A stretch of 64,000 bases of DNA from Spongilla lacustris (lineage: Eukaryota; Porifera; Demospongiae; Spongillida; Spongillidae): contig OX442415.1 in NCBI GenBank assembly GCA_949361645.1, positions 14,611,235 through 14,675,234 of the forward strand, written 5' to 3'. How positions within the stretch are numbered: the stretch's first letter is position 1; every line of letters begins with the position of its first letter. Positions 1-64,000 of the stretch are shown in pieces. Both the position numbers and the translations under genes were made by a program. The notes under the pieces are model-generated. The model worked only from the letters and a program-made list of their open reading frames with translations. It was not told the origin of the DNA and ran no database searches.

Positions 1-1179
1 TTAAATATGAGATGTAACAGATTTTTGTCTTACAGCAAGGGACCTACCGCTATACACAGGACTGATCCACTGATCCCACCGTCTGGTCCATTCACCAACC
101 AAAACCAGCGATCAAACACACGTGCAGCTGGCAGACCACTACAAGTCACGCGATTAACTATCAACGCATCACGTACGTGTACCAATTAGAAGCCGCGGCC
201 GCTAGTAATATGTACGAGAAAGTTCAAACGCTTGCTCGGGCGTTTGTAATACCCTACACGGAAATAGTCGTAAAGGCATGCAATTGTGCTGTCATGTTTT
301 GGAAATGCAATCCTCACTCAGCGGCGGAGGATCACGTGCCCTCCCCCGCCCCCCCTCCCCCAATTTTTTTTTTTTTTTTCTTCATGCCACTTAGCTTAGC
401 TAGCTAGCTAGCGTGTGCGCATAATTACGATCCGTTATAGATCATTTACCTATTCGATAGTTTAATAATTATATGCAAGGCGGCACGAATGTGACGGATC
501 GGAGTCATACACTGATACAGGCACTTTATCTTGTAAACGTACTGAGAAAAAATATTGCCAGTTTTTTGCTTTTGCGTTTATTTAGCATGAAATTCACAGT
601 GATATCCAATACAAACATCATGCGATATCCGGATTACTTGAGCCTGCATGGACAGCGACGAGAAAACTCTTCATCCTTCACAATGCTTAGGTTCCTACTG
701 CTACTTGGTGACGCAAAGCTTTTGTGAATTTGTGACCGAAGCGTGCACGTGGCCATGGCCATGCACCAGCTACATGTCGGTCTATAAACGACTCATGTAT
801 GTTTTACTATAATATTAGTACTTTTAGTTTGTTTAGCTCTATAGCTGCGGTAATAACCTGTTTTCTGAGGAACAGAATCTGAGATCCATCCCATTCACAT
901 CTTTTGATCGCTTATCTCTCACACGCACCATTCGACGATTAAATACTAATTATAATTAACCACACATGCAAAATTACATTTCACTAATAGAAGGATTTAA
1001 TTAGATGATCGATATAGATCCCGCTTGGCTAGAACAATTTGCAAGCTTGCAAATCCAAGGATGGTAACATGCAGAATGCTGCATAGATTACAGTATGCAT
1101 TACGTCATTCTTATGCATTGCGTCATTCTTCATATAGGAAATGGGAGGGTCCGGACCCCCAACGTTATATGATTGACAC

Positions 1180-2621
1180 GGTGTCGGAGGAATGGCTGTC
1201 CCCCTGGAAAAAGTGTCGCCCCGGACATTCCTAGATACAAGTGTCCCCCCGGACACCTAGGAAAAAATGTCCCATCAGGAAAAAGTGTCCCCTCCCCTCA
1301 ATGACTTATACTTTTATAGAAACATTCCTAGAACTTTTTAATTAAGTCCTAGTGTTTAGGCCAAAGCCTTGAGGCTAATTTTCTATATGTTAGACGCGCG
1401 TAAAATGCAGGCGGGAAAAGGTTGGTTCGCAGCAGAACTAGATAATTGGTACAACTATACGCGCGTACGCCTGGATGGTGCACTCTTTGCATATCGAATT
1501 GCGATTTTCTAACTGGACTAACGCTATCTGATCATGAAGTGATGGAAGGCCAATATTGGGTAAGCATAATGCATCAGTTTTCACGAATGTCAAGTCACAT
1601 ATCTATAAAGCAGTGCTGATGCCTATTAAAGTTGTACGCATAACTCTGTCACCATGAATGTAAAGTAAAGAGCTACTAAGCTATGGAGACTGCATGGTGT
1701 ACAAGGAAATCAAAAACTTCTCCATTGAGGATTGGTGGTACAAAAAGCAAGGAAACAACTACAGTATGTTTGTATATAGGATCCTACAACTCACAGTCAT
1801 GTCCTGAATTTGCAAATGAAGAAGCTTATTTGCAAATGTTGGGCTGTTATAGTTGTATATAGGATAATACCAAAACTTGTTTCTTGTAACTGGTTTCCTT
1901 GCTTTTTGCACCACCAATCCTTTTCTCAACAAGAGCACTACTGTAGTTCCCCTAATTTTTTTCTGTCAGGAGTGGCTTAGTGTATTCCACACTACCTCTA
2001 ACACACATGCTACAGGACGTCTTTTTAAGACCACCACTTTTACTGGTGACCGCTGATTTCTGCATATGAGTTTGATACCCCCCCCCCCCCCCCCCCCCCC
2101 ATCCCCCTTAAGAACATAACACAGTATGTATTCTTTGCACATGTCAGTACATGCAAGTGAAACTGTGTCCAGTACAGAGACAATTAGAAACTTGGGACTG
2201 TGGGCTGACATGAGGACGGTGAAATGGCCGCGTCTGGCTACAGAACTGATCAAACATGGTATTGTGGTGACTGCTGCATTGCGTTGATGACTTAAATTTG
2301 CTTGCCTTTTGACATTGATGACAAAGATTGCTGTCGCTTATTTTATTGTCTTCTGACATCGTTTAAGTATGTACATGTACATGATTGCGATCGGCGTAAA
2401 AAATTTGCCATTTTAACGTTCAATTGAAGAGGTATAATAAATCACGCGAAACATAAGGGCGCATTTCCTCGGGGAATGTCTGGTACCGAGGAGAAGTGGG
2501 GGGACATTTCTACCGAGGGGGGGGACAATTTCTCCTAGGCACAAATGTCCCCCTGGACATTCTTTCCTAGGAACAGTGGTACCTAAGAAAAATTGTCCGG
2601 GGGACAGCCATGCCTAGGAAC
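1180..2621. mobile_element. MITE-like element with GTCC/GGAC-rich inverted ends
   Basis: The left end (about 1180-1290) and right end (about 2475-2621) are imperfect inverted copies built from short blocks such as ATGGCTGTCCCCC, GTCCCCCCGGACA and CCTAGGAAAAA. No transposase is visible between them, so this is probably a non-autonomous DNA transposon. A 205-bp palindromic MITE and a 23-nt C run (2078-2100) are nested inside. The sister copy is at 53063-54540. Exact termini and target duplication could not be fixed. Confidence 0.55.
1725..1929. mobile_element. 205-bp palindromic MITE
   Basis: Both ends carry the same inverted repeat, TTGAG then GGATTGGTGGT[A/G]CAAAAAGC, followed by AAGGAAAC and an inner TATATAGGAT block also present in both orientations. 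There is no coding capacity. It is nested inside the larger GTCC-rich element and is conserved at 53608-53812. Confidence 0.7.
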
Positions 2622-3279
2622 GACGGCTTTGAAATATATTGCGCCCGGCGGCCCTGAGCAGGAATGTTGTAAGAGGGGGTAGAGTTATTCATCGATTCAT
2701 TTGAAGGGATAGGCCTAGAATTAAGAAAACGAAACTAAGAAGTCAATAAAACCAGGTTTCACTTGAATGTAGGCTGCATGCAATTCCAAAATCATATACA
2801 TGTAGATTCAAACGCTAACGACCTGCATGCTCCCACAAGCCTGCCAACAGCCAGCGCCAGCATCTCTAAAGATCCAAGTAGAAAATTGGGCTAATGTGTC
2901 AGTGATGCTATTTGATCAGTATTACGTTGCAATGGTCAGTCCGGCTGTCTCTAAAAGCTTGCAGCAAGGTGCATTTAGTTTCTTACAGATGTATATTTAA
3001 ACGATCATAGCTTGGAGCCTTGGCTTTTTTTGACCGTCCACCGTATACCACATCTGTGACGGTAGAGAACATAAATTTATGAACGATGACTGGCATATGT
3101 TTGGTACTTTTGGAGGGGTTTTCAACGCTAAAGCATTGGCATCCCCAAGCCCTCGCATGTGTAAAATGGACGTACCTCTTCACAGGTAGGGCCTGACCAA
3201 GCTTTTTAAATATGCATGTAATGTACGTATCACATCATAAAGACACTAAATCTAACTTTATGGGAAAGAATGTTTGTTG

Positions 3280-3960
3280 TCACCTGTTAAAGCTTATATC
3301 TTAGCTGATGACACTACGAAATATAATTTTTCTGGTGATACTACTCCATTTGACCATTCATTGTCTGCATTTTGTGATTCTTCGTGATCTTGGTGTTTAC
3401 GTTTCATTAGATTTACAGCCAGGAATTCATTGTTCAAGTGTATTCTGGACGGTTTCTAATTCTAAGAGGTTTCCAGAGTAGTGATGTTACATGAATTTTA
3501 AACCTATATGTCAGGCCACTTTTAGAATTCAACACACCAGTCTGGAATCCTTGGCTGTTCAAAAATATTGAACATATTGAAGGAGATTCAGGGTTACTTC
3601 ACACCAACAATTTGTAAACGTGCAAGACTGTAACTACCTCACGTGCATGGATTATGCATCCCAGTTAGCAAATCTTGACTTGTCATCTTTGGAATATTGT
3701 CGTGTTTATTTCGACCTTGCAATGTGTTATAAAATTTTGAAAAAGCTTCTGAATATAAATGCAGCAGAGATGTTTACAGTCAGTTCAAACGTTCATTCCA
3801 TCAAGGAAATGCTCCATCGTCATGATTTTCAGCTATACTTCATTACTTCTTGGGTTGTTCCTTTGTGGAATTCCTTGCCTCAACATGTTGTATCTGCATA
3901 TAATATCATCACTTTTATGTCTTAAAACTGTCGATCTATCTCTTTATTGCAAACTGTAAA
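3280..3960 (+). pseudogene. LINE (CR1/L2/Jockey-like) reverse transcriptase 3' remnant
   Basis: The plus strand shows broken pieces of a non-LTR retrotransposon polymerase tail. There is an ADD-type remnant (LADDT) near 3305, then a stretch like 'RPLLEYxxPVWxP' near 3515-3560. The C-terminal signature follows at 3620-3925, with LSSLEYCRVYFDLAMCYKI and VVPLWNSLPQHVV. Several frameshifts and stops separate the pieces. The clade call rests on these motifs only. The sister copy is at 55838-56517. Confidence 0.7.
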
Positions 3961-4910
3961 TAAGTGCTTTTCATCATGTCATTGCATTATCTGTACAATG
4001 CATTGAGAAAAAATACTATTAATGTTTGCAAATAGCATAAGAAAGATGGATGTCCATATTGCTGGATTGCAGAAGGCATTATTCAATAGAGGTTTGGACA
4101 GATATACTTCAGTTAATATATCCGGCCTCAACACTGAATTCACATTGAAGCATTGCAGACTGTAGTATTCATAAGTTGATTACTGATTAATTAATTGACA
4201 AGAATAGACAGGTAGCATGCAGGTATAATGTGATTCTTGAGTTTGAAATATAGTGTGCCTCGATCCGCTCTCCCACACACATACATGGATACGTAGAATG
4301 ATCCTTTACACATCAATATGGTATTATCACAAAATTGCAAGACACGAACTATTAATGCCCCCCCCCCCCCCCCCCCCCCCCCCCACCTTGCAACTATTGC
4401 AAACAAAATACAATTGCATGGTCTACTATTTCAATTGCAGTATCCAATTATTAACGGGATAGTCACAAAGAGATCATGTATAAAATGAAATGAAAGCAGC
4501 TAGCGACTGTGCTGAGGCAGTGACATATTTTTGCCTAGAGTTTTTAAAAAAATCCAGGCACCTAGAAAATCTAGAGAATGCCTCCACTACAAGCACAGAT
4601 ACAACCTGTACAGTGACAATCCAAGATTAGGAGTGCACATAACCTTGATGCCAAATTCTGCAGACCAAGATAGATACCACAAATGTCGGCGGGGGGGGGG
4701 GGGGGGGGGGGGGGGGTCCTGGACTAATGCCACAACCTTGCTCCTAAAGAGGGGGGTAATATTCGACAATACAATCACATGGCATAAGGATTAGTTAAGG
4801 CATGATTGATCTCACAGCTGGCTAGAACAATATGAGCACTTTCTTTCTGAATTAATTAAGGCGCAACTACCATTTTAGAGGAGAATGTTGACTTTAGTCA
4901 GGCTCAAATG

Positions 4911-5330
4911 CTAAACCAAGGCCTGGGGATGGCACATCAATGGGCCTGTGGGACTGACACTGCTAGTAGTCGAGCTATAGTTGCTATTGTTGTAATAGTC
5001 TACAATAAAGCTGTGTTGGATCAAATGGTCCACACGCTTGAATGGATTCAGGGGCAGACCCTTAGTAGTACCATATACAATGTAGGCAGCTGCAGTGTCA
5101 CAGCAGATGTGGTGTATGTACCAGCAGTTTAAACCCATGAAATTGCAATGTACATCCTCCACAAAAGATTTAAGAACAGAATACAGGACTAAGGAGAACA
5201 CTAATGGGCCTAAAGGGTCTCCCTGCTGGACACCAAAGGCAGAGTGCAGCATTTCCGATGGTGGATGCCATAGTGTAGGGTGCTGGGGGTAGCACCACAA
5301 AAAGTTCAGGACAGTTAGCCTAACACTCAA
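4911..5330 (-). pseudogene. Reverse-transcriptase fragment (GVQQGDPLGPLVFSLVL)
   Basis: Reading the minus strand gives LWCYPQHPTLWHP followed by GVQQGDPLGPLVFSLVL, the RT palm motif that precedes the catalytic YxDD box. The wording matches the retroelement family at 7924-11280, so this is an older, heavily eroded relative. The YxDD box itself is not recoverable here. The sister copy, open somewhat further upstream, is at 57454-58020. Confidence 0.75.
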
Positions 5331-6489
5331 TGATGATGGCTTAGTGGAATATAAAGTTAAAAATGCTGTTCAGGTTTGAGTAGTCGAGTCAAAGGCCAAA
5401 TCTGATTGCATGAGATAACACATAACACAATGCCAAAGAAAATAAGTGATCTTTTCAGATCCTCCTGGACACGCAACAGCATTGTGGACCAAATGTTACA
5501 GGCATGTAAATAAAACGTAAACTTTAAAACTTTGCCATCAACTCAGTGCATAATGAATGACACAAACTATGCATGATTACAGCTCTAAGAAAGTTGTTCA
5601 TACACACTGTACATGTATGCATACAGAACATTTTTACTATTTACTGAATCAAATGTGCACATGATCAACTCTTACAAACCTCTACATGCACATGCCTTTA
5701 AAGTTCCCTGGGGGTGTGATCCAAATCATTTACATGTACTCCTAATGTATGTGTCAATCACTTTACTGAGATAGGGGCAAGGGCAGAGCTAATATTAACC
5801 TTATGCAATGTAGGAGATACAAACACATTGTAAGTGTGCAATTGACAGCAATGTGTAACTAACCCACAAAGATCCATCAAACATTGCATAACAAACAAAC
5901 ATCGCCTATTTTCAGTGTGGCAAATATAGAATTTGAAGTACGTACATGGGCTCTATATTAAAGAAGACACAATTACAGTTCATACATGTACTAGTAGTGC
6001 AGCAAAACAACCCATTGCATAATTGGCCTAAACAGAAACTACAATTGGTAGATCTTCTACATGATGGAAATTATTTGGATTATTCAACCAATTGATGATA
6101 GTATTGTCTCATAATTTTTTATGCTAAGCCTATACAACATTCGCCAACAATCAAAGTATTTGCACAAAAAAGGACAACTCAAGGGAAATTAATTACTTAA
6201 CACTCCACTAACAATAAATAATCATATTAAATGCCTTTATTATTATTAGAGCTATATTTTAATGAAGACATTATAATGTATATATAATAATACATGTTAA
6301 ACACAAATTTCAATATTGAACTAGTAAACTATGTAACTATGTATGAGTCAACTATCTAAGTAGAGGTCTGAGACTTTAGCACGGGGACCTGCCCTTGCAA
6401 GAAATGCTCTGGCATTCGAGCGCACAAGGGAAAGGTTTAGTCTCGAATAAATGCTGTCCAGAGTGGTGGATTAATAATAATAATAAATA

Positions 6490-7920
6490 TAGTGTTTTGT
6501 GCAAAGTTTGTAGCCCAAAAGTGGTCTGAGGCTTGCAAGTTACTTAAGCAATTGGGAGCTGTGGGATCCATTGACCCCCAAGTAGCCCGGCTTGCTTCTT
6601 CTTAGACAATGTGGGAGCTTTTGTAGACTAGTGCATCTATCTAGAAATACTCCACCTCCCCTAGTTAAGGAGGCCTTTGCCATGTTTGATGATTGTGTAT
6701 AGCGATGCTTCTCAGAATGTACTGCAGTGGATGCTTCTGCCTCCACCTGGCAGCAGGCACAACTGAGCTTAAAGAGGGGGACGTAGGGCTTCGGCACCTA
6801 TCTTGCCATTCCCCTGCAGCATACATAGCTTCATTTCAGTCTTCAGGCCTCTCCTCGTTGTCAGGTATGTATCTGTCCTCTTCAGTCGATCTTTATAACA
6901 GTCTTGTGGACCCCCATGATTTCCTTACCCTTGAGTTGGTACAAAATTCCCATCTCTCACAGAAGGTCTTATCTTCCAAGCTTGAAGACCAACAGTTCAA
7001 TAACCTTTTTCAAAGTGCAACCTTGACTGACAGGGCTCGTTTTTTGTCCATCTCTTCCCCTCATGCCTCTGCTTGGCTGTCAGTTACTCCCTCCCCTCGA
7101 CTAACCTCCACTTAGATCCGGTAGAATTTCAAGTAGCACTGAAGTAGTGGTTGGGTATCCCGGTTGTCCGGCCAAGGCCAAAGTTGCCCTCACTGTCCTT
7201 CCTTTGCATTGGATGACTTTGGCCATCATGCCCTCAGTTGTAAGGATGGAGGGGATGTGGTATTGCGCCATAATAAGCTCCGGGACATTTTTTCAGACTT
7301 CAGCCAACGTGCTTGCCTGGGTCCACGTCTAGAGATGGGATGCGGGGCTGGGTTTACCAATACACAATCCCGCCCAGCAGATGTTCTTGTCCCTAACTGG
7401 GACCTTGGCAAACCTGCTGCCTTTGAATTGTCCGTCACGTCCACGCTACGTTCAAGTGTCTTGCTAGAAGCGAGTGTGACGGCAGGTTCGGCAGCCCTTG
7501 CAGCTGAGAACAGAAAGCACAACAGCAATGACAGGAAGTGTGAGGAACTGGGTTGGGTCTGCATCCCACTTGTGGTCAAGACCTATGGGTGTTGGAGTGC
7601 TGCAGCAGTGGCGGCTTTTTCTAAGCTTGCTGGTCGTCTTTCCACCAGGCTAAACCAACCCAAGTCCAGGACCATCTCTTTGGAATATACAGCCGCCTAG
7701 GCCTAGCCTTAGTGAGAGCCAATTGCAGAACCATCCTGTCCAGGGTAGCTTGACTGTAAGGCCTGAAGTGCCTCTCTTTTAGGTTTCCAATGTTTTATGC
7801 ATTTAGTAACAATATTAGTAATGTGATGCTATATTCATTCGTTGATGTATTCTATGCATATATTATCATTAAAAAAAATTGTAACTTTAAAAAAATAAAA
7901 AAAATAATTATAATCATATA
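6490..7920 (+). pseudogene. 5'-truncated RT retroelement, C-terminal endonuclease-like half
   Basis: This copy starts within the post-YxDD part of the RT (about 6490, AQKWSEACKLLKQLGAVG) and runs to the C terminus, with a break near 7110. The last 178 codons (7164-7700) carry CPHCPSFALDDFGHHALSC (a CCHC-type knuckle), then LRHNKLRD, then SRPADVLVPNWDLGKPAAFE. Cys-Cys-His-Cys, RHN, R-P-x-D and a downstream acidic strand is the arrangement of the restriction-like endonuclease of early-branching non-LTR elements (R2/R4/NeSL/Hero). That assignment is inferred from motifs. The 3' end runs into A-rich DNA (7868-7910), as expected for target-primed reverse transcription with 5' truncation. Confidence 0.7.
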
Positions 7921-7923
7921 TAA

Positions 7924-10900
7924 TTAAAATACTAAATAATAATAATAATAGATAAATAAATAAATACACCCTATTATTACTACTGGTGTGGGACAAAACA
8001 TCGAGAGGATGGCTACAGCATTGGCTCTAACTAAGCAGAGGTTCAGCCTGCCATATAGCTCAGCTACATGTAGGACCACAGCCTTAGCCCTGTTGGAGCT
8101 GGTCGCTAGGCGAGAGGTCAGAAGTGCCAAAGACTCCATTGCTTCTGTTCCCCAAGCACCATATGCCTCATCCACCATGGGGACATAAACCCACCCTAGC
8201 TCCTTGCATTTGGCATCGTTTTCTTCATGCTTTCTCAGCTCAGTAGCTCTGGCAGCCTGACCTGCTGCTAGTCCCGCTTCAAGTAAAACATTGGAGTTAA
8301 GCGGTGACGACACAGACAAGTCAAAGGCTGCCGGCTTACCCAAAGATCAGTTGGGTACTAGGATGTCTGCAGGGCGAGTGTGGCTATGGTCATGAGTTAG
8401 GCTATTTCCTGCCTCCACCTTAACACTCAGGTGAGCCCTGCGACAGGTCCCAGCAAGGGTGTCACGTAGTTTATTATGGCGGGTTACAACATCTCCACCA
8501 TGCGTGCAGGTGAGTGCATGATGGCCAAGGGGGTCCAGCCTTTTCCAGGACACAAGGGACAAATTGAGCCACCTGAGGTGTCTAGGCCCAGCCACCACTT
8601 GATGGCCACTTGGAACTCTGAAGGCTGGAGATGAAGGCCTAGCCTCTCAGAGGGAATTACTGACACCCAAGATGCAGCATGAGGGGAGGAGACAGAGAGA
8701 AGGCATGCTCTATCTGCAGGAGAAGATTGCTCCAGTAGTAGATTAAACATGTGGCTGTCTATTTTGTTGGAAAGTACCTTCTGATGGATAGGGGATGTCA
8801 ACACTTTTTCAATGCTGATCGCCTTTGATGAAGGAACAAGTGAGTTAAACAACTCTACTGCATGGATAAGGTGCTCCTGGGACAATGGACCAGCACCAGA
8901 GGAGCTCAGAGAGGCAATGTATGCTGCTGGTGAATGCCAACTCAGGGAGCGCATGCCCAGGCCACCCCATGCCTAAGCTGAGCTCTGCCTGTTGCCAGGC
9001 CTGATTGGAGGTGTCAACTGCTGTGCACCTGGTAAAGGCTGTCCGCATGTAATAATCAAAGGCCTCGAGGGCTGACAAGGCTTGGGAGGGTGGTGTGCCG
9101 CGAGCAAGTTGGGCCACCTTGCAGAATCCCGCACATTGACGTAGAAGGGAAAAGGCCACATGCGGGTCGACTGCACCTACTTCCTCTAGTTTGAGCAGGA
9201 GAGCTTTGGCCTCTTCATGTTTCTTCAAAATAAAGGAGGAGCAAAATGCCTTGTCACCAATGGGGATGCCCAGGATGATGATATTAGGGGTTTGGGATCG
9301 TTTCATTTCTGGTGGAAATGGGCTGACATTATGTGTGCTAAAAATTTCACATTTTGGAACATTCACAATGAGACCAAGACTAGGACCTAGCTTTTGTATG
9401 ATGGAGAGAGCTTCAAGAAGAACAGACCTGGGACCGGCCAGCACGCCATCATCCAGGTACCAGGCATGGTAGGACAAATCAGCACATGCAGTATTGGTGG
9501 TGATTTCGGACACTAACTTATTTAAAACCAGGGAGAAAATCAGGGTGCCAAGAGGATCACCCTGCTGAACCTATGTTCCGAATGTAAGGTGCCCAAAGGA
9601 TGACACAGAAAGGGGTGCTGACTGTAACACTAGGTGGCCCAAGGAAGCAGCTCAGGGAAGTGTTTGCTACACTCTGATAGGATAGCCCCCCGTGAGACCA
9701 TATTGAAGGCGTTTTTCATATCCACCTTTAGGACAACAAAGTCATCATCAAGCCAATGTTTGTTAACACAAGCTCTCAGATCATGGGCAATCTTCTCTGC
9801 TCCATTGCTGCAAACAACTCCAAACTGGTATGGTTTGAAAAACTCTGCTGCCTTCCCTTTCACTACAGCACAAAGGCATTTGCTGGTCAGGTGACTTAGG
9901 CTTTCACCTACAGCAATAGGTCTGACATCAAGAAGACTACCAGGTTTAGACTTGTTAAGGGCAGTTATACTACCACCAGCAAGGAAAGTGAAAACCTCAG
10001 ATGGAGCTCTGCCAGCTGCAAGGAGGTTGATGACAGCCCTCAAGATTGGAGGATGGGTGTCTGAAGGGGCACCTCTGATGCATCAAAGATGTGTTGAATG
10101 CGAAGCCCTGACGGTCCAGCTGATGTTAGCTTTGGAAATGACCTAAGGACAGCCATGAGATCAAGGTCATGAGGGATCACAGTATAACGGATGGTAAGTT
10201 GGGAACAGAAGGACAAGGACACTCAGGATGTTTAGCAACTAAAAGTTTCCATGTTTCAGCATTGTTAGGTGCTAACCCAGGTGACACAAGTACTTGGCAT
10301 GCCTTACCAAAGAGACCATCCTGTACTAAGGATATTGTTGAGTTAACCCTCTTCTTAACTGTGTCATCTAAGGGCACTCGTTGCTTTTTGGAGCAAGGAG
10401 CACTGGCTTTTGCCAAATGCCATAGCTCCCTAAATTCACCCTCCCCCCACATTGCACAGATACTCTCAATGGAAACAGGCTTGTTGTGACGCCCACCACA
10501 TTTAGCACTGGGGAGAACACACTTGCATGGGAAGCAAAAAAAGCTTCAACCAAGCTGTCACTGTGTTTTCAGAGATGACAGCCATGAGAGCAGCTGAGAA
10601 GGCTCGTGCAAAAGCCGGCCTTGCTTTGTAGGGTACAAAGCGTATTGTTGGGCACTTGAGGCTGCATACCTCATCAGAAGAGCACAGGCTGGGTGAAACA
10701 TCTAACACAGGTGCCAGTGGGGTGGAACGTTGTGCCAAACACTTCTGCTGATGTGAAGGAAGGTGGGAGGTTGAAACTAGTTTCACGCAAGTATGGCAAA
10801 CAGACAAACCCTGATCCAAGAGCCATGAATCAGGAACTGCACCCGGAAGAAGCCCTCTCAAGTGGCTATCTATATGGAGGCGCCACATGGTAGGTGCAAC

Positions 10901-11280
10901 TAATTCTGGACACAGCATTGCTTCCTTCTTTCTGCAGCTGGCTGTGCAACAGGACCTCTCACAGGGATTGGAAAGTCCACAGACAGTAGCAAGATGTAAT
11001 GGTCTTGAGTGAGGGATTCACCAGTAGGACATGGGAGGTCAGGTGTTGATGATGGGAGTGTGGATAACAACTGCTGCACTACAGCTGGTGCCAAAGGTGG
11101 AATTGAAGTGGATGATTGTGATGGCGTTGCAGACAGCTCCAAAGTTGAAATGGGCAGCTGCGGATGAAAATTTAGCTGCTGCAGGGAGACTTGTGAGCCT
11201 AACTGCGGAAGTGACTGGGAATAATTGTTTTTGCCCCATATGTCTAAATGTATTATGTATTCTTTGTGACAATTGAAACC
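7924..11280 (-). pseudogene. Near full-length RT retroelement with N-terminal zinc knuckle and C-terminal RLE-like domain
   Basis: Minus-strand reading order: a Pro/Ser-rich start (about 11260-10950); CHTCVKLVSTSHLPSHQQKC (C2HC finger, about 10800); and a linker to 10180. The RT follows from about 10043, with RPIAVGE, GVVCSNGAEKIAHDL and VVLKVDMKNAFN. QQGDPLGT lies near 9565, and the catalytic WYLDDGVLAGP box near 9460. The thumb-like region ends at about 8850. The tail has CPLCPGK, GHHALTC, TRHNKLRD, TRPADILVPN and KPAAFDLSVSS. The reading frame shifts at several places (near 10450, 10040, 9600, 8850 and 8500), so it is not functional as it stands. The clade is uncertain: the tail looks like a restriction-like endonuclease, whereas YLDD is unusual for R2-type RTs, which normally read YADD. 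Confidence 0.8.
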
Positions 11281-11321
11281 GGCCCTTAATATCAAGGCAG
11301 TAGTGAGTCTTAAATAATACA

Positions 11322-12341
11322 CCCACATGTAGGGTGTGTAGCCTTTTTCATAAATCAAAATCGATTATTTCGACTATGACAAAAAGTCCAATCGATTTTT
11401 CAGGTTAATAGCAACTTGAAAATCGATTATTGGAAACATTAAATCGATTTTGGCGATCAGTGCACCATTAATTTGCCACCGATTACCTACGTTTTTCGAG
11501 GTTTTTCCGATTTTTGATATTGGCCAGGTAAATCACAGTTTCTCAAGTCTATACACGTATAGCCAGTTTTATTACTTATCAGCCAACATTAAAACTACAG
11601 TTACACGTCCCTTATAAGATAGTATCCGTAGGGACTGGGAACGAGGTGCATTCCAATGTGACGCCACATCCAGGTGGATGGGAATTATAAGTGCTTCAAA
11701 TATTTTTTCACCAAAGAACACGTTCTTGCATGTTGGGTACCTTTCCACGCATATGCCAAAGCCACCAATCAAGACATGTACGATTTCATAATATTATGGC
11801 ATAGATAGTAAATATCTATGGTTATAGCTGAACGTCTGGAATAGAGCCAGTCACCTGTGCTGCTGTGCAAAAGAGTACATATAGCACATTCGATTAACGC
11901 ACATGTACTATATCTACTGCAGAGAGCGCGAACGTATTTAAATCGCCGTCCCCACTGACTGCGCGTATTTACGTTGATTAGACTGCACTGATGGCAGAGA
12001 TAGTATATTATCTGGTAATTCAGCCGGGTCCCCAGACTTATGTTCATTACATCATTTCAAACATGTTTCTGTTTATCGATTAATTAATCCTTTGTACTAC
12101 AGGCGGGAAAAGCGAAGGGCATATAAAAAGGGTAATCGATTTCGTACCGATTTCTTCATATGAAGGAAACGAATATCGACTAATCGCGACTAAGAAAAAC
12201 AGAATCGGTTATTTCGACTGAAGGAAATTTTGAAATCGGTAACCTGCTATTCTACTAAATGCATAGTCGACCGAATAGGTAATCGCGAATAATCGATTAA
12301 CCTGCAAAACCTGAAAATCGGTTACACACCCTACCCACATG
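11322..12341. mobile_element. 1,004-bp non-autonomous hAT-type element (11330-12333) with 8-bp TSD
   Basis: The left end reads TAGGGTGTGTAGCC and the right end, reverse-complemented, reads TAGGGTGTGTAACC. Identical 8-bp duplications CCCACATG flank the element at 11322-11329 and 12334-12341. An 8-bp duplication with a YAGGG-type terminus is the hallmark of the hAT superfamily. The interior has no transposase but is packed near both ends with AATCGATT-like motifs, typical of hAT subterminal transposase-binding repeats. It is missing from the paralogous site near 58807. Confidence 0.9.
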
Positions 12342-12425
12342 TACACCATCACACCCACATATACACCACTGCACACACCCGCATGTACACCACTGCACAC
12401 ACCCACATGTACACCATCATTAAGT
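12342..12425. repeat. Short CA/ACCCACATGTACACC tandem repeat
   Basis: ACACCCACATGTACACCAT-type units are repeated about three times, immediately beside the hAT target duplication. They are absent from the corresponding site of the right copy. Confidence 0.7.
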
Positions 12426-12568
12426 ACTAGGTTTTAATTAGTAAGAAAAACTATCATTTTCACTTTGCTCAACTTGGATTTGATGGAGTGATACCAATTA
12501 CAAACATATTTTCATTATTCTATTAAAACGTAAACGACATCCTAATAGTGTCTCTATCATAAACTTAC

Positions 12569-12652
12569 TCCAATGATTCCACTTGTGGGTGTTTCGATAT
12601 AAACCTGTTCAAAGCCACCAATATATCCTTGTCATATAAATCACCACTAATC
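12569..12652 (-). CDS. NLR gene 1, first LRR exon (28 residues)
   Basis: The acceptor AATTTCAG lies just upstream of 12652 and the donor GTAAGT just after 12569. The 84-nt exon starts and ends in the same phase as the LRR exons of NLR gene 2. It encodes ISGDLYDKDILVALNRF and ends KHPQVESLE, a ribonuclease-inhibitor-like LRR helix and turn. The two nucleotides carried from the NACHT exon complete its first codon (ATG, Met). Confidence 0.8.
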
Positions 12653-12707
12653 CTGAAATTGGAATTATTAAATATAAAGAACATTGTAGCACTTATAACA
12701 CACTCAC

Positions 12708-14310
12708 ATTAATCTTCGAACACTATCCATTGTATTGTTCAGCTTCTCTGTAATAATGTCCAGTCCTTCAGCAGTTAGTTGACACCTCAATTCAATCTCC
12801 TTCACAAAATGATTTGCTGCTCCCATACAATATCCAATAGCACAGCAATCAAGAAGTGTGAGGGTTTCATTCAAAATTACTAATTTTCCATCAGCTTTGT
12901 TAAACAGCTCTCTACATTTCTGATCATTCTGTGACTCGAAAACACAATGCAATGCTCTGAGGTTCACCTTCTTGTCACCTTCATCTATCAGTGAACTGTT
13001 CATTATCACAGACCAGTGGTCATAATTCTGTAGCTTTGTTAGACCGCAGAAGAACTTTAAGACCACACCCATATGAGGTTGGACAACATGTTCCCTGATG
13101 GCTTTAAGCTGCTCATCAGGAGGCAGTCTGCTGACATGGTAGGCAGCAAGGAACTCCTGGTTGGTTAGGTGAGCAAAGGAGAAGATGGGTTCCGCACCTG
13201 ACTCACCCTCTTTTTCATCCATCACAAGGATACCTAGATTGGCTACATCAGTTGTTGACCATTCCCCTCCTATTAACTGCATTAGCTCATCTGATAAAAA
13301 GGAAGTCTTTGAGCCAGCAGTGGTGGTGTATGCAAGTTTCAAAATTCCTCTGAACAACACTAACTCTGGTTGAGGTAGTAACTCAAGGTCATTGATTTGA
13401 ATTTTTATCTCCTTTTTTCTGAAGTATCTAACTAGAGACATTCTGGTAAAGATATGGTACACATCTGTTTCTGTCTTAGGAAGAGATATTGTTTTCTCCT
13501 GACGGTTGTTATAGATGAAGATGATCATGACAAGATGTAATGGTATATAGCACATATGTCTTATGTTTTGGTGATCATGGAGGTATGCTTTCACATCAGT
13601 AGCCTTGGAGGGATCGGTTGGATAGCTGGTGTCAATGTACTGATCAATCTGTTCCTTTAAGAAACCAAGAACTTCACCTCGTGTGTGGACACTTTCTCTC
13701 AACTCCAGAGAAGCATTTGGTCTGGAAGTTATTATTACTGTTGAAGAGGTAAGAATGTTTCCTCGCAAAAACTCTTCAAACCACGAGTGGCCATTTTTAG
13801 TGTACTTTCTAGAATACTCATCTAGACCATCAAAAACAAAACATGTATTTTCACCTTCATTTCCATTTAATACATCTTCCAAATCAGTCAGGTGAAAATA
13901 CTTCAGTATACAGCTTAATCCCTCAATTGATGTCGCATAAAATTGTCGAAGAGGAACAAGGAACAGATACTTTACAAATGTCAAAATTGCTCCTTCCCCC
14001 CAATCTTTGCTCAGTTTCCTCATCAACGTAGTCTTGCCACAGCCTGGTCTTCCTTCTAGCAGAACTATTCTTTTCTCTGATGTAATACTATCCATTAGGT
14101 CTTTATAGGATATAGTGACCTTTGTTTCAATGACATCATCCAGTGATCCTTGAATGGTATTATAGTAAAAGTCACCTTTATGTGTTTCTGTTGTGTCCTT
14201 GACCAGTGCAAGATTTGTGAAGGAGAATGTTTGAACAGGAGGGAAATCCATTTGAGCAGGTTTGTAGTTGTGATATCTACCTTTTAGCTTTCTAGTGAAA
14301 GGACTTTCCG
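12708..14310 (-). CDS. NLR gene 1, NACHT exon
   Basis: This one large open exon of 1,603 nt (about 534 codons) begins after TACCATAG. It encodes the STAND-type ATPase switch of an NLR. The Walker A motif is GRPGCGKTTLMRKL, Walker B is CFVFDGLDEYS, and a sensor-type ITSRPNASLEL follows. The downstream helical region includes FAHLTNQEFLAAYHV, where FxHLTxQEFLAA is characteristic of the NACHT-associated winged-helix segment. The frame stays open with no damage. The donor ATTAAT|GTGAGTG precedes the apparent stop, so the TGA just beyond is intronic. The best relative in the window is 59105-60710. Confidence 0.93.
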
Positions 14311-14645
14311 CTATGGTAGAAATATATTTGCATGTATAAGTATGCTTGCAACTGATAAATACTCTAATAGGAGTTATGCCACATGAGGGACATTTGAGAT
14401 AAACATGTACATGCATGTAATGGAGACCATGAGATATGAGCTAGCTTGCATTGTAAGCATGGCAATGGAGACATGGGAAATGTGCATGCAGTGGAAGCCA
14501 TGGTACCTGACCATGCAGTGGAAGCTGAAGTCTCACCCATGCTCAATGGCAATAAATCCCCATTATAACACACCAGTCAATCAACCTGCATGCGCAACCC
14601 CACATAACCCTCTACCTCAGATCTTCACATATCCGACATGAGCAT

Positions 14646-15195
14646 GTACATGTAGTGGCAGCCATGTGACATGAGCATGTAGTGGAGGCCATGGGACATG
14701 AACATGTAGTGGAGGCCATGGGACATGAGCATGCAGTGGAGGCCATGGGACATGAGCATGTAGTGGAGGCCATGGGACATGATCATGTAGTGGAGGCCAT
14801 GGGACATGAGCATGTAGTGGAGGCCATGGGACATGAGCATGTAGTGGAGGCCATGGGACATGAGCATGTAGTGGAGGCCATGGGACATGAGAATGTAATG
14901 GAGGCCATGGGACATGAGCATGTAGTGGATGCCATTGGACATGAGAATGTAGTGGAGGCCATGGGACATGAAGGCCATGGGACATCATGGGACGTGAGCA
15001 TGAAGTGGAGGCCATGGGACATGAGCATGTAGTGGAGACCATGGGACATGAGCATGTAGTGGAGGCCATGGAACATGAGCATGTAATGGAGGCCATGGGA
15101 CGTGAGCATGTAGTGGAGGCCATGGGACACGAGCATGTAGTGGAGGCCATGGGACATGAGCATGTAGTGGAGGTAGTAGAGGATGTGGGACATGG
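14646..15195. repeat. 27-bp minisatellite upstream of NACHT exon (gene 1)
   Basis: About 20 units of the 27-bp word CATGAGCATGTAGTGGAGG + CCATGGGA are arranged head to tail with a few point changes and one disordered patch near 14970-15000. Because 27 is a multiple of three, long open frames appear on both strands (9-residue repeats), but these are by-products of the repeat. It sits in the intron between the second Death exon and the NACHT exon. The paralogous intron has a shorter array (60745-61040). Confidence 0.95.
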
Positions 15196-18100
15196 GCATG
15201 TAGTGGACATGCATGAGCAGGGCTGGCCTTTCCGCTAGGGCTGCTGGTCAGTGAGGCTGCAAAACTTAATTATTCATATCTCTGAATTAAAATGGACCTG
15301 ACTTGCCACCGAATGTACAGTAACAACAGCACTGCACATCTTATTAACAGCTCCCATTACAGTTGCTGAGCAGAAAAGAGCTTTTCAAAATTGATGCTTA
15401 TAAAGTCTGTACAATCATGCGAGATACCTAGTACACAGGGGGGGGGGGGGGGGGGGGGGGGGGGGAGGGGGCAAGCTGGGGTTCCTCTGCCAAGACTACA
15501 GGAAAGTCTGGAAGCAAGTTGTTCATGTTGTATTAATATGCTATACTTTGTGACTTAAAAAGTGGTCAGTGGGCTCAATCGACCCAGGTATCCTACCCCA
15601 TATCACATACCCACCGCTGCAGTACTAGGGCATTTATTGAATCATTTTCAGCCGTTAAAAAAGCTAGAAATAAGTATAATCTTTAGCACATTACATGATT
15701 ACATTATATGCAGTGTTCTAAAGATCATGCATGTAAAGCTACAAATGTGCATGTGGTGGAAGGATGTTACAGAAGGCATCTTTTCCCCCAGAGCAAGCAC
15801 CCTCGAGCGAGAACAGAAGGAAGAAATGACCATTTTTGCCTAGCTAGGGTGACCAAACATAAAAGGCCAGCACCAACATGAGCATGTAGTTGGAGGCTAA
15901 ATATATGGGACATAAGCATGTAGTGGAGGTCACATTATTTATTACATGTTATTAAAAACTATACTATTGGGACGATATAATGATCGAAACATAAGGTAGT
16001 ATATTAACATTTTGCACATAATTGTGCAATTGCTGAGTTTACTTAATCGATTAATCGCCAGACTATAGAATTTTGTGCAGATTGAACATATATGCACATG
16101 TTCCAGCTAACATACCAACAAGTGATATTCTGTCTCCATCAGGTCTATTCTGCATTGAGTCATAGGTGCAAATAGTATCCATTTCCTACCCCATTTTACG
16201 TATTACCGCGAGTGAATTTTGTCTGATGAAATAACTGCACAAATTCTAAGCTAAGGACATTGAAGCTAGGGCAATCTGGTGAAGGATTGTGTTCAGAAGC
16301 CCATCAATTACTTACTTGAGTAATTCATTCTACCTGTAAAAGGAGAAAGCACAGGGCCAATGACCCCAACTTGCATGCATGTATGGTAACTGGGTAAACT
16401 GGGGTGATGGGCATACCACTTTTTCGACTGATATTAATATTTCTTTAGTCTCCCAGCCGCCGCTTATTGCGTTGTTTTTTGGGGCCTGCAGCCCTGCCCC
16501 AGGCCCCCTAGGGGAAACTTACAGCACCCCCTCTGCACCTTCCCCAGGGCACCACCATCAACTGTGCCATGCACAGTTGTGTTATTTGCTAATTTATTAT
16601 TCATTGGCTGCACAACTTTTTATTAGCTTCCGGCGCCGCTGATCAAGGAAACATGCTCATGTATTTGGTGGTCTTTTCTTTCCACTAGCTCATTGAATGA
16701 AATTCTGCACATGGTAGGTTCAACTTCACAATTAACCAAGTTTTGAATATTCTCCTACATGTATGCCCAATCTTTGGTGCATAATGTTTGACACTGATGC
16801 TATTTGTATGCAATTTAGATAGTCACTTACATGTAAATCAAACATCAATACCCAAATATATGCACACCCGATTAAGTGAGGTCATCATGGACCATTTGCA
16901 TTGGACGTTACATATACCAATAATAAAGTTTATAAGAAAATGTGTTATTTGTACTGCAGCTATTATATCCTATATTAATTTGATAACTTGGAGTCATCAT
17001 CATTATTATAAGCCAAAACTCATTATTTTATAGATTACAGTATCAATACAACATTCAGTTATTGCATCACTGCATGATTGGGGTCCTACAACAATTGACA
17101 ACAGTTGTTAAAAACCATCTAGTTCTGAAAACGCAAGTGTTGCGTATCTCCAACCACACACTACATAAAGGTCAACAAATATGCTAGGCACAAAACACTT
17201 GAAAGTTAAATTGCTGATTTGCAGCATGCGACATTGTATCTTGCCAAAGTTGTAAACAATATGACTCATACACGTGTGCAAGTACAGTGTACATGCACAA
17301 GAATTTGTACTAAATGGAACCAATGGAACATACATGTACATGTAGAATTGAGAAAACAATGAATTAAAAATTCTTTTTAAAAGTGATATCACAAACCTGA
17401 AACAGGTATGGCAACTGCCGCTGAGTCATTTAATGTCATTCTTGGTGAATCTATGATAGAAAACATACTGTTAATTGTTGCAATTAATACAATACAATGT
17501 AAAAGTAGGTAAAGCTAATAGACCATTCAATTTGAACAACTGTTGTCAACACCAAACGCCATCCTCCCTCTCCCACTCTTGATCCATTAGCACTAAATAA
17601 GGTTGTCTTAAATCTGCAGGTGGTGTCTTCACACAGGCAGTTTACCACAGCAAAGACTAAAGTAAAGTGTACTGCTGCCTGACTAGGGAGAGCGTCTGTC
17701 AGAAAATGATGTACATGTAGAGCGCAAAAGGGCAATAGCCATTTTCTGTCCTATTAAAATACTACCATGTGCCGCATAAAGAAAGAAATTTAGTACCGCT
17801 GGACAGAGGCATCTCAGGTGGATTGGTGCACATCTAAATAGTAAAGTAAAGTGGTCACAAGAGAGCATTTGCAAGATGACGCTACTTTTGTACTAACTTT
17901 TTCACCTTTGTAAAAATACCCAGCATGCCTGCATTGTTCCCACATTATCATAACCATATCACCCATTACTGCCAGTAGAACAATAATGCATGTATTACTG
18001 AATCAATCAGGATTGCTAAAATGTCTGTTGCAGACTGCACTCGAACAAACTACACGTTTGTACAATGTGATGTGGATCATGTAGTCTTGGAATGCCTCGA

Positions 18101-19149
18101 TAGTGACAGGGATTTATTTTCTAACATCCATTGCTCACTTGTTATCACATTAACACCTACATTAAAATAAATGTCAATTGCAGAAGCAGAACAGTATCAA
18201 TGTCATGTTGCATGCAGTTTTTTTCGTGTAGTTTGCTGAGCTATACATGCATGTATGCAAAAATGCTGTCTTCTGGAGCTCCGGTCCTTACACTGATGGA
18301 GGGTGGGGCCTTACAATGTTCACCAATCCCTCTTGTTGGGTGAGGAACTCCTCTCCTACACCCTGACTGAAGCACAGCGCCATTATTCATCATTTATTAC
18401 CAGCTCCCCCTTTGGAAAAATCATGGGTCTGCTGCAACATTGAACCTAAATATCGAATCTTCCTACATGTCAGTCACTTTCATACATGTACATATGTATG
18501 CGCCTGAACGATCAAATTTTTAAGAGCGTGTAATATAACAGTTCGTATGTAGGCGAAATTTAATCTTAAATTATTTATTAGCTACAAAAAAATTGTGCTA
18601 TAAAGTACAAGTCTAGCCATGTTTCAGGGTATATGCCCGATATAATTATATTGATGCAATAATGAACATTTTAAAGCAAACAAATAATCATTAATATACT
18701 ATACTTCATACGCTACATGTAGAGGATCCTTTTTGTGTGTCTCAATGTGTGATGTGCTCAGCTATTCGTGCACCATTGTTAAGTAATAAAACAGCTAGTT
18801 TTATAAAAACTTACATGTACACCTATTTTTCCAAATGACAGTCAAACACTTATATGTGCATAATTTTTGAACGTTTCAAGGCAGCCTACAAAGAGTGCAC
18901 CTAGAAAACTAACATGTACACATGTATGAATTGCGTACTCTAATACATGTAACATATAACGTTAAACCACCAATAGATGAAAAACTTCCAGGCACTGTCA
19001 TAACCAAAGCCTGAATGCTTGCTGCAGATTAATATGATGTATCGTAGTTCTAGACAACATGCATACAAATCATGAGCTCTTATACAGTGTACACTTGTAT
19101 TACAGATATAAGGAATTGCAAATACCTATATGCATTTAAATCAGCTGAC
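15196..19149. other. Intron of NLR gene 1, no supported gene
   Basis: No convincing exon or RNA gene was seen. A 28-nt pure G run lies at 15438-15465, and stray minisatellite remnants at 15875-15930. Patches near 16120-16170, 16320-16350 and 16775-16800 still align with 61731-61790, 61900-61930 and 62135-62165, so the tandem duplication extends this far. The rest is AT-rich with frequent TACATGTA. Confidence 0.7.
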
Positions 19150-19425
19150 CTTGGTACATTGGACAGTACGTAACTCGTATCTCTTCAGCTAATACTGACT
19201 GCTTAGTAGAGATGAGGGCACCAATCAACTTCTGCCAGGAACATGATATATCTGACTGCAACCAAAACTGAATCATATCACGTCTGCAATGTGACACCTG
19301 TCCACGATTGTTAACATCAATCTCTTCTATTTTTGTCCCACTCAATTCCAATTGAATTGCCAGTGATTTCCAATCCACCAAGTCCTTTAAGGCACTATGT
19401 ACGTTTTTATCTGTGAAGGATGAAT
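19150..19425 (-). CDS. NLR gene 1, second Death-domain exon
   Basis: This 276-nt exon lies between the acceptor TGGCTGCAG and the donor CCAAG|GTCAGC. It encodes a six-helix Death-fold: DWKSLAIQLELSGTKIEEI for the first helices, then a cysteine/glutamine turn, MIQFWLQSDISCSWQKLIGA, and LAEEI at the end. The W…LA…LGL and W..LI.AL…LAE.I spacing fits the DEATH family. The phase accepts the linker exon and passes one nucleotide to the NACHT exon, giving a GCG (Ala) codon at the junction. Role by family: homotypic binding to Death-domain adaptors. Confidence 0.85.
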
Positions 19426-19642
19426 CTGCAGCCAGACAGACAGAGATTGCAATGACCTGATATTGTTACACAGCCTAGTGTCATACACACTGTACAAAAC
19501 AACATGCAGTTCTGCCATGGCAACATAAAAACAAGATCCAGGGTTTAAAATACATGTATGTAACTTTTTTTTTATTCATAGAACTGGTGTTGATCAGTAC
19601 ATATAACTGCCACATGGATAAATTGTCACTTTAAAAGATCAC

Positions 19643-19736
19643 CTTTGACAGAAGCAATGAAGAACGGAGGAGCTGTAGATTGTTCAGTGTGTTCCGTTGG
19701 ATCTGTTTTAGTGTTTGTGCTGTCACTGTCTGGTCC
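19643..19736 (-). pseudogene. Decayed duplicate of the linker exon
   Basis: This closely resembles the linker exon at 20285-20380, including both splice borders and the start GPDSDSTNTK. It is 94 nt, not a multiple of three, because of one extra base near 19680. Including it would shift the frame into the Death-domain exon, so it is probably skipped or dead. It seems to have arisen by a local duplication with its intron flank. Confidence 0.75.
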
Positions 19737-20284
19737 TAAGAACAATTGATTTCACTCCAATGTATCATGTTAATGTATGCACGCCTAATATTAGGGGCTA
19801 TCAAACTTCATTCAAATATAACACATATGAAAATTTTATTACAAAATACATACATACACTGAATATTATGTACACAACATATAATATATAGGTATACAAA
19901 TATTGATTTCACCATCAGTAATGCACACACTGACACCTTTGCAGGACCACATGTCTCATTCATATCATTGTGGATTCATATATGTACATGTATTCAGTTG
20001 TAAATGTATTTACAAATGGACATGGTAGATATGACAAGAACACCATAGTATAAGTAATTCTATATATATACATAGTGTTGATGTAATCTACATATTATAA
20101 GACCTCATAAGAGCAACTGATGTAAGATTATACATCTATCAGGTGTTAAGTTACAATACACATGCATTAATAGCGGAACACTCTGTATGTGGACGTGCCC
20201 TTTGGGACCCACCAATCTTGCTTAAGTTCCTACGCTTCTGATGTGCCACTTGGAAAAATTGCCACTTAAGAAACAGTTCCTCAC

Positions 20285-20380
20285 CTTTGTCAGAAACAGC
20301 CGTAAACGATGAAGGAGCTCTAGATGGTTCAATGTGTTCCTTTGAATCTATTTTAGTGTTTGTGCTGTCACTGCCTGGTC
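20285..20380 (-). CDS. NLR gene 1, linker exon between Death domains
   Basis: A 96-nt exon between TTGTTCTTAG and the donor GACAAAG|GTGAGG. It encodes a hydrophilic segment beginning GPGSDSTNTKIDSKEH and ending TAVSDK. There is no recognisable domain; it is rich in Ser, Thr, Asp and Lys, as expected for a flexible hinge. Phase matches the first Death exon upstream and the second downstream. Confidence 0.75.
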
Positions 20381-21147
20381 CTAAGAACAATTCATACAGA
20401 AATGAATACACACCAAAACTATGGTACTACCTTAATGCAAAGAGCTATTCATTAATTAATCAATCAACAACCTAGTATGTAGTAATAGAATCACTGATGG
20501 ATTTAGTGATGGATTTACAATGTATAATCGATTGAAGTTGTTAATGTGTTTGAAGGGAAACTATCACCAGGACTAAATGTCAATATTCCCTCATCTACTT
20601 CAAATATGAAGAGAGATATTATTGCTTTATTTTATTTAATCTAAATCTGCAATTTGAATTGCCTTTAAAAATAAATAAATAAAAAAACCCAGATCACATT
20701 TGCAAATACATCTTATTCACATTCAGCACTTCATGCTCAGCACACTATAAGTCAATCAGCACTTCCTGGCAATAAACCCCAGATCTGACTGCACTAAGAA
20801 GAAGCTGTGCTTTAAGATTAATAAAACACTCAGTACTTACTATGGTTGTGCACTCATTCACTCACCAGAACAATAAGATAAGCTGGCTTAAAAAGTAAGG
20901 TGTGTGTGCCAGGTGCAACGACAAAAACTTAAGAATCAAAAGAAAGTGGATAGTTTTATGAGCAGTATTGAAAATATTACAATGTGTTATAAAAAATTAA
21001 GGTGTGAAATGAACTTTCTGAGGTTCAGAAAACCACAATGTTTTGTGAGCTATATCCTTCTCTACTTTGACATCAAGGTATTCACATGCCCATAATATCA
21101 TAGCCTAATACTATTTGGACCAAATGAACCTAATCCATGAATGTGCT

Positions 21148-24031
21148 TTAACCCCTATTCACTCAACCTTTTGTCCTGTTTACAGGACACTTTTGCCTGT
21201 ATACAGGACAAATTTTCATTAAATTATTTCATATCCTAAAAATGTTCAATTGAAGATTTTATAGAAAGAATGGTTCAAGAATTGGTCCAAGATATTTGTA
21301 ATGTGGCATGTGTAGTCTTTACAGTCATATGTTTTTAATGAAAATTATTTGTGTTGAATTTTGGCATGTTGCAATATGTATTGTAGAAAATTTTTGCTGC
21401 TTTTTATAACTAGTAGTAATTTATCTGAGGTTTGGGACCGGTTCCGTACCTGAAACTTTTCATATTGCACATATCATCACTGCACAACATGTGTATAAAA
21501 AGGTGAGAAAGGTGACCTTTCCTTTCTTCACCTTTTCATTTTGTTTCATTGATACAGGAATACCGGAAATAGACTTCTTTACATTCAAGACCCTTAATTG
21601 ATATTCGTGGATGCAAGGCATGAAAAATGGTATCACCACATGACTGTCATGTACTTTATGATGATTTCCATGTGCCATTGATTCATGACATTTTTATCTA
21701 TGTTGCCATCTCAATTATATATGCATTTAATCACATACAGACAGTGTTTATTAAACGATCTACCACTGGCTTATTGAACCAGTCACTTCACTGTTCCCTC
21801 AAAACTTTCCGCAAAGCTGAAACTGCAATGCATGTTGGGCAGCACACTGTCTTCCAGTTCCTGGCCCACACATATAAAACAAAGTTGCTTTTTTCCCTAA
21901 ACAGGAGCACTTTAATAAGCCTTCTTACCACAAACTCCATCACTGTCATCAACCAGCACTTTACACTTACCCATCACTGATGCTGTCCCATAACCTGAGC
22001 CACGTATTAGTACTGGGCAGTGGTCTGGTACTGAGGGTTCTACCAATTTCTTTGCAGACTCATTCAAACATCTCAAGATCTGTCTGGGCGGAGATACAGC
22101 TGGCCTACATAAGGATATTGATAATGTGTTCACAAATTCTTTCAGTGCTATGTTTGATTCCTCAAAATAGACAAATGCACGGAAAGAATTTACAACTGCC
22201 ATGCCCAATAATGTCTGGAATAAACGAATCCACCAGTCTTTTGTTTGCCATATCTCTTCCAGGCCAAGCAAATGCTGCCAAAGTTGGTTATGAACATCGA
22301 TGCAATTTGCACTCTGATAGTATGACTTAACTATATTTGACTGAGACACTTCCATATATTCTTCACATACCTGACCAGCATCATTCCTGATTCTCCTCAG
22401 CCTCCTCCATGGTTCAGTAGGCAGTGATGTTCCAAAAGTTGAAATGAAAAGTTTCATTTCTTTGATGATTTTGACTGACTTATCATTTAACTTCTTACCA
22501 GGTTCTTTTTATGCATGTGCTATCAATCGTCTTCCATATTGATCTAATGAGTGTAAAGAAAGCACATCACCACGCTTAGAATCAGAGTTAAATGCATTAT
22601 CTTGGGGTAATTAGCAGTAGAATTTTTAATAACTCCAACAAAATTCATTCCCATTCTTTGCATAGCTTCTGCTGTCTTAACACTTGCAAACCATCCATCA
22701 CCAGCAATACTTCTCTTGGTTCCATGATAGTGTTCAGATAGACGTTGTGTTACAGCAGTAGTTTTCATTTTTGTGTCAGCAAAATATTTTTTTGGGACAT
22801 ATTTTCTGGCTTCTCTTGCAGTTCAATGTTCAGCACTATCCTGCTTTTTGCATCACAAATATTCTTTATCATGAATCCAACTCCTTCTGGTTTCAGCTTC
22901 ATTTTTGTCACTTGAGGAACATGATGTTCACTACCCAACCACCGGCTCATGGATTCATCGACGGCTAGTGAGTCTCCCGCAACAAATACTGACTCCATAT
23001 TCTCATTGAATAGCTGGAACAAACGTCTTATTCGGTACCATTCATCGGTTTTCTCTGCCTTTTCTGCATTCCCTTCCCAAAATGCCAGTGCAGCACCACG
23101 AATTTGCTCCCATCTATGCTTACTCATTCCAGTTTTTTCACCAAATCGATTTGCAGTTATAAATCCATCATCCTTTACTTTCCAGTAATCTTGTATTGTA
23201 GTAAGAGGTTCTACAGACATGCCAAGCAAACAGCCAATGAACTGATCCATTTCATCTACATCCAAATTACCATTTTCACCCAGGAAAGTGTTTGTGTTCT
23301 GAATTATGAAGTTTTGCATCTGCTGAGAATACATCAAATGAAAGTAATCAATAACATTCTTACCAAACACTTCTAATCTGCCTTTGGAAGACGATTGCCA
23401 GTTGAGACGAGGCTTAACAGTCACAATATCCTCTATGCTTCTCGGATCGACAGAGTCTAGCGAGGGATCCAATTTCCACACGCGATCGCCTACCTTTATA
23501 GAGTTGCCTTCACGAACTTCCTGAGGGGCATCCGGTGGTTCCTCGTCATCAGTGGAGACCTCTTCTGATGAACTAACTCTATCAGAATCATCAGTCTCTT
23601 CGCCCGCAGATGGAATACTCAAAGGTACGCACGTTTTAGCGCGTTTGGAGGGTACACACTCAGTTTCCCTCCTAAAAATTCGATGTTGCGCTGCATACTC
23701 TGCCACAAAAGGAGGTTGAAAGGAGGTCCATTCAACACGGTATTCACGCTTTTTCCCGAGTCCACTCTTCCAATTCCGTCCAAAAATCTTTTCCAGTTCA
23801 CCCTTTTTTGCTACAATTGTACCTTTCGCGTGGATGGCCTGTCCTACCTTCATTCGCGTTCCATTGATTGTTATACACGACTAACTACGAGAAGGTCCAA
23901 CTCCATCTTCATCACAACCTGCCATTTTTAGTTCAAGGTTTAACTAGAATAAATGGCTTCACGCGTTCAAAAATTGTCCCACATAAAGGACAATTGTCCT
24001 TTATACAGGACATTGAGTGAATAGGGGTTAA
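21148..24031. mobile_element. piggyBac element (21152-24027) with TTAA duplications
   Basis: Both ends read CCCCTATTCACTCAA, in opposite orientation, directly against TTAA at 21148-21151 and 24028-24031. TTAA targeting with a CCC start is diagnostic of the piggyBac superfamily. Subterminal palindromes built on GTCCTGTxTACAGGAC occur inside both ends. The element is 2,876 bp and carries a minus-strand transposase. It lies in the intron between the first Death exon and the linker exon of NLR gene 1, where it would be spliced out. Confidence 0.95.
21912..23853 (-). pseudogene. piggyBac transposase (DDE_Tnp_1_7), frame-broken
   Basis: The N-terminal 362 codons (23853-22765) contain an acidic leader and the catalytic start VFVAGDSLAVDESMSRWLG. 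The frame then breaks near 22765. The next piece (22768-22544) holds the second acidic block, SIAGDGWFASVKTAEAM. Another shift near 22560 and a TAA near 22515 precede the C-terminal piece (22457-21912), with SANCIDVHNQLWQHLLG, the third Asp region. All three expected Asp positions survive, but at least two frameshifts and a stop disable it. A complete Cys-rich C-terminal finger is not visible. Family length of about 550-650 residues fits the sum of the pieces. Confidence 0.88.
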
Positions 24032-24550
24032 GGTTTTGCATTGAACATTGTATTAGTAGTTCAATCTGTGTGAATTTCTAACTTTTGGTGTTTATTAGAA
24101 CATAATTCTTATCAGTTACAGTTGCACAGTTGTACTATTTCGCAGCATGATCTTCTATCTTATCATGACCAACAATAAGAGTGATTTACTTACTGAAGTA
24201 CAATTATTGGTATATATTAGTGAGATTATGTGTTTTTAATGCTACACAATTATCTATATACTGATTATAAACTCAACAAGGATAGTATAATGAAGCATAG
24301 TGTTAGCGGTTATGCTGAAGCAAAACTTACTGACATGTTGGATTTGTTGTAGTATATTCGTAAGGGGAGTTATGCAGCTTATGCTTTACAAATTTCAATC
24401 TTTTGGCATTAAAAGCTACATGTTCCTAGTTTTCTTCGAGTACTAATAGTAGCTAACAACAGACTTTATTGGCTTAGGAATACAAGTGGGGATCTTAATA
24501 GCTTGTCGATGCAGCCAGACACTACTGGAGCACTCTTCAGTGAGTAAACA

Positions 24551-24569
24551 GCCCCCCCCCCCCCCCCCG
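24551..24569. repeat. Poly-C tract
   Basis: An almost pure run of C, ending in CGCCCCC, in an otherwise featureless part of NLR gene 1's intron (24.03-24.89 kb), where I see no exon. Confidence 0.9.
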
Positions 24570-24891
24570 CCCCCTAAACTGTTGCCCAACGCACCTATAT
24601 ACACGTGGCTAGCCCCAACATGGCCCATGCTTATGTTATCACAGACAGACACACTAAGGTTAGATAAAAAAAAAAAGAGTGAAGGAAGATATACAAATAA
24701 ATCCGTTTTGTAGGATAACACATGCATAAATTATATAATGTACTTACATTTAGCATACATGCAATTTATGGCAGGTAGATATGCTAAATGATGTTGTTCT
24801 GTAACACCAGAATTTATAATTTATGAATGCATCCTTGTTTCCTTACTTTTAATTCTATTCAGTGGTGTCTACAAATCCTTTATGCACTTAC

Positions 24892-25191
24892 CAGTGCTGT
24901 CACTCTGGGCATAAGATGTGGTCAACTTTCTAACACCTTGGGCAGCTTCCATGTGTTGCAGTTTTTCAAATATGTTAACCAGTTCCCTATATGTGGCCTT
25001 GGGTCCCTTCATTTCCAGCCACTTCTCAAACACTTCATCTCTTTTATTTTGTTCACTAAGCCCTTCATTGCCAATGATGTCTTTGGTTAGCTGGGGACCT
25101 ATCAGACGCCTAGCTACTGCCCTCAAATCGAAGCATTGAAATGATGCTATTTCATACAAGTGTTCATGACTGCATAGCAAGTCCAGAGGGT
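24892..25191 (-). CDS. NLR gene 1, first Death-domain exon
   Basis: This 300-nt exon is bounded by CACCGTTAG and ACTG|GTAAGTG. It encodes a Death-like fold: PLDLLCSHEHLYEIAS, then LRAVARRLIGPQLTKDIIGN, EVFEKWLEMKGPKATYREL and IFEKLQHMEAA, ending near SDST. The order of helices, the W in the fourth helix and the ATYRELVNIFEKL ending agree with the DEATH family. It is more divergent than the second Death domain. Phase is compatible with the 2A exon upstream (Asp codon split over the junction) and the linker exon downstream. Confidence 0.82.
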
Positions 25192-25251
25192 CTAACGGTG
25201 CATACATGTACATTATTAAACTAGCTGGTTAGGGTAAAGAGGTCACCTTAC

Positions 25252-25387
25252 CTTCACCATGCTGTGCCAAAGGTCCAGGGTTCACTTCTACATCTCCGGA
25301 CAATATCAGAAGCTGCCTTATCGTCGACATTAATGACGTAATCACTAACGACAGTACATGTAGAAACTTCCCAACTGCTCTGTACAT
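25252..25387 (-). CDS. NLR gene 1, N-terminal exon with 2A-like peptide
   Basis: The ATG lies exactly after the acceptor TAATAACAG. The exon encodes MYRAVGKFLHVLSLVITSL, a basic then hydrophobic stretch like a signal sequence, then RQLLILSGDVEVNPGPLAQHGE before the donor GAAG|GTAAGG. GDVEVNPGP fits the 2A consensus D-x-E-x-N-P-G-P, with a typical LL-rich, SG-preceded upstream context. Such sequences make ribosomes skip the Gly-Pro bond. In some echinoderm and sponge NLRs they are reported as N-terminal signals. Skipping would release residues 1-37 and start the receptor at Pro; without skipping, the leader could direct secretion. Function here is inferred. Confidence 0.85.
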
Positions 25388-25442
25388 CTGTTATTAGGAG
25401 AAATCAGAATAAAGCGAAAAACGTATGCACTTGAACACACAC

Positions 25443-25775
25443 CTCGCTAGACCTCGATCGAAGTTTGCTACCAACTGCAAATTCTAAACTCATGGACCAC
25501 TGTTCCAGGCACATCGATATTCTTGCTATTACGTATTTGAGGTTGTCCTGGTAACAACCTCTATCGGATACTTTGCAGATATCCTTTCCTCTCCACCTTT
25601 GCGTCACGTTGGCTGGGCTATGATTCTTGTCCCCGCAGCTAACGTTTCTACGGCTAACAAACGTCCCGATCCTTGCCCTGTACGTCGCAAGGTCGACTCC
25701 CATCTTGCGGCTTAGCGGCTTGTCTACTCCCTCGCAAAATACCTGTTCTGTCTTCACCACAACAATATTATCCAA
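25443..25775 (-). CDS. Possible upstream exon of NLR gene 1 (5'UTR or coding)
   Basis: An open frame from ATG at 25775 reads MDNIVVVKTEQVFCEGVDKP and runs about 111 codons to a possible donor (AGCGAG|GTGTGTG). A 55-nt intron ending TAATAACAG would then join it in frame to the 2A exon. If coded, the 2A peptide would be internal and could split two products. If not, this is 5'UTR. No homology is recognised. It contains a 37-bp word shared exactly with 30830-30866. Confidence 0.4.
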
Positions 25776-26526
25776 TCGCGCCGCGCCTTCGATCGCTCAA
25801 GGTCAGAAATAACACTTGCACGTGATTTGGTATGAGAATACAAGTACATGTACTTAAGTAGTGAGAGCTATGATGTCATTTTGTATTGGGTCACCATGTC
25901 TGAGTCTCAGCCTGTGACCGTGAGTCTGGTCAGTACACTGATGATGCCAGGACTGTGTGCTGATTGTATTGTAGTTTTATAAAGATCTGTGTACAACTTC
26001 ATCCACCACCTACAGGCTGTCCTAATGTTTCGAACTTTGTTGTTATCATGTTACAATACATGTACTACATACCCTCACACCTTATGGCATATTATAGACT
26101 GTAGAACACAAGTACTTATTATAATAATTTTTGCTTCTTGCTACAGTGTACATCGATTCCTGTCTGAAATCACTAATGTTCATAACAGAGTAGATGAATT
26201 ATGAATTACAGGATTGGGTAACGCCATGTAGTTAGAACTGTGCTGCAATACAATATATATGTAATGATTTGAAACAGCTTCTTCTTAACATTACAATACT
26301 ACATAACTTCACGTACATGTATATGTAATCAGATCTTTTATACATATTTGACAAATTATAGTAAGTTTGCCCTATTGCACTTTGATCAATGGAGCAGTAA
26401 CAAACACATGTTCACAGTGTGCTTCAATTGGAAGAAAACATGCATAAATGTAAAAATGTATAAGGATTTCAGCCAGAAGATTGGTCACAGACTGACCACA
26501 GGAGGAGGCCCATCCCTAAGCTCCGC

Positions 26527-26685
26527 CTACTTAGCAGTCCTCTTGGTACACCTGATGCACCCGTCCTGGACCACCACAGGCCTCCTCTTGATGGGGGACC
26601 ACTGGGAGTGGGGCGTCTTGGGACAGTTCTCCTTGTTCAGAGGGGAGTGGACCACTTTGGTGCGAGACTGGATACCTCCCACATC
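26527..26685 (-). CDS. SxIP-protein gene, terminal exon
   Basis: Acceptor TGTGTTAG precedes 26685. The exon encodes DVGGIQSRTKVVHSPLNKEN and ends RPVVVQDGCIRCTKRTAK with TAG at 26529-26527. Phase 0 matches the preceding exon. It is highly basic, with SP/TP sites (HSPLNK, KTPHS, SPIK) that look like proline-directed kinase targets. Confidence 0.78.
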   Translation of the reverse strand, partial: DVGGIQSRTKVVHSPLNKENCPKTPHSQWSPIKRRPVVVQDGCIRCTKRTAK

Positions 26686-26710
26686 CTAACACAGGACAAC
26701 TATAGCTCAC

Positions 26711-26850
26711 CATAACATATGTGGTACACAGATGTACAATGTGCAGCATAACATATGTGGTACACAGGTGTACAATGTGCAGCATAACATATGCGGTACA
26801 CAGGTGTACAATGTGCAGCATAACATTTGTGGTACACAGGTGTACAATAA
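26711..26850. repeat. 36-bp tandem repeat, about four units
   Basis: Units of CATAACATATGTGGTACACA + GGTGTACAATGTGCAG with small differences. It lies in the last intron of the SxIP-protein gene, directly upstream of the terminal exon. Confidence 0.9.
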
Positions 26851-26968
26851 CATACCATATCCATGTCAAAATGCTGAAAGTTGTGTAGAGAAAACAAAAA
26901 GGATACTTGTAAACAGAAGTACTAGGTCTCAAGGGAATAAGTTAATTATTCATTGCATAAGTATTGAG

Positions 26969-27787
26969 ATATGGGAAAGTTTACGAGAAAAGGGACCTAG
27001 CGTTTATTATAAAAAAGTATAATAAAAATGCATTACGTTTGATTTGCTATACTTTCCGAACAGTTAAAGCTATCACCTTCCTATTTTCAACACTTCATAC
27101 TGCACCATTTCTCTATGGTAAAATACATTTTGGAGTCTTGCACTTGCTCCGTGTCAGTATTGCAACGTTCGATACCCCACTGGGTTCAAACCCGCCATAA
27201 CTTTCGGTAGGAGTAATCAATTCGCTTCAAATTCGGTTTGTAGGTAGAGAGGTCCTATACCTATCGATTTGTTCTGTTCGTTGATTTTTATGCCATCCAT
27301 TACGGAGATACAGTTGAACAAACTACGTGCCCATTTTCGCGCTCGATTCGCGCCAATGATTTGCGTTCCGCTCAATGTATGGGGAGGCGGGGATTATAAC
27401 ATTGGCGCGAATCAAGCGGGAAAACGGGCACGTAGTTTGTTCAACTGTATCTCCGTAACGGATGGCATAAAAATTAACGAACAGAACAAATCGATAGGTA
27501 TAGGACCTCTCTACCTACAAACCGAATTTGAAGCGAATTGATTACTCCTACCGAAAGTTATGGTGGGTTTGAACCCAGTCGGGTATCAAACGTTGCAATA
27601 CTGACACGGAGCAAGTACAAGACTCCAAATGTATTATACCATAGAGAAATGGTGCAGTATGAAGTGTTGAAAATAGGAAGTTGATAGCGTTAACTGTTCG
27701 GAAGTTATAGCAAATCAAACGTAATGCATTTTTATTATACATTTTTATAATAAACGCTAGGTCCCTTTTCTCGTAAACTTTCCCATA
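26969..27787. mobile_element. 0.8-kb near-perfect palindrome (foldback element)
   Basis: The left arm, from ATATGGGAAAGTTTACGAG at about 26969 to TTCGCGCCAATG near 27359, recurs inverted from CATTGGCGCGAA near 27400 to CTTTCCCATAT at about 27787. Arms of roughly 385 bp surround a spacer of about 40 bp. Only scattered mismatches separate the arms. No transposase is encoded. It lies wholly in the last intron of the SxIP-protein gene, so the pre-mRNA could form a very long hairpin. Confidence 0.9.
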
Positions 27788-27884
27788 TATTAATAGCAAT
27801 AGTTGCTGGTCACTTGACTCTTGAAACTCTAATAAATTCCTTACACCATGAGTAAAGTAAACAATCATTTTGAGATACAGACAT

Positions 27885-28190
27885 GGAGGTACCCAGAGCA
27901 CATGGAGGTACCCAGAGCACATGGAGGTACCCAGAGCACATGGAGGTACCCAGAGCACATGGAGGTACCCAGAGCACATGGAGGTACCCAGAGCACATGG
28001 AGGTACCCAGAGCACATGGAGGTACCCAGAGTACATGGAGGTACCCAGAGCACATGGAGGTACCCAGAGTACATGGAGGTACCCAGAGCACATGGAGGTA
28101 CCCAGAGCACATGGAGGTACCCAGAGCACATGGAGGTACCCAGACCACATGGAGGTACCCAGACCACAGACATGGAGGTACCCAGAGCAC
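27885..28190. repeat. 19-bp minisatellite (CATGGAGGTACCCAGAGCA)
   Basis: About 16 head-to-tail units with rare changes (AGTA, ACCA). It starts right after the donor of the exon at 28353-28195, inside the intron. Long open frames in several registers are products of the repeat and are not counted as genes. Confidence 0.95.
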
Positions 28191-28194
28191 ACAC

Positions 28195-28353
28195 CTCAGC
28201 CTTCATTGGCCCTTCCTGTCTGGTCTGCTGCTGACCAAACATGCGACCATTTCTTGGCTTAAGGAGACCACCAAGCCTAGACTTTGGGTTCAGCTGCAGT
28301 TTGGTTGGCATGACTTTCCCTGTGGGGGGAGGTGGCCTCTCGGCAACAGGGAT
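28195..28353 (-). CDS. SxIP-protein gene, exon 6
   Basis: Between ATAATACAG and GCTGAG|GTGTG. It encodes IPVAERPPPPTGKVMPTKLQ, then NPKSRLGGLLKPRNGRMFG and ends EGPMKAE: basic, proline-rich, 53 codons, phase 0 at both ends. Confidence 0.75.
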
Positions 28354-28679
28354 CTGTATTATGATGGTGTGCCTGAGAAGAGGGAGGAAAGGGAGGGAGG
28401 GTGGAGAAGAGTTGAATAACATCAGCATATGCACACATCACATCATACATCTTACACACACAGTATCACCCACAAGTTTGTTTCAACTTACTGGTGGGCA
28501 GTACTGCATACACATCATACACACCATCACATCACACACATGTACACACCATCACACCCTTGCACACACTTAATGGGAGGGAACACATCAACAGGCAAGA
28601 GAGAACATACATGTACTACTACTGTAGCTCTCCATACCTTATACCCCTGACAATAACCCCCCCATCCCCCCCACCTTAC

Positions 28680-29295
28680 CCTGCCACCAGGTGTGGGAAT
28701 AAATGAACGACGCTTGTGAGCTGAACCAGGTGTGTGTCCCTCTGCCCCTCCTCTCTCCACATCAATGGTGGGAGGCAGCTGGTCGTCTATGGAGCTGAGG
28801 CACAGTGGTGGAGACACGCCCTTGACAGAGGTGGTGACCAGCTCCCCTGATGGGACAAAGGGGAGGGACTTGGCCAGAGTGGACTGCTTGGCAGAGGGTG
28901 TGGCCACACACATGATGGAGGTGCTGAAGGAGCTGTCAGCAGCAGCCACAGGGATGTTCTCTTTGGGGGGTGGGAGGCCAGCTTTGGGGGGCCTGCTGGT
29001 GGTGGTACCATTGGCCACACCCTCAGTGGAAGGAGCCCTGACCTGTTGCCTAGGAGTTGGTGCTTTTCTTGATTGTTTGGGAGGTGTGGTCAGCTTGCTA
29101 TGCAGCTCCTGCTTGGACAGATTTGAGGACAGCACTTTGATTAGTGTCTTGATTGGCCTGGGGACCTGGTTGTTCTCATTCCCAGCCTTAGCAAGCTTTG
29201 GGTCATTCTTAAAGCCTGTTGGAGGCTTCAGTTTCAATGGCACTGAGGTCAGCCTTGAGGCAACATCAGTATCACAATCCACAGGGTCAGCAGAC
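28680..29295 (-). CDS. SxIP-protein gene, exon 5
   Basis: A 616-nt open exon after CCACTTAG, ending at the donor GGCAGG|GTAAGG. It contains SVPLKLKPPTGFKNDPKLAK, QSRKAPTPRQQVRAPSTEG and, at the end, KRRSFIPTPGGR. Low complexity and Pro/Ser/Thr richness point to disorder. The phase of its acceptor does not fit the visible upstream donor at 29525, so another acceptor or a small missing exon is likely. Confidence 0.68.
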
Positions 29296-29524
29296 CTAAG
29301 TGGTACCACTTAGTAACAGGCTTGCAAGGAAGCAGCTATACGATGTGAGCGAGAGGAGGGGGGAGGAGGGCCACTATGTAATACAATAACAAATCTACTG
29401 CATACATGTTCATCATCGACAAATAAACACATTTTATGGCATACATGTACATGACATGATCATAATAAAATGTTAGCACAATGTGTTCATATGCCATGTG
29501 TTACATTGTACTTCAATAGCTAAC

Positions 29525-29603
29525 CTTGGCCTTAGAGGTAGGTGGCTGCAGTTTCCCAGGGAGACCAGACATGGCAGGAGCAACACTTCTTGGAAGGCAG
29601 CTC
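29525..29603 (-). CDS. SxIP-protein gene, exon 4
   Basis: A 79-nt exon between TTACTACAG and GCCAAG|GTTAGC. Its first base completes a Lys codon from the exon ending at 29742. It reads SCLPRSVAPAMSGLPGKLQP then PTSKAK. The PGKLQPPTSKAK block resembles LKLKPPTGFK in exon 5, suggesting an internal repeat of a short linear motif. Confidence 0.65.
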
Positions 29604-29741
29604 CTGTAGTAATAGGGAGAGGGAGGAGGGTTAGTCAGTGTTCAATGGTCCATGGAGGTACAATGTATCAATGGTCCATGGACAGGTGAGGGGTATCAAT
29701 GGTCCAAGGGCTCATGCTGGTTTATAAGTTTGGTCACCTAC

Positions 29742-30034
29742 TTGACAAGATGAGGCTTTAGTTTCAAAGGATGTCCAGGAGCTTTGGCATTCATAGCCCC
29801 AACAGAAGGAGGTTCAGGTGGAGGCTCCACAGAACTGCTTGTGCTACAGCTGGAGATGGCAGACTGCCATGCATGACTCATCCAGGTCCAGCCAGGGGGC
29901 GGGCCTGACCACACCCACCACCTGTACCCCACTGCAGCTCCTGGGTACAGTGGGGAGCAAGGGTGTAGCCACAAAGGAGGAGACAGAGGTGTCATGTCTA
30001 TCCCTGACCTCCCTCAGTTGCTTCAGAGCACAGG
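29742..30034 (-). CDS. SxIP-protein gene, exon 3 (one internal frame change)
   Basis: Begins after TTCCTACAG with CALKQLREVRDRHDTSVSSF and ends EPPPEPPSVGAMNAKAPGHP then LKLKPHLVK at the donor GTCAA|GTAGGTG. The two parts lie in different frames, so either a small intron lies inside (a GT follows GGGTACAG near 29930) or there is an indel. Both outer borders fit their neighbours in phase. Confidence 0.55.
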
Positions 30035-30102
30035 CTGTAGGAATGGGGTAAGGAAAAAAGGCATGGTCAAGGAAGAACATCAACTATCACTAGAAAAATT
30101 AC

Positions 30103-30669
30103 TCCATATAATGCCCACCATGTTAGCCAGATGGCCTACTGATTTATCAAAGGTGCTGCACTTCTTCAGTTGCCTCTTGGGTGTCACTGTGGGCAGTCTG
30201 GAGGGATGATCTGTGGCATTCATGGAGTTTGACCGACTGATGTGTGGAGTGCCACTATCCACACCTTGGTGATCAGGAGGCTCCGCCCCCAGCTGCAAAT
30301 CACGTTGGAGGACTGTTACAGTGGGTGTGGGACCAACCACCTTCGCATCTCCAACAACACTGCCTTCCTCCTCCTCAATCCTCAGCTTCCCTTCAAAGCA
30401 AGCAAAGGTGGGTCTAGAGATACCAGATGAGTCAGACTCGATAATGGACAGATCCTTGCCCCCCTCCCCTCTCTCCCTCATGTCCTCCTGCCACTCCTCT
30501 GGCTTAGGGGTGAAGGCCATCAGACAACCCTCAGTGGTGTGGTGGGCAGACTGCACCCTCCATGGCATGCATGTGATGAGGTCCACCTCACCCCCCTCCT
30601 CCCCCTTCTGCTTGCCAAATATATGGGACGCGTGATGGGCAGTAGAGGACGGGTGCCCAGTCCCAATAT
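30103..30669 (-). CDS. SxIP-protein gene, exon 2
   Basis: After GTAAATAG, an exon of 567 nt. Its first two bases complete an Asp codon carried from exon 1. It encodes IGTGHPSSTAHHASHIFGKQ, an acidic patch (KGEEGGEVDL), MAFTPKPEEWQEDMRERGEG, IEEEEGSVVGD and HPSRLPTVTPKRQLKKCSTF. Ends at ATATGGA|GTAATT. Not similar to a family I recognise. Confidence 0.7.
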
Positions 30670-30731
30670 CTATTTACCCCAACATCCAAATACTGAAATA
30701 GTTCATACTAGTACAGATATGAAATGCTGAC

Positions 30732-30777
30732 CTTGATCAGTACATTGGGCAATAGTTGCTAATTGACTTGAGAGCAT
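30732..30777 (-). CDS. SxIP-protein gene, exon 1
   Basis: The first in-frame ATG (30777) after an upstream TAG gives MLSSQLATIAQCTDQ, then the donor CAAG|GTCAGC. The single leftover base fits exon 2. The open frame extends upstream to 30830 (…VNVEEEALLL), so a spliced upstream exon is possible. The 37-bp word shared with NLR gene 1 (30830-30866) lies just upstream. Confidence 0.6.
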
Positions 30778-30937
30778 CAATAATAAAGCTTCTTCCTCCA
30801 CGTTGACGTTGATTGGCGTACGCTTCTCGTAACGTTTCTACGGCTAACAAACGTCCCGATCCTTGCTGTAAGTCTGTACGTATGTACGGCTCCCTTCCAA
30901 TCGATCGCTCCTTCAACACTGAATCACGTGCACAATA

Positions 30938-31430
30938 ATGCATATTATATTAGTACTCAGTAGTACTGGTACATATACATATGTACATGTAGTAACATGC
31001 TTCAATCTATTAGTAATACATGTAGGTTGGTTTACGTGGCTCCGCTGGTATGGGTCTACGTCTCACTTAAGCGGTATATCCATTTCTATCGTCGGCCGGT
31101 GTGGTGGCTGGACTTCCGCACGCATCAGTTAAGACACGCGTGTCTGAAGGAGAAGAAAGGGTTACCCAACGTCAGGGGATGGAATCGCAAGGAAATAATG
31201 CGAGCCTGAAAATACGTAGCTTGAGGTGCTAATTGGAAGCTAATTGTGTACTCGCAAGTTTACGTCACAGAGGGGTATTACACAGTGCGTGTACTGGAGC
31301 GAGTAGCGTGGAGCGGTAGACAGACACACTCGAGGGGTGAGAAAATGGAGAGAAAAGAGCTAACGTCCTGTCGAGGAGCGAGCTTATAAGAGCTAACGTC
31401 CTGTCGATGAGCGACAAGGTATGTTTGCTC
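30938..31430. other. Upstream region of the SxIP-protein gene; no firm gene
   Basis: Contains a 71-codon plus-strand frame (30997-31209) and a direct repeat of AGAGCTAACGTCCTGTCGA (31357 and 31390). The second repeat leads into ATGAGCGACAAG|GTATGT, which would suit a plus-strand first exon, but no downstream partner exon was found. Function unknown; it may be a bidirectional promoter region. Confidence 0.3.
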
Positions 31431-31499
31431 ACACAAGCTTCATATGCTAGTATCCCTCACACCTATATGTGCCATTTGGTGTATGGGTAGACTGTTTAA

Positions 31500-31765
31500 G
31501 AGTATAGTGGTATGTAATGTGTGGATGCGTATAAGTATAGTGGAGGGAGATATGATGTTGTGATGGAGGGTACAGTGATGTTGTGATCAAAAGGTGGATA
31601 CAGGAGTATAGTGGGTACAGGGGTGATGTGGTGATGGAGGGAGGAATGGTCATGTAAGGTACAGGGGTGCAGTGGTGATGGAGGGTACAGTGGTGATGGG
31701 TACAGTGGTGATAGTGATATGCAGTGGTGATGTAGGGGCAATGGTCAATGTACATGTAGGTACAT
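31500..31765. repeat. Irregular GTGATGGAGGGTACAGTG repeat
   Basis: Degenerate short units with changing spacing (GGTACAGTGGTGATGG and variants). Not coding. The stretch 31770-32080 after it shows nothing recognisable. Confidence 0.8.
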
Positions 31766-32269
31766 GTACAGTGGGGGTGGTGCACCATTATATGACACGC
31801 ATGTCCATGGACATGGTCTTGAACGCAGCTAGGAAGCCCTAGGTCAGAAGTATTGGTTCATAGACATTGAACCCATTCATGTTGAAAGCTCCAAGATCTA
31901 CATGTCAGTGAGCATGTTTACTTACATATGTACCATGGTTACAGGGAAATTAAATAGATTAATTATTATTAACAGTGGTCAGACCCCCTACAGCTAGTGT
32001 GATCCTGCCAAACACCAGATACTGCAACTCACCATTTGTCCCTGATCGAGTATTGGAAAACTTTCACTCTTCAATTGTTAAGGTACTGTTTAGGGAGGTA
32101 AACAGGTTTTAATGGGCACTAGTAATTAATGTTTACATGCATAACCACATCACACTCCAGCCTTATCTTTGTGTGATACAGGGTAGCCTTACTTTTGTCA
32201 TATGGCTTCTTTGTTTGCTTATTGTTGTATAATCGGACGGCCAGCCTCTGTGTATGCTCAGTCATCACA

Positions 32270-33210
32270 GTGGGGTGCAGTGAGGATGCTTGTTGTCCTG
32301 TCAGTGCCATGCAACACTACTTGGAGAGCTGCAGGACTCCACCGTCAAGGCCTTTTATTCCATTTCAGGAATGGCATGCCCTTAACTGCAAAGAAGTTTG
32401 GAGCTATCCTTCGTTATCACCTCAAGTCGCTGGGCTTCAACCCGTCCCTCTTCAACACCCACAGCTTTGGGATTGGGGCAGCCACTGCTGCTGCTAAGGC
32501 TGGCATGTCATCCTCCACCATCATGGAGCTCTGACAAGGCTGGCATGTCATCCTCCACCATCATGGAGCTCTGCCAAGGCTGGCATGTCATCCTCCACCA
32601 TCATGCATGGAGCTCTGCCAAGGCTGGCATGTCATCCTCCACCATCATGCATGGAGCTCTGCCAAGGCTGGCATGTCATCCTCCACCATCATGGAGCTCT
32701 GCCAAGGCTGGCATGTCATCCTCCACCATCATGGAGCTCTGCCAAGGCTGGCATGTCATCCTCCACCATCATGGAGCTCTGCCAAGGCTGGCATGTCATC
32801 CTCCACCATCATGCATGGAGCTCTGCCAAGGCTGGCATGTCATCCTCCACCATCATGCATGGAGCTCTGCCAAGGCTGGCATGTCATCCTCCACCATCAT
32901 GGAGCTCTGCCAAGGCTGGCATGTCATCCTCCACCATCATGGAGCTCTGCCAAGGCTGGCATGTCATCCTCCACCATCATGGAGCTCTGCCAAGGCTGGC
33001 ATGTCATCCTCCACCATCATGGAGCTCTGCCAAGGCTGGCATGTCATCCTCCACCATCATGGAGCTCTGCCAAGGCTGGCATGTCATCCTCCACCATCAT
33101 GGAGCTCTGCCAAGGCTGGCATGTCATCCTCCACCATCATGGAGCTCGGCCGCTGGCACAGTGCTGCCTTCCACTGCTACATCCCCCATCATCCGGCCCA
33201 CCCCTCTGCT
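32270..33210 (+). pseudogene. Tyrosine recombinase C-terminal domain, interrupted by a minisatellite
   Basis: Recombinase pieces appear in two frames. CCPVSAMQHYLESCRTPPSR comes first (about 32285-32350), then, after a frameshift, FRNGMPLTAKKFGAILRYHL and THSFGIGAATAAAKAGMSSS. After the repeat array the end reappears as ELGRWHSAAFHCYIPHHP. The family pattern is HSFRIGAAT…LGRWxSxAYxxYI. Here the catalytic Arg of HxxR is Gly, though the terminal Tyr remains. Some 16 repeat units separate two halves of one small catalytic domain, so this is not active. Confidence 0.8.
32497..33146. repeat. 40/44-bp minisatellite inside recombinase
   Basis: About 16 units of AAGGCTGGCATGTCATCCTC + CACCATCATGGAGCTCTGCC. 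Some units carry a 4-bp ATGC insertion, making 44 bp. The unit encodes the recombinase helix KAGMSSSTIMEL, so the array grew from coding sequence. As 40 is not a multiple of three, three units give one 40-residue period, and all plus frames stay open. Confidence 0.95.
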
Positions 33211-34656
33211 GCTGCTCAGATGGGAAAGGCTCACTAACTGAACTTGTTTGCACACATTTGTCTCCTCATTTGTATTCCCTCATGTACATGTATGGCCCAA
33301 AAACCAATTTACCCACAGTCTGGCTAGTCTGCACCATCTTGGGGGGCTGAAGGGCATGTATTTGGGGGCTAATTTGGGCAGAGCCTTGCAGGCTTGTCCC
33401 TGCAAAGCCGGCTAGCCAAGCCTGGACCAGCGTCCTGGCTTGGTACACAGGTCACCCGATTGTGGTCAGCGGCACTAGCTGGTGCCACCACTGCCAGGGA
33501 GTTTGGATACAGGGGGACACAGGCTCGTGGGGTACTCCTGCCCCTTGCCCCCATTTGCTGCCAATCAGTCAACCAATGAACGTCACGCTTGCATTGTTTG
33601 GATGTATCCAGCTACAGTAGGAATTATTGGTTTGATGATTAAGTGGATTTATAGTGGCACAGTGGGATGCTCCCACTAAAGCTTACATTGGCATCCTAGA
33701 ACAAGACTAGATAGTCCATGGTTGAGTCATTTTTAGCACTACTGCCTGTTGTTAGTTTAAGTGGGCATGTGCCCCTCCCACTAAAGCTGTTGATACCTTG
33801 CCAGTTCAGAACATCTGTGTGTGCATGAGAGGGCTAACAGTCTATCACATATCTATTGCAACCTAGTCAACATTGATAAATCAAGTCTAATACAACTGTA
33901 TAAACGAGTGTGTTACATCACAAGAAGGCAAACTACACTTATCAGGATAGTTTCACAATGGACGTGCTCCTATAGCTTCTAATGACAGCTGCACAGGATT
34001 TCTCATTTTGAAAAGGGCATGTCAGACAATAATCTATTGAGAGGAGGGGGAGGAGAGGGTAAATAAAATAGTTAACCATAGTTTCTTGAATCAGATTAAA
34101 GCACATGGCAACAGCAACATAAACACATGTGTACTGTCACTGGAATTTTGGTCCTGAAATATTTGGTCCCGGACGGAAATTTTCGCTGAAAATTTTGGTC
34201 CGCCCGGACCGATAATTTCGAAAAATACGGTCCGCCCTGGAATTTTAGGTCCGGACGTTGTTTTCTAAGTCTACAATGAAGTTCACCACCATCTCCTTCG
34301 TAATCGCTGTAGTACATACATGTATGTAACTAGTCTCTTGACTTCATCGACGGGATTGAGTGGTAGGTGAATATAAATGTATAATCACCGATGCTCTCGT
34401 ATCGATCTATTATATTACATGTAATAGGACCTATTAGAAGGGGCTTTGGGACTCCTTACTCATTGTAGAAGACTACATGCATATGTACTCTGATGGTAGA
34501 CCAACCAAAACCTTTTGGCGTTTTCTATCAAGGCCACACAGTAGTTGATCTGCAATTGGCCCTGATGTGTCTGCTTAATTGTAGTAGTTCAGTTGTGCAA
34601 CTCATTGTATATAAATACTCACTCAGTAAAGGTAAAGTTCATTCACACACCAAGAT

Positions 34657-35385
34657 TTATGTACAGAGTGAACAATTCCATTCTTCTGCACTTGATGGAA
34701 GAGTATGGAGGCCAACACACTTGATATGAAACCACTGTTCGCAAAGACCACACTGCACCATATCCCCATAGGTGTCAGGCATCTGACAGCTACAAAACAC
34801 ATCTATATTCATGATGAGGGTATGATGGGATCTTTTCACTTCCTTGGTAGGAAAAGGAGTGAAGTTTCTTGTAGTGTAGCACTTTAAGAGGTGGTCTCGC
34901 ATAGTAGCTGGGTCAAACTCGATTTCTTCTAGGCAGTGACCCAGGGCAGCATGCAATGCAAATGCTATTGCAAAAACCCCACAATCATCACTGCCACGCT
35001 GCTTTTGGACGGTAGCAACATTCACAGCTAAGAATGAATTCCCCGCACTCTCACATATTGATGTTCTGTACACCTGGCATAACTGATGGGTTAGGGTCGA
35101 AGAGATATGACTTCCAACCTTACGACAGTCAAAAAGAGTGACTGTACCACCAAGTTGTGCTGACGTTACCCAGTGGGAATCCGACACTATATGAATCTGA
35201 ATGGCATCCATCTTGGCTGGAAGATATCCATTGTTCTGAGCTAGAAGAGTGCTCTGCGATCCATCAATGGTGGGGAACTGCATTCTGGGAAGCTCTTGTG
35301 CATAGAACATATGGTCATCAGTCAGCCATTCATCACCCACTACTTGTTTTTTCATTTCGCGTGTGAAAGGGCACTTTCTCTGTGG
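34657..35385 (-). CDS. Ginger C-terminal exon: Ulp1-like cysteine protease and PHD finger
   Basis: After an acceptor near 35386 the exon runs open to TAA at 34657. The C48 protease signature is complete: SDSHWVTSAQ (catalytic His), VTLFDCRK (Asp), then QKQRGSDDCGVFAIAFA (Gln and Cys). A PHD-type zinc finger follows: CSCQMPDTYGDMVQCGLCEQ, then WFHIKCVGLH and EEWNCSLC, with Cys4-His-Cys3 spacing. Ulp1 proteases cut ubiquitin-like modifiers; PHD fingers often read histone tails. In a transposon these could act on target chromatin, which is inference. This exon has no visible damage. Confidence 0.9.
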   Translation of the reverse strand, partial: PQRKCPFTREMKKQVVGDEWLTDDHMFYAQELPRMQFPTIDGSQSTLLAQNNGYLPAKMDAIQIHIVSDSHWVTSAQLGGTVTLFDCRKVGSHISSTLTHQLCQVYRTSICESAGNSFLAVNVATVQKQRGSDDCGVFAIAFALHAALGHCLEEIEFDPATMRDHLLKCYTTRNFTPFPTKEVKRSHHTLIMNIDVFCSCQMPDTYGDMVQCGLCEQWFHIKCVGLHTLPSSAEEWNCSLCT

Positions 35386-35509
35386 GAAAATAAATGGTAA
35401 ATCATCAGTTTACACACATAATGCAGAGTGCAATCCAAATCAAAATGAGCAGTTTGTACTATATAGGTAGTACATTCCTCTGCTATACACAAAGTAATTT
35501 ACCTTACGA

Positions 35510-37715
35510 ATGGTATCTCGTTTAACAGAAACTGAACAATCCTCCAGTACAGTGCAACCACTGTCAATGCCACCGACTTCAACACAGTCATTTTGATGGA
35601 CACGATTACAGGGTGATGAATGGTCTATTGAAAAAATACCAAGTCTTATATTCTAAGAAAGTGAAAAAGGATATACACAACAAACCTTTAGATTGGCTTC
35701 CTTTGTGACAATCTGAATCATCTTCAGAAGAATGAGGGCTTGCCAGAGTACCAGAAGGAGTAACCTTTAAACAATGCATATTTCATGGTGGCTGAGAGTT
35801 GCATACACCCATGTATTTGTAAACATACATCAGCTGCAGACTGACAAGTATCTGATATTTACACACTAAAATTTTACTTACACAATCTCCTTGTGAAGAA
35901 CTTTGATCTTCATCTTCATCTTCCATACAACATGCATCACTTGATAATTGTAAATTTTTAAGTGGCTGCCAGTAGCACGAGTAGTCTTGCCTTCTTCATT
36001 GCATAGCTCATATACACCATTTGACAGCACATTTATGATTGTGTATGGCCCAAGAAATCTTTCTGTAAGTTTTCCGCCCTTGACCTTTTAACGAGAGGAG
36101 TTTTTCAGCAATACCAACTGGTCACACTGAAATTGGCCTGGTTTGCAGTGCTTTTTATCATATGCTTCTTTCTGCCTCAACTGTGCAGCGATAATGTTGC
36201 CTTTGGCCTCTTCCAATATGTGTGCATGTTCTGAAAATACAGCAGATAGGGATTTTCTTCAAGTTCCCAATATGTCTTGCAGAGATCTTCAGAACATTGC
36301 CGCTCAAGCTCCACATCAATTGGAAGGGTTGCTCGGCGACCAAACATTAACATGAATGGTGTGTATTTAGTAGAGTTGTGTCGGGAAGTGTTATATGTGA
36401 AGGCACAAGTGTCTAGGTAGTGACTCCACATATCCTTCTTTGATGACACATATTTCACCAACATGTTTTGAAGCGTCTGATTGAAGCACTCATCAAGACC
36501 ATTGGCCTACAAGTCAGAGTTGAGAGAGATCGGATGACATCAGTTTGTGTGCACGCATTTTTATATGTATACTACAGCAGACAATAACATTCATGGAACA
36601 AACCTGAGGGTGGTAAGGTGTAGTTAGCCTCCTCTTAATTCTCTGAAAGTTGGTCATTCAGTGCATTACAGAACTCGCTGCCATTGTCTGAAAGCAACAC
36701 ACATGGTAGTCCCATTCACATAAAGATCTATAGTTAAAGTAAGGACACGACCATAATTATTTGGAGCTCACCAAAACATACTATCAGTTGCATGGTAAGA
36801 ACATGCTTTGACCACAAAAATTATCAAACTAAATGAACTAGTAAAGCCATGCACAGATACATGTACAAATAGCTACATGCACAAGTAAATAATTGGTACA
36901 CACGCTGACCTTAAACAGTAAACTTGCCACTGTAGATGCCATTTTGTTGACTGTAGGTACCACCTCAACCCACTTTGTGAAGTAATCACTGATAGTGAGG
37001 ATGTAGCGACTTCCATCCTTTGCAACTGGGCTCAGAGGGCCAATGAAATCAATGCCAACCATGTACCATGAGGCTTTAACTGGAATGGGATGAAGCTCAG
37101 GCACTCCAGTAGTTAGCTTTCTGTTCATGCATTGACACACATCACATTTTGATAGCTGCAGATATATAACAGAACCAGGATTGAATTTGTAATATAAAAA
37201 AATAAAGGAGTACCACTGATGCAGTTAAATAAGGAGCTCACCAAGCTAACAACGTCTTTAACCATGCCATGCCACATGAATCGTTCCTTGATCCTGTACA
37301 GTGTCCTGGTCTTACCCATTTGACCAGAAGTGGAATCAATGTGACATGCCAGTAGGATCTTCTGGCGCTCTTCCAAACTCTGGATGTAACGCAACAGCAC
37401 TTCCTTCTGCATAAAAGATGGCTACTTTATTGGACACATACATAAATACATGTCACTATCAAAAATATCAAAAACGAAAATGGCAGTATTAATTAAACGC
37501 TACTTATATTTACCTTTTCCTTTCCCTGCTTGTGCTTATACAATAGCTCTCCTTCAACAGATATTGTCAACTTCGCCGCTTTCCTTCGTATCACCCTCTT
37601 TTTGGTCTCACTGACACATTTATAGGATACTTCTTCGACACTAAATAGGCATAAGCCTCCTCGACAAGATCATCACAATCAGAACCATCGTCAACTGTTT
37701 CTTCAATCCCCGCCA
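35510..37715 (-). pseudogene. Ginger integrase-like transposase, several exons, damaged
   Basis: Start ATG is at 37715 (MAGIEETVDDGSDCDDLVEE). A KKYPI block (compare the YPYY motif) is followed by a frame slip near 37620, then VIRRKAAKLTISVEGELLYK. Exon 37406-37242 carries the zinc-binding start CHIDSTSGQMGKTRTLYRIK. Exon 37155-36910 has SKCDVCQCMNRK and the first catalytic Asp in VGIDFIGPLSPVA. DNGSEF (second Asp) is near 36688, NGLDECFNQ (Glu) near 36500, and the GPY motif (RFLGPYTIINVL) near 36045. Damage: the slip near 37620, a break after DNGSEFCNALND and a stop near 36090. The second His of the usual HxxxxxGHxG zinc motif is Gln. Confidence 0.8.
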
Positions 37716-38064
37716 TCACTCGCAAACTGATGTCAACCACGTGGACGTATGAAATAAATCTTCGGACCTTTTTTTCTGGACACAGACCTTTTTTTTCAGA
37801 TAAAATTGGTCCGAACGGACCAAGATTTTCTGAAAATATTGGTCCGGGACCAAAATTTTCAGCGGACCGAAATTTTCGTGACAGTACATGTACATAGTGG
37901 CAGGATATGAATATGATATTAACCCCTTCTGTAAGCTCAAAACACATCTGCACAATTTGTCCTCTTATGCCTGCCTATCAGTTAATCTCTTAAAGTCATT
38001 GGCCCCATAACCCCTTGACACATCCTATAGCTACACTGTAGCTGTAACCCCAGGACACTGTTCA

Positions 38065-38065
<1 letters not shown>

Positions 38066-38128
<63 letters not shown>

Positions 38129-38156
38129 ACACACGCACACACACACTCGTGTACAC
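38066..38156. repeat. (CA)n microsatellite
   Basis: About 90 bp of ACAC… with a few GC and AT interruptions, just outside the Ginger element. Confidence 0.97.
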
Positions 38157-38561
38157 ACCACGTTATAGTGTACTGTTCTAAGCACACACCATATCCAGAA
38201 ATGGCCCATACATAGGCGGTCATCTTGCTTTTTATTTCAAATTGAATTTTAAACACTTGTAAAATGTCCTATAAATCGGTCTGATCATGAAATATGTACT
38301 TCAAAAAATTATTCCATTAACCATTCTTGAACTAAAATCAAGACAAAAAATTAATTTCTACCGCGCATAATTTATTCATCAAAATATGTCATTACATAAT
38401 GCCTTGCGTCATCTGCCAGAATTATTCAACTAATATTGATATTAATTGAACAAAATGGTGAATAAATATATGCACAGTAAGTTAATTTAGCTGAAGGTAT
38501 AACTTAACTACATGTATATCTATACTATACTACCAATAGGCCGTTAATAACCGGACAATGT

Positions 38562-38599
<38 letters not shown>
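38562..38599. repeat. 38-nt pure G homopolymer
   Basis: An uninterrupted run of 38 G on the plus strand, the longest of at least fifteen G or C runs in the window. 38160-38560 and 38600-39140 show no gene that I can support. A matching C run lies at 39143-39169. Confidence 0.95.
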
Positions 38600-38601
<2 letters not shown>

Positions 38602-39141
38602 GAGAGCGTTTTGAACCCGATATGAAAGAGCGAGGGAGAGCCCGATATGGTTACTGCCAGCTTCTGGCCTGATACAAAAGTACGATAGGAATTAACTCGC
38701 GATCGACTACTCAGCACCGGACACTTTTGACCTATATAGTGGCGTGGGTTGTTTTCCTTATCGTGTTCGTTTAGCCTGCTTGCGCACAGCTCGACGAATG
38801 AAGCGCGCATAGATATTTGCAAATGGCACTTTTCAGTACAGTTGCGACCTACGTAGGTATTTCAGCCTTACCTAGATTGATTAACATCAAATCTGCACGT
38901 GCCGTATTTTGAACGTATTTTGAATCTTTGTCTGCATACATGTGTATGGCCAGGCCTGAGTCAGTACTACACGCGCGCGTAAAGCGCTTTAATATTACTG
39001 CAAATCACCTTCGCGGGGCTTTACCAATGTATCCCAATGCTTTCATTTTTTTTTTTAAGAAAAGTTAAACTCTGTAGACTGTAGCGCTGAGCAGTCTATC
39101 ACTAGGCCAAAGCCTCTGCATCAGGTTAAAAGCATACTATA

Positions 39142-39172
<31 letters not shown>

Positions 39173-39761
39173 TTGGATATGGTATACGGATACGTGTACT
39201 TACGCTAAATGTACTTGCTTGCAAATTTCATGAGCGCTGATCGCAAAGCCTTCAGAACTGCTGTATGGGAGGCTTTGGATGGCACAAAAAATCAATTGTT
39301 TTTTTTAGCCACATAATAGCTTGCGCAATGTTCACAAGCAGCCTGTCAGCAGAAATCAATTTTTAGAAAATATGATCCATATATGCATTGTTGTGGTGGA
39401 GGAATCATGAGACATACGTCCCAACCATAGCGCTAGCTAAACTAGCAAGCAAGTACTTGCGCATTTTTAGGTATTTTTCTTTTAGAAGAAAAGGTTGCGC
39501 CCGGAGAGGCGTGGCATCTTGCATGAAAGGCTGCACGCGCATTTACAAATGTATCTAAGGCAAAATTCAAACTCACCTGGTTTAACTGTAACAGTAAATT
39601 ATTTTCATTGATATATGTAATATAAATGAATGCTTATTCTCTGCTCGTTTTAAATTTTATTTCTATATATCTTTGTTTACGTCCGTACACGTTTATTTCG
39701 CGATATGACAATAAAGATTACATCGCCTTTTGCGATATATCACGCCAACACTGTACTATGG

Positions 39762-40050
39762 TCCTCCCTCTACCGGTGCCCCTCTTCCCTTTACGGGAGC
39801 CCCTCCTCCCTCTACTGGTGCCCCTCCTCCCCTTACTGATGCCCCTCCTCCCTCTACTGGTGCCCCTCCTCCCTCTACTGGTGCCCCTCCTCCCCCTACT
39901 GATGCCCCTCCTCCCCCAACTGATGCCCCTCCTCCCTCTACTGGTGCCCCTCCTCCCTGTACTGGTGCCCAACCTCCCCCTACTGATGCCCCTCCTCCCT
40001 TTACTGGTGCCCCTCCTCCCTCTACTGGTGCCCCTCCTCCCCCCTATACA
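39762..40050. repeat. 21-bp minisatellite (CCCCTCCTCCCTCTACTGGTG)
   Basis: About 13 units with changes such as ACTGATG and GGGAG. The plus frame reads APPPSTG repeats and other frames are also open. I found no start, splice site or homology supporting a protein, so it is treated as a non-coding array. 39170-39760 has nothing recognisable. Confidence 0.92.
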
Positions 40051-40287
40051 TGTACAGGTTGCCCTCAAGGTGTTTATGAAAATGCACCATGGCAGAATGT
40101 CTTGATAATTTCAAAATGGTCAACACATCATACACACACACAAACCAATACCCATGCATAGAAGCTTCACCACCCCAGCCACACCTGTAATGGCAGACAT
40201 ATACTGTAAGGTGCATTGTATTGACAGACAGCTAACCAAACCACTATTCACTATCAAAGTTACACAGGTACATGTAAACGTAGACCA

Positions 40288-40552
40288 TCAGTCATTAGAA
40301 GGGTTAGATGGGGGAGGGGGAGGAGAGGTAGGCTGTTGGGGGGCGTTGGTCCCCTCTGTACTAAGGAAGTCATCTAACTGTTGCACCCAACTGTAGTCTT
40401 CATCCTCATCATCCCATCGGTCAGCTGGTGGGTGGGAGAACACACCCGTTTCACCACTGTCCTCTTCTGGTAGTTCAAGCACATTGTCCTTCTGTAGAGA
40501 CATTGCTGCTGCTCTTAAGGTATCCTTACTATCAGCGGAGAAGTGATTAGGC
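40288..40552 (-). CDS. NLR gene 2, probable terminal exon (acidic and Pro-rich tail)
   Basis: The acceptor CCATGTAG precedes 40552, and the first base completes a codon from two carried bases, the same phase as the LRR exons. The exon reads PNHFSADSKDTLRAAAMSLQ, a helical piece, then DRWDDEDEDYSWVQQLDDFL and a proline run before TGA at 40288. The strongly acidic W/D/E stretch resembles short acidic docking motifs. Assignment to NLR gene 2 rests on strand, phase and order only. Confidence 0.55.
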
Positions 40553-40899
40553 CTACATGGAGGTGGGTGGAGCTGCATAATTATTCCAATACCTTACTAT
40601 AGCATTAGACCATTTTCAGTAGTAAAGATTGCAACACGCTAATCTCTTGGTGGGGAGGGATCATTGGGTGCATTATACTTCTACTGGTGTATATGCTCCA
40701 CTGGTCTATGACCCACCATGTTGATATGCTACAGCATATGCATGTGCATATACATGTACTCTGAAATGATGATCATGTCTCCAAGTACCACCATGTAGAT
40801 GTATATACTCCCTATATGGAGCATGCAGGTGCACATGGGACTGGACTGGGGACCAGGTGGAGGTGCACTATTGTGGGGAGGGTGGCGGCTGTCCAGATC

Positions 40900-41046
40900 A
40901 CCAGAGCACAAGGTATTGGAAATTATAATCTTGTAGTGCACACATTCCCTGAGGTGTGGTAGCACTGCCAACAGAACATTTGGAATATCACCAAATACTG
41001 AGGTCCTTAGCAAACAGTGCTGCCAAGAGCTTTGCCATAAGAGCAC
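40900..41046 (-). CDS. Tentative LRR-like exon, NLR gene 2
   Basis: One frame reads GACALMAKLLAALFAKDL, typical of an LRR helix. Shortly after, another frame reads GDIPNVLLAVLPHLRECVHY. The two are out of frame, so there is either an indel or a border that I have not located. Confidence 0.35.
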
Positions 41047-41309
41047 ACGCCCCTGCTGCTTAAACCTCTAAGTCTGTGACCAGTGTATGGTGCATGTATG
41101 TACCTATGACATGTATATGTCACTAGTGCTCAAGTAAACTGCATCAAAACATTTTGACTACATTACCAGGGTTCAACCTACATGTAAGGGTTGCCACAAA
41201 TTATATTCATTTAGGTGGCAGGACTATCATAACAGCTATGATAAAGTTTTATGGCCAACCCTGCATACCTGCATGTAGTACAAAATGGACCAAAGCTACT
41301 GTACTTTGT

Positions 41310-41336
41310 CCCCCCCCCCCCCCCCCCCCCCCCCCC
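41310..41336. repeat. 27-nt pure C homopolymer
   Basis: An uninterrupted run of C in an intron of NLR gene 2, 50 bp from the mini-exon at 41386-41412. Confidence 0.95.
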
Positions 41337-41385
41337 TGGATGGGCCACGAGGGCTGGTACGTATATATATACATGTATGACTTAC

Positions 41386-41412
41386 CATAGAGGAACAATA
41401 TCATTGCTCAAG
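41386..41412 (-). CDS. Possible 27-nt micro-exon, NLR gene 2
   Basis: CTTACAG then 27 nt then GTAAGTC, in the LRR phase (1 + 24 + 2). It encodes LSNDIVPL, which matches the beta-strand part of an LRR (LxLSxNxI). Such small exons are easy to imagine by chance. Confidence 0.4.
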
Positions 41413-41668
41413 CTGTAAGGAAAGGAGACATGCATCAACACAACCAATAGTCACCATGGCAACATATATGTACAGTTGACTCATACACAATGCACATGTA
41501 ATCACTACTCCCTACCACCTGCCATATACATGGATACTAAGACATAAGTGCTATGTACACAGCTTTAGGGAAGGGGATTTTCCCCTGTGGTCATGTCTAT
41601 GGTATCCATGACACTGACAAAGTGCATGTTACTCCCCCTACACCTGTACATGTAGGCAGCCAACTTAC

Positions 41669-41749
41669 CTAAGCTTCTTCAGGGGGCAGTGATTGATGAT
41701 CTGTAGCAAGCAGTTTATGCTATCATCACCAATGTTGGTTTCCCTTAGG
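41669..41749 (-). CDS. NLR gene 2, LRR exon
   Basis: 81 nt between CATCCAG and AG|GTAAGTT, in LRR phase. It reads LRETNIGDDSINCLLQIINH then CPLKKL, a textbook ribonuclease-inhibitor-type repeat (LxxTNIGDDSI…L…I..CPLKKL). Confidence 0.8.
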
Positions 41750-42029
41750 CTGGATGGATAGAAACAAGAGGTGACATACACACCACACATCCCAACACCT
41801 CTCTGATGTCATGTCATCACTGTCATGATGCAATACCCTGTCACTGATGGGAGGTGTGGTCTGAAAGTTACCCAAAATAATGCCCCACAGCATAGTTAAA
41901 TCCAGAGGACACACAACACATGCCTACAAATATGGATAGCATTATAACAACTATCCTTCCTCCCCTCCCCTCTTGGCACAGAAAAGTAGCCAAATCATAT
42001 ATCCAAGATTTGGGAGGTGTTTCTAGCTA

Positions 42030-43492
42030 TGCTACAGAGGATGGAGGGGAGGTGCCCCATGATGGAGGAGGGGAGGTGCCCCTTTATGGAGGAGGGGAGG
42101 TGCCCCTTTATGGAGGAGGGGAGATACCCCTTGATGGAGGAGGGGAGGTGCCCCCTTGATGGAGGAGGGGAGGTGCCCCCTTGATGGAGGAGGGGAGGTG
42201 CCCCTTTATGGAGGAGGGGAGGTGCCCCTTGATGGAGGAGGGGAGGTGACCCCTTGATGGAGGAGGGGAGGTGCCCATTGATGGAGGAGGGGAGGTGCCT
42301 CTTGATGGAGGAGGGGAGGTGCCCCATGATGGAGGAGGGGAGGTGCCCCTTGATGGAGGAGGGGAGGTGCCCCTTAATGGGGAAGGAGGTGCCCCATGAT
42401 GGAGGATGGGAGGTGCCCCTTGATGGGGGAGGGGTGGTGACCCTTGATGGGGGAGGGAAGTGCCCCATGATGGAGGAGGGGAGGTGCCCCATGATGGAGG
42501 AGGGGAGGTGCCCCTTTATGGAGGAGGGGAGATGCCCCTTGATGGAGTAGGGGAGGTGCCCCTTGATGGAGGAGGGGAGGTGTCCCTTGATGGAGGAGGG
42601 GAGACACCCATGATGGAGGAGGGGAGGTGCCCCTTGATGGAGGAGGGGAGGGGCCCCTTGATGGAGGAGGGGAGGTGCCCCTTGATGGAGGAGGGGAGGT
42701 GCCCCTTGATGGAGGAGGGGAGGTGCCCCTCGATGGAGGAGGGGAGACGCCCATGATGGAGGGGAGGTGCCCCTTGATGGAGGAGGGGTGGTGCCTCTTG
42801 ATGGAGGAGGGGAGATGCCCATGATGGAGGAGGGGAGGTGTCCCTTGATGGAGGAGGGGAGGTGCCCCTTGATGGAGGAGGGGAGGTGCCCCTTGATGGA
42901 GGAGGGGAGGTGCCCCTCGATGGAGGAGGGGAGACGCCCATGATGGAGGGGAGGTGCCCCTTGATGGAGGAGGGGTGGTGCCTCTTGATGGAGGAGGGGA
43001 GATGCCCATGATGGAGGAGGGGAGGTGTCTCTTGATGGATGAGGGGAGGTGCCCCTTGATGAGGGGGGAGGTGTCCTTGATGGAGGTGGGGAGGTGCCCC
43101 TTGATGGAGGAGGGGAGGTGCCCCTTGATGGAGGAGGGGAGGTGCCCCTTGATGGAGGAGGGGAGGTGCCCCTTGATGGAGGAGGGGAGGTGCCCCTTGA
43201 TGGAGGAGGGGAGGTGCCCCTCAATGGAGGAGGGGAGATGCCCATGATGGAGGAGGGGAGGTGCCCCTTGATGGAGGAGGGGTGGTGCCTCTTGATGGAG
43301 GAGGGGAGATGCCCATGATGGAGGAGGGGAGGTGCCCCTTGATGGATGGAGGAGGGGAGACGCCCATGATGGAGGAGGGGAGGTGTCCCTTGATGGAGGA
43401 GGGGAGGTGCCCCTTGATGGAGGAGGGAAGGTGCCCCTTGATGAGGGGGGAGGTGTCCCTTGATGGAGAAGGGGAGGTCCCCCTTGATGCTG
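42030..43492. repeat. 24-bp G-rich minisatellite, about 60 units
   Basis: Units of ATGGAGGAGGGGAGGTGCCC + CTTG with higher-order blocks, for example a recurring segment with CTCGATGG, GAGACGCCCATG and TGGTGCCTCTTG. The plus strand carries many runs of GG and GGGG. Since 24 is a multiple of three, very long frames open on both strands (plus MEEGRCPL, minus SSIKGHLP). These are not accepted as genes. The array lies in an intron of NLR gene 2. Confidence 0.96.
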
Positions 43493-43649
43493 GGTACATG
43501 TACGTACATAGTCTCTCAAGGACTGCCAGAAGAATTCTTTTCAAAAATGAATCTGTTGTGCAAATTACAGTAAGGCTGTTAATCACTAAGCCTAGAACCT
43601 TCCACTGGGGTAAGTATGTGTAAGCACCCAACATGCATCTTAATGTGTG

Positions 43650-44060
43650 CCAATGTGCCCAATTGACTGATTGGAAGAAAATGGGGCAAAGGACCCCCTG
43701 AGCAGTGACCCCTGACCTGTTGACCGAGGGAAGCTGCTGTGAGGGACACAGGTTACCAGCTGGGAGTCCCTGTGGCCAGGCCATGTGTGGCTTGTCAGGC
43801 ACCAGATGGTGTCCACCAACTGGATGACCTATGTGCCAAGCCAGGACGTTGGCCTTTGGGTCCCCAAATTAGAAAGTCAAGTTTGGTAGGGACCCGCCCC
43901 TGGCTACATTTTGATATGTGTAGGCATGACAGCAAATAGAAGATACAAGGGAGGGGGGTACAAGGTGAAGCAGGGGTGGAGGGAGATGCAAATGGGCGAG
44001 CTCTCCTGAAGCGCGGCAGACAATCGGACAGACAAGGCTCGCACACCCCTCCCTACTAGC
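43650..44060 (-). mobile_element. Dispersed repeat, inverted fragment
   Basis: The reverse complement matches 45480-45910 over most of its length, with shared blocks CTTCAGGAGAGCT, TTGCTGTCATGCCTA, GCGGGTCCCTACC, GGGACCC and CCAATCAGTCAA. It also matches 33430-33590 in part. No coding sequence is kept. Confidence 0.8.
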
Positions 44061-45277
44061 TATGGCGATGTGCCTTACTGTAACTTAAGAGGAACATGTA
44101 CTTGAGTGATGTTTAGGTCTCATGAATGGTAAGAAAAGAGCACAACATTGTAACATTTGATCTTTCCCCAACAACACCATGATGTGACTTTTGGGAACTA
44201 GTGTACCACCCAAGTAATGTACCTGACACCTCTGTGGTGGGAACATGTTACCATTACCTCACAATGGAATAATTTTGTCACCATTGGGCCCCAGTTAAAG
44301 TACATGTTGTTAGTATCTGCACCAGGGACATTCTATGGCTGATCACCTAGTAAATAACACTGCACCCTCTCAGATTTATGTTTTATAAAGTTATCACACC
44401 AATTATCACCTTGTGCCAGTAAATAGATTAGGAGATAAAAAAGTTTTGTTTTTATTAATCATTCTGTTCTTAATAAAAGGTCCAAACATGGCATGTAAGG
44501 TGTTCAGATTTAATCATTGTTAGGATCCATCTCCAAATGAATTTTGGAAAAATCAGCGTCATTGTTACGTTAACATTTTTACCCCCCCGCCCCCCCCCCC
44601 CCCTGTCTCCCAACCAGCCTATGGGCCTGATGTAAATGTACTTTTTCTGCATGTCTGATAACTTGTTATTATGCATACTAACACTACAGTGAAATCTGCA
44701 TTAGTGGTCACCTGAGTTGGCTGGTTAGTTTTTGTTGATATTGTATGTATATGATACTCATTAGGCACAAAACCAGCTTCTGCAAGCTAATATCATGTGA
44801 CTGTTAAAAAGATTGACATGAGTATGGTATGAATATCGTATCAAGTTTTAGCAATATGTACATTGGCTACAGTCAATCTCTAGCGAAGACGATTCCAATT
44901 ACAGCACAGTAAACAGTTTTTAACGCAATCACATGATGTTTCTCTGTCACAGGCGGTGCTCATTTCAAGACTAGACCAATCAAGGCACACCTCAGACATG
45001 GTATTTCTAAACCTGATTACATAGACTAGGGTCAGGGTGTTGTAATACAATTGTGCCTTCCACATTTATACATGTGTTTGATGGTTGCACGCAGTCTTGA
45101 CATTTTGATTGTTTGAAGCTCTCAACACGATGAGTTCACCATGTCCATGCCACCCCACTCATGGCAAGCTGTGCAAGGTAATTTTAAACACTCATTACGT
45201 GCATGAGTCACAACACGTGCACACAACACACATACAAGTAAACACACACAAGTGAACAAACACAACACGTGCACACA
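44061..45277. other. No gene seen; poly-C tract and CA-rich stretch
   Basis: A C-rich run interrupted by G lies at 44582-44604, and a loose ACACA repeat at 45200-45277. No exon with splice borders and family resemblance was found. Confidence 0.6.
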
Positions 45278-45915
45278 AGGTACCGTTTAGGGGGCTAAAC
45301 AGAGTTTTTAATGGGGATCTAGTAATTCCCCATCAGCATTTGCAGGCAGACGTTTGCGGTTATTCAGGCTCATTGCCTTAAGCGGACGCGAGCATTGTCC
45401 TTCCCATTGTTACCCTTTGTGCGCCATGGCCGGCTTGTGAGATTATATGCACACTTTGGCAGACTCCCAGCACTCCCCGGTGCTTCAGGAGAGCTTGTCG
45501 GTTCGCATCACCCTCCCTCCCCCCCTGCATCACCTTTGTACCCCTTCTGTGTATTTCTTACTTGCTGTCATGCCTATTCATATTAAATGCAGCCAGGGCG
45601 GGTCCCTACCGGGCTTGACCTTCTAACTTGGGGACCCAAGCCGGGGCCAGCGTCCTGGCTTGGTACACAGGTCACCCAGCTGGTGGCCAGTGCCACCATC
45701 TTGTGCCTGTCTCCCCAAGTCCCCCCCCCCCCCCCCACATGACCTAACAAGCCACACATGGCTTGGCCTCAGGGACTCCCAGCTGGTGACCGGCATCACT
45801 CATGGGAGCTCACCACGGCCAACAGGTCGGGATTGCAGGGTCACAGCTCAGGGGGGTTGTCGCCCTGGCCCCCTATTCTCGCCAATCAGTCAACTGGGCA
45901 TGTTGGGGGACCTGA
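45278..45915 (+). mobile_element. Dispersed repeat, internally deleted copy of the recombinase element
   Basis: Starts GGTACCGTTTAGGGGGCTAA, like 32084, and contains the right-hand blocks of the family (GCCAGCGTCCTGGCTTGGTA and CAATCAGTCAACTGG) without the recombinase. A C run lies at 45721-45736. Confidence 0.75.
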
Positions 45916-46004
45916 GCACAGAAGCATGTACACATGTAGCTGGGGAGCTTAGGGCCCGGGTGCCTACACCTACTTAGCCTGGGGAAGGTACTAGACATGA
46001 TAGC

Positions 46005-46190
46005 CCACACGCAAGTGAACACACACATGACGTGCAAACAACACACACAACATGTGCACACAACACGTGCACACAACACACACAACACACACACCAGTGA
46101 ACACACACACACCAGTGAACACACACAACATGTGCACATAACACACAAATGAACACACACAACACACACACAAGCAAGCACACGCATAAA
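46005..46190. repeat. Imperfect ACACAACACGTGC repeat
   Basis: Degenerate CA-based units with interspersed CACGTGCACACAA. It continues the theme of 45200-45290 on the other side of the mobile element. 46190-47180 has no gene that I can support. Confidence 0.85.
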
Positions 46191-47176
46191 AGTACATTGC
46201 CCTTCAGAAGAAAGTTATTTCAAACCAGCACGGATCGAATGCCTATCAGCCATTCCACCTTGTTTCAACAGTTAACAGGTTCATAATGTCACATGCATCA
46301 CTTCATATATATTCATTCTGCACCAGTGCTTGCCTTTAAATACAGTTTGTTCAAGGATGTATCAATTGGTGAGCATCATGTATACTGTTTTGTACAGTGT
46401 TTGTGGGAATGCAGATTTGCTTGCACATGATCATGTTGCTTAGGAGTGCCAGTATTATTTAACGCCATCAAGGTTGGTGTGCCCACAATGTGACATTGAG
46501 ATAATTGTACCAACCAAGCACAGGTTAGTATAAATAATGATGGAAGGTGTACAGCAGGCTCAACACATGGACCTGCAGATACACATAACACGATGCAGGG
46601 CAGTGTACCACTACATGTTTTAAATAAGCACTGAGTATCCATGCCCATGGGTACCCTAAAACATGTTTGTGGCATCATGTGAGGCCCAAAGGTGTATAGC
46701 TCCATCTTCTTTGGTTTGACACTGGCTCAAACACACAATGCAGGTCACAGTAGGCATTTTATAGAGATGATGAGGGGAATCCCCAGCCCAACTAATGCCA
46801 GAGAGGGACCTGAGGAGTCGTCTGTATCTACTGCTACCAACTTTGCAACACACAGTGATTAAGAACCAAGCAAAGCTAACTGAATCAAGATTTGGGCTAC
46901 AGTAAGGAACTTTGAAGTTGGGGATACAGTAGTAGTTTGGGACCATCATGGTATGGTGGGGGGTGCCCTTGCATTTGTCAATGTACGAATATGGACAGAG
47001 AGAAGGACAATCACCACTGGCAAGACAGAACAAAGACTGGAAGGGCAGTAAAATGACCAAATAGATTTACAGACAACTATAGGATGCATGTAAGCCAATA
47101 GCCAGGTGCATCTCAGTCATGTTACAATGATAGTTCCACACATGCCCAGATCTGCATGCATCAATATGTGATGTGT

Positions 47177-47504
47177 GATGTTATCACTGGCAGAGCCAGG
47201 ATTGTATTGCAGGGGGGGCCAACTTAAGGCCGATTCAACCATATGGGGGGGGGGGGGGGGGGGGGGGGGGGTGCTGTCCGCTGTCGGCCGATTTAACTAG
47301 TGTACGCGGTCCGCTGTTGACCAATTTAACACCAGTGGGAGGTGGGGATGGGGGCCAGGGGGGGCCAACTGCAGACGTCACTGTACAAGCTTAAATCACA
47401 GGGGGGCCAACTGCAGACTTCACTGTACAATCTTAAATCCCAAAGGGGGCCAAGCGCCCTCCAGCCCCCCCCCCCCCCCCCCTATCTCCGCCACTGGATG
47501 TTAT
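47177..47504. mobile_element. 312-bp hAT-type MITE (47185-47496) with 8-bp TSD
   Basis: Identical 8-bp flanks GATGTTAT lie at 47177-47184 and 47497-47504. The left end reads CACTGGCAGAGCCAGGA and the right end, reverse-complemented, CAGTGGCGGAGATAGG. Inside are G and C runs (47245-47271, 47466-47482) and a duplicated GGGGGGCCAACTGCAGAC block. No coding sequence. Confidence 0.9.
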
Positions 47505-48038
47505 GTGTGTGATGTGCACATACATGTATGTATGAGGTGGTCATGATGGTGTCTTTGCTAAGTTTGATGAAGAAGACTAGAAGGTGATGTTATGACTTGT
47601 GCCCTACACAAGCAGATTTATCATTGCCATATTGCTGTGCTTGATAGTTGCTATTGGAGCTAATAGAGTAGCTCTGGTGCAGTGCATGCTTTATCCTGAT
47701 GCCCCACACATGCAAAACCTTCCTACACCTGTGCCATTGGTGTGCATGTGTTCTTTTATGCAGGAGCATATGTGAAATGTGTGTGTGCACTAGTGTGACT
47801 GCATGGGGTGATGTTCAGAGTGTGCATAGGCACACATACATGTAGGTGTTGTGTGCATGTGACCAGACTCCTCCCCCTCTCCAACACACATGCCCACATT
47901 ACATATACATGTTTGTACTTCTACAGAATAGTTTGGACATTTATAACAATGTAATCAGGCCTCCCAAGGTTATAGTGACCATCATCCCCATAGCCACATG
48001 TACAATAACACAGCTAACTACATACACAATGGACTTAC

Positions 48039-48122
48039 TTCAGGTAATTGAGGTTAGGCCAATGGCAAGCAGCTGTAGATAATGAATTAATTCCTTCACC
48101 ACCAATGTTATTATACTGTAGG
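48039..48122 (-). CDS. NLR gene 2, LRR exon
   Basis: 84 nt between CCCACAG and CTGAA|GTAAGTC, same phase as the other LRR exons. It reads LQYNNIGGEGINSLSTAACH then WPNLNYL: LxxNNIGxxGIxxLxxA…WPxLxxL, a clear ribonuclease-inhibitor-type LRR. Confidence 0.85.
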
Positions 48123-48245
48123 CTGTGGGACAAAACAGACACCAATCATTATAGCAGTACAGTGTGATGGCCACTCCCCTCATACCATACCATCATGGGA
48201 CAATGTTTTATCAATAATTCATATCACATACAGATTAACGAAATC

Positions 48246-48810
48246 CTAGTCTGGGGACCAGATGACTGACATTTAGCAGTCAGTCTGGTCGATCATGTAC
48301 ATGTACTTGTTCTGTTGTTTATGTTTGATATCTTTGTTATTATCATTACAGTGGGTGTTCGATTATAAGACCACCCGATTATAAGACCATAAAGTGCCGC
48401 TATCGATGAGATTAAGAAACCACAGTTATTTACAATGTACTGGGATTGTACCGAAAATCCAGTGCACGCGACATAACTTTTTAAATAACTGCATACGCTC
48501 AATCGCAAACGTTTGTATCAATCGATCGATACCACCATATTACAAATCTTTCGTTACATTGCTACAAATTACGAGATTGAGGATGGTGCTGTGCATGCAT
48601 GGTCGCCGGTCGGCCAATCATCAACGCATTGCATGTGCTTATATAGGTCGGTCTCGCTTGAAATAAAGACCTTTGTACGTTCCTACCCTATACATGCATA
48701 GAGACCTGATCCCACATTCACCTGCACACGTGATAACATATTCAACCATAAATGAACAAAATGAAACTAGTATAGGGACCAACATATTTATGGGCTGGTC
48801 CCCAAACTAG
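48246..48810. mobile_element. 565-bp element with CTAGTYTGGGGACCAG inverted ends
   Basis: The left end CTAGTCTGGGGACCAG and right end (reverse complement) CTAGTTTGGGGACCAG match at 15 of 16 bases. The left end continues into a hairpin (GACTGAC…GTCAGTCTGGTC). A further motif, CGATTATAAGACC, is repeated near 48360-48390. No target duplication was recognised. Confidence 0.5.
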
Positions 48811-48855
48811 CACAAGACAGCAATACAAAGTTGTTGTGGTATATGTTCAAGAGAG

Positions 48856-49077
48856 CTACACTTTACCAGCTATGATCAATTTGCTGTGTGCAGACAACCA
48901 TAACTGTTTGGCAATGGATAACAGCTGTGGATCGTTGAGCTCACCAGCAATGCAGTGTGCCTGATGTGCAGCCATCAACATTTTTTCACTGAATTCTTTG
49001 GTGACAGGAGGCTTCTCCAGGCACAAAAAAATTGCCGCACATTGCAGGAGCTCGCAAGAGCCCCCCTTTCCCCCCAT
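48856..49077 (-). CDS. Unassigned helical coding exon
   Basis: ATG at 49077 (MGGKGGSCELLQCAAIF), then PPVTKEFSEKMLMAAHQAHC, IAGELNDPQLLSIAKQLWLS and AHSKLIIAG at a donor GCTG|GTAAAG. It looks like regular amphipathic helices. The donor phase leaves one base and so does not fit the neighbouring LRR exons, so it belongs to another transcript or is chance. No family recognised. Confidence 0.4.
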   Translation of the reverse strand: MGGKGGSCELLQCAAIFLCLEKPPVTKEFSEKMLMAAHQAHCIAGELNDPQLLSIAKQLWLSAHSKLIIAGKV

Positions 49078-49197
49078 TTTCTATTCATCATTCATGAGAC
49101 GTACTTTTTTAAGCTTAGAACTTGGCTATAAGTGGTTACGCGGAAGAGCTACTTCAAGTCAAAGAGAGGCTTCGTGACCTCCATTGAAAACGACCGG

Positions 49198-50263
49198 AAG
49201 TATAACTTGCGTTCTTCGTGCTGTCATTCATGGCATTGAGTTCACAACCCGCTCATGTCTTGTTCGGCCGACGATTACTGAAAAGTGAGCGCGTTGAGAG
49301 ATACACAACATATTTCGATGCCACGCACGAGTGATGGATTTTTTGTGCAAACTTTCGTGTGAAATAACTTTGTTCTTGGAGCACCGTTTTTCGTGCCCAT
49401 TTGCCCAAATACTTTACTTTTGGATACTTATATTATAGGCTAAATACTGATTTAGACAGCGTTGCTTATGTGCCGATGTATCGTGGATTTTTAAGAGCGC
49501 CTATAGGCTACACTACGATAGTTGGTTGGCATGGGATGACAGGTCAGTGACACCCGCAGCCGGGGAATCCTCGTGCACCTCCTAAAGTACTCATGGTACA
49601 ATGGGTCGTAGCATCTTGGAAGAGCATCTCAGCAGAAGAGATTCGTAGATCTTTTGCCGCTTGTGGCATTGCCACTTCAAACCCAGATGCTATTCATTGC
49701 CCGAGAGACTCTAGGGTGGCAACAAGTGGTGCATATACTGTAATCCACCAACTACACCATACTGATGCCGGAGGAAGACCAGCATGATGTACATGTAGAC
49801 TCAGACAGTGCATATGATGATTTGACATTGATATTGATTAAATTACGTTTTGGGGGGAGTCCAATCTCATTCATTTAGTTTACACAGCTAATTGTAGAGT
49901 GCATGTACCTTGTACACAGGACTATATTATTATACTAAGAGCAGAAAAACAACCTCACACAAATCTCAGACTGCTATATGCGCGATGCATGCGGACCCAT
50001 ACCGTGATTTTACAGATGGTTAGTGAAAACGATTATTTACAGCATCCTCCGTTTCGCACCCAAACAGGCGCAAAAAACGGTGCTCCAAGAACACAGTTAT
50101 TTCACAAGAAAGCTTTGTACAAAAAATCCATCACTCATGCGTGGCATCGAAATATGTTGTGTATCTCTTGACGCGCTCACTTTTCAGTAATCGTCGGCCG
50201 AACAAGAAATGAGCGGGTTGAGAACTTGATGCCATGAATACCAGCAGGAAGAACGCAGAAATA
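49198..50263. mobile_element. pogo/Tigger-like element with ~210-bp inverted repeats
   Basis: The segment from CTTGCGTTCTTCGTGCTG (49205) to about 49415 recurs inverted from about 50050 to GAACGCAGAAATAG (50263), including GTTCGGCCGACGATTACTGA in both arms. Between them a plus-strand fragment of a pogo-type transposase remains. It is therefore an internally deleted Tc1/mariner-superfamily copy. TA flanks were not pinned down. Confidence 0.8.
49593..49787 (+). pseudogene. pogo/Tigger transposase C-terminal fragment
   Basis: Reads VQWVVASWKSISAEEIRRSF then AACGIA and DAIHCPRDSRVA, ending at TGA. W..I..E.IR.SF..CGI…D..I is the usual C-terminal end of pogo/Tigger/Jerky DDE transposases. The catalytic core is deleted. 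It is the only coding relic inside the inverted-repeat element at 49198-50263. Confidence 0.75.
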
Positions 50264-50757
50264 GAGGTATACATTTTAATAAAATATGTTCACATTCGTA
50301 GATGATAGAGTAACTCATGTTACAAAGGATTCTTCATTTGCATGTTGTGTTATGAAGATAAAATATAAAAAGATAAAACACGTTTTATTACACATTAACA
50401 CGCGGGTACCGATTATGTCTCTACTACTAACCGCGGTTTGTATTCGAGCTTTAACGGTACCTACATTATTTAGCAAAAATATACCTGCCTGAAATTCTGT
50501 GCTACATGTAGGCATAATATAATTAATGCTATCCATAATTCATTTTTTTCCTTACTCAATTGTTGTCTACAAATCCTACATTGACATCAATTTTATTTTT
50601 ATATCTTGTCAATATGTGGGCATATTTCATCAGGGGATTTGACACAAGCACTGCAGACAGTTCAATTGTTCAATGCCAAAGCTTTTAACCCCTGACCAAC
50701 TCTGTACCCATGACAGGTGGCCTGTATACAACCAGGCAATCATGTACGGATACTTAC

Positions 50758-50847
50758 TCCAGAGTCTGTAGATGTGGGGTCTCCTTAAGAATGTCCCCTA
50801 GCAATGACCAGTCACTGCATCCTCTCCTATAGAAGCAGGTTGCCAAA
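50758..50847 (-). CDS. NLR gene 2, LRR exon (30 residues)
   Basis: 90 nt between GCACACAG and CTGGA|GTAAGTA, in LRR phase. It reads LATCFYRRGCSDWSLLGDIL then KETPHLQTLE, two residues longer than its sisters but with the same helix and the L..LE end seen in the first LRR exon (KHPQVESLE). Confidence 0.78.
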
Positions 50848-51497
50848 CTGTGTGCAGGATAAGAGGTCAGTTTAGTACCATGAAAACACAACATATTAAG
50901 ATAAACTAGATCAAGGGGTGTGCCCAGCCACACCCCTCAAGTACCATGTTGTATACACTCTTCATAGTACAATAATGAACCTGCACACTGGTATATACAT
51001 TAACCAGCATTGACACAATCTGTAACTATTGAATAGTTACATTGTATGTGGTGCAGATTCAGGGTCATGCAATGACCACACCCACCACTATATTCTCCAC
51101 ATGCTTTAGCCAACTACCCTACACACAACACATTCATGCAGACTTGTCCCCAGACCAAAACGTAACACATTCTCTTTCCCTTGCTGAATAATTTCAACCT
51201 CAGCAAATACATATATAGTGTATTATCAACACTGCAGCTGTAATACATTAATCAAATGTGCATCTTGATTTGCTTCCTCTCATCCATTCCACCGCTTACA
51301 ATTCATACATGACATTGAAAAGTCCAAAAATCAACCTGTTAATGTCTAATGTCCTGAACGTCGGTACTACTCTACTCCCTGGTGTTAAGCAAATAAAGGT
51401 TTGGTCACTGAAGGGACCGAGTTGCACTTAATGCAGTACAAGTCCTTTTAGGATCAGGCCGAGATATGGAACCTGGCGCTCTTCTTTACTTTACCCT

Positions 51498-51523
51498 CCC
51501 CCCCCCCCCCCCCCCCCCCCCCC
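51498..51523. repeat. 26-nt pure C homopolymer
   Basis: Uninterrupted C run about 400 bp before the duplicated block begins to match the window start. 50850-51920 shows no other feature. Confidence 0.95.
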
Positions 51524-53062
51524 TCATCCCAATTATAGCAACTTATTAACATATACAATCGTATATACTGCTGAACCTAAGCTAAACTAAGCCGCCGAGC
51601 CTAACTGTCAGTGTGGATCCAAAAATGACTTTCCTGAGTCGCTGCAACTCAATCGTACTTATTATACCTCTCGGACACGTAACAGAGTTAAACAAACCAT
51701 TTGCGGCTAGCCTATACACGGTTGGTTCTACACGTGTTATTTTATGACAGCTGAAAGCTCTCTCGAATCCATCGCCTTTTGTCACAGACATTAGCCCATC
51801 AAAGGACATCTTTGCCGTTCAACTCTCCAAACCTTAGCATACTTCTACCTTCCATAGCACCGCGTGGTACATAATGGATAGGTCCGCTAGCACCTTACAA
51901 CGCTTGCGCTGATCGTTTTTATTTAAAATATGATATGTAACAGATTTTTGTCTTACAGCAAGGGACCTACCGCTATACACAGGACTGATCCACTGATCCC
52001 ACCGTCTGGTCCATTCACCAACCAAAACCAGCGATCAAACACACGTGCAGCTGGCACTACAAGTCACGCGATTAACTATCAACGCATCACGTACGTGTAC
52101 CAATTAGAAGCCGCGGCCGCTAGTAATATGTACGAGAAAGTTCAAACGCTTGCTCGGGCGTTTGTAATACCCTACACGGAAATAGTCGTAAAGGCATGCA
52201 ATTGTGCTGTCATGTTTTGGAAATGCAATCCTCACTCAGCGGCGGAGCATCACGTGCCCTCCCCCGCCCCCCCTCCCCCAAATTTTTTTTTTTTTTTTCT
52301 TCATGCCACTTAGCTTAGCTAGCTAGCTAGCGTGTGCGCGTAATTACGATCCGTTATAGATCATTTACCTATTCGATAGTTTAATAATTATATGCAAGGC
52401 GGCACGAATGTGACGGATCGGAGTCATACACTGATACAGGCACTTTATCTTGTAAACGTACTGAGAAAAAATATTGCCAGTTTTTTGCTTTTGCGTTTAT
52501 TTAGCATGAAATTCACAGTGATATCCAATACAAACATCATGCGATATCCGGATTACTTGAGCCTGCATGGACAGCGACGAGAAAACTCTTCATCCTTCAC
52601 AATGCTTAGGTTCCTAGACCGAAGCGTGCACGTGGCCATGGCCATGCACCAGCTACATGTCGGTCTATAAACGACTCATGTATGTTTTACTATAATATTA
52701 GTACTTTTAGTTTGTTTAGCTCTATAGCTGCGGTAATAACCTGTTTTCTGAGGAACAGAATCTGAGATCCATCCCATTCACATCTTTTGATCGCTTATCT
52801 CTCACACGCACCATTCGACGATTAAATACTAATTATAATTAACCACACATGCAAAATTACATTTCACTAATAGAAGGATTTAATTAGATGATCGATATAG
52901 ATCCCGCTTGGCTAGAACAATTTGCAAGCTTGCAAATCCAAGGATGGTAACATGCAGAATGCTGCATAGATTACAGTATGCATTACGTCATTCTTATGCA
53001 TTGCGTCATTCTTCATATAGGAAATGGGAGGGTCCGGACCCCCAACGTTATATGATTGACAC

Positions 53063-54540
53063 GGTGTCGGAGGAATGGCTGTCCCCCTGGAAAAAGTGTC
53101 GCCCCGGACATTCCTAGATACAAGTGTCCCCCCGGACACCTAGGAAAAAATGTCCCATCAGGAAAAAGTGTCCCCTCCCCTCAATGACTTATACTTTTAT
53201 AGAAACATTCCTAGAACTTTTTAATTAAGTCCTAGTGTTTAGGCCAAAGCCTTGAGGCTAATTTTCTATATGTTAGACGCGCGTAAAATGCAGGCGGGAA
53301 AAGGTTGGTTCGCAGCAGAACTAGATAATTGGTACAACTATACGCGCGTACGCCTGGATGGTGCACTCTTTGCATATCGAATTGCGATTTTCTAACTGGA
53401 CTAACGCTATCTGATCATGAAGTGATCGAAGGCCAATATTGGGTAAGCATAATGCATCAGTTTTCACGAATGTCAAGTCACATATCTATAAAGCAGTGCT
53501 GATGCCTATTAAAGTTGTACGCATAACTCTGTCACCATGAATGTAAAGTAAAGAGCTACTAAGCTATGGAGACTGCATGGTGTACAAGGAAATCAAAAAC
53601 TTCTCCATTGAGGATTGGTGGTACAAAAAGCAAGGAAACAACTACAGTATGTTTGTATATAGGATCCTACAACTCACAGTCATGTCCTGAATTTGCAAAT
53701 GAAGAAGCTTATTTGCAAATGTTGGGCTGTTATAGTTGTATATAGGATAATACCAAAACTTGTTTCTTGTAACTGGTTTCCTTGCTTTTTGCACCACCAA
53801 TCCTTTTCTCAACAAGAGCACTAGTTCCCCTAATTTTTTTCTGTCAGGAGTGGCTTAGTGTATTCCACACTACCTCTAACACACATGCTACAGGACGTCT
53901 TTTTAAGACCACCACTTTTACTGGTGACCGCTGATTTCTGCATATGAGTTTGATACCCCCCCCCACCCCCCCATCCCCCTTAAGAACATAACACAGTATG
54001 TATTCTTTGCACATGTCAGTACATGCAAGTGAAACTGTGTCCAGTACAGAGACAATTAGAAACTTGGGACTGTGGGCTGACATGAGGACGGTGAAATGGC
54101 CGCGTCTGGCTACAGAACTGATCAAACATGGTATTGTGGTGACTGCTGCATTGCGTTGATGACTTAAATTTGCTTGCCTTTTGACATTGATGACAAAGAT
54201 TGCTGTCGCTTATTTATTGTCTTCAGACATCGTTTAAGTATGTACATGTACATGATTGCGATCGGCGTAAAAAATTTGCCATTTTAACGTTCAATTGAAG
54301 AGGTATAATAAATCACGCGAAACATAAGGGCGCATTTCCTCGGGGAATGTTTGGTACCGAGGAGAAGTGGGGGGACATTTCTACCGAGGGGGGGACAATT
54401 TCTCCTAGGCACAAATGTCCCCCTGGACATTCTTTCCTAGGAACAGTGGTACCTAAGAAAAATTGTCCGGGGGACAGCCATGCCTAGGAAAAAGTGTCAG
54501 GGGGGACAGTGAAGAGGGGGGGGACAGAATTTCCTACTAC
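53063..54540. mobile_element. GTCC-rich inverted-end MITE, right copy
   Basis: Sister of 1180-2621, with an extra right-hand block (AAAAAGTGTCAGGGGGGACA, 54488-54540) that is lost in the left copy. The nested 205-bp MITE is at 53608-53812. Confidence 0.5.
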
Positions 54541-55837
54541 ACCGGTTTTGCCCTTGTTTTTTTGTCTTTTTCTGGAGGTACCCGTAAAGCGTTGGTGCAT
54601 GTCTGTTCGTTTTTATTGTCGAAAATTCAGCTTACCGTATTTTCAGTCCTTTTTTTTTTTTTTAACTTCGTCGACGCCTGCATGATATTGTTTAGGTTCG
54701 TTTTTCAGTGATTCGTATCTAGAAAGAACGTGTATATTGTTGTAATTCGTTTAGCGACAAATTCTAGCTAAGCTATTAACTGGTACACTCGTGCGCATAA
54801 GACTGATAAGTGGTACTGCCCACCGCATTCAACGTTAACCGTTATGTCGCGCTATATATGGTTCGTCTGATGCTAAAAGCGTATATTTCTCTTGACTTCA
54901 TATTGCAAACTGTAATATTTTAACAACTAAATGTATGTGAAACCATTAGGCTCCATGAATCCATTTCCGTACCTATACTAGTATTCTTAATTCGATCCGA
55001 ATTAGAATGGCTTTCTTAGACTATTTTCTTGCAACAAATCACTCGATCACAAGCGACTGATCATTATCAAAAGCCTCTGCGCTTCGCGCGGGAAGGGGCA
55101 CGTCCTCCTCCCGCACCCTCCCCCTGCTTGGGATGCACTTTTTACCTTCTGCCGACTACGTCAAATGGTTATTAAATATTTCTAGCCCGACGGCTTTGAA
55201 ATATATTGCGCCCGGCGGCCCTGAGCAGGAATGTTGTAAGAGGGGGTAGAGTTATTCATCGATTCATTTGAAGGGATAGGCCTAGAATTAAGAAAACGAA
55301 ACTAAGAAGCAGGTTTCACTTGAATGTAGGCTGCATGCAATTCCAAAATCATATACATGTAGATTCAAACGCTAACGACCTGCATGCTCCCACAAGCCTG
55401 CCAACAGCCAGCGCCAGCATCTCTAAAGATCCAAGTAGAAAATTGGGCTAATGTGTCAGTGATGCTATTTGATCAGTATTACGTTGCAATGGTCAGTCCG
55501 GCTGTCTCTAAAAGCTTGCAGCAAGGTGCATTTAGTTTCTTACAGATGTATATTTAAACGATCATAGCTTGGAGCCTTGGCTTTTTTTGACCGTCCACCG
55601 TATACCACATCTGTGACGGTAGAGAACATAAATTAATGAACGATGACTGGCATATGTTTGGTACTTTTGGAGGGGTTTTCAACGCTAAAGCATTGGCATC
55701 CCCAAGCCCTCGCATGTGTAAAATGGACGTACCTCTTCACAGGTAGGGCCTGACCAAGCTTTTTAAATATGCATGTAATGTACGTATCACATCATAAAGA
55801 CACTAAATCTAACTTTATAGGAAAGAATGTTTGTTGT

Positions 55838-56517
55838 CACCTGTTAAAGCTTATATCTTAGCTGATGACACTACGAAATATAATTTTTCTGGTGATACTA
55901 CTCCATTTGACCATTCATTGTCTGCATTTTGTGATTCTTCATGATCTTGGTGTTTACGTTTCATTAGATTTACAGCCAGGAATTCATTGTTCAAGTGTAT
56001 TCTGGACGGTTTCTAATTCTAAGAGGTTTCCAGAGTAGTGATGTTACATGAATTTTAAACCTATATGTCAGGCCACTTTTAGAATTCAACACACCAGTCT
56101 GGAATCCTTGGCTGTTCAAAAATATTGAACATATTGAAGGAGATTCAGGGTTACTTCACACCAACAATTTGTAAACGTGCAAGACTGTAACTACCTCACG
56201 TGCATGGATTATGCATCCCAGTTAGCAAATCTTAACTTGTCATCTTTGGAATATTGTCGTGTTTATTTCGACCTTGCAATGTGTTATAAAATTTTGAAAA
56301 AGCTTCTGAATATAAATGCAGCAGAGATGTTTACAGTCAGTTCAAACGTTCATTCCATCAAGGAAATGCTCCATCATCATGATTTTCAGCTATACTTCTT
56401 TACTTCTTGGGTTGTTCCTTTGTGGAATTCCTTGCCTCAACATGTTGTATCTGCATATAATATCATCACTTTTATGTCTTAAAACTGTCGATCTATCTCT
56501 TTATTGCAAACTGTAAA
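55838..56517 (+). pseudogene. LINE reverse transcriptase 3' remnant, right copy
   Basis: Same fragments as 3280-3960, with LSSLEYCRVYFDLAMCYKI and VVPLWNSLPQHVV intact. A few substitutions are visible (for example His for Arg near 56375), none restoring the frame. Confidence 0.7.
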
Positions 56518-57453
56518 TAAGTGCTTTTCATCATGTCATTGCATTATCTGTACAATGCATTGAGAAAAAATACTATTAATGTTTGCAAATAGCATAAGAA
56601 AGATGGATGTCCATATTGCTGGATTGCAGAAGGCATTATTCAATAGAGGTTTGGACAGATATACTTCAGTTAATATATCCGGCCTCAACACTGAATTCAC
56701 ATTGAAGCATTGCAGACTGTAGTATTCATAAGTTGATTACTGATTAATTAATAGACAGGTAGCATGCAGGTATAATGTGATTCTTGAGTTTGAAATATAG
56801 TGTGCCTCGATCCGCTCTCCCACACACATACATGGATACGTAGAATGATCCTTTACACATCAATATGGTATTATCACAAAATTGCAAGACACGAACTATT
56901 AATGCCCCCCCCCCCCCCCCCCCCCACCTTGCAACTATTGCAAACAAAATACAATTGCATGGTCTACTATTTCAATTGCAGTATCCAATTATTAACGGGA
57001 TAGTCACAAAGAGATCATGTATAAAATGAAATGAAAGCAGCTAGCGACTGTGCTGAGGCAGTGACATATTTTCGCCTAGAGTTTTTTAAAAATCCAGGCA
57101 CCTAGAAAATCTAGAGAATGCCACCACTACAAGCACAGATACAACCTGTACAGTGACAATCCAAGATTAGGAGTGCACATAACCTTGATGCCAAATTCTG
57201 CAGACCAAGATAGATACCATAAATGTCGGCGGGGGGGGGGGGGGGAGGGGGGGGGGGGGTCCTGGACTAATGCCACAACCTTGCTCCTAAAGAGGGGGGT
57301 AATATTCGACAATACAATCACATGGCATAAGGATTAGTTAAGGCATGATTGATCTCACAGCTGGCTAGAACAATATGAGCACTTTCTTTCTGAATTAATT
57401 AAGGCGCAACTACCATTTTAGAGGAGAATGTTGACTTTAGTCAGGCTCAAATG

Positions 57454-58020
57454 CTAAACCAAGGCCTGGGGATGGCACACCAATGGGCCTGTGGGACTGA
57501 CACTGCTAGTAGTCGAGCTATAGTTGCTATTGTTGTAATAGTCTACAATAAAGCTGTGTTGGATCAAATGGTCCACACGCTTGAATGGATTCAGGGGCAG
57601 ACCCTTAGTAGTACCATATACAATGTAGGCAGCTGCAGTGTCACAGCAGATGTGGTGTATGTACCAGCAGTTTAAACCCATGAAATTGCAATGTACATCC
57701 TCCACAAAAGATTTAAGAACAGAATACAGGACTAAGGAGAACACTAATGGGCCTAAAGGGTCTCCCTGCTGGACACCAAAGGCAGAGTGCAGCATTTCTG
57801 ATGGTGGATGCCATAGTGTAGGGTGCTGGGGGTAGCACCACAAAAAGTTCAGGAAAGTTAGCCTAACACTCAATGATGATGGCTTAGTGGAATATAAAGT
57901 TAAAAATGCTGTGTCAGGTTTGAGTAGTCGAGTCAAAGGCCAAATCTGATTGCATGAGATAACACATAACACAATGCCAAAGAAAATAAGTGATCTTTTC
58001 AGATCCTCCTGGACACGCAA
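57454..58020 (-). pseudogene. Reverse-transcriptase fragment, right copy
   Basis: Same GVQQGDPLGPLVFSLVL relic as 4911-5330. A one-base difference near 57910 (GCTGTGTCAGG versus GCTGTTCAGG) keeps the frame open further upstream here, so the left copy has an additional break. Confidence 0.75.
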
Positions 58021-58965
58021 CAGCGTTGTGGACCAAATGTTACAGGCATGTAAATAAAGCGTAAACTTTAAAACTTTGCCACCAATTCAGTGCATAATGA
58101 ATGACACAAACTATGCATAATTACAGCTCTAAGAAAGTTGTTCATACACACTGTACATGTATGCATACACAACATTTTTATTATTTACTGAATCACATGT
58201 GCACATGAACTCTTACAAACCTCTACATGCATGCGCCTTTAATGTTCCCTGGGGGTGTGATCCAAATCATTTACATGTACTCCTAAGACTGTTAATGTGT
58301 CAATCACTTTACTGAGATAAGGGCAAGGGCAGGGCTAATATTAACCTTATGCAATGTAGCAGATACAAAGACATCGTAAGTGTGCAATTGACAGCAATGT
58401 GTAACTAACCCACAAAGATCCATCAAACATTGCATAACAAACAAACATCGCCTATTTTCAGTGTGGCAAATATAGAATTTGAAGTACGTACATGGGCTCT
58501 ATATTAAAGAAGACACAATTACAGTTCATACATGTACTAGTAGTGCAGCAAAACAACCCATTGCATAATTGGCCTAAACAGAAACTACAATTGGTAGGTC
58601 TTCATCATGATGGTAACTATTTGGATTGCTCAACCTATTGATGATAGTATTATCTCATAATTTTTAATGCTAAGTGTATACAACATTCGCCAACAATCTA
58701 AGTATTTGCACAAAAAAGGACAACTTGAGGGAAATTAATTATTTAACACTCCACTAACAATACATAATCATTTTAAATGCCCTTAATATCAACGCAGTTG
58801 GGAGTCTTAAGTACTAGGTTTTGAATAGTAAGATAAAAATTTGCTTTGCCTATCATCTTCACTTTGCCAAACATAGATTTGATGTAGTGATACCATACAA
58901 ACATATTTTCATGATGCTATTAAAACGCTAACAGCATCCTAATAGTGTCTCTATCATAAACTTAC

Positions 58966-59049
58966 TCCAATGATTCCACTTGTGGGTGTTTTGATATCAA
59001 CCTTTTCAAAGCCACCAATATATCCTTGTCATATAAATCACCTCTAATC
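58966..59049 (-). CDS. NLR gene 2, first LRR exon
   Basis: 84 nt with the same borders and phase as 12569-12652. It reads LYDKDILVALKRLISKHPQV and ends ESLE. It differs from gene 1 at only a few residues. Confidence 0.8.
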
Positions 59050-59104
59050 CTGAAATTGGAATTATTAAGTATAAAGAACATTGTAGCACTTATAACACAC
59101 TCAC

Positions 59105-60710
59105 ATTAATCTTCTAACATTATCCATTGTATTGGTCAACTTCTCTGTAATAATGTCCAGTCCTTCAGCAGTTAGTTGACATCTCAATTCAATCTCCTTC
59201 ACAAGATCATTTGCTGCTGCCATGCAATATCCTATAGCACAGTAATCCAGCAAGGTTAGCGTTTCATTCAAAATTATTAATTTTCCATCAGCTTTGGTAA
59301 ACAGCTCTCTACATTTCTGATCATTCTGTGACTCAAAAACACAATGCAATGCTCTGAGGTTCACCTTCTTGTCACCTCGATCATCTATCAGTGCACTGTT
59401 CATTATTACAGAGCACTGATCATCATTCTGTAGCTTTGTAAGACCGCAGAAGAACTTCAACACCACACCCATATGAGGTTGGACAACATGCTCCCTGATG
59501 GCTTTAAGCTGCTCACTGGGAGGCAGCCTGCTGACATGGTAGGCAGCAAGAAACTCCTGGTTGGTTAGGTGGACAAAGGTGAAAACGGGTTCTGCACCTG
59601 AGTCATTCTCATTCTTATCCATCACAAGGATACCCAGATTAGCTACATGTGTGGTTGACCATTCCCCTCCTATCAACTGCATCAGCTCTCCTAATAAAAA
59701 GGAAGACTTTGAAGCAACAGTGATGGTGTATGCAAGTTTGGATATTCCTCTAAACAACACTAACTCTGGTGATGGTAGTAACTCAAGGTCTTTGATTTGA
59801 ATATCTATCTCCTTTTTTATAAAGTATCTAACCAGAGACATTCTGGTAAAGATATGGTACACATCTGTTTCTGTCTTAGGAAGAGATATTGTATTTTCCT
59901 GACGATTGTTATAGATGAAGATGATCATGACAAGATGTAATGGTATATAGCACATATGTCTGATGTTTTGGTGATCATGGAGGTATTGTTTCACCTCAGT
60001 AGCTTTAGAATGATTGCTCATGAAGCTCCTGTCAATGTACTGATCAATCTGTTCTTTAAGGAACCCAAGAACTTCACCCCTCGTGTGGGTGCTTCTCCTT
60101 AACTCCAGAGAAGCATTTGGTCTGGAGGTTATTATTACTGTTGAAGAGGTAAGAATATCTCCTCGCACAAGCTCATCAAACCATGAGTGGCCATTTTTAG
60201 TGTACTTTCTAGAATACTCATCTAGACCATCAAAAACAAAACATGTATTTTCACCTTCATTTCTATCTATCTCATCCTCTAATTTAGTCATGTGAAAATA
60301 CTCCAGAATGGATTTTAACTCCTCAATTGGTGTTACATAAAATTGGTGAAGAGGGATAAGAAACAGATACTTTACAAATTTCAAAATTGCTCCTTCTCCC
60401 CAATCCTTGCTCAGTTTTCTCATCAATGTAGTCTTGCCACAGCCTGGCCTTCCTTCTAGCAGAATTATTCTATTCTCAGATGTAATACTTTTCATTAGGT
60501 CTTCATAGGATATAGTGGCTTTTGTTTCTATGACATCATCCATTGATCCTTGAATGGTATTGTAGAAAAAGGGACCTCTGTGAGTCTCTGTTGTGTCTTT
60601 GACCAGCGCAAGATTGGTGAAGGAGAATGTTGGAACAGGGGGAAAGTCCTCATCGGCAGTTTTATGGCTGCGATATCTACCTTTCAGCTTTCTAATGAAT
60701 GGACTTTCCC
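59105..60710 (-). CDS. NLR gene 2, NACHT exon
   Basis: A single open exon of 1,606 nt after CACCATAG, ending ATTAAT|GTGAGTG. It has the same motifs as gene 1: GRPGCGKTTLMRKL (Walker A), CFVFDGLDEYS (Walker B), ITSRPNASLEL and FVHLTNQEFLAAYHV. It shows clear amino-acid divergence from gene 1, judged by eye at roughly one residue in seven, mostly in helical regions after Walker A and in the loop after the sensor. One extra codon (DDRGDKK versus DEGDKK) sits late in the exon. The frame is intact. N-terminal exons lie outside the window or were not found to 64000. Confidence 0.92.
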
Positions 60711-60744
60711 CTATGGTGAAAATAAATTTCCATTACATTGCATG

Positions 60745-61040
60745 AGCATATAGTGGAGGCCATGGGACATGAGCATGTAGTGGAGGCCATGGGACATGAG
60801 GATATAGTGGAGGCCATGGGGCATGAGCATGTAGTGGAGGCCATGGGACATTAGCATAGTGGAGGTCGTGGAACGTGAGCATGTAGTGGAGGCCATGGGA
60901 CATGAGCATGTAGTGGAGGCCATGGGACATGAACATGTAGTGGAGGCCATGGGACATTAGCATGTAGTGGAGGCCATGGGACAGGAGCATGTAGTGGAGG
61001 CAATGGGACATGAGCATGTAGTGAAGGCAATGGGACATGA
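60745..61040. repeat. 27-bp minisatellite upstream of NACHT exon (gene 2)
   Basis: About 11 units of the same word as 14646-15195, at the same place relative to the NACHT exon. Copy number is about half that of gene 1. Confidence 0.95.
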
Positions 61041-63180
61041 GTCAGTGCGCCACATTAGTCCTTACTGCTTTTTTCAAACTGGGCAGTTCTTAACTAAACG
61101 ATTATTATTGCTTACAGTTTTCACAATGGAATATGCCTGACTTTCTGTATCGATGAAGTGGCCGCATAATACAAAGTACCTACTCTAATACCCATATCTT
61201 CATACAATATAAAAATTGAGCTGGGTCCCTAGATTAGAGTACCGCATTCAGCTTTGCAAGTAAAAACAGCAAGTTGTAACTTAAAATGCTTTCCACAGCA
61301 CTCATTTTTATTTGTGCAAAAGAATTTTAACAGCATTTGTTATACTGTGCATAAACATACATGCATGTATCTCAGTTGCATGTTGCAAAAGTCTAAATCA
61401 GTTATAGACCCGGCCACCTTGCACCTTTGGGATCAACATGATTTAGAATCCTGAGAGCCCTGGACTGTAACATCCCATGCCGAACATAGTGAAGGCCCGA
61501 GGGTATTCTAAATTAAATCCATGTAGATCCCTCTGTTATGTAGTGGAGGTCAGGTATTACATGTCATTAAAAACCATTCCTTGGGACAAGTAATCTACAA
61601 TGAACATTCAGTACTCTCACAAAGCCGGACTGCAAACCATAAAGGCTATGATGACATTGAGATACTAGCAACAACATCCAAAACAAGAATTTCTGAAATC
61701 TATATATATTGGACACACTGACTTACAGGTAGCTCCAAGTGATATGCACTCTCCATCAGGCATCAGGTCTATTCTGCATTGAGGTATTCCTTTCTTACCC
61801 CAGTTTGTATATTACATTCAGATAAAACAGCACTACATGTAATTCAAAGCTAGATATAGGGCACTGAAGCTAGGACAGATAGGATTTCGAAGCCCATCAA
61901 CTGCGTCTTTGAGTATTTCATTCTACCTAAGGTAAGCCGAGTTGACGACTAAGCCTTGGCAGCCTGCTTTGTAACATATTCCACTAATTTGCCAAAGTAA
62001 CTCGATAAAACATGAATATCATTATGAGCAAGGTGGGACCCCTCAGAGAGCAGTGGGCCCTGGGCAGCCACCCCAGCTGCCCCCCCCCCCCCCCCCCCCC
62101 CCTAAATCTGTACAGAGTTTGGGTAGATAAATATACCAAATCTTTGGTGCATTATGTTTGACATGCTATTTTGTGTGCTGCAAATGTATACAATATTCTA
62201 TATATAAATCGAACATCAATAACCAAATGCAGACCTGATTTTCTTTGGACTGCTATCAATTTAAAAACGTATCATCAGGTCTAAAAAGATACACCTTAAG
62301 GGTCACCATCTAATATGGCTGTCACATACAAAAATATATATGTTATCTGTTCTGTATCGAGAGTTACGGTAGTAATTCTCATATAGGATTTGTGCTGTAT
62401 CATGAAATCTTTTTTTTAATGCGACCTGTGAATAACTCGCGTAGCGAGAAATGGATAGTTTAGCTCTTTGTTGCTATCGAACCAGAAGGGAAAGACGATC
62501 ATTTTAATGTTTTTCTCAAGTTGTCAAATCCTTTAGTTAAAGAGAACAAAAAAGCTTGTACTTGTCTCGTTCCCAGACAGATTTTTGTACTCCAACAGTT
62601 TTTTCCTGGGTGAGTATAACTCGGGATAGGAATAGTTTTAAAGAGCGCAAGATGCAACAATGGCTTTAGAATTTTCTGGCGGAACATCTGCAGGTATCAG
62701 GCATGTAAAAAAAGCATGTAACTGAAATACATTATCATTACACAATATGGGGAGCTATATGAAAGTGTTCCTATGGCAATGTTCACATATAATTAGTATA
62801 GTTATCTTAGTTTTTATCTAAATGCCTTCACAACAACAACAGAGGAGAGCTACATGTACTTGTGACAAAAGGAATACCTCCGAAATCGAGATGAGGGGTT
62901 AAAGACCTCCCAGATTCTGAATGCTGTGACATTACAATTATGTTTATTGTGCTTTGCAATATAGTTCAAGCCACATTTAATGTCACCCCTAGTGATGTAT
63001 ACGTACATGTAACTGCTAATATATATTCTCAACTATAATAGTGCACACAAACAATGCATGATATGGGGTTGACATTATTATGTGGCTTCTACAACCAAAT
63101 AAGAGTGTTCTAGTGGAGTATAAGGGTGGCCTTGAAAAGGCTATTCTAAGCAATAGGACATTGCTATAGATGAGTTAAAA
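61041..63180. other. Presumed intron of NLR gene 2, no supported gene
   Basis: Patches up to about 62230 align with 15.9-16.9 kb. A C run lies at 62082-62102. No Death-domain exon was found on the minus strand. Confidence 0.55.
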
Positions 63181-63372
63181 ATGATGCCTTTTGCCAAACC
63201 ATCCAAGGTTATTAGGTTAGCACAAAATGTTACTACTAGATTTGCACATGCAGCTGCTAGCAAAGTTAGTGCAGATGCATTACTTGCTAAGGCACTGAGC
63301 ATTCAAAGAATAAAAACATGGAAAGATGTCCATGCCATTAATGACATACAGTTACAGAAAATGATATTCTAG
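63181..63372 (+). pseudogene. Unidentified 63-codon frame
   Basis: Reads MMPFAKPSKVIRLAQNVTTR, then ASKVSADALLAKALSIQRIK and WKDVHAIND. Composition looks protein-like (Ala/Lys-rich helices) and plus-strand frames continue in pieces to about 63980, suggesting a decayed mobile-element protein. No family recognised. Confidence 0.25.
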
Positions 63373-64000
63373 ATGGGATAAGGCATTATAGTGCTGCATC
63401 AGAATCATGATACCTCTTACAATCACACAAAACAGCATGGGGCTATACCAGTAGACCTCAATGGTAGGTGTGTTGTGGCAGAGGAAATAGTAACAGAGGT
63501 GGCCATGATAACATTCACCCACTGAAATGGAAATGCACATGTGAGTGTTGAATGCTCACTAGCAGTGACAGCTCATCATAAGGAAGGTAACCCAAGAGTT
63601 TTGAAGTTAGGGAGCTGTTAGCTGCAAATTGTTGTTTGTTTCCATAACCACAAAACATGATGTTGATAGGCAAGGACATGTTTTGCAAATGACTGATCTT
63701 TTCTATCTACCACTAATGGCCCTTCACCCCAATAAGTGTCTATCCCATTACATACATGTACGTGTTGTATGCATGCAAGTACAGGTTCTTAGGAATAATA
63801 CACTTGCCTGTACTAGAGGCAGATACTCAATGTCACACTGCATGGTGACTGGCTATATAAAGGCAACTCTATGTCACCTATATCAGCCCATAAAAAAAAT
63901 GAAGGAAAAGGAAACAAGATATAAAAACTTTCTCTCTGAGAAAGTTGGTGGTACATATGATTTGAAGGCATTGGTGGTGTAAAAAGGAAGGGAATAAGGA

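Follow-up and report, generated by a model that had tools for sequence, protein, structure and literature searches.

The window analyzed here is a stretch of 64,000 nucleotides, and a gene on its minus strand is predicted to encode a receptor with two Death domains and a NACHT domain, carrying a 2A (StopGo) site in its frame. The site lies in exon 2 (25252-25387, minus strand), whose translation, MYRAVGKFLHVLSLVITSLMSTIRQLLILSGDVEVNPGPLAQHGE, combines a hydrophobic segment with a 2A part reading ...LLILSGDVEVNPGP. A preliminary description of this DNA had noted a complete D-x-E-x-N-P-G-P core, and DVEVNPGP, which conforms to the general StopGo core (D/G/C/N)(V/I)ExNPGP, is indeed present in frame at 25294-25271; the bond predicted to be skipped is that between Gly (25276-25274) and Pro (25273-25271). 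Exon 2 ends in the donor GAAG/GTAAGG, which is followed by a 60-nt intron and the acceptor TTAG directly before 25191, and it splices in phase 1 into exon 3 (24892-25191, minus strand, phase 1 in and out), a Death-domain exon opening with DPLDLLCSHEHLYEIA... A second Death domain is found in exon 4 (19150-19425, minus strand, in phase). Exon 5 (17397-17450, minus strand) is a putative short linker placed by phase-consistent splice sites only, exon 6 (12708-14310, minus strand) is an open frame containing NACHT and its adjoining region (Pfam PF05729, E 8.1e-21), and exon 7 (12569-12652, minus strand) is a predicted in-phase exon of 28 codons leading towards a leucine-rich region, which by eye resembles the C-terminal ends of Ephydatia muelleri models such as P0003. 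Joined, the six exons from the 2A exon to the 28-codon exon give 817 amino acids with no stops and all junctions in phase, which bears out the earlier proposal of a phase-consistent 2A exon spliced into a Death exon. Both Death domains proposed 3' of the 2A were also recovered: exon 3 gives a weak match (PF00531, E 0.0068; 17 bits, below the Pfam cut-off of 22.6 bits), and exon 4 lies above the cut-off (PF00531, E 4.3e-5; 24 bits), as do the Death domains of the E. muelleri proteins P0010, P0025, P0028, P0035, and P0064. These gene models, and the joined mRNA that they presuppose, are predictions from sequence.

The window gene has the NACHT and the N-terminal Death domains of an NLR. A tblastn search with E. 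muelleri pieces found no leucine-rich repeats 3' of the NACHT exon within the window. Such repeats are present in E. muelleri P0028, and P0028-like repeats occur in at least four places in the genome, none near the window, by a search that overlooked the known match at 50825-50760. That match lies downstream of the NACHT exon of a sister gene (59101-60732, minus strand; E 2.5e-21), whose own 2A falls beyond the right edge of the window (G000:C1:14680213). The top match of the window protein is an unnamed protein (99% identity over 66% of the query), and its best named relatives are hypothetical proteins of E. muelleri (e.g., 64% identity over 82%). Judging from these sequences, the genome belongs to a sponge that is a close relative of E. 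muelleri.

Mobile elements and repeats accompany the gene. Frames of a DDE_Tnp_1_7 transposase, presumably of the piggyBac type, occupy the intron between the Death exons (21912-23880, minus strand), and reverse-transcriptase frames lie just downstream of the NACHT gene (8484-11364, minus strand; RVT_1 match of 1.4e-7 at 8845-9570). In the E. muelleri proteins P0025 and P0066, NLR sequence runs into a similar-looking reverse transcriptase. By eye, a minisatellite of CATGCTCATGTCCCATGGCCTCCACTA-like units fills 14617-15269, in the intron before the NACHT exon.

In a DNA pattern search of the 248.6-Mb genome (51 contigs), D(V/I)ExNPGP occurred at 54 sites and the reversed pattern at none, so the set of sites is not due to chance. 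A leucine-rich ..(S/A)G context, of which the search pattern is independent, precedes the core at 51 of the 54 sites as scored by regular expression; in the window it reads LLILSG, with Asp at p12. The three misses are L045, whose frame is broken, L051, whose LLLAMSG is also leucine-rich, and L052. The last, on contig C17, is probably a chance match, having neither the leucine-rich context nor a Death exon nor exon 1. Death exons were found downstream on the same strand at 41/54 sites, and all 45 matches were downstream and on the same strand, in a scan of downstream flanks of only 1.5, 2, or 8 kb with a Death HMM built partly from loci that it later scanned. At L039 and L051 the Death match shares the open frame of the 2A. 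The first donor-like site 3' of the 2A is in phase 1 in 50/54 loci and lacking in four. A NACHT match lies at most 40 kb downstream, with no intervening 2A, at 25/54 sites, which account for 25 of the at least 80 NACHT matches in the genome. In three cases (L024/L028, L025/L029, and L023/L030), two loci separated by more than 300 kb share an identical sequence that starts at the exon-1 motif and ends shortly after the 2A; these pairs represent very recent duplications or assembly duplicates and may inflate the locus counts.

Upstream of the 2A exon, across a predicted intron of 55 nt (25388-25442, minus strand) whose donor and acceptor align in paralogs, lies a further candidate exon of 87 codons. 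This exon 1 (25443-25703, minus strand) begins MGVDLATYRARIGTF..., runs from MGVDLATYRARIGTFVSRRNV... to RSRSSE, ends in the donor GAG/GTGTGT in phase 0, and joins the 2A exon in frame. Its YRARIGxF motif occurs at 29 sites in the genome, and the reversed pattern at none. Twenty-eight of them are followed on the same strand by a 2A site at a distance of 358-483 nt, a spacing with a chance expectation of about 0.0001 per site; near the 29th the sequence reads N, and a 2A could not be judged. A motif profile added the variant copies L011 and L061, bringing exon 1 to 30 of the 54 2A loci within the stored flank. The module is not universal, since in 24/54 it was not seen within that flank. An in-frame join of exons 1 and 2 is available in 25 of the 28 motif loci, and for three of the 28 (L058, L059, and L060) the script rule found no exon-1 donor; donors and acceptors in the exon 1 and exon 2 comparisons were consensus-like sites picked by rule. 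The exon-1 lengths so chosen range from 198 to 279 nt and are divisible by 3 in all 22 copies compared. Dozens of Death-domain genes in this one sponge genome thus carry a 2A, many of them behind a conserved upstream module.

For the N-terminal parts of the window protein and of P0025, Pfam returned no match to exon 1 up to E 1, and the string YRARIG did not occur in the literature searched by text. N-myristoylation at the start MGVD was another idea, dropped because the variants MGIDVES, MGVDIPM, and MGVDLDT do not fit the pattern for it. A degenerate relic of exon 1, TYRLTARIGTFVSRRNVT, lies at 30881-30789 (minus strand) with no 2A core nearby.

Selection on the two exons was estimated from paralogs. 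After removal of three identical copies and of L058, L059, and L060, 22 distinct copies of exon 1 remained out of 28. Over these, dN/dS was 0.384 in the proposed frame, with 0.094 over the first 20 codons, and rose to 1.19 and 1.25 when the forward frame was shifted. One reverse frame is also low (0.439) because third positions coincide, the usual shadow. These values indicate purifying selection on exon 1, which is probably the first coding exon. Within exon 2, the 2A part gave a dN/dS of 0.165 versus 0.549 for the hydrophobic leader, the least constrained part (16 of 19 exon-1 loci, three identical copies dropped); values within the octapeptide are biased, as the search pattern fixes those residues. 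This contrast bears on the possibility that the exon serves only as a membrane anchor within the protein, its NPGP core being incidental. The most hydrophobic 19 residues of the window copy, VLSLVITSLMSTIRQLLIL (25301-25357, minus strand), form residues 98-116 of the joined protein and have a modest mean Kyte-Doolittle hydropathy of 1.83; the 19-residue values of 1.83 to 2.91 obtained for three joined sequences of this genome and two of E. muelleri would suit an anchor. An anchor alone, however, would not lead us to expect the 2A part to be better kept than the leader, even allowing for the bias in the octapeptide, nor the result of a looser search: NPGPxG(Q/E) occurs at 50 sites (reversal, 2), and 40 of these also retain D(V/I)E. 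We regard an incidental core as highly improbable.

The arrangement recurs in E. muelleri. Among ten E. muelleri proteins fetched, eight begin MGVDL(A/D)TYRARIG about 100 residues before the 2A, and the window has this same opening at 25703. Nine of the ten carry (D/N)(V/I)ExNPGP, three of these nine with an Asn core, and one, P0028, begins just before the 2A. These E. muelleri models are computed annotation and do not prove splicing, and in some cases one gene may be listed in both NCBI and EukProt. Two region searches found the exon 1 plus 2A segment in no species other than E. muelleri (9 of 837 and 7 of 1745 candidates, all E. muelleri, as assigned by protein name or by Em... gene numbers taken to denote that species). 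A structure prediction for P0010 from eight sequences was too poor to inform the analysis (mean pLDDT 45.9).

A second species also matters for the idea that the motif is left over from a lost function, or that the gene is in decay, and that translation yields no two products. The setting lends itself to this idea: mobile elements crowd the locus, a transposase in the intron that separates the Death exons and reverse-transcriptase frames farther downstream, no leucine-rich repeats turned up in the window beyond the NACHT exon, and other copies are degenerate, such as L045 and the exon-1 relic without a 2A at 30881-30789. Against decay, the model consists of open exons that join in phase, purifying selection acts family-wide on exon 1 and the 2A segment, and E. 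muelleri has retained the core. A relic therefore appears improbable to us.

The preliminary description had placed the 2A at the N terminus of the receptor, with the 25387 ATG as the start, and this placement is probably wrong: the conserved exon at 25703-25443 joins in frame, and an ATG aligned with 25387 is present in only 12 of the 28 exon-1 loci (L013-L016, L018-L020, L053-L055, L059, and L062). In the 16 others it is absent, the aligned position reading ATA in L022-L027 and GTA in L031. Some in-frame ATG lies 20-60 codons before the core in 31/54 loci, including 23/28 with exon 1; there is none in 23/54, five of them with exon 1, and there a start further upstream is therefore needed. 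The exon 1 ATG has A at -3 and G at +4, and the 25387 ATG has T at +4. The 2A site, at residues 119-126 of the joined protein, is on this reading of the sequence most likely internal. A second, shorter start at 25387 is possible for the window copy.

On these starts depends an explanation modeled on sea urchins, in which translation begins at the 25387 ATG, the leader acts as an N-terminal signal peptide, and skipping picks between a secretory and a cytosolic product. It has a precedent in reporter assays for one Strongylocentrotus purpuratus NLR 2A, as described in the available part of Roulston 2016 (PMC4981915), and it draws further on the aligned ATG in 12/28 exon-1 loci, on the ATGs at 20-60 codons in 31/54, and on P0028, which starts just before the 2A. 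Against it stand the 16/28 loci without the aligned ATG and the 23/54 without any ATG in that interval, the in-frame exon 1 with its purifying selection and better ATG context, and the leader of exon 2, which at a dN/dS of 0.549 is the least constrained part. We consider this explanation rather unlikely, and a second transcription start could let it operate alongside the exon-1 form. The dual-location switch that had been proposed for the window gene keeps its tested sea-urchin precedent and is weakened on the side of its signal: the hydrophobic stretch lies 98 residues into the predicted protein and in that place is not a classical N-terminal signal peptide, and for that reason a secretory-versus-cytosolic switch through such a peptide is doubtful here. 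Since the switch needs an N-terminal signal, it is less likely at the window locus.

In the available text of Roulston 2016 (PMC4981915), sea-urchin NLRs carry a 2A at their N terminus or elsewhere in the N-terminal region in 85/241 or 14/87 by two counts, and both skipping and signal activity were shown for one of them; in a text search of that paper the words sponge, Porifera, and Amphimedon have no occurrences. The preliminary description had spoken of earlier reports from both sea urchin and sponge, and we could confirm only the former. In the literature searched by titles and the beginnings of abstracts, no sponge case was found. A survey of eukaryotic and viral 2A sequences has reportedly been made by Rao et al. 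2025, and it may report one. Death-NACHT-LRR genes are described in sponges in the accessible part of the Dysidea avara NLR paper, in which a text search found no occurrence of "signal peptide."

The S. purpuratus element, SpNLR2A, offers the closest comparison, as far as the available text describes it: a D(V/I)ExNPGP 2A after a hydrophobic run, with Death and NACHT domains following, in a family of NLRs that has expanded. SpNLR2A is 26 residues long and lies at the N terminus or elsewhere in the N-terminal region, and one copy was tested as a signal sequence, whereas the sponge core lies at residues 119-126 behind a conserved exon of 87 codons, and the sponge 2A also precedes Death exons for which a search across 40 kb gave no NACHT match. 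A second likeness is to viral StopGo sequences. According to the portions available of a 2026 paper (PMC12846837), LLLLSG-like motifs 2 and 6 accompany Asp at p12, activity in reticulocyte lysate was observed for a motif-6 construct, and viral variants with Asn at p12 showed more than 95% activity, each in its own context. With its leucine-rich ..SG hexapeptide and Asp at p12, LLILSG-DVEVNPGP fits motifs 2 and 6 as given there. It differs in its setting, a family of cellular genes instead of a viral polyprotein, and in a Val at p15 that is not among the residues favoured in the same text. Third, the sponge sites represent the same class of recoding peptide as the 2A of non-LTR retrotransposons in animal genomes. 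Such 2A sequences are said to have been found in APE-type elements by Odon et al. 2013. In the scan of the flanks for Death domains, the neighbor found at the sponge sites is a Death exon (41/54).

We think it probable that a StopGo site works within the frame of a Death-Death-NACHT receptor, between the YRARIG exon 1 and Death domain 1. The core and its context, the in-phase exons, the constraint on exon 1, and the retention in paralogs and in E. muelleri are present in the sequence, and from them we infer that the exons are joined in one mRNA, that skipping takes place and how efficient it is, and where two products go and what they do. Ribosomes would start at exon 1 (25703) and make a peptide of 125 residues, MGVDLATYRARIG...VEVNPG, with the hydrophobic segment near its C-terminal end. 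They would then stall at NPG, the Gly-Pro bond would not form, and the 125-residue peptide would be released. Translation would resume at the Pro, a short distance before the Death domain, and yield the receptor as a second protein with the N terminus Pro-LAQHGED... This skipped receptor would be mostly cytosolic, with a nearly free Death-domain end. In a minority that escaped skipping, the YRARIG module and the hydrophobic segment would stay attached, and such molecules could be anchored in a membrane.

A more speculative extension, which we offer as tentative, is that Death-domain receptors of this kind are two-protein units, in which StopGo would set, for each mRNA, a fixed ratio between a small YRARIG protein and a Death or Death-NACHT receptor, with a residual uncut form bound to the membrane. 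On that extension the YRARIG protein, with its hydrophobic tail, is a possible tail-anchored membrane partner of a cytosolic receptor. In the available part of the 2026 paper (PMC12846837), StopGo is held to be never or rarely used in cellular organisms. If the units proposed here are real, they would represent a genome-wide cellular use of StopGo that couples a partner protein to immune receptors. Carried by dozens of Death-domain genes of one sponge, many of them tied to the conserved upstream module, StopGo would be an established part of an immune-receptor family in animals other than echinoderms. The question would then move from whether there is a signal peptide to the purpose of the released N-terminal protein.

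Some loci depart from the common plan. L041, L047, L049, and L050 have the 2A and a Death exon with no nearby NACHT, and other frames on the same strand downstream, which may belong to the same gene, contain a CVNH domain in L047 and Death matches in L041 (just below the cut-off), L049, and L050. In the DIEENPGP subgroup (L009, L010, L041, and L047), Gly/Glu-rich sequence directly follows the skipping site and is repetitive in L010, L041, and L047.
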